Below are positions 1 to 40,522 of a DNA stretch of 40,522 nt, in pieces. The notes under the pieces are model-generated. The model did not search any database. It saw nothing but the letters and a program-made list of their open reading frames with translations, and had not been told where the DNA came from. How positions within the stretch are numbered: the first letter of the stretch is position 1; each line of letters starts with the position of its first letter. The translations under genes were made by a program, and so were the position numbers. The stretch is from Bacteroidales bacterium (GTDB lineage Bacteria; Bacteroidota; Bacteroidia; Bacteroidales; UBA7960), in assembly GCA_007132585.1 (NCBI GenBank), contig SLOJ01000220.1, forward strand, positions 1-40,522. Reading direction: 5' to 3'.

Positions 1-25
1 ATAAAACAGAAGGGCAAAAATAAGA

Positions 26-60
26 AATCCCGGAAACATTATTTATGTTGATCCGGGATT
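26..60 (-). terminator. Intrinsic terminator-like hairpin downstream of dnaA
   Basis: Inverted repeat AATCCCGGA (26-34) / TCCGGGATT (52-60), extended by an inner AACAT/ATGTT stem, just past the dnaA stop on the minus strand. Confidence 0.7.
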
Positions 61-83
61 AACTTTTCAAATAATTAAATTAC

Positions 84-1529
84 TTACATTTTAATCTTGA
101 TCATATTATCAAGTTCATCAAAATGTTTTTTAAAAGTACGATCAGTATCATAAAGATTTCTGACCGTTTTACAGGCATGTAAAACGGTTGCATGATCTTT
201 TTTACCCAGTTTGCTGCCAATGGCTGCCAGAGAATTCTTCGTGTAAGATTTAGAAAAAAACATGGCAAGTTGACGAGCCTGAACAATTTCTCTCTTTCGG
301 GTATTTGAGTTGATCTTTTCAATGGGAATATCGAAATACTCACCCACAACTTTCTGGATATATTCAATGGTAATCTCTCTGGGAGTGCTTTTTACAAACT
401 TTTGAATAATATTATTGGCCAGCTCCAGCGTTATTTCTTTTTTGTTCATGGATGATTGTGCAAGAATAGAAATAAGTGCACCTTCCATTTCCCTGATATT
501 GGATGAAATACTATTGGCTATTAATTCAACAACATTTTGTGGCATCTCAACGCCATCATTGTAGAGTTTCTTTTTCAGTATTGCAATTCTTGTTTCCAGG
601 TCAGGAACCTGAAGATCGGCCGATAAACCCCACTTAAATCTTGAAAGCAAACGTGGCTCAATTCCCTTCATTTCAACCGGGGGCTGATCAGAAGTAATAA
701 TAATTTGCTTTCCACTTTGATGTAGTTGATTGAAAATGTGGAAAAATACATCCTGTGTTTTGGGTTTTCCGGCAAGGGAGTGAATATCATCAACAATCAA
801 AACATCAATCATTTGATAAAAATGAATAAAATCATTTTGATTTGAGTTTTTCACCGCATCTATAAACTGATTGGTAAATTGTTCACATGATACATACAAA
901 ACCGTTTTATCGGAAAAATTATTTTTCACTTCAATGCCTATTGCATGTGCCAGGTGCGTTTTACCCAGTCCATTGGCACTGTAGAGCAATAAAGGGTTAA
1001 AGGCTGTTTTTCCCGGATTTTTTCCCACGGCAATACCTGCACTTCTTGCCAGGCGGTTGCAATCTCCCTGGATAAAGTTATCAAAATTGTAGCTTTCAAT
1101 AAGTTGCGGGTGAATATTGAGCTTTTTTAGTCCGGGGATAATGAAGGGATTAGGAACGGCCTTACCACTTTCTTTGTTTAAATCTAATGGCATAGTTACC
1201 GGGGGATTTTTCAGAGCTTTCTTATTCAAAGTAGGAGCATTTACCGTATATGGCCTGGAATGATTACTATGATTGCTGTCCATTATAATACTGTATTCCA
1301 ACCTGCCGTCACTGCCAAGTTCTTTTTTGATGGTTTTTTTGAGAAGCTCAATGTAATGCTCCTCAAGCCACTCATAAAAAAACTGGCTTGGAACCTGAAT
1401 TGTCAAAACTTTGTTGATAAGCCTGACAGGTTTAATGGGTACAAACCAGGTATTATAACTGTTTAGAGTAATATTGTCCTTTATAACACTAAGACATTTT
1501 GACCATACATCCAGGTGATTGCTCTCCAT
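84..1529 (-). CDS. dnaA: Chromosomal replication initiator protein DnaA
   Basis: 481 aa ORF; Walker A NGLGKTHL, Walker B LIVDDIHSL, C-terminal DnaA signature KKDHATVLHACKTV. Confidence 0.97.
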   Translation of the reverse strand: MESNHLDVWSKCLSVIKDNITLNSYNTWFVPIKPVRLINKVLTIQVPSQFFYEWLEEHYIELLKKTIKKELGSDGRLEYSIIMDSNHSNHSRPYTVNAPTLNKKALKNPPVTMPLDLNKESGKAVPNPFIIPGLKKLNIHPQLIESYNFDNFIQGDCNRLARSAGIAVGKNPGKTAFNPLLLYSANGLGKTHLAHAIGIEVKNNFSDKTVLYVSCEQFTNQFIDAVKNSNQNDFIHFYQMIDVLIVDDIHSLAGKPKTQDVFFHIFNQLHQSGKQIIITSDQPPVEMKGIEPRLLSRFKWGLSADLQVPDLETRIAILKKKLYNDGVEMPQNVVELIANSISSNIREMEGALISILAQSSMNKKEITLELANNIIQKFVKSTPREITIEYIQKVVGEYFDIPIEKINSNTRKREIVQARQLAMFFSKSYTKNSLAAIGSKLGKKDHATVLHACKTVRNLYDTDRTFKKHFDELDNMIKIKM

Positions 1530-1669
1530 TTCTTCTAAAAATTTCTCAGAATTATATTAATTTTCTACAAATATTTTCCTTACTATTTGAAATTCAATAA
1601 TTAAGACAAAAAAGGATTTCCCCAATACTTTTTAACAAAAATTCAAAAAAAAAAGTTAATAAAAAAATT

Positions 1670-2611
1670 TTAAAGGTATTGATTTTCTAAAACTTTTGTT
1701 GTATTTGATTCGACGAAAATTTCTCCCGAATTTTTCTTAAAGTACAGATCCATGCGGCCTAATCTCACTCCTGCATATCCGGTTTGTCCGATGTGGACAA
1801 TTTTACCGGATGTGTTTTCTATTTGAGCCGGTGGATCTAATAATGTATGGGTATGTCCGCCTATTATTATATCTGTATATCTTGTTTTTTCAGCTATTAT
1901 CACATCACTAACCTTTCCTGTATTATATTTATAGCCCAGGTGAGACAGACAAATTACCAGATCGCAAGCCATATCTTCCTTGAGCAGCATTTCCATTCTG
2001 CGGGCAACTCTTACAGGATCAGTGTAAGTTGTGTTTCCATATAGATTTCTTCCTACCAAACCTTCCAGTTCAATTCCTAAACCATATACTCCTATTTTAA
2101 GGTTGCCTTTCTGAAAAATACGATACGTTTCTATCTTTCCATTAAGGATAGTTTGTGAAAAGTCATAATTGGAACTGATAAAAGGAAATCCTGCAAAGGG
2201 TAATACTTCATTAAGTCCATCCAGACCATTATCAAATTCATGATTCCCAATAGTTGATGCATCGTATCCCATTTTTGTCATAAGTCGTAATTCAGGTTCG
2301 CCTCCATAAATATTATAATAAGGCGTGCCCTGAAAAATATCACCTGCGTCAAGTAATAAGAGATGATTAACCTGATTTCTGATCTGCTGAATAAGTGCTG
2401 CCCTTCGTGCATAACCACCCATTAACGGAAAATTAGGATCATTGGCAGGGTAGGGATCAATACGGCTATGAGTATCGTTGGTATGCAGTATACAAAGGTG
2501 CTCAATTTCATTGTTACCCATAAGATGGAAAGGAATACCTGCACCCAATGCCACACTTCCTATTAAAGATGTTCTGACAAAATTTCGTCTGTTGATTTTA
2601 TTCAGGGTCAT
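1670..2611 (-). CDS. Metallophosphatase, N-terminal catalytic half of a UshA-type 5'-nucleotidase, Tat-like signal
   Basis: HTNDTHSRIDPY, DAGDIFQG, GNHEFDNG, GGHTHT metallophosphoesterase motifs; N-terminal RRNFVRTSLIG twin-arginine-like signal. Confidence 0.9.
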   Translation of the reverse strand: MTLNKINRRNFVRTSLIGSVALGAGIPFHLMGNNEIEHLCILHTNDTHSRIDPYPANDPNFPLMGGYARRAALIQQIRNQVNHLLLLDAGDIFQGTPYYNIYGGEPELRLMTKMGYDASTIGNHEFDNGLDGLNEVLPFAGFPFISSNYDFSQTILNGKIETYRIFQKGNLKIGVYGLGIELEGLVGRNLYGNTTYTDPVRVARRMEMLLKEDMACDLVICLSHLGYKYNTGKVSDVIIAEKTRYTDIIIGGHTHTLLDPPAQIENTSGKIVHIGQTGYAGVRLGRMDLYFKKNSGEIFVESNTTKVLENQYL

Positions 2612-2702
2612 AGTTTTTTCTCCTTTCCAAAAAAGGAATAAGATTTTTTAAAAAAAAATTATATTATCAATAGCTGTCCGGCTATAAAAAAATTCTATTT
2701 TA

Positions 2703-3479
2703 TCAATTAATTAGAGTTATCCTGCCATCGAGTTCTGCCCGAATTTTTTCTCCTCTGTCATCAACTTGTTGCATATGCATAATAATAGCATCTCTTACAC
2801 GTATGCCGAGTAATTCATAATTTATTGGCTGTAGGAAAAAATTCATTAAATCTCCACCTCCTGCAAGGTAATCAGACGTTAAAACTTTATACGATCTGTT
2901 GATATCAAATTCTTCTTCTTGTATAAGCATCTCATAAGGCTCATCATCCTTTATGGTTAATCTTATACCGGATACCGGCATACCCCTCTCGGCTGCTGCA
3001 AGATATTCAAACAGCTGTCGTGTTTTTTGTCCGCTGATTGTAACAACAACCATTTCATTTTCAAATGGTAAAAGTTCAAATACTCGTTCATAGGTTATTT
3101 CTCCTTTGGGTAGCGGCACTCTGAGTCCACCATAGTTAAGCAGACAAAAGTCAATAGCTTTATCATCATCGGGTTGGTATAAATCCTTGCCTATATCAAA
3201 AACGAGATCTGCAACAAAATTATTAAGCAGGCCTTCAGGAGTTCCCCGCTCCATAACCTGGGCCGATTGAACAAGCACCCGGCTCATGTCAGCCTCAAGA
3301 GTTTCGCGGTATTCCCGGATTATTTTCTCCTGCTCAGTATCTTTTTCCGGAACATTAATGCTATCAAGCAATATCAATTCACCCTTAAGAGTGTATTGTT
3401 TCTGGTCAGTACCTCTGCAAGAAGCTAAAACTATTAGCCCCCATAGCAACAGCCACAGGGAAATCCGGGCATTAAGCAT
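2703..3479 (-). CDS. 5'-nucleotidase C-terminal domain protein, probable lipoprotein
   Basis: NYGGLRVPLPKGEITYERVFELLPFEN and TSDYLAGGGDLMNFF match the 5'-nucleotidase C-terminal domain; N-terminal lipobox-like LASC. Confidence 0.88.
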   Translation of the reverse strand: MLNARISLWLLLWGLIVLASCRGTDQKQYTLKGELILLDSINVPEKDTEQEKIIREYRETLEADMSRVLVQSAQVMERGTPEGLLNNFVADLVFDIGKDLYQPDDDKAIDFCLLNYGGLRVPLPKGEITYERVFELLPFENEMVVVTISGQKTRQLFEYLAAAERGMPVSGIRLTIKDDEPYEMLIQEEEFDINRSYKVLTSDYLAGGGDLMNFFLQPINYELLGIRVRDAIIMHMQQVDDRGEKIRAELDGRITLIN

Positions 3480-3718
3480 TTTTAAATTATTTTATTGAGA
3501 AGTTTAACTACAATGATAATACTAATTGAAATAAAAAACAACCTAAATTAACCAGATGATATAATTTAAAATTAATATACAGAAGCGTGTTTAAAAAAGT
3601 TGTCGCACAGATAAATTATGCTTATAATCAATAAGTTAAACGAAGATGAGCTAACATGTTACAAATCAGGCAGAATAGTGTAACTGATAAAAATTCAATG
3701 AGTTGTACGGGTTGATAT

Positions 3719-4330
3719 CTATAATGTATATTTATATGATATTGTTACGCCATAAATAGATTCGAAGATCTTTTTTACCTCATCTGCTTTATTTCGCCTT
3801 ACTTCAAAACTTAATTTACAACTCATTGCAAAATCATGTGAAATCTGGTTCAGACCGTAATCTTTAAGAACCTTCATGACCTGGTTCATCATGGGATATT
3901 CAAAATGAAGTTCATATACTTCTCTGATAAGCATTTCAAGGATGGTATTATTTTGTAAGGCATCTGCAGCAGCGGCTTTATATGCATTTATTAATCCACG
4001 CACTCCCAGTTTTGTTCCTCCAAAATACCTGACAACCACAATCAATACATTTGTAATATCATGAGATAGTATCTGCCCATAAATTGGTTTGCCTGCAGTA
4101 CCCGAAGGTTCACCATCATCGTTTATCCGGTAGGCATCGCGTGTAGGTCCCTGAGCCCATGCATAACAATGATGACGGGCATCATAATGTTTCTTTTTTA
4201 ATTCATCCAGAAAAAGTTTTATTTCTTCTTCGTTTTTTACCGGAAACACATAGGAAATGAACTTACTGCCTTTATCTTTATAAAGCCCTTCGCTTTTATA
4301 TTTCACAGTTCTGTAGGAATCGCTGAACAT
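3719..4330 (-). CDS. YigZ/IMPACT family protein
   Basis: KGSKFISYVFPV, DDGEPSGTAGKPI, VVVRYFGGTKLGVRGLINAYKAAAADAL family motifs. Confidence 0.93.
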   Translation of the reverse strand: MFSDSYRTVKYKSEGLYKDKGSKFISYVFPVKNEEEIKLFLDELKKKHYDARHHCYAWAQGPTRDAYRINDDGEPSGTAGKPIYGQILSHDITNVLIVVVRYFGGTKLGVRGLINAYKAAAADALQNNTILEMLIREVYELHFEYPMMNQVMKVLKDYGLNQISHDFAMSCKLSFEVRRNKADEVKKIFESIYGVTISYKYTL

Positions 4331-4352
4331 AATTTTTTACTTTAAGTAGTTT

Positions 4353-5210
4353 TCAGGCAAAGGCAATGAATAATATGGTTAAGATTGCCAGGACAATTCC
4401 AAGCCAGTTTTTCCACCAAAGCTTCTCCTTGAAAATTACTAATCCGATAAGAGCTCCCATACTAACTATGCTTACATTAAATACAGGGAAAAATACACTG
4501 CTCTCAAAAACTGAAAGACCTTTCAGGAAAAAATAGGTTGAACTGAAATTAAAAAATCCTAGTAAAAACCCGGCAAGTAAATTACGTACCTCTAATCTGC
4601 GGCGGGTAATGTAAAGTTTCCTGATAAAAAAGGCAAACCCTATTATCAAAGAGAAAGTAAAGATTACGCCCAGAAACAATAAAAACTCCGCTTCAATATG
4701 AAATTTTTGCGCATGTTTCATTATGCTGTCATTACTTCCTGTACCCAGAAATAATATTAAAGGAAGAAAAATATACCTTTTATCCGGCTCTATGGGCTTG
4801 TCAGGTTTCTTGAATATCAGATAAAATGCCGGAAATGCGGTTATAATACCTGCAATTTTTAAAAAACTGATATGGTCACCGTAAATAAAGAACCCTATAG
4901 CAACAGGTATTATAACAGACATTTTGCTTGCTACAGCTGTAACAGCAACACCGGCTTTTTGAGCAGACTGGGCAAATATGAAAAATACCAGGATAAAAAG
5001 TACTCCGTTAATCATTGACCATGGAAACCATGGTTTAAGGTATAATTCAGAAAAAATTATTTCCTCTTCCCATATGAAAAAGCATAACAGGGCTGCAATC
5101 AGATAATTAGCAGTAATAGCCTGCAGGTTATCAATCTTTAATATGCTGAAAAGTCTGAATGTAACAATGATACACGAAGAAAAAAAAATGGCAAGTAGCA
5201 GGTATTGCAT
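4353..5210 (-). CDS. EamA/DMT-family transporter
   Basis: 285 aa with about 10 hydrophobic segments and EamA-like repeats (VFESSVFFPVFNVSIVSMGALIGLVIFKEKL). Confidence 0.8.
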   Translation of the reverse strand: MQYLLLAIFFSSCIIVTFRLFSILKIDNLQAITANYLIAALLCFFIWEEEIIFSELYLKPWFPWSMINGVLFILVFFIFAQSAQKAGVAVTAVASKMSVIIPVAIGFFIYGDHISFLKIAGIITAFPAFYLIFKKPDKPIEPDKRYIFLPLILFLGTGSNDSIMKHAQKFHIEAEFLLFLGVIFTFSLIIGFAFFIRKLYITRRRLEVRNLLAGFLLGFFNFSSTYFFLKGLSVFESSVFFPVFNVSIVSMGALIGLVIFKEKLWWKNWLGIVLAILTILFIAFA

Positions 5211-5221
5211 GCTTCAGATTT

Positions 5222-6280
5222 TTACCATGAATTTTCAGGATTTTTAAAAAAATACAGAATTTCATTTCCTATCAAAGACATGTCGAAATTATCGTGAGGC
5301 AATGATGGTGCTCTCAAACCTTTGATAAAAAACTTATTTCCCTGGAATACCCTTGCTTCATCCCATAAATCTCGGGAAATAAAAGCTTGCAGAAGTTTCT
5401 GACCGCCCTCGATAATCACTGACTGAATGTCCTTTTCTGCCAATATTTTCAATATATTATCAAGAAATGCTTCTTCGGCAAAATCTGTTTGAATCCATTG
5501 TGTATTTTCTCTTGAAAAGTTTTTATTGTTATTGAAAACAATGGTTTTCTGGCTATTGTCGAAAAGGCTCAGCGAATCGGATAATGTGAGATTTTCGTCT
5601 AAAACGATACGCAAGGGTTGTTTTCCGCTCCAGTCTCTTACATTCAGCTTTGGATTGTCTTTGAGGGCAGTAATTGTTCCTACCATAATTGCCTGTTCTT
5701 CGGTTCTCCACTTATGAACCAGCATTCTTAATTTTTCGGAGGTAATCCAGGTGGGTCGGGCAGGGGTTCCGGGTAAACGTTCAATGTCAATAAGTGCATC
5801 TGCTGTTTGAGCCCATTTTAAAATTATATATGGTCTCTTTTTTTTATGAAATGTAAAGAAGCGTTTGTTGAGTAACATTGCCTGCTGGCGCAAAATACCT
5901 ACATCAACTTTCACTCCATGATTTCTGAGTATCGATATACCATTTCCGGCAACAGCATCATAAGGATCAATACTGGCAACTACCACATGAGGTATTTTGG
6001 TTTTAATAATTAAATCGGTACATGGTGGAGTTTTCCCCCAGTGACAACAAGGTTCAAGGCTAACATAGAGAGTTGATTTTTTGAGCAGATCTTTTTCCTT
6101 TACAGAGTTTATTGCGTTTACCTCGGCATGCGCTTTTCCATATTCCCTGTGATAGCCTTCTCCTATAATTCTGTCATTGTAAACTATAACACTACCAACC
6201 ATCGGGTTTGGTGCTGTCTTTCCCAAACCCTCTCTTGCCAGCTCAATGCAACGCTGCATGTAGAGTTCTTGTTGTATCAT
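5222..6280 (-). CDS. ribD: Bifunctional diaminohydroxyphosphoribosylaminopyrimidine deaminase / 5-amino-6-(5-phosphoribosylamino)uracil reductase RibD
   Basis: HAEVNA and PCCHWGKTPPCTDLI zinc deaminase motifs; reductase domain with ITSEKLRMLVHKWRTEEQAIMVGTITALKDNPKLNVR. Confidence 0.95.
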   Translation of the reverse strand: MIQQELYMQRCIELAREGLGKTAPNPMVGSVIVYNDRIIGEGYHREYGKAHAEVNAINSVKEKDLLKKSTLYVSLEPCCHWGKTPPCTDLIIKTKIPHVVVASIDPYDAVAGNGISILRNHGVKVDVGILRQQAMLLNKRFFTFHKKKRPYIILKWAQTADALIDIERLPGTPARPTWITSEKLRMLVHKWRTEEQAIMVGTITALKDNPKLNVRDWSGKQPLRIVLDENLTLSDSLSLFDNSQKTIVFNNNKNFSRENTQWIQTDFAEEAFLDNILKILAEKDIQSVIIEGGQKLLQAFISRDLWDEARVFQGNKFFIKGLRAPSLPHDNFDMSLIGNEILYFFKNPENSW

Positions 6281-6284
6281 ATAT

Positions 6285-6312
6285 AAAAAAAGCCTTTCAG
6301 GAAATAAAAGGC
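6285..6312 (-). terminator. Intrinsic terminator between hybrid kinase gene and ribD
   Basis: Minus-strand GCCTTT-TATTTCCTG-AAAGGC followed by TTTTTTT; lies just after the stop of the 6360-9467 minus-strand CDS. Confidence 0.75.
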
Positions 6313-6359
6313 CAAAATTACGATTTTATGAGGATAACAGATTAATAGTATTCTTTTTT

Positions 6360-9300
6360 TCAGTTGGTATGGATATTTACCGAATTGTTCCTGATATAGT
6401 CTTTTTGAATTTCTCTCAAAACTCTTACAATTTTTCTTGATTCATCATCCAGTTCACTACAAAGTGCTTCGAGCTTGTCAATATTGTTTTGCGAACGTGT
6501 AAGAAGCTGTATTTGGGTAATCAAATCCGATACTTCATTGAATCCAAGATAGCTGAAAGCTGGCTTTATTTTGTGTACCAGTTTGTTTAAAGTTGTAAGA
6601 TCTTTTTCGTAATAGGCCTCATTGACAGCAATCATTGCCCTGGGAATATCTTTAAGAAACCTGGATATGAGTGCCAGCGTACTTTCAAGATCGTCATCAA
6701 AAATAGAGGCAAGGGCATCCTTAATATGCTTCTTTACACTTTCGCTGTCATCTGCTATAATTTGCTCTTGCTTTATTTCATCGGCCTTTTTCTCAACAAA
6801 TTCAGTTTTCTGATTAATAACTGCACGGTTGATTTTATCAAACATTGTTTCCTGGTCGCTGGGCTTGGTAATATAATCATTCATACCAGCATCTAAAACC
6901 TTTTGCCTGGTTTCGGGAGTAACATCGGCAGTTAAAGCTATAATTGGTACATTATGGTTTGCCACACCGGTATTTTTATCACGAATTTTCTGTGCAGTTT
7001 CATAGCCGTCGAGTTCAGGCATGTGCAGATCCATAAGTACCAGATTGAAATTATCCTTTTTAAGCATTTCTATTGCCTGTAAACCATTATCAGCAACTTC
7101 CAGCTCAGCAAGCCATTTTTTCAGGAGCTTGGTAATTACATATTGATTCATCGTATCATCTTCTACCAGCAAAATCTTTACTCCTTTAAGGTTCTTTAAC
7201 CTGCCACCTGGTTTTCCCAATTCCTGAATATTAGGCTTTTCGCTTATTTTAAAGGGCAGATCAACCCAAAATGTAGAGCCCATGTCTTCTATGCTTTTTA
7301 CCCCTATTTCGCCGTTCAGCAGTTCGGTAAGCTTTTTACAAATGGCCAATCCCAGGCCTGTGCCACCAAACTTTCTTGCGGTATCTTTGGTGGCTTGTGT
7401 GTAAGATTCAAAAATACCCGAGAGTTGATCTTCCGGTATACCTTTACCGGTATCTGATACCGAAAATCTTATATTTACCTTATCATCATGCATGTTTATT
7501 ACTTTAACATCTATGCTTACATGCCCTTCACTGGTAAATTTTACCGCATTACTTAGTAAGTTTAAAAGTATTTGTCTTAATCTTGCAGGATCGCCCTTCA
7601 GAACTTTAGGTGCAGCAGGATCAATGTTTACATTCAGGTCTATTGCCTTTTCTCTGGCCTTAAAATCAAATGATTTACTTGATTCTTTCACCAGAGAAAT
7701 AACGTCAAAGTCGGTTTCTTCGAATTCAATCTTGCCCGCCTCGATCTTTGAAAAGTCAAGTACTTCATTGATTACTTCAAGTAAATGATCGGAAGAAAAC
7801 TTTATGGATCTCATATTATCGAGCAATTCTGACGAAAGATTGTTTTCATCGATAATCAGTTCTGCGAGCCCGATTATATTATTCAGGGGAGTACGTATTT
7901 CGTGACTCAGGTTGCTTATAAAAAAGCTTTTTACGCTGGTAGCTTCTTCGGCTGTTTCCTTTGCCTTCTGTAATTCACTTTCAATTTTCTTACTGTGGCT
8001 AATATCAAAAACAATTGAATATTTTATGTTTTTTCCTTTTAATCTTGCTTCACTTTCATATACTTCAACAGCTCTGGTTGTGTCATCACTAAGCTTATGG
8101 GTAAAATAGTAATATGCTCTGTCATCATTTTCAGCTGTTTTCATTTCTTTCTGGATCTCTTCTTCTGTCATTGCAAGTATATCACTCATATTTTTACCCA
8201 GAAGCGCATCCTTATCCCACCCATAATAATCAACCGAAGCTTCATTGGCATCCAGAATGTCACCCGTTTCAGCGTCCGATATTAAAATTACCGTTTTACT
8301 TTTTGCAAAAAGATTTTTAAATTTTATTTCATTTTCGCGCAACAGAATCTCGGCTTCTTTTCTTTCATTTACATCAGCATGGGTGCCAATGATACGCCAT
8401 GCATTATCGTTTGAATCCAGGATAAGGGTAAAAGAAGCCAGTATCCATTTATAGAAACCATCTTTACATTTCATCCTGTATTCTGTTTGAAAAGATGGAA
8501 AATTACCTGTTTCCAGGTTTTCGAGAATTCGCACAACTTTGGCTTTATCATCAGGATGAATAAGATCGGTCCATGATTCTTTAGTGTTTTTAATATCGGT
8601 TTCCTTATATCCCAGCATTTCTTTCCATTGCAATGACAAGTAAAGAGTTTCATCTTTAAGATCATAATCAAAGATGCCCTGTCCGGTAACAGCAATAATG
8701 TTTGCCAGTCTTTCGTGCGATTCGGAAAGTTCGTTGCTTTTATGTTTCTTTTCGGTTATATCTATTGCCGTGACAATAACAGCTGTTTTACCTTCTGCTT
8801 GTATACTTCTTGCTGAAAAATCAACCCATTTGCTTTCCTGGTGGCGTGTAACAATCTTCAAGTCGTTACGAAATGAATCCTTATTCTGATCTGTTATCAG
8901 ATCATCATTATTAAAAGTTTGCAAACTATCAGGATGCAGTATTTGAAAAACTTCCATTTTAAGAAGTTCCTTACGGTGATATCCGGTAAGAATTTCAAAA
9001 GAAGGATTAACATAAATGATCCTGTAATTTTGAAACACCATAATTGGCGAAGGGGAGGATTCAATGAGCCTTAAAAGCTTTTCATGATTGATGTGCGTTT
9101 TTTTTGATTTCTGAAGTGTCCTAATCCAAAAAAATGTTATAACAATTTGTACAACGATCAGTAAACCGACAAAAAATATGAAGTTTCCGTAATAGAAAGG
9201 CAGGTTTAAATCAGCAAGCAATTTAAATTCCGTAAGTAATGAATTGGTTTTCTGCAGAAAGTTTGTTAACGTAGTAAACCCATACATAACAGTTTCAACA

Positions 9301-9467
9301 GCAGAAATAGAGCTATTTACTGCTGAGCCTGATTGTTGAATCTCGCTGGTTACGCCTGAAATTTCTCCGGGGGAGGCAGAGGCAATGCCAGACTTAAGGT
9401 ATAAACCCAGATTAAAAACCAGAAACAGAGAAAAGATTGTAAAATTTAATGAAGGTAATCTTTTCAC
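6360..9467 (-). CDS. Hybrid sensor histidine kinase (TM, PAS repeats, HisKA, HATPase, REC, Hpt)
   Basis: FFISNLSHEIRTPLNNIIGLAEL H-box; DTGKGIPEDQLSGIFESYTQ and GGTGLGLAI ATPase boxes; REC domain ILLVEDDTMNQYV...LVLMDLHMPELDGYE; C-terminal Hpt LNKLVHKIKPAFSYLG. Confidence 0.95.
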   Translation of the reverse strand: MKRLPSLNFTIFSLFLVFNLGLYLKSGIASASPGEISGVTSEIQQSGSAVNSSISAVETVMYGFTTLTNFLQKTNSLLTEFKLLADLNLPFYYGNFIFFVGLLIVVQIVITFFWIRTLQKSKKTHINHEKLLRLIESSPSPIMVFQNYRIIYVNPSFEILTGYHRKELLKMEVFQILHPDSLQTFNNDDLITDQNKDSFRNDLKIVTRHQESKWVDFSARSIQAEGKTAVIVTAIDITEKKHKSNELSESHERLANIIAVTGQGIFDYDLKDETLYLSLQWKEMLGYKETDIKNTKESWTDLIHPDDKAKVVRILENLETGNFPSFQTEYRMKCKDGFYKWILASFTLILDSNDNAWRIIGTHADVNERKEAEILLRENEIKFKNLFAKSKTVILISDAETGDILDANEASVDYYGWDKDALLGKNMSDILAMTEEEIQKEMKTAENDDRAYYYFTHKLSDDTTRAVEVYESEARLKGKNIKYSIVFDISHSKKIESELQKAKETAEEATSVKSFFISNLSHEIRTPLNNIIGLAELIIDENNLSSELLDNMRSIKFSSDHLLEVINEVLDFSKIEAGKIEFEETDFDVISLVKESSKSFDFKAREKAIDLNVNIDPAAPKVLKGDPARLRQILLNLLSNAVKFTSEGHVSIDVKVINMHDDKVNIRFSVSDTGKGIPEDQLSGIFESYTQATKDTARKFGGTGLGLAICKKLTELLNGEIGVKSIEDMGSTFWVDLPFKISEKPNIQELGKPGGRLKNLKGVKILLVEDDTMNQYVITKLLKKWLAELEVADNGLQAIEMLKKDNFNLVLMDLHMPELDGYETAQKIRDKNTGVANHNVPIIALTADVTPETRQKVLDAGMNDYITKPSDQETMFDKINRAVINQKTEFVEKKADEIKQEQIIADDSESVKKHIKDALASIFDDDLESTLALISRFLKDIPRAMIAVNEAYYEKDLTTLNKLVHKIKPAFSYLGFNEVSDLITQIQLLTRSQNNIDKLEALCSELDDESRKIVRVLREIQKDYIRNNSVNIHTN

Positions 9468-9560
9468 CTTTTCTTTTTTTTATGTCTCCGAACTTACAAA
9501 AAAAATCTGTATAATTCGGAATAATGTTGTCGGATAAATAAATTTGTTCTATGAACGAAG

Positions 9561-9591
9561 CAAATATAGTAACAAAATATTACTATTCAAA
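9561..9591 (-). promoter_or_regulatory. Bacteroidetes-type promoter for hybrid kinase gene
   Basis: Minus-strand TTTG (9591-9588), exactly 19 bp spacer, TATATTTG (9568-9561), matching the TTTG-N19-TAnnTTTG consensus, about 95 bp upstream of the ATG. Confidence 0.6.
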
Positions 9592-9776
9592 GAAGAATCT
9601 GTCCTATAGGTAGTATTAAATTGTGGTTTAACCAACAATTCATTGCTATATAGCTAACCTTCAAATAAATACAGTGTCTGTTTTTGTTAAAATCTTTACT
9701 GACAATTGTTTATTTATATTAAGACTGATTATAAATAGGGATGTCAATGCGGTTTTAGGAAGAAAGATTACAGCAA

Positions 9777-10961
9777 TCAGATAAATTCCAGAGTTACTTC
9801 TTTAAGAAACTTTTCTTCGAGTAAAGAAGCTATTTTTTTTGCCACACTACGTCGAATTTCCAGTTCAACCGGCAGATTAGGGTCCTGATGGGCAACGTTT
9901 ATAGCTGTACCAATGCATAGGTATATTTCATCACTTTCAAGCAGCAGTTTAATAATGCTATCGGCAGGTCCCTTGCCCAGCTCCGTTCGATCATTATATT
10001 TTTCAAGTATTCCGGATACTTTGCTTAATGTAAGAATTCCTTCGGTAACAAGTTCAACTCCTTCCATATGAGAAATAGGGGGAAGATCGTGGTCATCAAA
10101 CTCAAGCGTATCCTCGATGGGAAGGTTTAGTTTTTCTGAAATAATATCGGCAGTAGTACCTCCGCAAATAATCTTTTTGCCTTTAAAGTCTTTAACTTTG
10201 TTACCCAGATACTCATCTTTTTCTTTATCAAATGGAGGCCCTGAGCAAAGAAGCAATTTTCTGGGCTCACGAAAGTACACCACAACAGTGCTTATGTCAT
10301 CTTTTGATTGATATTCATCATTAGTGTGGGCGCGGTTAACAATTACCGATGCAAGTTTTGTTGCCGAAATATCCGGATGAGATGTGATTTGAGATAATAC
10401 CATATCGCGTGTATTCTCCCATCCGAAACCAAGCAGGTATTTGCCTTTTCCCAGGCCGCTCTGAGTTATTCCATCTGTAAGCATTATTATCCGGTCCTCC
10501 TTTAATGCCTTGAATGAGCATGCTTGTATTTCATTACTCCTTTTATCCTGGCTGTCAATTTTTATGGTATGCCAGTCAGGCTTAAGTTCTTCTTCATTAC
10601 GCACAATAATGCATTGAGGATTATCATAATTGATTATGGTTGTTTGACCATTATCTTCAATATCAATAATAGTAAATGTGGCATAGCTTATTTTTCTTTC
10701 ACTGCAAACCGGAAGGGTATTCATAATGATTTCAGCAATTTTATGCACATCTTTATGTTCGGCAGTAAAATTTATTGCCATGGTGGCGGTAAGTGTGGCA
10801 AGCAAATTAGCTTTTACACCATGGCCCATCCCATCCGACAATACCACTACTGTTCTGTTCTCTTCCTTAATCTTTCGTGTAAGAAAAACATCTCCGCAAA
10901 TACGCTCACCGATATGGTTTTTCTGCAATACACCAACTTCTATGAAAAAGGAATTATCCAT
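9777..10961 (-). CDS. SpoIIE/PP2C-family serine phosphatase with an unusual C-terminal extension
   Basis: VVVLSDGMGHGVKANLLA and RIIMLTDGITQSGLGKGKYLLGFGW PPM phosphatase motifs; about 160 aa C-terminal region starting LLLCSGPPFDKEK with KKIICGGTTADI. Confidence 0.88.
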   Translation of the reverse strand: MDNSFFIEVGVLQKNHIGERICGDVFLTRKIKEENRTVVVLSDGMGHGVKANLLATLTATMAINFTAEHKDVHKIAEIIMNTLPVCSERKISYATFTIIDIEDNGQTTIINYDNPQCIIVRNEEELKPDWHTIKIDSQDKRSNEIQACSFKALKEDRIIMLTDGITQSGLGKGKYLLGFGWENTRDMVLSQITSHPDISATKLASVIVNRAHTNDEYQSKDDISTVVVYFREPRKLLLCSGPPFDKEKDEYLGNKVKDFKGKKIICGGTTADIISEKLNLPIEDTLEFDDHDLPPISHMEGVELVTEGILTLSKVSGILEKYNDRTELGKGPADSIIKLLLESDEIYLCIGTAINVAHQDPNLPVELEIRRSVAKKIASLLEEKFLKEVTLEFI

Positions 10962-11020
10962 GAAACAAAATTTGTTTAGATCTTTATTCTGAGATTGACT
11001 TTTTATGGTTTACAAAGAGA

Positions 11021-12877
11021 TTAGTCATTTTTCTTAACCTTTTTGTAGGTTTCTATGATAGAGTTGAGCATTTTTTCGGTACTTGATGCACCCTCACCCA
11101 GAGAAAAAGCTATCTGTTGTACCATCTTCAGGTTTTCGTCAATTACCTCGGTTACCCGGTTAATAATCTCCTCTTGTCTTACTTCGGCCACATACATATC
11201 GCGGAAAACAGCTCCCGCAATTTTATTGGGCTTTAGCGAGAAAACGCTTATGTTCAGTAACCCTTCATTAAAGTTTATATCTCTTCCGAGAATATTTTCA
11301 TCCTTCTGAAGCACGTAATTGAAAAGGTTGTAAATATTATAGGGTAGTAGTGTTTTTAAATCCGCTCCAATGAGTCCGGGTATTACTTCATTTATCATTT
11401 CGGCATCTTCACCTAAAGTATTAATAAATGAACTGTTTGATTCAATCACTTTAAGATTCTCATCAACAATAACCACAGCCGATGGAAGGTTATGCAACAG
11501 TGAAGAAATGGTTTCTGACTGGGTTTTTATTTTTTGATTATCTGTTTTAAGAAGTTTTTCATTTTCTTCCAGTTCCTTCCGGTTTTTTCTTAGCTTTTCA
11601 TTGTTGGCTTTTAGCGTTTTAATGAAATCCTGTTTGTTTTTAAGTGAATAGGTCAGGCACGTATCGGGTTTAGCCAGGCCTTGACTAACAGAAACGGCAA
11701 AATCGCGGCAGCTTCTGAACCCACAGGCGTTGCAAGATGATTTTTCATCAACTGATTTATCAACAGACTTAAGTATTTCTTCAATTTTTTCATCTGAAGG
11801 AATTTCAAGTCGTTGATCATCTGAGGTGAATGTCCGTGAAAGATCAAGATCTGAGAAGTAACTCATATCTTTTTCCCATTTTTTCTTATCAAAATTTTTC
11901 AACCTTTTTTTGGCATAGTCGATCACAAGTGTTTTCCTCAAAAACTTTCGGTTATCGGGTGTGGTTCCCGGGCCCATAAGACAGCCTTTATTGTAAAACA
12001 AATTGAAGTGTTTTTTCAATACTTCGGGTCCCTGACTGAATTCATCGATGGCATCCATTATATTAAATTTTCCATCGGTAGTAAGCACTGGTGATTCCAT
12101 CATATTTTCCGATATACCAGCAGCAGTTAAAATACCCTTACTCAGGGGGTAAAGTGATCCAAGATAACCTATGGGCTCATCAAAATCAGAATATTCAACC
12201 GTTGATTCCTTTATGTTTTTCTCATGAAACATTTGCCGCAATTCATGGAAAGTAAGCACTGCATCCACTTTTCTATTTCCTTTATGTCTGTTTGCTTCAT
12301 CTTTTGCCGAAACACATGGACCGATATAAACTACTCCAATATCAAGGCCAAATTTCTTTCTTACTACCATGGCAGTGGCCGTCATAGGTGTTACAATCGG
12401 ACTTAGATTGGTTGCCATTTCAGGATAAAATTTCTCTACATAAGACACAATTGACGGGCAATTTGCACTGATGTAATACTTTCCTTTAAAATTCGTAAAC
12501 AATTTATGGTATTCTTTTGCCACCAGATCTACACCAAATGAAACTTCATTCACGTAATTAAAACCCAGGGTTCGTATCATGTCTACGAATCTTATGTAAT
12601 CGGTAATATCAGGAAATTCACCACTGATGCTTGGATCAACAATTGCAGCTATCTTTTTTTCTGATTCAAGAAGTTTGAACGTGTCAGCGATTGAACTGGC
12701 GTATGATACGGCATTTACTGGGCAAACATTTAAACAGCTTCCGCATCCTATGCATCTGTCATGGTTAATCTCAGGGTTTTCATTATGTTTCGATACTGTA
12801 ATGGCCTGTACAGGACAAGCCCTGATACATGCATGGGATTGGTTACATTTTTCAAGATCAATATTTATCAGTTGCAT
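11021..12877 (-). CDS. [FeFe]-hydrogenase-like putative sensory protein: 2x[4Fe-4S] - H-cluster-like domain - CxxCG Fe-S domain - PAS
   Basis: CIGCGSCLNVCP; divergent L1 ISANCPSIVSY, L2 IGPCVSAKDEA, L3 YNKGCLMGPG; CNACGFRSCRDFAVSVSQGLAKPDTC; C-terminal PAS-like LPSAVVIVDENLKVIESNSSF. Confidence 0.9.
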   Translation of the reverse strand: MQLINIDLEKCNQSHACIRACPVQAITVSKHNENPEINHDRCIGCGSCLNVCPVNAVSYASSIADTFKLLESEKKIAAIVDPSISGEFPDITDYIRFVDMIRTLGFNYVNEVSFGVDLVAKEYHKLFTNFKGKYYISANCPSIVSYVEKFYPEMATNLSPIVTPMTATAMVVRKKFGLDIGVVYIGPCVSAKDEANRHKGNRKVDAVLTFHELRQMFHEKNIKESTVEYSDFDEPIGYLGSLYPLSKGILTAAGISENMMESPVLTTDGKFNIMDAIDEFSQGPEVLKKHFNLFYNKGCLMGPGTTPDNRKFLRKTLVIDYAKKRLKNFDKKKWEKDMSYFSDLDLSRTFTSDDQRLEIPSDEKIEEILKSVDKSVDEKSSCNACGFRSCRDFAVSVSQGLAKPDTCLTYSLKNKQDFIKTLKANNEKLRKNRKELEENEKLLKTDNQKIKTQSETISSLLHNLPSAVVIVDENLKVIESNSSFINTLGEDAEMINEVIPGLIGADLKTLLPYNIYNLFNYVLQKDENILGRDINFNEGLLNISVFSLKPNKIAGAVFRDMYVAEVRQEEIINRVTEVIDENLKMVQQIAFSLGEGASSTEKMLNSIIETYKKVKKND

Positions 12878-12911
12878 GTTTTTTACTTTACCTGGTTTAA
12901 GCTGAAGTAAT

Positions 12912-13184
12912 TTATGATGATGAAGAATTTAAAAGTTTCTCTGCCAGCAAATCGGTAAGATTTTCATCATTTACATTGATAATTACTTCTTCATTGATTT
13001 TCATAACAGGTCCTTTATCGCATTTCGACATGCAATGTGCGCCTTTGAGAGTTACCTCGTCTTCCAGTTTTTGTTCTTTCAAAAAATCCTGGATCATGCG
13101 CACAAGATTTCTGTTGCCCCTCGAGAAACAACTACTTCCCATGCATATGACTATTGTGTGAGGTTTTTGGGTCATGATATCCAT
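12912..13184 (-). CDS. Small thioredoxin-like [2Fe-2S] ferredoxin
   Basis: 90 aa; CMGSSC ... CMSKC (CxxxxC...CxxxC) ligand spacing, thioredoxin-like ferredoxin. Confidence 0.85.
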   Translation of the reverse strand: MDIMTQKPHTIVICMGSSCFSRGNRNLVRMIQDFLKEQKLEDEVTLKGAHCMSKCDKGPVMKINEEVIINVNDENLTDLLAEKLLNSSSS

Positions 13185-13229
13185 TTATTTTTCAGCTTCT
13201 GAAAAGCTTTTTTCTTTCAATCTGAAATG

Positions 13230-13237
13230 CAAATTTA
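13230..13237 (-). promoter_or_regulatory. Candidate -7 element for the minus-strand ferredoxin/sensor operon
   Basis: Minus strand TAAATTTG fits TAnnTTTG about 45 bp upstream of the ATG at 13184; no clean -33 TTTG found. Confidence 0.35.
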
Positions 13238-13429
13238 TTTCCTGGAATATCAGAATTGAAGTATCTGTTTTCTATTTAAGAACAAAAATAAAGATTTGTA
13301 ATGATATAAGAGGTTAATTTGGTAACATCTTAAGCTTTATGTTGCTTCTTCATAATTAATCTAAATAACATTAAGCATTTTATCCTGATTATATGCCAGT
13401 TACATTAGGTCCAGAAGTTATTTTTTGGT

Positions 13430-13437
13430 TATATTTG
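13430..13437 (+). promoter_or_regulatory. Candidate -7 element for the plus-strand hydrogenase operon
   Basis: TATATTTG fits TAnnTTTG upstream of hydC; no clean -33 TTTG at 19 bp. Confidence 0.35.
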
Positions 13438-13545
13438 TGGTTATGGAAAACAGGGTTATTTCGTGTTAAAGCAATAAAAAATCAAAAATTTTTTTTATTT
13501 CCCTGATTTGTTCCTATTATTGTTAAAAAATTAGCAGCCTAAATC

Positions 13546-14028
13546 ATGGACACTAAATTAAGTTCCATTTTTGAAAATTATCCCAATAAACAAAGGGATG
13601 ATCTCATACCTCTTTTGCACAGCATTCAGGATCAGTTTGGCTATTTATCGGAAGAGTTTATCATTGAAGTAGGCAATTATCTTAATATTTCGGTAAATAA
13701 AATTTATGGTGTTGCTACCTTTTATGATAATTTTCGTTTTGGCCCCAAAGGTAAGTTTCATATAAGACTTTGTCACGGTACTGCCTGTCATGTTGCTGGT
13801 TCTTCAAATATTCTTTCAGAACTGGAAAAACTTCTCCGAATAAGCAATGGAGAAACAGACAAAAACGGTTTGTTTAGCCTTGAAGTTGTTTCTTGTATAG
13901 GCGCCTGTGGACTGGCACCACTGATTGAGATCAACGAAGAATATTTCTCACAATTAACAACCGAATCCTTAAAAGACATTCTGAACCATTTCAGGGAAAA
14001 CCATAATAGTATTTATGAAGATCAATGA
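13546..14028 (+). CDS. hydC: NADH-dependent [FeFe]-hydrogenase NuoE-like subunit (HydC/HndA type)
   Basis: CHGTACHVAGS and CIGACGLAPLIEIN [2Fe-2S] thioredoxin-like motifs; followed by NuoF-like and HydA-like genes. Confidence 0.92.
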   Translation: MDTKLSSIFENYPNKQRDDLIPLLHSIQDQFGYLSEEFIIEVGNYLNISVNKIYGVATFYDNFRFGPKGKFHIRLCHGTACHVAGSSNILSELEKLLRISNGETDKNGLFSLEVVSCIGACGLAPLIEINEEYFSQLTTESLKDILNHFRENHNSIYEDQ

Positions 14029-15964
14029 TCGAAATGCGGTAAAAGAATTCCTCGTAAAAAAGGTTTTAAGAAATCCTGATCGTGATAAGGATACTGATAT
14101 CAGTAAACAACTCTCTCAGATAGGTCGCGACAGGATAACAAAACCACTCATTTATGTGGGTACATCTACCTGTGCTATTGCAGCAGGTGCTCAGAAAACA
14201 CATGATGCAATTGCAAAATACCTTACTGATTCGCATCATGATGTTGATCTTGTAAAAGGAGGTTGTGTGGGTTTTTGTAAAGCAGAACCATTGGTTGATG
14301 TCCAGTTGCCTGGTAAAGCACGCATTTCTTTCGGAAATATCAAAGCAGATATGGTTCCTGAGCTGCTGGATGAGATACTGAATAATCATGTGCCAACTGA
14401 TATGGTGCTTGGGCAATACCGAAGTGCTGTTCATCAGCCATGGGATAACGTATATTTCCTTGATGAGCTTGATTTTAACAAGCATCAGAAAAAAATACTG
14501 ATGGCTAATTGTGGCATCATTGATCCGGTTTCAGTTTCAGAATACATTGCAAGGGGGGGCTATCAGGCATTTGCAGATACCATAACCCGATATACGCCTT
14601 CGCAGGTATGTGATCTGGTTGAAGAAAGCATGCTTGCGGGTAGAGGAGGAGGTGCTTATATTGCAGGTAAAAAGTGGAAAATATCGCTCAATACGGTCAG
14701 CGATCAAAAGTATTTTGTTTGCAATGCAGTTGAAAGCGACCCCGGTAGTTACATGAATCGGGTAATAATGGAAAGTGATCCGCACCAGCTTATTGAAGCT
14801 ATCCTTATAGCATCATATGCTATTGGAGCTTCCAAAGCTTTTATTTTTACCCGTCGCGAGTTTCCCCTTGCCATTGAACGGTTAAATCAAGCTCTTAAGG
14901 AAGCCGATGAATATGGTGTTCTGGGACATAATATTTTTGATTCGGGTGTAAATATTGACATTGTAGTAAAGGAGGGAGCGCGAGCCTTTGTTTGTGGTGA
15001 AGAAACAGCACTTAATAACAGTATCGAAGGAAAACGTGCAATGCCGGTTTCCAAACCACCATTTCCGGCCATAAAAGGTTTATGGAATAAACCTACCATA
15101 GTAAATAACCTTGAAACGATTATCAATGTGCCTATGATCATGAAAAATGGTCCTGATTGGTTTAAAGGCATTGGCAATGAGAAAAGCAAGGGAACAAAAT
15201 TGTTTACATTAAGTGGTAAGGTAAAAAACTATGGCACTATCGAAGTGGAGATGGGAATTAGTTTCAGAGATATAGTATACAAAATTGGTGGTGGTATAAA
15301 AGATAAGCAGGATTTTAAAGCTATTATACTGGGAATTAACAGTGGTAGTTATGTAACAGAAAAAACACTGGATACCTTAGTTGACTTTGATGCACTGAAA
15401 CAAATCGGATCTGCCCTTGGAAGCGGTGCATGTGTTGTTGTTGACAAGAACTCCTGTATGCTGGATCTTGCCAAGTTTTTTACACGGTTTTTTAAAAATG
15501 AAAGTTGTGGAAAGTGTATTCCATGTCGCGAGGGAACCGCACGTATGCTTGAAATAGTTGAAACAGCTACCCGTAAACCTGAAAAAGAAAATTCTTTTCA
15601 AACCCTTGAACGCTTTAAAGGAATTATGCAGTTAAAGGGTATGGCTGACGTTATGAAGGATACCAGCCTGTGTTCGCTCGGAAAATCTGCTCCAAATGCT
15701 ATACTGAATACCCTTGCCAATTTTAAGTCGGAATTTGATGCACATGTTTTTGAAAGAAAATGTCCGGCAGGTGTTTGCCGCGATTTAAAAACCTACACGA
15801 TAGATGTTGATATGTGCACAGGATGCACTGCATGTTTTAAAAAGTGTCCGGTAGATGCAATTATAGGCACGCCAAGGCAACCACATTTTATTGTTCAGGA
15901 TAAATGCATTGCCTGCAATGCATGTTATGAGGTATGTAAGTTTAATGCTGTATTAGTGGAATAA
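14015..15964 (+). CDS. hydB: NADH-dependent [FeFe]-hydrogenase NuoF-like flavoprotein subunit (HydB/HndC type)
   Basis: N-terminal [2Fe-2S] domain, GRGGGAYIAGKKW, AFVCGEETAL, ESCGKCIPCREGT, C-terminal MCTGCTACFKKCP/KCIACNACYEVCK 2x[4Fe-4S]. Confidence 0.93.
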   Translation: MKINDRNAVKEFLVKKVLRNPDRDKDTDISKQLSQIGRDRITKPLIYVGTSTCAIAAGAQKTHDAIAKYLTDSHHDVDLVKGGCVGFCKAEPLVDVQLPGKARISFGNIKADMVPELLDEILNNHVPTDMVLGQYRSAVHQPWDNVYFLDELDFNKHQKKILMANCGIIDPVSVSEYIARGGYQAFADTITRYTPSQVCDLVEESMLAGRGGGAYIAGKKWKISLNTVSDQKYFVCNAVESDPGSYMNRVIMESDPHQLIEAILIASYAIGASKAFIFTRREFPLAIERLNQALKEADEYGVLGHNIFDSGVNIDIVVKEGARAFVCGEETALNNSIEGKRAMPVSKPPFPAIKGLWNKPTIVNNLETIINVPMIMKNGPDWFKGIGNEKSKGTKLFTLSGKVKNYGTIEVEMGISFRDIVYKIGGGIKDKQDFKAIILGINSGSYVTEKTLDTLVDFDALKQIGSALGSGACVVVDKNSCMLDLAKFFTRFFKNESCGKCIPCREGTARMLEIVETATRKPEKENSFQTLERFKGIMQLKGMADVMKDTSLCSLGKSAPNAILNTLANFKSEFDAHVFERKCPAGVCRDLKTYTIDVDMCTGCTACFKKCPVDAIIGTPRQPHFIVQDKCIACNACYEVCKFNAVLVE

Positions 15965-15977
15965 TTTTAATCCGTAT

Positions 15978-17699
15978 ATGAGTTTTAACATTCAAGTAAA
16001 TAACAAACCTGTTGAGGTACACGAAGGTGAAATACTATTGAATGCCTTGCGCAGAAATGGTATTAAAATTCCTACTTTGTGCTATATGCATGGTTTTACG
16101 CCATCCGGTGCCTGCAGACTATGCGTCGTGGAGATAGATGGGAAAAGAGATCTTGTAACGTCCTGCGCTTATCCCGTTGAACCGGAAATGGTTGTAAAAA
16201 CCAATTCTGCAAGGGTAATAAAAGCCAGAAAGTCACTGGTAGAAATGTTGCTTTCCAATCATCCCGATGATTGCTTGTATTGCGAGCGCAACGGTAATTG
16301 CGAATTGCAATGGCTTGCCGAAGAAATGAATATTAAAGAGAGAAAATATTTCAGCAGCAAGCGTTCTGATAAACGTGATCATTCCAGCCCGAGTGTTTAT
16401 CGCGATCCTGCAAAGTGTATTCTTTGCAGCAGATGTGTAAGGGTTTGTGAAGAAGTTCAACTGGTTACAGCTATAGAGTTTATTTCCAGGGCTGATAAAA
16501 CTTCTGTAAATTCAGCTTTCAGCAAAGGACTCAATATTTCAAGTTGTATCAATTGCGGACAATGTATAATGGTTTGCCCTACCGGGGCACTTGTTGATAT
16601 TTCTCATATTGAGAAGGTGCAATCTGCTCTGGCAAGTGACAAAAAATACCCTGTAGCTTTTTTGTCACCCGCTTTTGTGGCATCCGTGTCCGATCATTTC
16701 AATTTAAAACCCTCTGATAAACCTGCAGGATTAATTATTGCAGCATTAAAAAATATGGGTTTCAGAAAAGTTTATGATCTGGGTTGGGCAGTGGATATGA
16801 ATATTCACCTTGAAGCTTCGCTATTGCTGGAAAGGAGTAAGAAAAAAGATACTGTTACTCCATTGTTTTCTTCCTGTTGTCCTGCCTGGATTAAATACGC
16901 TGAAGAATTTGTTCCGGAAATGATCTCCGATATCTCAACGGTTAAATCGCCTCAACAGTTGATGGGTTATATAGTTAAGAATCACGAAAAAGCTGAGGCA
17001 GAAAAGAAAAAACAGCAGCTATATACAGTTTCCCTGATGGCTTGTGTTGCCAATAAATTTGAAGGCTCAAGGGAGGGAAATACACGTAAGGGTGAATCGG
17101 AAGTTGATGCTACTTTAACCATCAGGGAGTTTCTGAAAATGCTGCGTAGTTATGGCATAAACTTACTTCGCTTTGATCCGGTTATCGCTGATAATCCTTT
17201 TGATCACTCATCTGCAGCCGGCTATCAGGTATCTTATTCAGGGGGTAAAGCTGAAGCCGTAGCCATGCATTTAAATCATCTGATAAACGGAGAGAAAAAA
17301 AACGGGCCTAAATTCACCCCACCTAAAAATCCCGGTAGTAAAAAAGAAGTTAAACTTTCAATTGGAAAACAGGAGTTTGGTTTTGCATGGGTAAGCGGAA
17401 TAGGAGAAGCACAAAAATATTTTGATCAGCTTGTAACTGAAAAAAGAAAAGACATTCATTACGTAGAGGTAATGGCTTGTCCGGGCGGTTGCGCTGGAGG
17501 AGGAGGACAACCCGTTTATTATTTCCAGGATAAACACAAAGCACGCAAAAAAACAGGTCAGGATCTTGAAAAAAGTCTAAAATCCCGAAAACCATCCCAA
17601 AACATACATATGTTGGAGTATTTGAATGTTCGTTTGGCTCGCAAAGAAGAAAAAGATGTATTACAAACCCGCTTCAAACAAAGAGATGTGATAAAATAA
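15978..17699 (+). CDS. hydA: [FeFe]-hydrogenase catalytic-type subunit (HydA/HndD type), with divergent active-site motifs
   Basis: N-terminal [2Fe-2S], HPDDCLYCERNGNCELQ, two [4Fe-4S] motifs, L1 SSCCPAW, L2 MACVANKFE, L3 MACPGGCAGGGGQP. Confidence 0.93.
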   Translation: MSFNIQVNNKPVEVHEGEILLNALRRNGIKIPTLCYMHGFTPSGACRLCVVEIDGKRDLVTSCAYPVEPEMVVKTNSARVIKARKSLVEMLLSNHPDDCLYCERNGNCELQWLAEEMNIKERKYFSSKRSDKRDHSSPSVYRDPAKCILCSRCVRVCEEVQLVTAIEFISRADKTSVNSAFSKGLNISSCINCGQCIMVCPTGALVDISHIEKVQSALASDKKYPVAFLSPAFVASVSDHFNLKPSDKPAGLIIAALKNMGFRKVYDLGWAVDMNIHLEASLLLERSKKKDTVTPLFSSCCPAWIKYAEEFVPEMISDISTVKSPQQLMGYIVKNHEKAEAEKKKQQLYTVSLMACVANKFEGSREGNTRKGESEVDATLTIREFLKMLRSYGINLLRFDPVIADNPFDHSSAAGYQVSYSGGKAEAVAMHLNHLINGEKKNGPKFTPPKNPGSKKEVKLSIGKQEFGFAWVSGIGEAQKYFDQLVTEKRKDIHYVEVMACPGGCAGGGGQPVYYFQDKHKARKKTGQDLEKSLKSRKPSQNIHMLEYLNVRLARKEEKDVLQTRFKQRDVIK

Positions 17700-17748
17700 A
17701 CAGGCGAAATTATCTGCGGGTAATTTTTATAAACTAGGTATAGCATAT

Positions 17749-19785
17749 ATGGATCTTCAACAAAAAAATCAATTTATTTATACGGTTAAAGACCGTTGTA
17801 AGGTTTGCTATACATGTGTAAGAGAATGTCCTGCCAAAGCCATTCGAATCGTTAACGGGCAGGCTGAAATAATTGCAACAAGGTGTATTGCTTGTGGTAA
17901 TTGTGTTAAGGTTTGCAACAGAGATGCCAAAATGTTTTCCTTTGCAATTGACAGGGTTAAAAAGCTTATAAAAAGCGAAGATAAGGTGGCTGCAATTATT
18001 GCTCCCAGCGTGGCAGGTGAGTTTATTGATATTTCAGATTACCAAACCCTTGTGGGGATGATAAGAATGCTTGGATTCGACCATGTTAATGAAGTTGCTT
18101 TTGGTGCCGAGCTGGTTGCAGATAAATATAAAGAACTGCTCAGGAAAGATCAGAAACAAACCTTTATTTCAACAAGTTGTCCGGCAATAGTATCTTATGT
18201 TGAAAAGCATCATCCACAGATAGTTAAATCACTTGCTCCTATTGTATCTCCAATGATTGCTACTGCCAGGGTACTGCATGATATACATGGCAATGATTTA
18301 AAGATTGTGTTTATTGGTCCGTGCATAGCAAAAAAAAATGAAGCAGCCCTCGGGCAATTTAAAGAAATGGTGCACGAAGTGATTTCTTTTACCGAGCTAA
18401 GAAGAATGTTTGATGAGAAAAACATAAACCCCGAACATCCTGATATTGTACCATCAGAATTTGATCAGCCCATAGCAGGTAAAGGTTCGGTTTTTCCAAT
18501 AAGCGGGGGTATGTTGCAAACCGTTGACCTGGAAGAAGATTTTCTCAATGGAGAAATTGTTGTTGCAGAAGGCAGGCAGGATATTATTGAAGTACTGAAA
18601 GAATTTGAAGAGGGGTATCTTGAAGCCAAATTATTCGATTTGCTTTGTTGCAACGGTTGTATGAATGGTCCGGGAATGAGTAGTCGTCAGAAGTTTTTTC
18701 TTAAAAGAAAAAACATCAGCAATTTTGCAAAAAGACAATTTGACCGGCTTGATCAGGCTGAATGGGAGAAAAATAAAAAGAAATACTCTAATATAAAGCT
18801 TGATAGATATTTTATAGCCGATGACCAACGATATCCTTCAAACTTTTCAGAAGAAGAGATAAATAAGGTTAAAGAAAAACTGGGTATTAAAGGGCAGGAT
18901 GATGAACTTAACTGCACTGCTTGCGGATATGATACTTGCCATGAACACGCGGTAGCTATTTTGAAAGGAATTGCTGAAACAGAAATGTGCCTGCCTTATA
19001 CTATTGATAAGCTACATAAATACATTACCGATCTAGATGTTTCCAATAAAAAACTGGCATCTACCCAAGATGCTCTCAAGCAATCTGAAAAACTGGCATC
19101 AATGGGCCAGTTGGCTGCCGGTATTGCCCATGAGGTCAATAATCCCCTGGGGGTGGTAATCATGTACGCTCATCTTTTACTTGATGAAATAGAGCCCGAT
19201 TCACCTCATTACAGAGACCTAAAGCTTATTGTTGATCAGGCTGACCGGTGCAAGAAAATTGTGGGCGGATTACTTAACTTTGCAAGAAAAAGCAAGGTAA
19301 ATATTACTGAGGTAAAAATCAGATCGCTCATTAAAAATAGTTTGAAGGCTGTAATGATGCCTTCAAACGTTGATTTAAACATAGAACTGGATACCCCCCA
19401 GGAATTTATTGCCTGCGATCATGATCAAATGGTTCAGGTATTTTCAAACCTTGCAAAAAATGCAGTGGATGCTATGCCCGATGGTGGCGAATTGCTTGTA
19501 AAAGTTGAAGATGATCCCAATATCACCGGAGGCTTGGTATTTACAGTCAAAGATACAGGCACCGGTATTTCTCCTGAAAACCTGGAGAAGATGTTTGAAC
19601 CCTTTTTCACCACTAAAGAAGATGGAAAAGGAACCGGTTTAGGTTTGCCAATCATGTATGGTATTGTAAAAATGCATAAGGGAAATATCAAGGTTGATTC
19701 AAACACTGATCCGGAGAAAGGACCCTGCGGAACCAGCTTTTATGTTAGCCTTCCCGGAGTACCGGAAAAAATTAATGCACATTGA
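17749..19785 (+). CDS. [FeFe]-hydrogenase-like sensor histidine kinase: 2x[4Fe-4S] - H-cluster-like domain - CxxCG Fe-S domain - HisKA/HATPase
   Basis: CKVCYTCVRECP, CIACGNCVKVCN; L1 STSCPAI, L2 IGPCIAKKNEA, L3 CCNGCMNGPG; CTACGYDTCHEHAVAILKGIAETEMC; H-box GIAHEVNNPLGV; GKGTGLGLPI. Confidence 0.94.
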   Translation: MDLQQKNQFIYTVKDRCKVCYTCVRECPAKAIRIVNGQAEIIATRCIACGNCVKVCNRDAKMFSFAIDRVKKLIKSEDKVAAIIAPSVAGEFIDISDYQTLVGMIRMLGFDHVNEVAFGAELVADKYKELLRKDQKQTFISTSCPAIVSYVEKHHPQIVKSLAPIVSPMIATARVLHDIHGNDLKIVFIGPCIAKKNEAALGQFKEMVHEVISFTELRRMFDEKNINPEHPDIVPSEFDQPIAGKGSVFPISGGMLQTVDLEEDFLNGEIVVAEGRQDIIEVLKEFEEGYLEAKLFDLLCCNGCMNGPGMSSRQKFFLKRKNISNFAKRQFDRLDQAEWEKNKKKYSNIKLDRYFIADDQRYPSNFSEEEINKVKEKLGIKGQDDELNCTACGYDTCHEHAVAILKGIAETEMCLPYTIDKLHKYITDLDVSNKKLASTQDALKQSEKLASMGQLAAGIAHEVNNPLGVVIMYAHLLLDEIEPDSPHYRDLKLIVDQADRCKKIVGGLLNFARKSKVNITEVKIRSLIKNSLKAVMMPSNVDLNIELDTPQEFIACDHDQMVQVFSNLAKNAVDAMPDGGELLVKVEDDPNITGGLVFTVKDTGTGISPENLEKMFEPFFTTKEDGKGTGLGLPIMYGIVKMHKGNIKVDSNTDPEKGPCGTSFYVSLPGVPEKINAH

Positions 19786-19807
19786 TGACTGATAAAAAAA
19801 TACAGGT

Positions 19808-20206
19808 ATGCTTAAAATTGAGAAAAAGAAGATTTTACTGGTTGATGATGATCCTGATTATCTCTTTCAGCTTACCATAGCACTGGAAGATATGGGTTTT
19901 GAAGTAATTGCAGCACAAACTCAGCAGGAAGCTGAAAATATTGTTGACAAAATGAAACCTGATCTGGCCATTCTTGATTTAATGATGGAAAATCAGGATA
20001 CTGGATTTATCCTTTGCCATCTGATAAAAAATAAATATCCTGATGTGCCCATCATCATCGCCTCGGCTGTTACAGCTGAAACAGGATTGTTGTTTGATGT
20101 TGAATCGGAAGAAGATCGTCAGTGGATCAAAGCAGATCTTTTTCTTGATAAAGGCATAAGAAATGACCAGCTTCAAAAGGAAATCAATAAATTGCTCAAA
20201 ATATAA
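19808..20206 (+). CDS. Stand-alone response regulator receiver protein
   Basis: LLVDDDPDY acidic pair, LAILDLMM phosphoacceptor region, LFLDKGI conserved lysine; no output domain in 132 aa. Confidence 0.88.
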   Translation: MLKIEKKKILLVDDDPDYLFQLTIALEDMGFEVIAAQTQQEAENIVDKMKPDLAILDLMMENQDTGFILCHLIKNKYPDVPIIIASAVTAETGLLFDVESEEDRQWIKADLFLDKGIRNDQLQKEINKLLKI

Positions 20207-20209
20207 GCA

Positions 20210-21331
20210 ATGGGAAAGCTAAATCTGCTTGTGGTTGATGATGAACCAGGAATCAGAAGTGGTATAAAACGTATTCTGGAAAGTTTCTCGGTAAGCTATC
20301 CTTTCATGGATGAAGACTTCGAATTTGATGTGCTGGAAGCCGAAACCGGAGAGGAAGCCATTGAGTTACTTGATAATTACTTGTTTGATATTGTGCTGCT
20401 TGATAACAAACTACCCGGGATTCAAGGGGTTGAAGTACTTGAGTATATTAAAAGTCAAAGTATTGATGCCATAGTGGTAATGATTACTTCATATGCATCG
20501 CTTGATCTGGCGGTAAAAGCAACCAAAAGCGGGGCTTATGATTTTGTGCCAAAACCGTTTACACCCAAAGAATTGAGAAGTTGTCTTGAGAATATTGCCA
20601 AGCAATTGTTTCTTAGGCGAATGACTCAAAAACTGCAGGTAGAAGGTAAACAAATAAGATTTCAGTTTCTATCAGTCCTTTCGCATGAATTAAAATCACC
20701 TATCAATGCCATTGAAGGGTATCTTAATCTCATGGAAACAAAAAAGAAGGGCGAAAAGATTGATGATTATGCCGAAATGATTCAGCGTTCTTTGGCAAGG
20801 GTGCAGGATATGAGAGATTTGATAATGGACCTGCTTGATTTTACGAAAATCGAATCAGGTAAAAAACAGCGTAACATAAAACCTGTTTATTTGTCTGAAA
20901 TAGCTCGTCAGGCTATTGACTTGATTCAACCGCTTTGTATCCAGAAAGACATTGATATACATTTGAATTGTAATGAAAAAATAACACTTAAAGCAGATCG
21001 TCAGGAACTCGATATAATTCTCAATAACCTGCTTTCAAACGCAGTAAAATACAATAAACAGAATGGGCGTATCGACCTTACGCTAAAAAAGGAGAAAGAT
21101 GAGGTAGTACTTAATGTAAGTGATACAGGTATTGGGATGGAAAAGGAAGATATAGACAAGCTTTTTGAAGATTTTGTGCGCATAAAAAGTGAACAAACAA
21201 AAAATATAAGCGGTACAGGATTAGGTTTATCCCTGGTGAAAAAAATCGCCGATCTCTACAATGCAAAAATTCAGGTAGAAAGTGAACCGGGAAGTGGAAG
21301 CACATTTACAATCAGGTTTCCGGGAAATTAA
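20210..21331 (+). CDS. REC-HisKA-HATPase hybrid response regulator/histidine kinase
   Basis: LVVDDEPGIRSG ... DIVLLDNKLPGIQG ... VPKPFTPKEL receiver; LSVLSHELKSPINAIEGY H-box; DTGIGMEKEDIDKLFEDFVR, GTGLGLSLV. Confidence 0.93.
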   Translation: MGKLNLLVVDDEPGIRSGIKRILESFSVSYPFMDEDFEFDVLEAETGEEAIELLDNYLFDIVLLDNKLPGIQGVEVLEYIKSQSIDAIVVMITSYASLDLAVKATKSGAYDFVPKPFTPKELRSCLENIAKQLFLRRMTQKLQVEGKQIRFQFLSVLSHELKSPINAIEGYLNLMETKKKGEKIDDYAEMIQRSLARVQDMRDLIMDLLDFTKIESGKKQRNIKPVYLSEIARQAIDLIQPLCIQKDIDIHLNCNEKITLKADRQELDIILNNLLSNAVKYNKQNGRIDLTLKKEKDEVVLNVSDTGIGMEKEDIDKLFEDFVRIKSEQTKNISGTGLGLSLVKKIADLYNAKIQVESEPGSGSTFTIRFPGN

Positions 21332-21353
21332 TTATAAATATTATTTATACCAA

Positions 21354-21992
21354 ATGGACCCACAAAAAAGTAAAGATCTTCCAGGAAAGACCATTGAACG
21401 TCTTAGCCAATACAGGAGAATTCTTTTTAACAGTATAAACGAGGGTAAAGTAAATGTATATTCACATGAGCTTGCCCGCATGATGAATCTTACTCCCGTG
21501 CAGGTACGTCGTGATCTTATGTTGATCGGGTATTCGGGTAGCCAGAGCAAAGGCTATGTGATAAAAGATCTCATCAGCCTTATCGGTAAGATCATTGACA
21601 GTGATGAACCGCAGAAAGTGGCCATTGTTGGTATGGGTAACCTGGGGCGGGCAATAACAAGTTATTTCTCCGGTAAAAGAGAACGTTTATCAATTGTTGC
21701 AGCTTTTGATAACGATATGCAAAAAGCCAATCGCATTATAGCAGGTGTTCCGTGTCATCATGTAAACAAACTAAATGAAATACTTCCGGCTGAAGGTATA
21801 AAAATTGCAATACTTACATTAGCGCCGGAAGCAACCAATGAAGTGGCTAAAATGCTTTTTGATGCAGGAATAAAGGGAATTCTTAATTATACATCAGTAC
21901 CCCTTACAGTTCCCGAAGGAGTATTTCTGGAGGAATATGATATTGTTACTTCTCTTGAAAAGCTGGCGTTCTTGGTTAAACAGGATATGTAA
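21354..21992 (+). CDS. rex: Redox-sensing transcriptional repressor Rex
   Basis: Winged-helix VYSHELARMMNLTPVQVRRDLMLIGYSG; Rossmann VAIVGMGNLGRAI; NYTSVPLTVPEGVFLEEYDIVTSLEKLAF. Start moved to MDPQKSKD because the longer ORF overlaps the upstream gene. Confidence 0.93.
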   Translation: MDPQKSKDLPGKTIERLSQYRRILFNSINEGKVNVYSHELARMMNLTPVQVRRDLMLIGYSGSQSKGYVIKDLISLIGKIIDSDEPQKVAIVGMGNLGRAITSYFSGKRERLSIVAAFDNDMQKANRIIAGVPCHHVNKLNEILPAEGIKIAILTLAPEATNEVAKMLFDAGIKGILNYTSVPLTVPEGVFLEEYDIVTSLEKLAFLVKQDM

Positions 21993-22030
21993 GTTCATTA
22001 ACTTTTTTATAACAAAAACAGATGTAAAAA

Positions 22031-22951
22031 ATGAAAGTTTTTCATGATTCACAGGAAGCGAAGGAACATGTAAAAAATACTGTTGTTACTACAGGCTCTT
22101 TTGACGGCGTGCATATTGGTCATAAAGTTATTATTGAAAGATTGAAACAAATTGCTAATGAAATAGAAGGTGAGTCAACCCTGGTGACTTTCCACCCACA
22201 TCCGCGAAAAGTATTATACCCTGAGCAAAAAGATCTTAAACTTATCAATTCTCAGGATGAGAAAATCAAACTGCTTGCTAAAACAGGACTCGACAACCTT
22301 GTGATTATACCCTTTTCAAAAGAATTTTCAAAAACAACATCTCATGATTTTATAACCGATATCTTAATTGGTCAGCTAAAAGCCAAAGTTATAATCGTAG
22401 GTCAAAATCATCATTTTGGACACAACCGGTCAGGTGATTACTCATATTTGTACAAGTTAAGCCAGGATCTTGGTTTCAGGGTAGAGGATATTCCTTTACA
22501 GGATATTGAAAATGAAACGGTCAGTTCTACAAAGATCCGCAAGGCTTTACTGGAAGGAAACATTATGAGAGCAAACGCTTACCTTGATCACCAGTATATC
22601 ATTCGTGGAATTTTTTGCGATTCGCCGGAATCAGACGATTTGAAAAATCAAAAATTTTTCAGAATTTATAACAGAGAAGAAGAAAAACTTATACCACCTC
22701 CCGGCATTTATGCAACAAGCACGGTATGCAGCGATGAGTATCTTAAATCTATGAGTATTATAAGAGAAGATCATAGCGGAAAGCGTATTGTAGATACTAC
22801 TCTTTTATATGATAATGTTTTGCTTCATGACGTAAGGGTTACAATCTTTTTTTATAAAAGAATTAAAGGTCAGGAAGCCTTTGTGGAAGGTGAAATTAAT
22901 GAATCAGAACTTAAAGATGCAATAGAGGATGTTGACGAATTACTCTATTAA
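22031..22951 (+). CDS. ribF: RibF-like FMN adenylyltransferase (FAD synthetase) with degenerate riboflavin-kinase region
   Basis: TTGSFDGVHIGHKVII, TFHPHPRKVL, VVGQNHHFGHNRSGDY, VSSTKIRKALLEGNIMRANAYLDHQYIIRG; no GxxLGFPTAN-type motif in the C-terminal half. Confidence 0.82.
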   Translation: MKVFHDSQEAKEHVKNTVVTTGSFDGVHIGHKVIIERLKQIANEIEGESTLVTFHPHPRKVLYPEQKDLKLINSQDEKIKLLAKTGLDNLVIIPFSKEFSKTTSHDFITDILIGQLKAKVIIVGQNHHFGHNRSGDYSYLYKLSQDLGFRVEDIPLQDIENETVSSTKIRKALLEGNIMRANAYLDHQYIIRGIFCDSPESDDLKNQKFFRIYNREEEKLIPPPGIYATSTVCSDEYLKSMSIIREDHSGKRIVDTTLLYDNVLLHDVRVTIFFYKRIKGQEAFVEGEINESELKDAIEDVDELLY

Positions 22952-22971
22952 TTGCAATCAGAACAGCCAGA

Positions 22972-23769
22972 ATGACAATGAACCAAAAAAGTAATCTGAA
23001 AGTAACTTTCCTGGGAACCGGCACATCGACCGGTGTTCCGGTTGTGGCATGCGATTGCAATGTTTGTAGAAGTAATGATCATCGCGATCACAGATTACGT
23101 ACATCGGTTATGGTTCAAATAAAAGGGCATAATTATATAATTGACTGCGGACCCGATTTTCGCTATCAAATGATTCGTGAAAAAGTAGAAGATATATCTG
23201 CAATAATTTTTACACATGGACACCGCGACCACATTGCAGGACTCGACGATGTAAGAGCTTTCAACTATGTGCTTAACAAAACAGTTGATGTATATGCCAG
23301 TGAAGAAGTAATGAATTCTATCAGGCGTGAATTTCCCTATATCTTTACCGAAAAAAGATTCTTTGGGGCTCCCCAACTAAATTTTCATATAATTGATAAC
23401 AATAAATTCAGGGTAGATGATGTGGAGATTACCCCTATTGAAGTACTACATCATAAATTAAAAGTATTTGGTTTTCGAATTAAGAATTTCTCCTATGTAA
23501 CTGATGCAAGTTATATATCAGAAGAAGAAAAGCAAAAGATAAAAGGATCAGATATACTTGTAATTAACGCCCTCAGAAAATCAAAGCATATTTCTCATTT
23601 TTCGCTTCAGGAAGCAATTGATATAATCAAAGAAATAAAACCCAGAAAAGCATATATTACTCATTTAAGCCACTTTATAGGACTTCATAAAAGCATTGAA
23701 CAAAACTTACCCGAGAATATTTTTCTGGCTTATGACGGATTAAGGGTTGAAATGGATACTGCCGATTAA
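22972..23769 (+). CDS. MBL-fold metallohydrolase (PhnP-like)
   Basis: LGTGTSTGVPVVACDCNVC, IIDCGPDFR, FTHGHRDHIAGLDD (HxHxDH), YITHLSHFIGLH. Confidence 0.9.
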   Translation: MTMNQKSNLKVTFLGTGTSTGVPVVACDCNVCRSNDHRDHRLRTSVMVQIKGHNYIIDCGPDFRYQMIREKVEDISAIIFTHGHRDHIAGLDDVRAFNYVLNKTVDVYASEEVMNSIRREFPYIFTEKRFFGAPQLNFHIIDNNKFRVDDVEITPIEVLHHKLKVFGFRIKNFSYVTDASYISEEEKQKIKGSDILVINALRKSKHISHFSLQEAIDIIKEIKPRKAYITHLSHFIGLHKSIEQNLPENIFLAYDGLRVEMDTAD

Positions 23770-23884
23770 GAATAAATTTAACAGGAAATAAGTATTGATT
23801 ATAACCCAGGAGAAATATATCCGAAACGTTTAGAAAATAAGGTAATCTGGCCAAAAAAAGTTATAATGTTGCCTTAAATTTCCG

Positions 23885-23892
23885 TATTTTTG
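23885..23892 (+). promoter_or_regulatory. Candidate -7 element upstream of hydG
   Basis: TATTTTTG fits TAnnTTTG in the 151-bp gap before hydG; no matching -33 TTTG at 19 bp. Confidence 0.3.
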
Positions 23893-23920
23893 TACTATAA
23901 TTACCGAAATAACGATAATC

Positions 23921-25348
23921 ATGATATACCGCCCTGAAAATTACAGTATTAAGGATCAAAGGATGAAGCCATTCATTGATCCTGATGAAATCTGGAATTT
24001 TATCAATACAGCAAAAGGAGATAAAAGCCGGATCAGGGAGATTATAAAAGCTTCTCTTAATAAAAAACGATTATCATTAGAGGAAACAGCCATACTGCTT
24101 AATGCTGATGATCCTGAATTAATTGAAGAGATCAAAGAGGGAGCGCGCACACTTAAGGAGAGGGTTTATGGCGAAAGGATTGTACTTTTTGCCCCGCTTT
24201 ATGTGGGCGACCTTTGCACAAACAATTGCCAGTATTGTGGTTTCAGAGCCGAAAATAAAGGCATGAAGCGTATTACTTTAAGTCGTGAAGAACTCATTGG
24301 TGAAACCACTGCACTTATTGATCAGGGCCATAAACGATTAATTCTTGTTTACGGTGAACATCCGAAATATTCTGCCGATTTTATTGCGGAAACCGTAAAG
24401 ATTGTTTATAGCGTAAAACATGATAATGGTGAAATACGAAGAGTAAATATAAATGCCGCTCCGTTTGACATAAATGGTTTTCGCACCATAAAAGATTCAG
24501 GTATAGGCACTTTCCAGATCTTCCAGGAAACTTACCACGAACCCACTTACCAGAAAGTACACCTTGGTGGAATTAAAAGAAATTACGACTGGCGCCTTAC
24601 ATCGCTTGATCGTGCCCAGGAAGCTGGTATTGATGATGTAGGTATAGGTGCACTTTTCGGACTCTATGACTGGCGGTTTGAGGTACTTGGGCTCGTTAGG
24701 CATGTAAACCACTTTGAAGCTGTTTATAAAGTGGGGCCGCATACTATTAGTTTTCCAAGGATTCAAAATGCTCTCTCACTTAATATTGATAAAGATCATC
24801 TTGTAAAGGATGATGAATTTGTAAGACTGGTATCTATTCTGCGGCTGGCAGTGCCTTATACGGGTATGATACTCACTGCACGAGAGCCACACCACATTCG
24901 CGATCAGATATTAAGGTTCGGGGTATCGCAAATTGATGGAGGAACAAACCTTGAACTGGGTGGCTATAGCAAAGAAAAAAAAGACACCCAGGATCTTACC
25001 ATGGAGCAGTTTCAAATAAACGACAACCGCTCTTTGAATGAGATTATGGATGAGCTGATCAAAACAGGATATATACCATCATTTTGCACTGCATGTTACA
25101 GGCTTGGACGCACAGGTGAGCATTTCATGGAATTTTCTGTTCCGGGTTTTATCAAAAGGTTTTGTTCACCCAATGCCTTGCTTACCCTGGCAGAGTATCT
25201 TGAAGACTATGCGCCAACAGATACCAAAGAAAATGGCTATAAACTAATTAACCAGAAAATATCTCAACTGGCTCAGCACCAAAATGTAGATAAGCTTAAA
25301 GAAAAAGTTCAGTTGGTTAAAAATGGTAAACGTGATTTGTATTTCTGA
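23921..25348 (+). CDS. hydG: [FeFe]-hydrogenase H-cluster radical SAM maturase HydG
   Basis: CTNNCQYCGFR radical SAM CxxxCxxC; C-terminal FCTACYRLGRTGEHFM...RFCSPNALLTLAEYL. Confidence 0.96.
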   Translation: MIYRPENYSIKDQRMKPFIDPDEIWNFINTAKGDKSRIREIIKASLNKKRLSLEETAILLNADDPELIEEIKEGARTLKERVYGERIVLFAPLYVGDLCTNNCQYCGFRAENKGMKRITLSREELIGETTALIDQGHKRLILVYGEHPKYSADFIAETVKIVYSVKHDNGEIRRVNINAAPFDINGFRTIKDSGIGTFQIFQETYHEPTYQKVHLGGIKRNYDWRLTSLDRAQEAGIDDVGIGALFGLYDWRFEVLGLVRHVNHFEAVYKVGPHTISFPRIQNALSLNIDKDHLVKDDEFVRLVSILRLAVPYTGMILTAREPHHIRDQILRFGVSQIDGGTNLELGGYSKEKKDTQDLTMEQFQINDNRSLNEIMDELIKTGYIPSFCTACYRLGRTGEHFMEFSVPGFIKRFCSPNALLTLAEYLEDYAPTDTKENGYKLINQKISQLAQHQNVDKLKEKVQLVKNGKRDLYF

Positions 25349-25377
25349 TTCATCATAAATATTCAAAAAGACCGGAT

Positions 25378-25644
25378 ATGCAACAGTCAAGAATAATGGG
25401 AATAATGGTTTACGACCGCATAAAAGAAGCGGGTAAAACACAGGAAGTGCTTAGCAAATATGCTACCGCTATACGCACCAGACTAGGGTTTCATGAACTT
25501 TCAAGAGATGTATGCAGCAGGGTGGGAAACATCATCCTTGTTTTACAGGGTGATCCTAAAATCTGGAATGAACTTCAAACAGAATTGGAAGACATTGGAG
25601 GGGTAGAGGTTCAAATCATGAAATTTAAAAACTCCGGGAAATAA
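25378..25644 (+). CDS. TM1266-type iron-only hydrogenase system regulator, copy 1
   Basis: 88 aa MGIMVYDRIKEAGKTQEVLSKYATAIRTRLGFHEL...IILVLQGDP; position next to hydG. Confidence 0.82.
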   Translation: MQQSRIMGIMVYDRIKEAGKTQEVLSKYATAIRTRLGFHELSRDVCSRVGNIILVLQGDPKIWNELQTELEDIGGVEVQIMKFKNSGK

Positions 25645-25688
25645 TTTATTTTTAATTCAGGAAGCAACAAACCAAATCATTTACAATC

Positions 25689-25940
25689 ATGGATCAACTT
25701 GTGATTTTAGGCTTAATGGTGAAAGAAAAGGAAAAGCATGCGGTGCGCCTTCAGGATGTATTTACCAAATACGGATGTAGTATAAAAACCCGGCTGGGGC
25801 TAAACGAACTGGATATTCCCGAGGCAGGAGATGCAGGCCTGATTATACTTGAATTAATGGGTGATATTGAAGAATGTGGTCGGCTGGAAAATGAATTACA
25901 TGCCATAGATGGCGTAAAAGTGCGGAAAATGACTTTTTAA
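25689..25940 (+). CDS. TM1266-type iron-only hydrogenase system regulator, copy 2
   Basis: 83 aa LGLMVKEKEKHAVRLQDVFTKYGCSIKTRLGLNEL...IILELMGD, clearly paralogous to the preceding ORF. Confidence 0.82.
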   Translation: MDQLVILGLMVKEKEKHAVRLQDVFTKYGCSIKTRLGLNELDIPEAGDAGLIILELMGDIEECGRLENELHAIDGVKVRKMTF

Positions 25941-25992
25941 AAAATGTCAGAATTATCCATATTTATATAAATTTATTATTTAATTCCAAGCA

Positions 25993-26403
25993 ATGGCTAA
26001 AATTGTTCATCTTTCAGAAGCCGCCTCATTGGCAATACATTCCATGGTGCTTATAGCAAAATCCGATTCGCATATCAATGTAAACATGATAGCCCAGGAG
26101 ATGGGTGCATCAAGGAATCATCTTGCCAAAGTACTGCAACTATTGGTAAAATATAACTACCTGAAATCTGTAAGGGGACCAAGCGGAGGATTTGTACTTA
26201 ATGTGCATCCTTCTGAAATTACTCTTCTTGATATTTATCAGGCCATTGAAGGAAAAATTGAAACCCCGGAATGCCCGCTTGATCGGCAGGTATGCCCTTT
26301 TGATAAGTGTCTCCTGGGGGGCATGGTAAAAGATGTTACTGAGCAGTTCAAAACCTATTTCGAAGGGCAAACGCTGGAAAAATTCATAAATGAACCTTAT
26401 TGA
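25993..26403 (+). CDS. Rrf2-family transcriptional regulator
   Basis: SEAASLAIHSMVLIAKSD, VNMIAQEMGASRNHLAKVLQLLVKYNYLKSVRGPSGGF; C-terminal CPLDRQVCPFDKC cluster. Confidence 0.92.
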   Translation: MAKIVHLSEAASLAIHSMVLIAKSDSHINVNMIAQEMGASRNHLAKVLQLLVKYNYLKSVRGPSGGFVLNVHPSEITLLDIYQAIEGKIETPECPLDRQVCPFDKCLLGGMVKDVTEQFKTYFEGQTLEKFINEPY

Positions 26404-26541
26404 TCAGGCTTTGTAAGTTTTTGCTCTCCTTTTCAAACATATTATTTTTTAAATTTCAGAAAAAATTTTTATACCCGATTAAACTTCTTCCAATTTTGAT
26501 CATCAAAGAACCATAATCATAATATTAACCCAAAAAAATTG

Positions 26542-27042
26542 ATGAAAAAAAAAAAAAAAAAAATTTTTGTAATTGCACTCGTATTCTTTTTTGCATTAAA
26601 TATTGATGCATTTGCACAACGCAGCCCCAGGGGCAATCATGATGGTGCACGTATGTGTCTTGATATTCCTGAACTAACACAGGAACAGGAAACTAAAATC
26701 AAGGCCATCCGAACAAAGAGGTTGAATGAAGCAACAACCCACAGAGCTCAGATGGATGAACTGAGAGCACAAAAAAGAACACTTCGTCTGGCCGCAAATC
26801 CTGACATGAATGAAATTGAAAAAGTAATTGATCAAATGGCCGGTTTAAGAGCTGAGCATATGAAAGCCAGTGAAACTCACCACCAGAGCATCAGAGAGAT
26901 CCTTACTCCTGAGCAAAGAACATTTTTCGACAGCCGCACAGCAAATCGTCCCCGCTTTGAGCAGAGAAACATGAGAAGAGGACAGGCTACACGTGGCGAA
27001 GGTCGTTACAATGATCAAAGACCTCGTGGCAGAAGAAGGTAG
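26542..27042 (+). CDS. Periplasmic Spy/CpxP (LTXXQ)-like protein
   Basis: Signal peptide MKKKKKKIFVIALVFFFALNIDAFAQ; paired LTQEQ ... LTPEQ motifs; ATG at 26542 (the ORF track start at 26539 is TTG). Confidence 0.75.
   Translation: MKKKKKKIFVIALVFFFALNIDAFAQRSPRGNHDGARMCLDIPELTQEQETKIKAIRTKRLNEATTHRAQMDELRAQKRTLRLAANPDMNEIEKVIDQMAGLRAEHMKASETHHQSIREILTPEQRTFFDSRTANRPRFEQRNMRRGQATRGEGRYNDQRPRGRRR
26545..26563 (+). repeat. 19-nt poly-A homopolymer right after the ATG of the Spy-like CDS
   Basis: Direct reading: gatg followed by 19 consecutive A. Confidence 0.95.
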
Positions 27043-27081
27043 ATTAAAGAGTTCTTTATTCAATTTTTGTTTTAATACCCG

Positions 27082-27110
27082 AAAGCCCGTTTTTGCGGGC
27101 TTTTTTATTT
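27082..27110 (+). terminator. Intrinsic terminator of the Spy-like gene
   Basis: AAAGCCCG (27082-27089), loop TTTTTG, CGGGCTTT (27096-27103), T-tract. Confidence 0.88.
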
Positions 27111-27132
27111 ATGTCAGATGGAATGAAATGAA

Positions 27133-27140
27133 TAACTTTG
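27133..27140 (+). promoter_or_regulatory. Candidate -7 element for the porin-like gene
   Basis: TAACTTTG fits TAnnTTTG, about 22 bp before the ATG at 27163; no clear TTTG at -33. Confidence 0.35.
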
Positions 27141-27162
27141 CCGCTTCAAACAAGTATGAAAT

Positions 27163-28392
27163 ATGAAAAAGATACTTTTTATTTCCGTGCTGCTAATTTT
27201 TTCCATCAATACCTTAAAAGCAGGAGAGGGCCCGGTTAATATTAAACCATATGGTTACATTAGTTATGAAATAATATATGATACATACCGCTCGCTCGAT
27301 ACCCGCGATGGAGAGCTTTATCTGTTCCCGAAAAAACCTGAATATGATATCAATGGCAACGATATAAACAAAAGGAGCAAGTTTAATATGTTGTCAGTTC
27401 ACTCACGTTTTGGAGTGGATGTCAAAGGTCCGGAAATTTTGGGTGCCAAAACCTCCGGTAAAATTGAAACAGACTTTTTTGGTACCCGGCAGGACCTTGT
27501 CAGGATGCTAAGACTTCGACAAGCCTTTATTCGTATGAATTGGGAAAACTCTGAACTGATATTGGGAAATACTTTTCATCCGGCTTTCGTACTGGATTGT
27601 TTTCCGCAAACTATTTCATTTGCAGCGGCTGTACCTTTTCATCCTTTAAACCGATCACCTCAATTACGTATCACACAAAATATTTCAGATAAGATTACCG
27701 GTTCGTTATCTTTTCTTGTACATGGATATCATAAAAGTGCCGGCCCCGAAGACCAGCAAAGGAATTCAGGTTTACCGGAATCTGTTATGCAATTGCGTTT
27801 TGAACCCTCATCAGGGTTTTTGGCAGGAATAACAGCAGGATATAAATTTTTATCTCCCCGAGATATTACTAACGGAGGTGAAGCGACAAAAAAAACCATC
27901 GGATCGTACATTCTTCAGGCATTTTCAAGAATTACAACTTCAAATGTTGATATAAAACTTGAAGGAATTTTTGGAGAAAATCTCACCCATTTTATTATGA
28001 TTGGTGGTTACGGGGCAAGAGGTACATCAGAAACCATTGACTGGAACAGTGATTATGATTATTCAAACTTACGAACACTATCAGTTTGGGCAGATATAGA
28101 AACAGATTTTGCCGGTTTTGACTGGGGAATATTTACCGGTTACACTGAAAATCTGGGTTCAAAACACCTGTATACTCCAATTGCAGGATTATCGCGTTAC
28201 GATGATCTTCATTTTCTTTTCAGAATATCTCCAAGAGTTCTTTATAAAGAAGGAAATATGAGCTTTGGTGCTGAGTATTCTTTCTATAATGCAGTATATG
28301 CCGAAGATTTTGACGCATACGGCAAACCTTCGGTATCTATGGATCCAGCGATCAACAATCACATATTATTAATGGCCCGTTACATTTTCTGA
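27163..28392 (+). CDS. Putative outer-membrane beta-barrel (porin-like) protein
   Basis: Signal peptide MKKILFISVLLIFSINTLKAGEG; alternating amphipathic strands; terminal aromatic residue ...ILLMARYIF. Confidence 0.6.
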   Translation: MKKILFISVLLIFSINTLKAGEGPVNIKPYGYISYEIIYDTYRSLDTRDGELYLFPKKPEYDINGNDINKRSKFNMLSVHSRFGVDVKGPEILGAKTSGKIETDFFGTRQDLVRMLRLRQAFIRMNWENSELILGNTFHPAFVLDCFPQTISFAAAVPFHPLNRSPQLRITQNISDKITGSLSFLVHGYHKSAGPEDQQRNSGLPESVMQLRFEPSSGFLAGITAGYKFLSPRDITNGGEATKKTIGSYILQAFSRITTSNVDIKLEGIFGENLTHFIMIGGYGARGTSETIDWNSDYDYSNLRTLSVWADIETDFAGFDWGIFTGYTENLGSKHLYTPIAGLSRYDDLHFLFRISPRVLYKEGNMSFGAEYSFYNAVYAEDFDAYGKPSVSMDPAINNHILLMARYIF

Positions 28393-28404
28393 TCATTGAA
28401 AATC

Positions 28405-29508
28405 CTAAACAGATTGAAGTAACCTGGGAATTAATTCTACCAATTCATTGTATTTGAGATTTCTGGCCACAATGGTACCATCAGGACCAATAAGAACATT
28501 TTGAGGTATGCTGCGAACAACATATTCACTTGCCGGCCCACTCCTCCAACCTTCCAGATCACTCACCTGTGGCCAGTTTAACTCATCTTCTTCAATGCCT
28601 TTCACCCAGGCATCATGATTTCTGTCAAGCGAAACACCAATTATTTCAAAACCTTTTGAATCAATTTCATTGTATGCTTTAACAAGATTCGGATTTTCTA
28701 CCCTGCAATAGGGGCACCACGATGCCCAAAAGCTAAGCAAAACATATTTACCCCTGTAATCGGATAGTGAAATCTCATTCCCATCCGGATCGGGGAGGGT
28801 AAAATCAATTGCAGGTTCTCCGATAGCCACTCTTTCAAGGTCGGTAACCCGACCTGCCAGGTCATCATAATATCTTGATCCGGCGAGTTTTGTATCAAAA
28901 ATATCAAGTATTTCCTGCAGTTCTTCATGGTCCAGGCCATGACTCAATTGCCTTATAGCAATAAATACTGCAGCCGGTTGATCGGAATACTGGTTTACGT
29001 AATCCAATATTGCCTGCTTTCTTAGTCTTTCAGTTTCCTCATAACGTTCCCGAAGCTGATCGGCAAGCAACTCATTATTTTCTTCCACTGCTTTACGGAT
29101 TTCTTCCTGGTCAAACCGAAGTCTTTCATCAAAGGGCTGCACAACATCATCCAGACCGGTAAAGATTTCGTGAGACTTTGAACCACTTACCTGATATTGC
29201 GAAGGATTTTCGGCGTCGATGTCAACTTCTATGTCTGTATTTTCAACAAACAACGCAAGACGACTGGCAACTCCATCAATATTCAGGTAAAATATCTCAG
29301 GATGTTTTATTTCTCCAGAGAAACTAAAATTTCCGTTTTGAACTTCAGCTGAATCCATATTTACCATTAATCCGTCAACTCTGTCTTGCAGGTATACCTT
29401 CCCATTTTCAAGTCCGCTTATTGAACCATTAATGGTAAATGATTCCTGTGGTTTTGGCTGGCAGGCAAAAACGGCTGCAGCCATGATAATGATCCATATT
29501 TTTTTCAT
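28405..29508 (-). CDS. TlpA/ResA-like thioredoxin-family lipoprotein with N-terminal DUF4369-like domain
   Basis: Lipobox-like AVFAC; GSISGLENGKVYLQDRVDG; thioredoxin WASWCPYCRVENP. Confidence 0.88.
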   Translation of the reverse strand: MKKIWIIIMAAAVFACQPKPQESFTINGSISGLENGKVYLQDRVDGLMVNMDSAEVQNGNFSFSGEIKHPEIFYLNIDGVASRLALFVENTDIEVDIDAENPSQYQVSGSKSHEIFTGLDDVVQPFDERLRFDQEEIRKAVEENNELLADQLRERYEETERLRKQAILDYVNQYSDQPAAVFIAIRQLSHGLDHEELQEILDIFDTKLAGSRYYDDLAGRVTDLERVAIGEPAIDFTLPDPDGNEISLSDYRGKYVLLSFWASWCPYCRVENPNLVKAYNEIDSKGFEIIGVSLDRNHDAWVKGIEEDELNWPQVSDLEGWRSGPASEYVVRSIPQNVLIGPDGTIVARNLKYNELVELIPRLLQSV

Positions 29509-29513
29509 GGTGT

Positions 29514-31049
29514 TTATTTTTGATTTGTATGAATAATTTGATTAAATATTTCATCATTATTATCTGCTTTGCGTGTAAAAAGACTTACCAGCCAGGTTAC
29601 CAGAAAAGCAAGGATAAATGCAGGCACAAGCTCATATATCCATTCTTTAAGAAAATCTACCCGAACCCATATCATTACAGTAACTGCACCGGTAATTATT
29701 CCGGAAATTACACCTGCTTGGGTAACATTTTTCCAGTATAATGCGAGTATTGATGTGGGCCCGAAGGCAGCTCCAAGTCCTGCCCATGCAAAAAGCACCA
29801 GCCAGAATACCAGTTGCTCTGCTACAAAACCCAGCATCAATGCCAATATTACAAGGAAAACTACAAACCATCGACTGATATAAACAAGTTTTCGCTGCGA
29901 AAGTTCCTTGTGCCGGTAAATCATCTTCTCATAGATGTCCCTTACCAGGGCAGATGCAGCAACAAGAAGCTGTGAATCGGCTGTTGACATGATGGCTGCA
30001 AAAATTGAAGCTATAACCACACCGAACATAATAGGATGGAGGTGCTCGCCTGCAAGGGTGGGATAAAGGTTTTCAGGATCTGCACCTGGCAGAAAACTCA
30101 GATCAGGAAAGTATATTCTTCCGGCCATTCCCGTTGCCAATGCTCCCAATGCCATAAGAATATTGGCTCCTGTACCTACCATGGCAGTCATTTTCAGCTT
30201 TGCCGGATTTTTTATTGACATATAACGGGCAATAATATGCGGATTTCCTACCGAACCCAGCCCGATCCCCAAAAACCCGATCAAGGCCCCGGCTGATAGT
30301 GCAAATGCACCGGTAAACCGACCTCCTTCGGTGGGTATAAGTGAAGCTTGTTCATAAAATTCACCAAATCCTCCCAAATGTATAATTGTAATAATTGGCA
30401 AAACTATCAGTGCAATAATCATAATAAACCCCTGTATGGTATCTGTTACACTTACTGCAAGAAAACCACCCACCACAGTATAAAATAAGATGATAACAGC
30501 AGTTAGCAGCAGGCCCTGGGTTTGTGTCATTTGAAAACCGGCACTGAAGGTTTTTCCACCGGCAACAAATTGTGCTGAAACATAGGCCAGCATAAAAATG
30601 ATAATAATTACTGCCACCACAGTTCGTATGGTCCCTGATTTATCTCCAAATCGTTCTTCAAAAAAGTCGGGTATTGTAATACAGTCAAGTTTTTCGCTAA
30701 ACCTTCTGATTCGTGGGGCATAAAAGAAAAAAAGAAAAAATTCAGCTGTAATATAACCAGCTGCAGCCCACAAAGCTGATAATCCAATTGTGTAAGCCAT
30801 TCCGGTAAACCCCAGCAATAGCCAGGCGCTGCGGCCACTTACTACTGCCGACAGAGCCACCACCAGCATATTCATTTTACGTCCACCAATAAAGAAATTG
30901 CTTATTCCCTGTGATGAAAACCTTGCAGCCAGAACACCCACAATTACTATAAGTAAAAGATAGCCAATGAATGCACTTAATGCATAATTGTCAACATGAA
31001 GCACCAGGCTTTGAACTTCTTCCATGCATAATTGATTTTGGTTTGCCAA
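29514..31049 (-). CDS. Sodium:solute symporter (PutP-like, SSS family)
   Basis: FFIGGRKMNMLVVALSAVVSGRSAWLLLGFTGMAYTIG; AAIMSTADSQLLVAASALVRDIYEK; multiple TM segments. Confidence 0.9.
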   Translation of the reverse strand: MANQNQLCMEEVQSLVLHVDNYALSAFIGYLLLIVIVGVLAARFSSQGISNFFIGGRKMNMLVVALSAVVSGRSAWLLLGFTGMAYTIGLSALWAAAGYITAEFFLFFFYAPRIRRFSEKLDCITIPDFFEERFGDKSGTIRTVVAVIIIIFMLAYVSAQFVAGGKTFSAGFQMTQTQGLLLTAVIILFYTVVGGFLAVSVTDTIQGFIMIIALIVLPIITIIHLGGFGEFYEQASLIPTEGGRFTGAFALSAGALIGFLGIGLGSVGNPHIIARYMSIKNPAKLKMTAMVGTGANILMALGALATGMAGRIYFPDLSFLPGADPENLYPTLAGEHLHPIMFGVVIASIFAAIMSTADSQLLVAASALVRDIYEKMIYRHKELSQRKLVYISRWFVVFLVILALMLGFVAEQLVFWLVLFAWAGLGAAFGPTSILALYWKNVTQAGVISGIITGAVTVMIWVRVDFLKEWIYELVPAFILAFLVTWLVSLFTRKADNNDEIFNQIIHTNQK

Positions 31050-31091
31050 ATAAACAACTAAAATACATAATTATTCCGGTAGGACGCAAAC

Positions 31092-31850
31092 CTAAATCAC
31101 CTCAAGTGTTTCTTTTTTTACCCATCCAACATTACCATCGGGTAAACCAATTTCCAGCCATTCTCCAATACCATTTCTTATATAAACTTTTGTGCCTTCA
31201 TGCACAAGAAAAAGGTCAGGGCTCTGCGGAGAAGGAGAACTCTTTGCAGAAACTCTTGGATTCATAATAACAGCTTCATTGTCGGCTGTAAGTCTGTTAT
31301 ATTGTTTTTGGGCAAAAATAAATGAAAATACTGTAAGAAATAATAAAAATACTGCTGTATAAAAAGAAGCCTTTTTTACACCACGGGTGCGCGAAAATAG
31401 ATATAAAGCGGTAAGAGAAAGAAATATAAAGAGCAGAATAATGGAAGTAATACCCCATCCTGTAGCTGACTGTATCTTAATGATATTTTGCCACCATCTT
31501 TCATAAAATAGCTTCGGGCGTTCATCTATACGATCTACTATTCTGTTTCTGGTAATTTGCAGGTTGTGTAAAATATTATCATTAACTGGATCAAGCCTGA
31601 GGGCTCTCTCGTAATGCAAAATCGCAGGCCCTAACCGATTGTTTTTAAAATAGGCATTACCCAGATTGTAATGTAGTTCTGAAGCTACAAATCCTTGTTC
31701 AAGAACCTGTTCGTATAACTCTGCAGCATATGAATATTCACTACGGGCATATGCTTCGTTGGCTTCTGCAATGAGCTGATCAGGGGTTTGAGGGTAAACC
31801 AATATACCTGCAAATGAAAAAAATAAAAATATCAGTATTGTTCTTTTCAT
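31092..31850 (-). CDS. batE: BatE-like TPR protein with C-terminal SH3-like region
   Basis: TPR ASELHYNLGNAYFKNNRLGPAILHYERALRLDP; C-terminal KVYIRNGIGEWLEIGLPDGNVGWVKKETLEVI. Start set to MKRTILIF (the longer ORF overlaps BatD). Confidence 0.85.
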   Translation of the reverse strand: MKRTILIFLFFSFAGILVYPQTPDQLIAEANEAYARSEYSYAAELYEQVLEQGFVASELHYNLGNAYFKNNRLGPAILHYERALRLDPVNDNILHNLQITRNRIVDRIDERPKLFYERWWQNIIKIQSATGWGITSIILLFIFLSLTALYLFSRTRGVKKASFYTAVFLLFLTVFSFIFAQKQYNRLTADNEAVIMNPRVSAKSSPSPQSPDLFLVHEGTKVYIRNGIGEWLEIGLPDGNVGWVKKETLEVI

Positions 31851-31857
31851 AAATGTT

Positions 31858-33696
31858 TTATTTCTTTTTGCTACGTAACTCTTTTTCAATAGTAACAATG
31901 GTTTGCAGGGCTTTATTATAAATTTCAGCCATACGGTTTTCTTTTTTACCGGGCGCAAAGCGGGCAAACTCCGTATCATTTAATGTACTCATAAATTTAT
32001 CGGAGAGTTCCTGGGGTACCTTTTGCGATTTAAAAGCGCCTGATACAGTTTCTTTATTGAGAATTGAAACAGGAATACTTAGTTTATCGGAAAGATAACC
32101 CCATAATGCCTTAAAAATCTCATCATAAAATTCATTTTCCTGCTTTTTATCCAGATAATTTTTTGCCAGTTTTAGTCTTTTTCTGGCCAACTTTTCAGCT
32201 TTCTTATTTCGTAAAAGCTGTTGGTTGCTTTGAAGCTTAATATAGTTTCTCCGGTAAATAAGGAAAAAGATAAACAGAGTAAACGGTATAATAATTAATA
32301 AAAAGAATAAACGACTCCCATAAAAGACATCTGCCTGACGGAATAATTTTACAGGTCCGGTGTATATATATCTGATATCGGTAGCAATTTGTCTGATATC
32401 TTCCTGGTTAATGGTTCCAGGTTCGGTCCCCGGAGAAGCAACATCACCACTCACAAATAGTGTAAATTCTGGGGTGGTTTTACTAACATATTTACTGCTT
32501 GTGGGGTCAAAGTAAACAAAATTAAAAGGTTGTATTATAAACTCACCACTGGTACGTGGAATCATAAGGTAGTCAAAAGTTCTTGACCCCGATACGCCTG
32601 CAGTAGTATTTCTGATATTATCATTTATATTTGGATCAAAAACTTCCAGGTTGGCCGGAAAATTAAAATCAGGTTTCCCAAGCATGCGCATATTCCCTTT
32701 GCCCGAAACGTTTACCTTCAAATTTACAGCATCATTGGGGTTAACTTCTGTAGCAGAAATATCAGCCGATACATCAAAATCAGTACCTACCATGCCGGTA
32801 AATGCCGCAGGGCGGTTTTGCACAGGCAAAGGTTTTACGTTAAGTTTAATTGTGTTGGAAGAAACAGTTTGTCTGATTTGCCGCTGATCAAAAGGAGACC
32901 CGCCAAAAAATTCATCAAAAAGGCTTTGGCGTCTGCGTTGTCCGGGCAAATTGATAACCATATCCACTTCAAGTGGTTCAATGGAAATCTCACCGCTCCT
33001 TTGGGCAAATAGAGCTACTCTTCTTATTTCTGCTACTCTGTATGTTTCTCCATTTATCGTCTGTGTGCGTGTTTGGGGAGAACCGGTTTGGGTAAGATTT
33101 TCTGACCAGAAACCTCTGTAGGAGGGAAGCTTTTCAACGTTGTATTGACTAACTCCCACTTTCGTTACTATCTCATAAGTGATAATTACCTGTTCACCCT
33201 GGTAAGGGTTCATATTATTTGCTGATGCTCTGATAAATATATCCCGGGCTGTAACCCCGTTTTCATCCTGTGTTCTGCTTTGGCCGGGATCGGGATCGGT
33301 TGTTTGGGGTGGTGTTGCAGCTGCTCCCACATTGATATTATTGGAATTGGAACGATATGTATTTCCGTCAACCTGCACGGTAGCAGGTTGTATGGTTTGG
33401 GTTCCTTCACGGGTTGCTTCTAAAATATAAGTATATGAAACAGACTCTGTGCGGGTTGTTTGGCCGTTAATGATTTGCATGGATGTACTTGATGACTGGC
33501 TGGGTCCGGATAGTACCCTGAAACCTTCAAAAGAAGGTGCGGTAAAATCCGATGGCCGGGCATTTATCTGGAAAGTAACACGAAAACGCTCGCCTACTGC
33601 AACATTGGCAGGGGCAGAGGCTGTAAACTCAATGTCATCTGCTTTACCTGCTGTTGACCAAAATAGTACAACTATCAAAAAAAATATCTTTTGCAT
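31858..33696 (-). CDS. batD: BatD-like oxygen-tolerance protein
   Basis: Signal peptide, repeated Ig-like domains (FRVTFQINARPSDFTAPSFEGFRVLSGPSQSSS), TM segment, C-terminal cytosolic helical domain; operon context. Confidence 0.88.
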   Translation of the reverse strand: MQKIFFLIVVLFWSTAGKADDIEFTASAPANVAVGERFRVTFQINARPSDFTAPSFEGFRVLSGPSQSSSTSMQIINGQTTRTESVSYTYILEATREGTQTIQPATVQVDGNTYRSNSNNINVGAAATPPQTTDPDPGQSRTQDENGVTARDIFIRASANNMNPYQGEQVIITYEIVTKVGVSQYNVEKLPSYRGFWSENLTQTGSPQTRTQTINGETYRVAEIRRVALFAQRSGEISIEPLEVDMVINLPGQRRRQSLFDEFFGGSPFDQRQIRQTVSSNTIKLNVKPLPVQNRPAAFTGMVGTDFDVSADISATEVNPNDAVNLKVNVSGKGNMRMLGKPDFNFPANLEVFDPNINDNIRNTTAGVSGSRTFDYLMIPRTSGEFIIQPFNFVYFDPTSSKYVSKTTPEFTLFVSGDVASPGTEPGTINQEDIRQIATDIRYIYTGPVKLFRQADVFYGSRLFFLLIIIPFTLFIFFLIYRRNYIKLQSNQQLLRNKKAEKLARKRLKLAKNYLDKKQENEFYDEIFKALWGYLSDKLSIPVSILNKETVSGAFKSQKVPQELSDKFMSTLNDTEFARFAPGKKENRMAEIYNKALQTIVTIEKELRSKKK

Positions 33697-33708
33697 AGGT
33701 TTAATTTT

Positions 33709-34413
33709 TTACCATTCTCTAACCGGTCTTTGCGGTATTGCCTGCTTTTCTTCTCTTTCAATTTTCTCCTGTATCTCCTGTTCCTGCTGATTCAGTGCAT
33801 CAAGTATTCGTTGTGCATCCTCAGGGGAGATCTGATCGGGTCTGGGTTGTGGTTGCTCTTGTTGTTCCTGCTGGTCATCTTCTCCCTCCTGCGGTTGCTC
33901 CTGGTCGTCCTGTTGATCATCCTGATCATCTTCACCATCCTGATCCTGCTGCTGTTGTTGTTGTTCCTGTTCCTGCAACATCTTCATTGCCGTAGCCAGA
34001 TTAAACCGGGTGTCATTGTCATCAGGTCTTATACGAAGTGAGTTTTTGTAAGCATCAATACCTTCGCTTATTTGCTGATTGCCCAGGAGTGCATTACCCA
34101 GATTGTGATATACATCGGCACGTCTGTTATCCGAAATGTCTGATTGTACTATACCTTCCAGAATATTGGAAGCTTCATCGTACCGACCCTGCTTGTATAA
34201 TGAATTTGCCAGGTTATATAAAGCTTTAATATTACCCGGATCTTCTTCCAAAGCTTTTCTGTAATTCATTTCAGCATCCGAATAATTTTCATTCTTATAC
34301 TCGCGGTTTCCTTTTCTCAAATCAGGATTGACATTTTGCGATAATGTATTCACACTAAATAAAAAGAAAGATAGTAAAAAAAGAATGATATGTCCAGAAG
34401 TTTTGTTTTTCAT
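33709..34413 (-). CDS. batC: BatC-like TPR protein with Q/E/D-rich low-complexity tail
   Basis: TPR repeats NIKALYNLANSLYKQGRYDEAS, VYHNLGNALLGNQQISEGIDAYKNSLRIRPDD; QQQQQQDQDGEDDQDDQQDD tract. Confidence 0.83.
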   Translation of the reverse strand: MKNKTSGHIILFLLSFFLFSVNTLSQNVNPDLRKGNREYKNENYSDAEMNYRKALEEDPGNIKALYNLANSLYKQGRYDEASNILEGIVQSDISDNRRADVYHNLGNALLGNQQISEGIDAYKNSLRIRPDDNDTRFNLATAMKMLQEQEQQQQQQDQDGEDDQDDQQDDQEQPQEGEDDQQEQQEQPQPRPDQISPEDAQRILDALNQQEQEIQEKIEREEKQAIPQRPVREW

Positions 34414-34469
34414 AAGGTTTATTTCATGAAAATGTATAACTAATCGTTTTTAAATATTTTACTTCGACA

Positions 34470-35510
34470 TTACGATATATCAAAGAGTTTTATTTTGTTA
34501 AGCCATTTACTTTTTCTTTCAAAAATCAAAAATTCAACAAGAAAGAAAATCAGGGCCAGAGCAATAAAGTAATGAAACCTGCTTTCGTATTCAGCAAAAC
34601 GAGTAGTTTCATATTCCTGTTGTTCCATCAATCTGATTTCTTCAAGAATTTTATTGAGTCCCAGATCAGGGCCGGTGCCTGTTTGAAACACACCGCCAGT
34701 TTGTTGGGCAATATTTCGCAGCATCGGTTCATCAAATCTGCTTACCACGGTATTTCCTTCATTGTCTCTGAGAAAACCACTCAACTGACCGCCACGGTAT
34801 ACCGGAATGGGTGCTCCCCGGGAAGTACCAATTCCAACAGTATGAATCATTATTCCCATATCAGATGCCCTGCGGGCAACAGATAAAGGGTCGTCCTGAT
34901 GGTTTTCTCCATCCGATACAAGTATTATAACCCTGCTTTTATCATCCTGATTCGCAAATGTTGCAATGCTTCTTTCCAGGGCACTGCCGATGGCAGTTCC
35001 CTGTACCTGCACAGTTTCAGTATTTACTGTTCTCAATATCATTCTTGCCGCATCCAGATCAGAGGTAATGGGTACCTGTGTTACAGCCGATCCGGCAAAG
35101 ACAACCAGTCCTACCCGGTCATTTTCCAACTGATCAATCAAACGTGATACAGCATGTTTTGCTCTATCCATACGATTGGGACGAATATCTTCAGCAAGCA
35201 TACTGCGGCTTACATCAAGGGCAATCACAATGTCAATTCCTTTGCTGCGGGCTTCTTCGGTTTTAAACCCTATTTGCGGGTTTACTGCAGCCATAATGAG
35301 TGATGAGAAACCAAGTGTAAACAATATAAACCTGAGCCAGGGCCTTGCACTGGAACGCATCGGAAGCATACGGGCAATCAATTGCCCATGGCCTAACTTT
35401 TTTATTCTTCTGCTAGTGACGTAAACAGCCCTGAGAAATATTAAAAGCAGGACAGGTAAAAAAGCAAATAAAATAAAATATTCTTGATTTTCAAACCTCA
35501 GTATATCCAT
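34470..35510 (-). CDS. batB: BatB-like von Willebrand factor A domain protein
   Basis: MIDAS DVSRSMLAEDIRPNRMDRAKHAVSRLIDQL; N- and C-terminal TM segments. Confidence 0.9.
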   Translation of the reverse strand: MDILRFENQEYFILFAFLPVLLLIFLRAVYVTSRRIKKLGHGQLIARMLPMRSSARPWLRFILFTLGFSSLIMAAVNPQIGFKTEEARSKGIDIVIALDVSRSMLAEDIRPNRMDRAKHAVSRLIDQLENDRVGLVVFAGSAVTQVPITSDLDAARMILRTVNTETVQVQGTAIGSALERSIATFANQDDKSRVIILVSDGENHQDDPLSVARRASDMGIMIHTVGIGTSRGAPIPVYRGGQLSGFLRDNEGNTVVSRFDEPMLRNIAQQTGGVFQTGTGPDLGLNKILEEIRLMEQQEYETTRFAEYESRFHYFIALALIFFLVEFLIFERKSKWLNKIKLFDIS

Positions 35511-35539
35511 ATCTGAATATATTCTTTAAGTAAAGTGTT

Positions 35540-36541
35540 TTAAGTTGTAACTCTTAGCCACGTATTTCTCAATAAAAAATCAAACCCTGCCAAAATGAGA
35601 GCCAATAAAATCAATGGTAAATATTCGTCAGTTTTTCTTGAAAATTCAATTACATCTATTTTGGAGCGTTCCAGTTGATCAATCTCTTTGTATATTTCAC
35701 TAAGTGCAGTTTGATTATCAGCCCAAAAGTAAATACCACCGGTCATTTCTGCTATTTCCTGCAAAAGGGCTTCATCGACAGGAATTTCCACTTCGCGATA
35801 TTGCTTACCAAAAGGTGTTTGAAATGGATAGGGGACCGGACCTGTACTTCCAACTCCCACGGTATATACCCTTATATTGTACATTTGAGCAATTTCTGCA
35901 GCAGTAAGCGGATCAATTGCTCCTGCATTATTTATACCATCGGTTAGCAAAATAACAACCTTGCTTATGGCATCACTTTCTCTTAATCTGTTAATGGCCG
36001 TGGCAAGACCATCACCAATGGCAGTACCATCTTCAACCATACCGGTATGCACACTTTTCAATAAATCTTTTAACAATACATGATCAGTAGTTAATGGCAC
36101 CATGGTAAAACTTTCCCCGCTAAAAATGGTTAAACCGATTCTATCGCCGGGGCGCATGTTCACGAATTCAATGGCAGTTTCTTTGGCAGCTTCCATCCTG
36201 TTGGGTTTAAAGTCTTCGGCAAGCATAGAGCCTGAAATATCAAGAGAAACGACAATATCAATACCCTCAATGGTAACATCGCGTGTTCGGGAAGTTGATT
36301 GTGGTCGGGCCAGCGCAACGATAAGCAGAGCAAAAACAAGTATTCTTAACACAAAAGGCAGGTGCAGAAAATATAACCGAAAGCTTTTATTTACATTCTT
36401 CATAAATCCCGAATGTGAATACTGCATCTCAGAATGCTGATATTTGTTTCGCCAGATGTAATATCCCACGAGTAAAGGAATTACCAGAAGAAAATAAAGA
36501 AACGGTTGATATGCAAATGTAATTTCGCTAAACATTTTCAC
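35540..36541 (-). CDS. batA: BatA-like von Willebrand factor A domain protein
   Basis: MIDAS DISGSMLAEDFKPNRMEAAKETAIEFV; GDRIGLTIFSGESFTMVPLTTD; TM segments at both ends. Confidence 0.92.
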   Translation of the reverse strand: MKMFSEITFAYQPFLYFLLVIPLLVGYYIWRNKYQHSEMQYSHSGFMKNVNKSFRLYFLHLPFVLRILVFALLIVALARPQSTSRTRDVTIEGIDIVVSLDISGSMLAEDFKPNRMEAAKETAIEFVNMRPGDRIGLTIFSGESFTMVPLTTDHVLLKDLLKSVHTGMVEDGTAIGDGLATAINRLRESDAISKVVILLTDGINNAGAIDPLTAAEIAQMYNIRVYTVGVGSTGPVPYPFQTPFGKQYREVEIPVDEALLQEIAEMTGGIYFWADNQTALSEIYKEIDQLERSKIDVIEFSRKTDEYLPLILLALILAGFDFLLRNTWLRVTT

Positions 36542-36604
36542 TATTCAGTTTACAAAAATTGATCTTTAAATAAAAATTCTTTGATGGCTTAATTTCTTAC
36601 CAAA

Positions 36605-37555
36605 TCAGTCACTATTTTTGGTTTCTTCTTCTCTGACCCGTGTAAGATTTACAAACTCAAAAGCACTTTCAAGTGATTTTTCATTTTCCTGGCCCCCGGG
36701 AGCGTGTTTGGCAAATTTCACAAGGTCTGCCAATTGTAAACATTCACTGAGTATTTCTTCAGATTCTTTTGATATTTGTTCGCTCCTGAATGATTCCATT
36801 ACTTCCGAACTTGTCATTTCCATGGCATTTATATTGAAACGTTTTTCAATATAATGCCGGAGAATATCGGTTAATTCACTGTGGTATTCCTTAATTTTAC
36901 CCTGTTGCCATAGTTTACGTGCTTTTAACTTTTCAAGGCTGCTTATTGCAGCGATATGAGCGGGTATATCGGGTTTTTCCCAGATAGTTGCAGGTTTTTC
37001 TACCGTTTTTCTTCGACGCAAATAAAGAAGAAGTGCTGTAATTACCAGTGCCAGAGCAATACTTCCCAAAGCCCAGGGTAATACCTCTCTGAAAGTCACT
37101 GGTGCTGAGATGATGGTTTTTATGTCTTTCAACTCTGTATATTCATCAATGAGAAATTCATCTACTTCAAGCAACAAAGGTTCACTTTCTGCTTCAAGGG
37201 TATCGGTAGCGGATAGGAATCGGAATATGATAGGCTCAATGGGATGAAATCCCTCTTCCCATGAAGTAACTGTTAAAGAGCGTCTAAAGTGTTTCTGGCT
37301 TTGCTCAGCAGCTTCAAGTGAATCCGTTTGGCCATGGTTGAGAATTTCAATAACAGGACTTATCTGTTCATTGAAAACGGGCATTTCCAGTTTCAAACTA
37401 TCCGGATATTTTATATCAAAAACAAGCTGCACCGGTTCACCCATGAAGATTTTCTGAGGCTCAATGCTGCTTGTTATCTGTTGTGCTTTTACTGATGGAT
37501 GCAATAAAAACAAAACAAGTAATAAAAGAATATATCTGAATTCAGGAATTTTCAT
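36605..37555 (-). CDS. Bat-operon protein with signal peptide, single TM and DUF4381-like tail
   Basis: Signal peptide, extracellular domain, LGSIALALVITALLLYLRRRK TM; located between the DUF58 and BatA genes. Confidence 0.65.
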   Translation of the reverse strand: MKIPEFRYILLLLVLFLLHPSVKAQQITSSIEPQKIFMGEPVQLVFDIKYPDSLKLEMPVFNEQISPVIEILNHGQTDSLEAAEQSQKHFRRSLTVTSWEEGFHPIEPIIFRFLSATDTLEAESEPLLLEVDEFLIDEYTELKDIKTIISAPVTFREVLPWALGSIALALVITALLLYLRRRKTVEKPATIWEKPDIPAHIAAISSLEKLKARKLWQQGKIKEYHSELTDILRHYIEKRFNINAMEMTSSEVMESFRSEQISKESEEILSECLQLADLVKFAKHAPGGQENEKSLESAFEFVNLTRVREEETKNSD

Positions 37556-37599
37556 ATTCCGATCATTTTTTCTCCGGGTAAAAAGTAATTATGCATGAA

Positions 37600-38469
37600 T
37601 TATTGAATACGTCTCTTAAATAAAGCTATCAATGGCGGAACATAGTCCTGCCCAGTGCTGATAGATGTAAGATCAACCGAAGCCTTGGTAAATGTATTTT
37701 TCAGGAACTTCTCATGGTTCATTTTCCATCTTTTAAGATTTTCCCTGAAACTTTTACTTGATGTATCTGCCCAGATCATTTTCCCGCTTTCTGCATCACG
37801 GATCTTCATCAAGCCAACAGCGGGTATTCCACTCTCCAGGGGATCGTAAATACGGATACCCACCAGATCATGTTTTTTTGCAACAATTGATAATGCATCA
37901 TCAAATCCTTTGTCCTGCATATCGGAAATAAGAAAAGCTACCGACTTTTTCTTGATAACATTTCTCATGTATTTAAGAGCTCCTGCAATATCAGTGCCTT
38001 GTTCAGCAGGTTTAAAGTCAATTAATTCTCTGATTATTCTCAAAATGTGAGTTGTTCCTTTTTTGGGAGGAATAAACTTTTCTATGGTGCTGCTAAAAAA
38101 AATCACACCTACTTTATCATTATTATTTATGGCAGAAAAAGCAAGTACCGCAGCTATTTCGGTGATCATTTCCTCTTTAAGTTGTTTTTGAGAACCGAAT
38201 TCATTGGATCCGCTCACATCAATCAGCAGCATTACAGTAAGCTCACGTTCTTCTTCAAAAACTTTCACATATGGGTGATTGAACCGAGCTGTTACATTCC
38301 AGTCAATTGATCTTATATCATCACCAAACTGATATTCGCGTACTTCAGTAAAAGCCATTCCTCGGCCCTTGAAAGCGCTTTGATAGTTTCCGGCAAAGAC
38401 CTGGTTGGAAATACCCCTGGTTTTTATTTCAATTTTCCGTACCTTTTTTATCAGTTCTTTGGTTTCCAT
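37600..38469 (-). CDS. DUF58-domain protein
   Basis: FKGRGMAFTEVREYQFGDDIRSIDWNVTARFNHPYVKVFEEERELTVMLLIDVSGSN. Confidence 0.93.
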   Translation of the reverse strand: METKELIKKVRKIEIKTRGISNQVFAGNYQSAFKGRGMAFTEVREYQFGDDIRSIDWNVTARFNHPYVKVFEEERELTVMLLIDVSGSNEFGSQKQLKEEMITEIAAVLAFSAINNNDKVGVIFFSSTIEKFIPPKKGTTHILRIIRELIDFKPAEQGTDIAGALKYMRNVIKKKSVAFLISDMQDKGFDDALSIVAKKHDLVGIRIYDPLESGIPAVGLMKIRDAESGKMIWADTSSKSFRENLKRWKMNHEKFLKNTFTKASVDLTSISTGQDYVPPLIALFKRRIQ

Positions 38470-38473
38470 ATGA

Positions 38474-39457
<984 letters not shown>

Positions 39458-39491
39458 AATTGTTATTGAGTTATTTTGTGAAGATGTGCTG

Positions 39492-39499
39492 CAAAAATA
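39492..39499 (-). promoter_or_regulatory. Candidate -7 element of the moxR/bat operon
   Basis: Minus strand TATTTTTG fits TAnnTTTG about 35 bp upstream of the moxR ATG; no strict TTTG at 19 bp. Confidence 0.35.
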
Positions 39500-39837
39500 G
39501 GTTTTGCATAGCCTAAACAGATTTTTTTATAGTTAATATATGTTAAAGTTACGGTTAAAAAATTTAAGTGAAATATTTCTAAAAATATTGGTAATAATAT
39601 CGTATACATTAATTATGATTTTAAATTAGATGAAATTGAAAAGTACCTTCATTCAAAAAAAGTTGAAAATCTTTCCCTGGCTGGAATAAACAGAAATATT
39701 TATATAATCAGTTTAACGGAAAATATTTTTCAGAATCACAAAAGGTGAATGCATTATAAGTAAATTTCTAATCACAGATGATTAGATTTAGTAAATTAGC
39801 AAAGAATTAAAAATGTAACACAAAAAAAAACTTTCAA

Positions 39838-40452
39838 ATGATGAAAAAAATTTTACCCCATCTTGCTTTTGCTTTAACACTGTTGATTTTTGCAAACTGC
39901 GGCCAGCGGCAACCCACATCTGAAGAAACAACACTTCCCGAAACCGAAAATCTGGAATCCGAAGTGCATCAGGCATTTTTTGATAATCTGAGAACACTGT
40001 GCGGACAATCCTTTAAAGGAGAGCAGGTATACAGAAGCCATCATGGCGAAAGCTGGGCCGGCCGCGAAATGATCATGCATGTTAGTGTTTGCGAGAACAA
40101 TCAAATACACATTCCTTTTCATGTGGATGATGATCACTCACGAACCTGGATGTTTTTGAATGAAGAAGGTAAGCTAAGGTTCAGGCATCAACATTTACAT
40201 GATGATGGTACCCATGAAGAAGGATCAATGTATGGAGGATATGCCAATGACCAGGGTAATGCATTTGTGCAATATTTTCCTGCTGATGAATATACAGCAC
40301 AGGTTATTGAAGATGGTGGTGGAAATATATGGACTGTAAGTTTATTAAATCCAAATCCTCCGTATGATGTTATGACTGTTTTTTCTTACAGACTTGATCG
40401 TGATGGTGAAAAACGTTTTGAAATTGTTTTTGACATTACAAACCCCATCTGA
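39838..40452 (+). CDS. Hypothetical lipoprotein
   Basis: MMKKILPHLAFALTLLIFANCGQRQ signal with lipobox-like FANC; His/Asp-rich body (HVDDDHSRTW, RHQHLHDDGTHEEG). Confidence 0.7.
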   Translation: MMKKILPHLAFALTLLIFANCGQRQPTSEETTLPETENLESEVHQAFFDNLRTLCGQSFKGEQVYRSHHGESWAGREMIMHVSVCENNQIHIPFHVDDDHSRTWMFLNEEGKLRFRHQHLHDDGTHEEGSMYGGYANDQGNAFVQYFPADEYTAQVIEDGGGNIWTVSLLNPNPPYDVMTVFSYRLDRDGEKRFEIVFDITNPI

Positions 40453-40522
40453 AAAAGATAGTTTTCGTTGAGATAATTGAGTGAGATAAATATTTCAATC
40501 TGTAAACCAATGATTTATAAAA

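Follow-up and report, generated by a model that had tools for sequence, protein, structure and literature searches.

Altered active-site residues in the HydA subunit of a predicted Bfu-type HydABC complex are a lineage trait of one Bacteroidales family

The catalytic subunit HydA encoded in the window (here, the whole analysed stretch of 40,522 nucleotides) carries active-site substitutions that are inherited lineage traits of a clade of 29 HydAs from one Bacteroidales family. With confidence only slightly better than even, we favour the reading of this protein as part of a working bifurcating [FeFe]-hydrogenase, which would be slower and/or re-biased and would possess a rerouted proton path and remodelled H-cluster surroundings. 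Residue K358 and the path E282-S319-E279-C299 are usually treated as fixed in active [FeFe]-hydrogenases; a clade in which Asn at position 358 always stands alongside Lys at position 423, facing the azadithiolate (ADT), thus offers a natural experiment on the demands that the H-cluster makes of its protein, and the 358/423 pairing is a specific candidate for epistasis. An active enzyme would widen the design rules for hydrogenases and catalysts; an inactive one would mean that this HydABC complex has lost its hydrogenase while retaining the bifurcating core.

Catalytic motifs of HydA

The gene hydA (bfuA; 15978–17699, + strand) encodes a protein of 573 aa with an H-domain, and all of the motifs listed below are read on the same strand. 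When aligned with solved structures and 134 further HydAs, the protein bears out the original prediction for the catalytic helix, loop L2 and the cluster ligands. The helix HLEASLLLER (16806–16835) keeps E279 and R286 and has Leu in place of E282, and S319 is kept as well; L2, MACVANKFE (17037–17063), has Ala instead of P354 and Asn instead of K358 (codon AAT, 17052–17054) and retains C355. L1, SSCCPAW (16869–16889), holds the proton-relay cysteine C299 and the cubane ligand C300, and L3, MACPGGCAGGGGQP (17472–17513), keeps M497 and the cubane ligands C499 and C503, so that the four cubane cysteines and C299, the ligand set of group A, are intact; M353 is also present. The motif ISTVKSPQQ is located at 16932–16958. 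In the motif SGGKAEA (17238–17258), residue K424 (codon 17247–17249) occupies the position of V423 in CpI and of E252 in TamHydS.

Three features set the HydA of the window apart from ordinary group A members. Its TIGR02512 score (334 bits) lies below the curated cut-off of 405.95; four relatives from the clade score 337–363, non-soda divergent HydAs 416 and 458, and full-length canonical HydAs 485–520. The P2 motif, MPCxAKK, given for A3 BfuA in PMC11406978, is replaced by MACVANK. The classical proton path C299-E279-S319-E282(-R286) is interrupted by the E282-to-Leu exchange, with the other residues kept. In the HydA1 structures solved for T. kivui, T. maritima and A. woodii, E279, E282, K358 and V423 are all in place, and E282, P354 and K358 are altered in the window relative to every characterised relative compared; none of these solved or characterised relatives with normal bifurcating activity shares the substitutions, whose non-canonical character had been correctly recognised.

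The C-terminal tail (17589–17699) is divergent and His-poor in comparison with the canonical SHEN..HxLLHTxY. The original prediction placed the features of interest at 16806–17526 and regarded KPSQN as a substitute for SHEN. The catalytic motifs do lie within this span, but KPSQN (17589–17603) is past its end, and the divergence of the tail stands while a simple swap does not, as the whole His-rich tail has disappeared across the clade. Structure prediction, which had been proposed as a check, yielded a confident H-domain (pLDDT ~90) with HydABC and CpI as the best fold matches and a poor model of the N-terminal Fe-S region.

Residue variation and distribution of the clade

The residue census comprised 29 clade members, 27 other divergent HydAs and 79 canonical HydAs. 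The canonical proteins are uniform at E279, E282, R286, C299, S319, M353, P354, K358, F417, V423 and M497; E279, C299, K358, F417 and V423 were among the criteria by which this set was defined, and the presence of K358 in 79/79 is partly a matter of definition, while E282, R286, S319, M353, P354, A230, P231 and M497 are independent of the choice. In the clade, C299, C300, C355 and K359 are invariant (29/29), as are M497, C499 and C503 in the 28 complete rows (the 29th is incomplete), and E279 is Glu in 27 members and Asp in two. The neighbouring positions vary: E282 is represented by 11 residue types among the 29 proteins, S319 is Ala in 11/29, R286, F417 and the mostly kept M353 are variable, and position 358 is occupied by Lys in 14, Asn in 14 and Glu in one. 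All 11 same-genus homologs found, which come from independent genomes, have Asn there. The tail contains on average 1.4 His residues in the clade versus 4.5 in canonical HydAs, and the motif [ST]HxN occurs in 0/26 and 73/78 of them, respectively. The least telling of the changes in the window is that of E282, since this position drifts freely in the clade and the E282A exchange is mild in CpI, where about 50% of the activity is retained (E282Q retains about 8%; PMC6226526).

A different pattern is seen in the other divergent Bacteroidales HydAs, where E279 is gone in 26/27, E282 is mostly retained and C299 is replaced in 11 proteins. These proteins (L059, L069, L089, L094, L142, L147, L149, L154, L159, L031 and L032) have Asp, Asn, His or Ser at the C299 position and mostly Gln, Leu, Val, Ile or Met at the E279 position; L032, L089 and L094 have Glu at position 423, like group D. 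Among canonical HydAs, 32/79 contain the motif TSCSPGW, with Ser aligned with C300 and Cys at C299; L003, the paralog from the window's own genome, has this motif as well.

A tree of 69 HydAs places the window's protein in a clade of 27 members, each having Lys in place of V423 (SH-aLRT 100), and this clade is nested within a wider divergent Bacteroidales group of 43 (SH-aLRT 99). The same 27-member clade is recovered when only the N-terminal Fe-S part is used (100). Across 149 genomes drawn evenly from the order, clade-profile scores exceed 1000 bits in the window's family and fall to 763 outside it; the clade thus appears to be confined to this family. The original prediction missed this family-wide character of the trait, as well as the invariant K424 and the fixed changes in HydB.

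Evolutionary rate and selection

Divided by that of the N-terminal part, the mean divergence of the H-domain gives 2.11 for clade members, 1.56 for the remaining divergent HydAs and 1.00 for the canonical set. Except for the HydA tail, the H-domain is the fastest of the operon coding parts compared, being approximately level with the N-terminal domain of HydB. In close pairs from the clade, dN of the H-domain is 2–5 times that of the N-part (about 1 in canonical pairs), and dN/dS of the H-domain is 0.04–0.10, which indicates a functional domain under strong purifying selection.

These values bear on two further explanations. One is an artefact of sequencing, assembly or translation, or a decaying pseudogene. 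The window does belong to a fragmented metagenome-assembled genome (contig C17 of a 2.38 Mb, 257-contig, 84% complete assembly), but the same residues recur in the 11 same-genus genomes and in named independent assemblies, the frames are intact and purifying selection is evident, which makes this explanation negligible. The other, which we consider rather improbable, is near-neutral change under relaxed demand, where the complex would be a redundant second hydrogenase of ordinary activity and its pocket would simply tolerate surface and second-shell substitutions. A canonical HydA is present as well in most genomes, the window's own among them, and the behaviour of E282, both in the clade and in CpI, agrees with such tolerance. 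However, K424, A425 and S230 are fixed in the clade instead of drifting, as are the HydB changes described below; the loss of K358 depends on the charge at position 423, dN/dS stays low, and in genome G016 (91% complete) a search with E ≤ 1e-5 found the divergent HydA and a HydS but no canonical HydA.

Lysine at the position of CpI V423

K424 replaces V423, the valine of TGGVMEA in CpI, in 29/29 clade members and in 0/106 other HydAs. In TamHydS, the corresponding E252 is located 3.4 Å from the ADT ligand and is required for activity, while group A enzymes have valine there (PMC10407848); the proximity of K424 to ADT is assigned by equivalence to TamHydS, with distances taken from the cited papers. 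Matching of positions by motif places S421 of the window at the equivalent of TamHydS S249; the window's E497 is equivalent to TamHydS E289 and is kept in 28/28 clade members, and the counterpart of the outermost relay residue D265, also matched by motif, is not conserved in the clade.

Where position 423 is charged, 16/32 HydAs have a non-basic residue at position 358; among the others, the count is 0/103. On the tree, these cases amount to about five independent events, so that the Fisher p-value, obtained by treating related sequences as independent, overstates the evidence. Judging by the distribution on the tree, the pattern fits an order in which K424 arose first and K358 was later lost more than once.

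One objection to activity comes from mutagenesis of the residue beside the distal cyanide, presumably Lys228 of CrHydA1 (the counterpart of K358 in CpI); the original experiments are reportedly those of Knoerzer et al. (2012). Its exchange for Asn gave an inactive enzyme with no [2Fe] signals (PMC11376134, a review that writes arginine). The main rival explanation is a loss of H2 chemistry: HydA would keep the [4Fe-4S] cubane without [2Fe], K424 would fill the emptied [2Fe] pocket, and HydABC would transfer electrons between NADH and ferredoxin or have a regulatory function, possibly with a different third substrate. The H-domain, evolving about twice as fast as the N-domain, is also compatible with such a loss, which we regard as unlikely, though as the most serious of the rivals. 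Half of the K424 clade still has K358, and C299 (29/29) and E279 (27/29) are retained amid drifting neighbours. We know of no role for C299 and E279 without the ADT amine. In a dead hydrogenase, C299 would be expected to drift too, and the fixation of both residues is the main reason why a working hydrogenase is preferred.

HydB, HydC and the bifurcating core

Upstream of hydA and on the same strand are hydC (bfuC; 13546–14028), the conserved first gene of the operon, and hydB (bfuB; 14015–15964). HydC matches the NuoE family and contains the [2Fe-2S] motif CHGTAC..CIGAC; this BfuC-type subunit is encoded adjacent to hydB. HydB (649 aa) comprises an N-terminal [2Fe-2S] domain, FMN/NAD and SLBB domains and a C-terminal 2x[4Fe-4S] domain, and the B1 [4Fe-4S] cluster ligands are also present. 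The His residue of the B2 cluster, present in bifurcating BfuB and absent in non-bifurcating homologs (PMC9304861), is found in AHVFERKCPAGVC, with the spacing H-x5-C-x4-C. By architecture and cluster ligands, the complex is assigned to BfuABC/HydABC (Bfu-type), and the HydABC assignment of the original prediction is upheld, all the bifurcating cluster ligands being in place; the shifted catalytic bias or weak H2 activity that it also suggested is a hypothesis.

In 13/13 HydBs of the clade, CNADEGDPGAFMDR is changed to CNAVESDPGSYMNR, GAGAF to GARAF and GGPSGG to a GINSGS-like motif; the fixed changes in these flavin/NAD motifs are D239V, G241S, D248N, G323R, G342A and G441I. We read them as a likely match, near the flavin/NAD site, to the remodelling of HydA. 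The co-fixed pocket changes, D239V and G323R among them, suit a loss of H2 chemistry too, and about half of the known Bfu complexes are not hydrogenases (PMC9304861); at the same time, the conserved operon contains no extra catalytic subunit.

Gene neighbourhood and maturation

Downstream of hydA, on the + strand, are located the genes of a HydS-type protein with an H-cluster domain and a histidine kinase (17749–19785; Fe_hyd_lg_C, HisKA and HATPase_c, with TSCP, GPCIAKKNE and CCNGC kept), a response regulator and a response-regulator/kinase hybrid in conserved order (19808–21331) and a Rex-family redox repressor (21282–21992). These are followed by ribF, a gene for a metallo-beta-lactamase-like protein and the H-cluster maturase gene hydG (23921–25348, +; TIGR03955 score 510 bits, cut-off 312), which is syntenic across the family, at a distance of about 6 kb downstream from the divergent hydABC. 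Elsewhere in the window, the ORFs at 27163–28392 (+, 409 aa), 36605–37555 (−, 316 aa) and 39838–40452 (+, 204 aa) had no Pfam match.

Opposite to hydCBA lies a divergent unit (9777–13184, − strand) encoding a syntenic SpoIIE-type phosphatase (9777–10961), a HydS-like sensor with one cubane Cys missing (11021–12877) and a Trx-like [2Fe-2S] protein (12912–13184). It stands beside 19/22 divergent HydA loci and 0/45 canonical ones, a contrast for which the Fisher test likewise treats related sequences as independent. This association could suggest that HydA is a slow sensor-like transducer, reporting the redox state to the neighbouring HydS-kinase and SpoIIE modules instead of carrying metabolic flux, and the loss of the classical proton path resembles that of group C/D sensors (PMC10407848, PMC10055695). 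The complete bifurcating HydBC core is kept, however, and M497 and mostly M353 are retained, unlike in group C/D sensors, so that this explanation seems very unlikely.

The missing Cys of the upstream HydS suggests that its H2 sensing may be decaying in the clade, and a partner so altered can be counted in favour of a loss of H2 chemistry. The lost ligand corresponds to the C499 position; in the window and in L036–L041, L047 and L048, the motif reads LFYNKGC or FYHxGC versus LLCCEGC elsewhere, and L2 of this HydS (GPCVSAKDE) has Ala at the K358 position.

Genome G016, where the divergent HydA stands without a canonical one, encodes HydE, HydF and HydG. The loss of the cofactor through loss of the maturases was rejected on this ground, and the retention of the three proteins favours a matured H-cluster in the divergent HydA and tells against lost H2 chemistry; HydS proteins are other possible clients of HydE, HydF and HydG. 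The window's own 84% complete genome contains HydG and a partial HydE; HydF was not found in it, a gap treated as incompleteness of the assembly and not as absence.

Proposed mechanism

The preferred reading, i.e., a working hydrogenase, can be formulated as follows. This Bacteroidales clade, known mainly from soda-lake samples, would have a soluble electron-bifurcating HydABC (group A3/BfuABC) in which the interconversion of H2 and 2H+ at HydA is coupled to NAD(H) and ferredoxin at the HydBC subunits. HydE, HydF and HydG would assemble the H-cluster, the four cubane cysteines would hold it, and C299 and E279 would still serve the ADT amine. The outer half of the classical path (E282, the His-rich tail and, in many cases, S319 and R286) would have been given up, and K424, which would lie beside ADT and the distal iron, would supply charge and a relay for protons at the site that is Glu in group D enzymes. 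In this proposal, it is by supplying them that K424 would have made K358, which holds the distal cyanide, dispensable, and K358 would then have been repeatedly lost; the outcome would be a slower and/or differently biased enzyme. From sequence, we infer the occupancy of the H-cluster, the role of K424, everything said here about activity and a shifted pH optimum.

The preference for a working enzyme draws on the invariance of K424, the 358/423 dependence, the low dN/dS, the maturases of G016, the bifurcating ligands of HydB, the H-domain model and the activity left in CpI E282A. Weighed against it are the lab enzyme killed by Asn beside the distal cyanide, the H-domain divergence ratio, the scores below the TIGR02512 cut-off, the Cys loss in the upstream HydS, the alternative maturase clients in G016 and the non-conservation of D265. 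The narrower proposal that a lone invariant Lys at position 423 replaces both the outer proton path and Lys358, with a matching change at the flavin site of HydB, is tentative and less likely than not; it would give the H-cluster a second coordination sphere without parallel among characterised group A enzymes.

Comparison with known systems

The closest counterparts are the group A3 HydABC/BfuABC complexes of T. kivui (8a6t), T. maritima (7p5h) and A. woodii (7q4v), which are the best PDB and fold matches and have the same three-subunit architecture, including the A1–A4 clusters and H-domain of HydA and the N-terminal [2Fe-2S], FMN, B2 His and C-terminal 2x[4Fe-4S] of HydB. The window's clade differs from them at E282, P354, K358, F417 and V423, in the C-terminal tail and in the HydB flavin/NAD motif, and its H-domain evolves at twice the rate of the N-domain. 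Canonical Bacteroidales operons (L049, L053) follow the same order, hydC-hydB-hydA-HydS kinase-response regulators-hydG, but have intact catalytic residues and lack the upstream HydS/Trx/SpoIIE unit. Group D TamHydS (PMC10407848) likewise combines partial loss of the classical path with a protonatable residue at 423; unlike TamHydS, the HydA of the window keeps C299 and E279, has Lys as the relay, lacks D265 and belongs to a HydABC complex. In the accessible part of PMC11406978, BfuABC complexes of Perlabentimonas, Tenuifilum and Williamwhitmania are described with two bfuT (HydS) genes, one upstream and one downstream of bfuCBA, as here; active-site changes in HydA are not among the features described in that part.

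The nearest named relatives of the window's genome are Bacteroidales metagenome-assembled genomes, several of which carry CSSed names, as applied to sediment of Cock Soda Lake (PMC6146748), where the pore water has a pH of 9.9 (PMC6704655). The named clade members are mostly soda-lake assemblies, with sampling concentrated in one lake; proton supply at about pH 10 would be an obvious pressure on the active site, and the link is suggestive. The canonical HydA of the window's own genome (L002 and L003 of G000) is split across the ends of contigs C188 and C19; it has MPCTAKKYE and the SHEN tail and is preceded by a short HydB-like protein without the bifurcating N- and C-terminal Fe-S domains.
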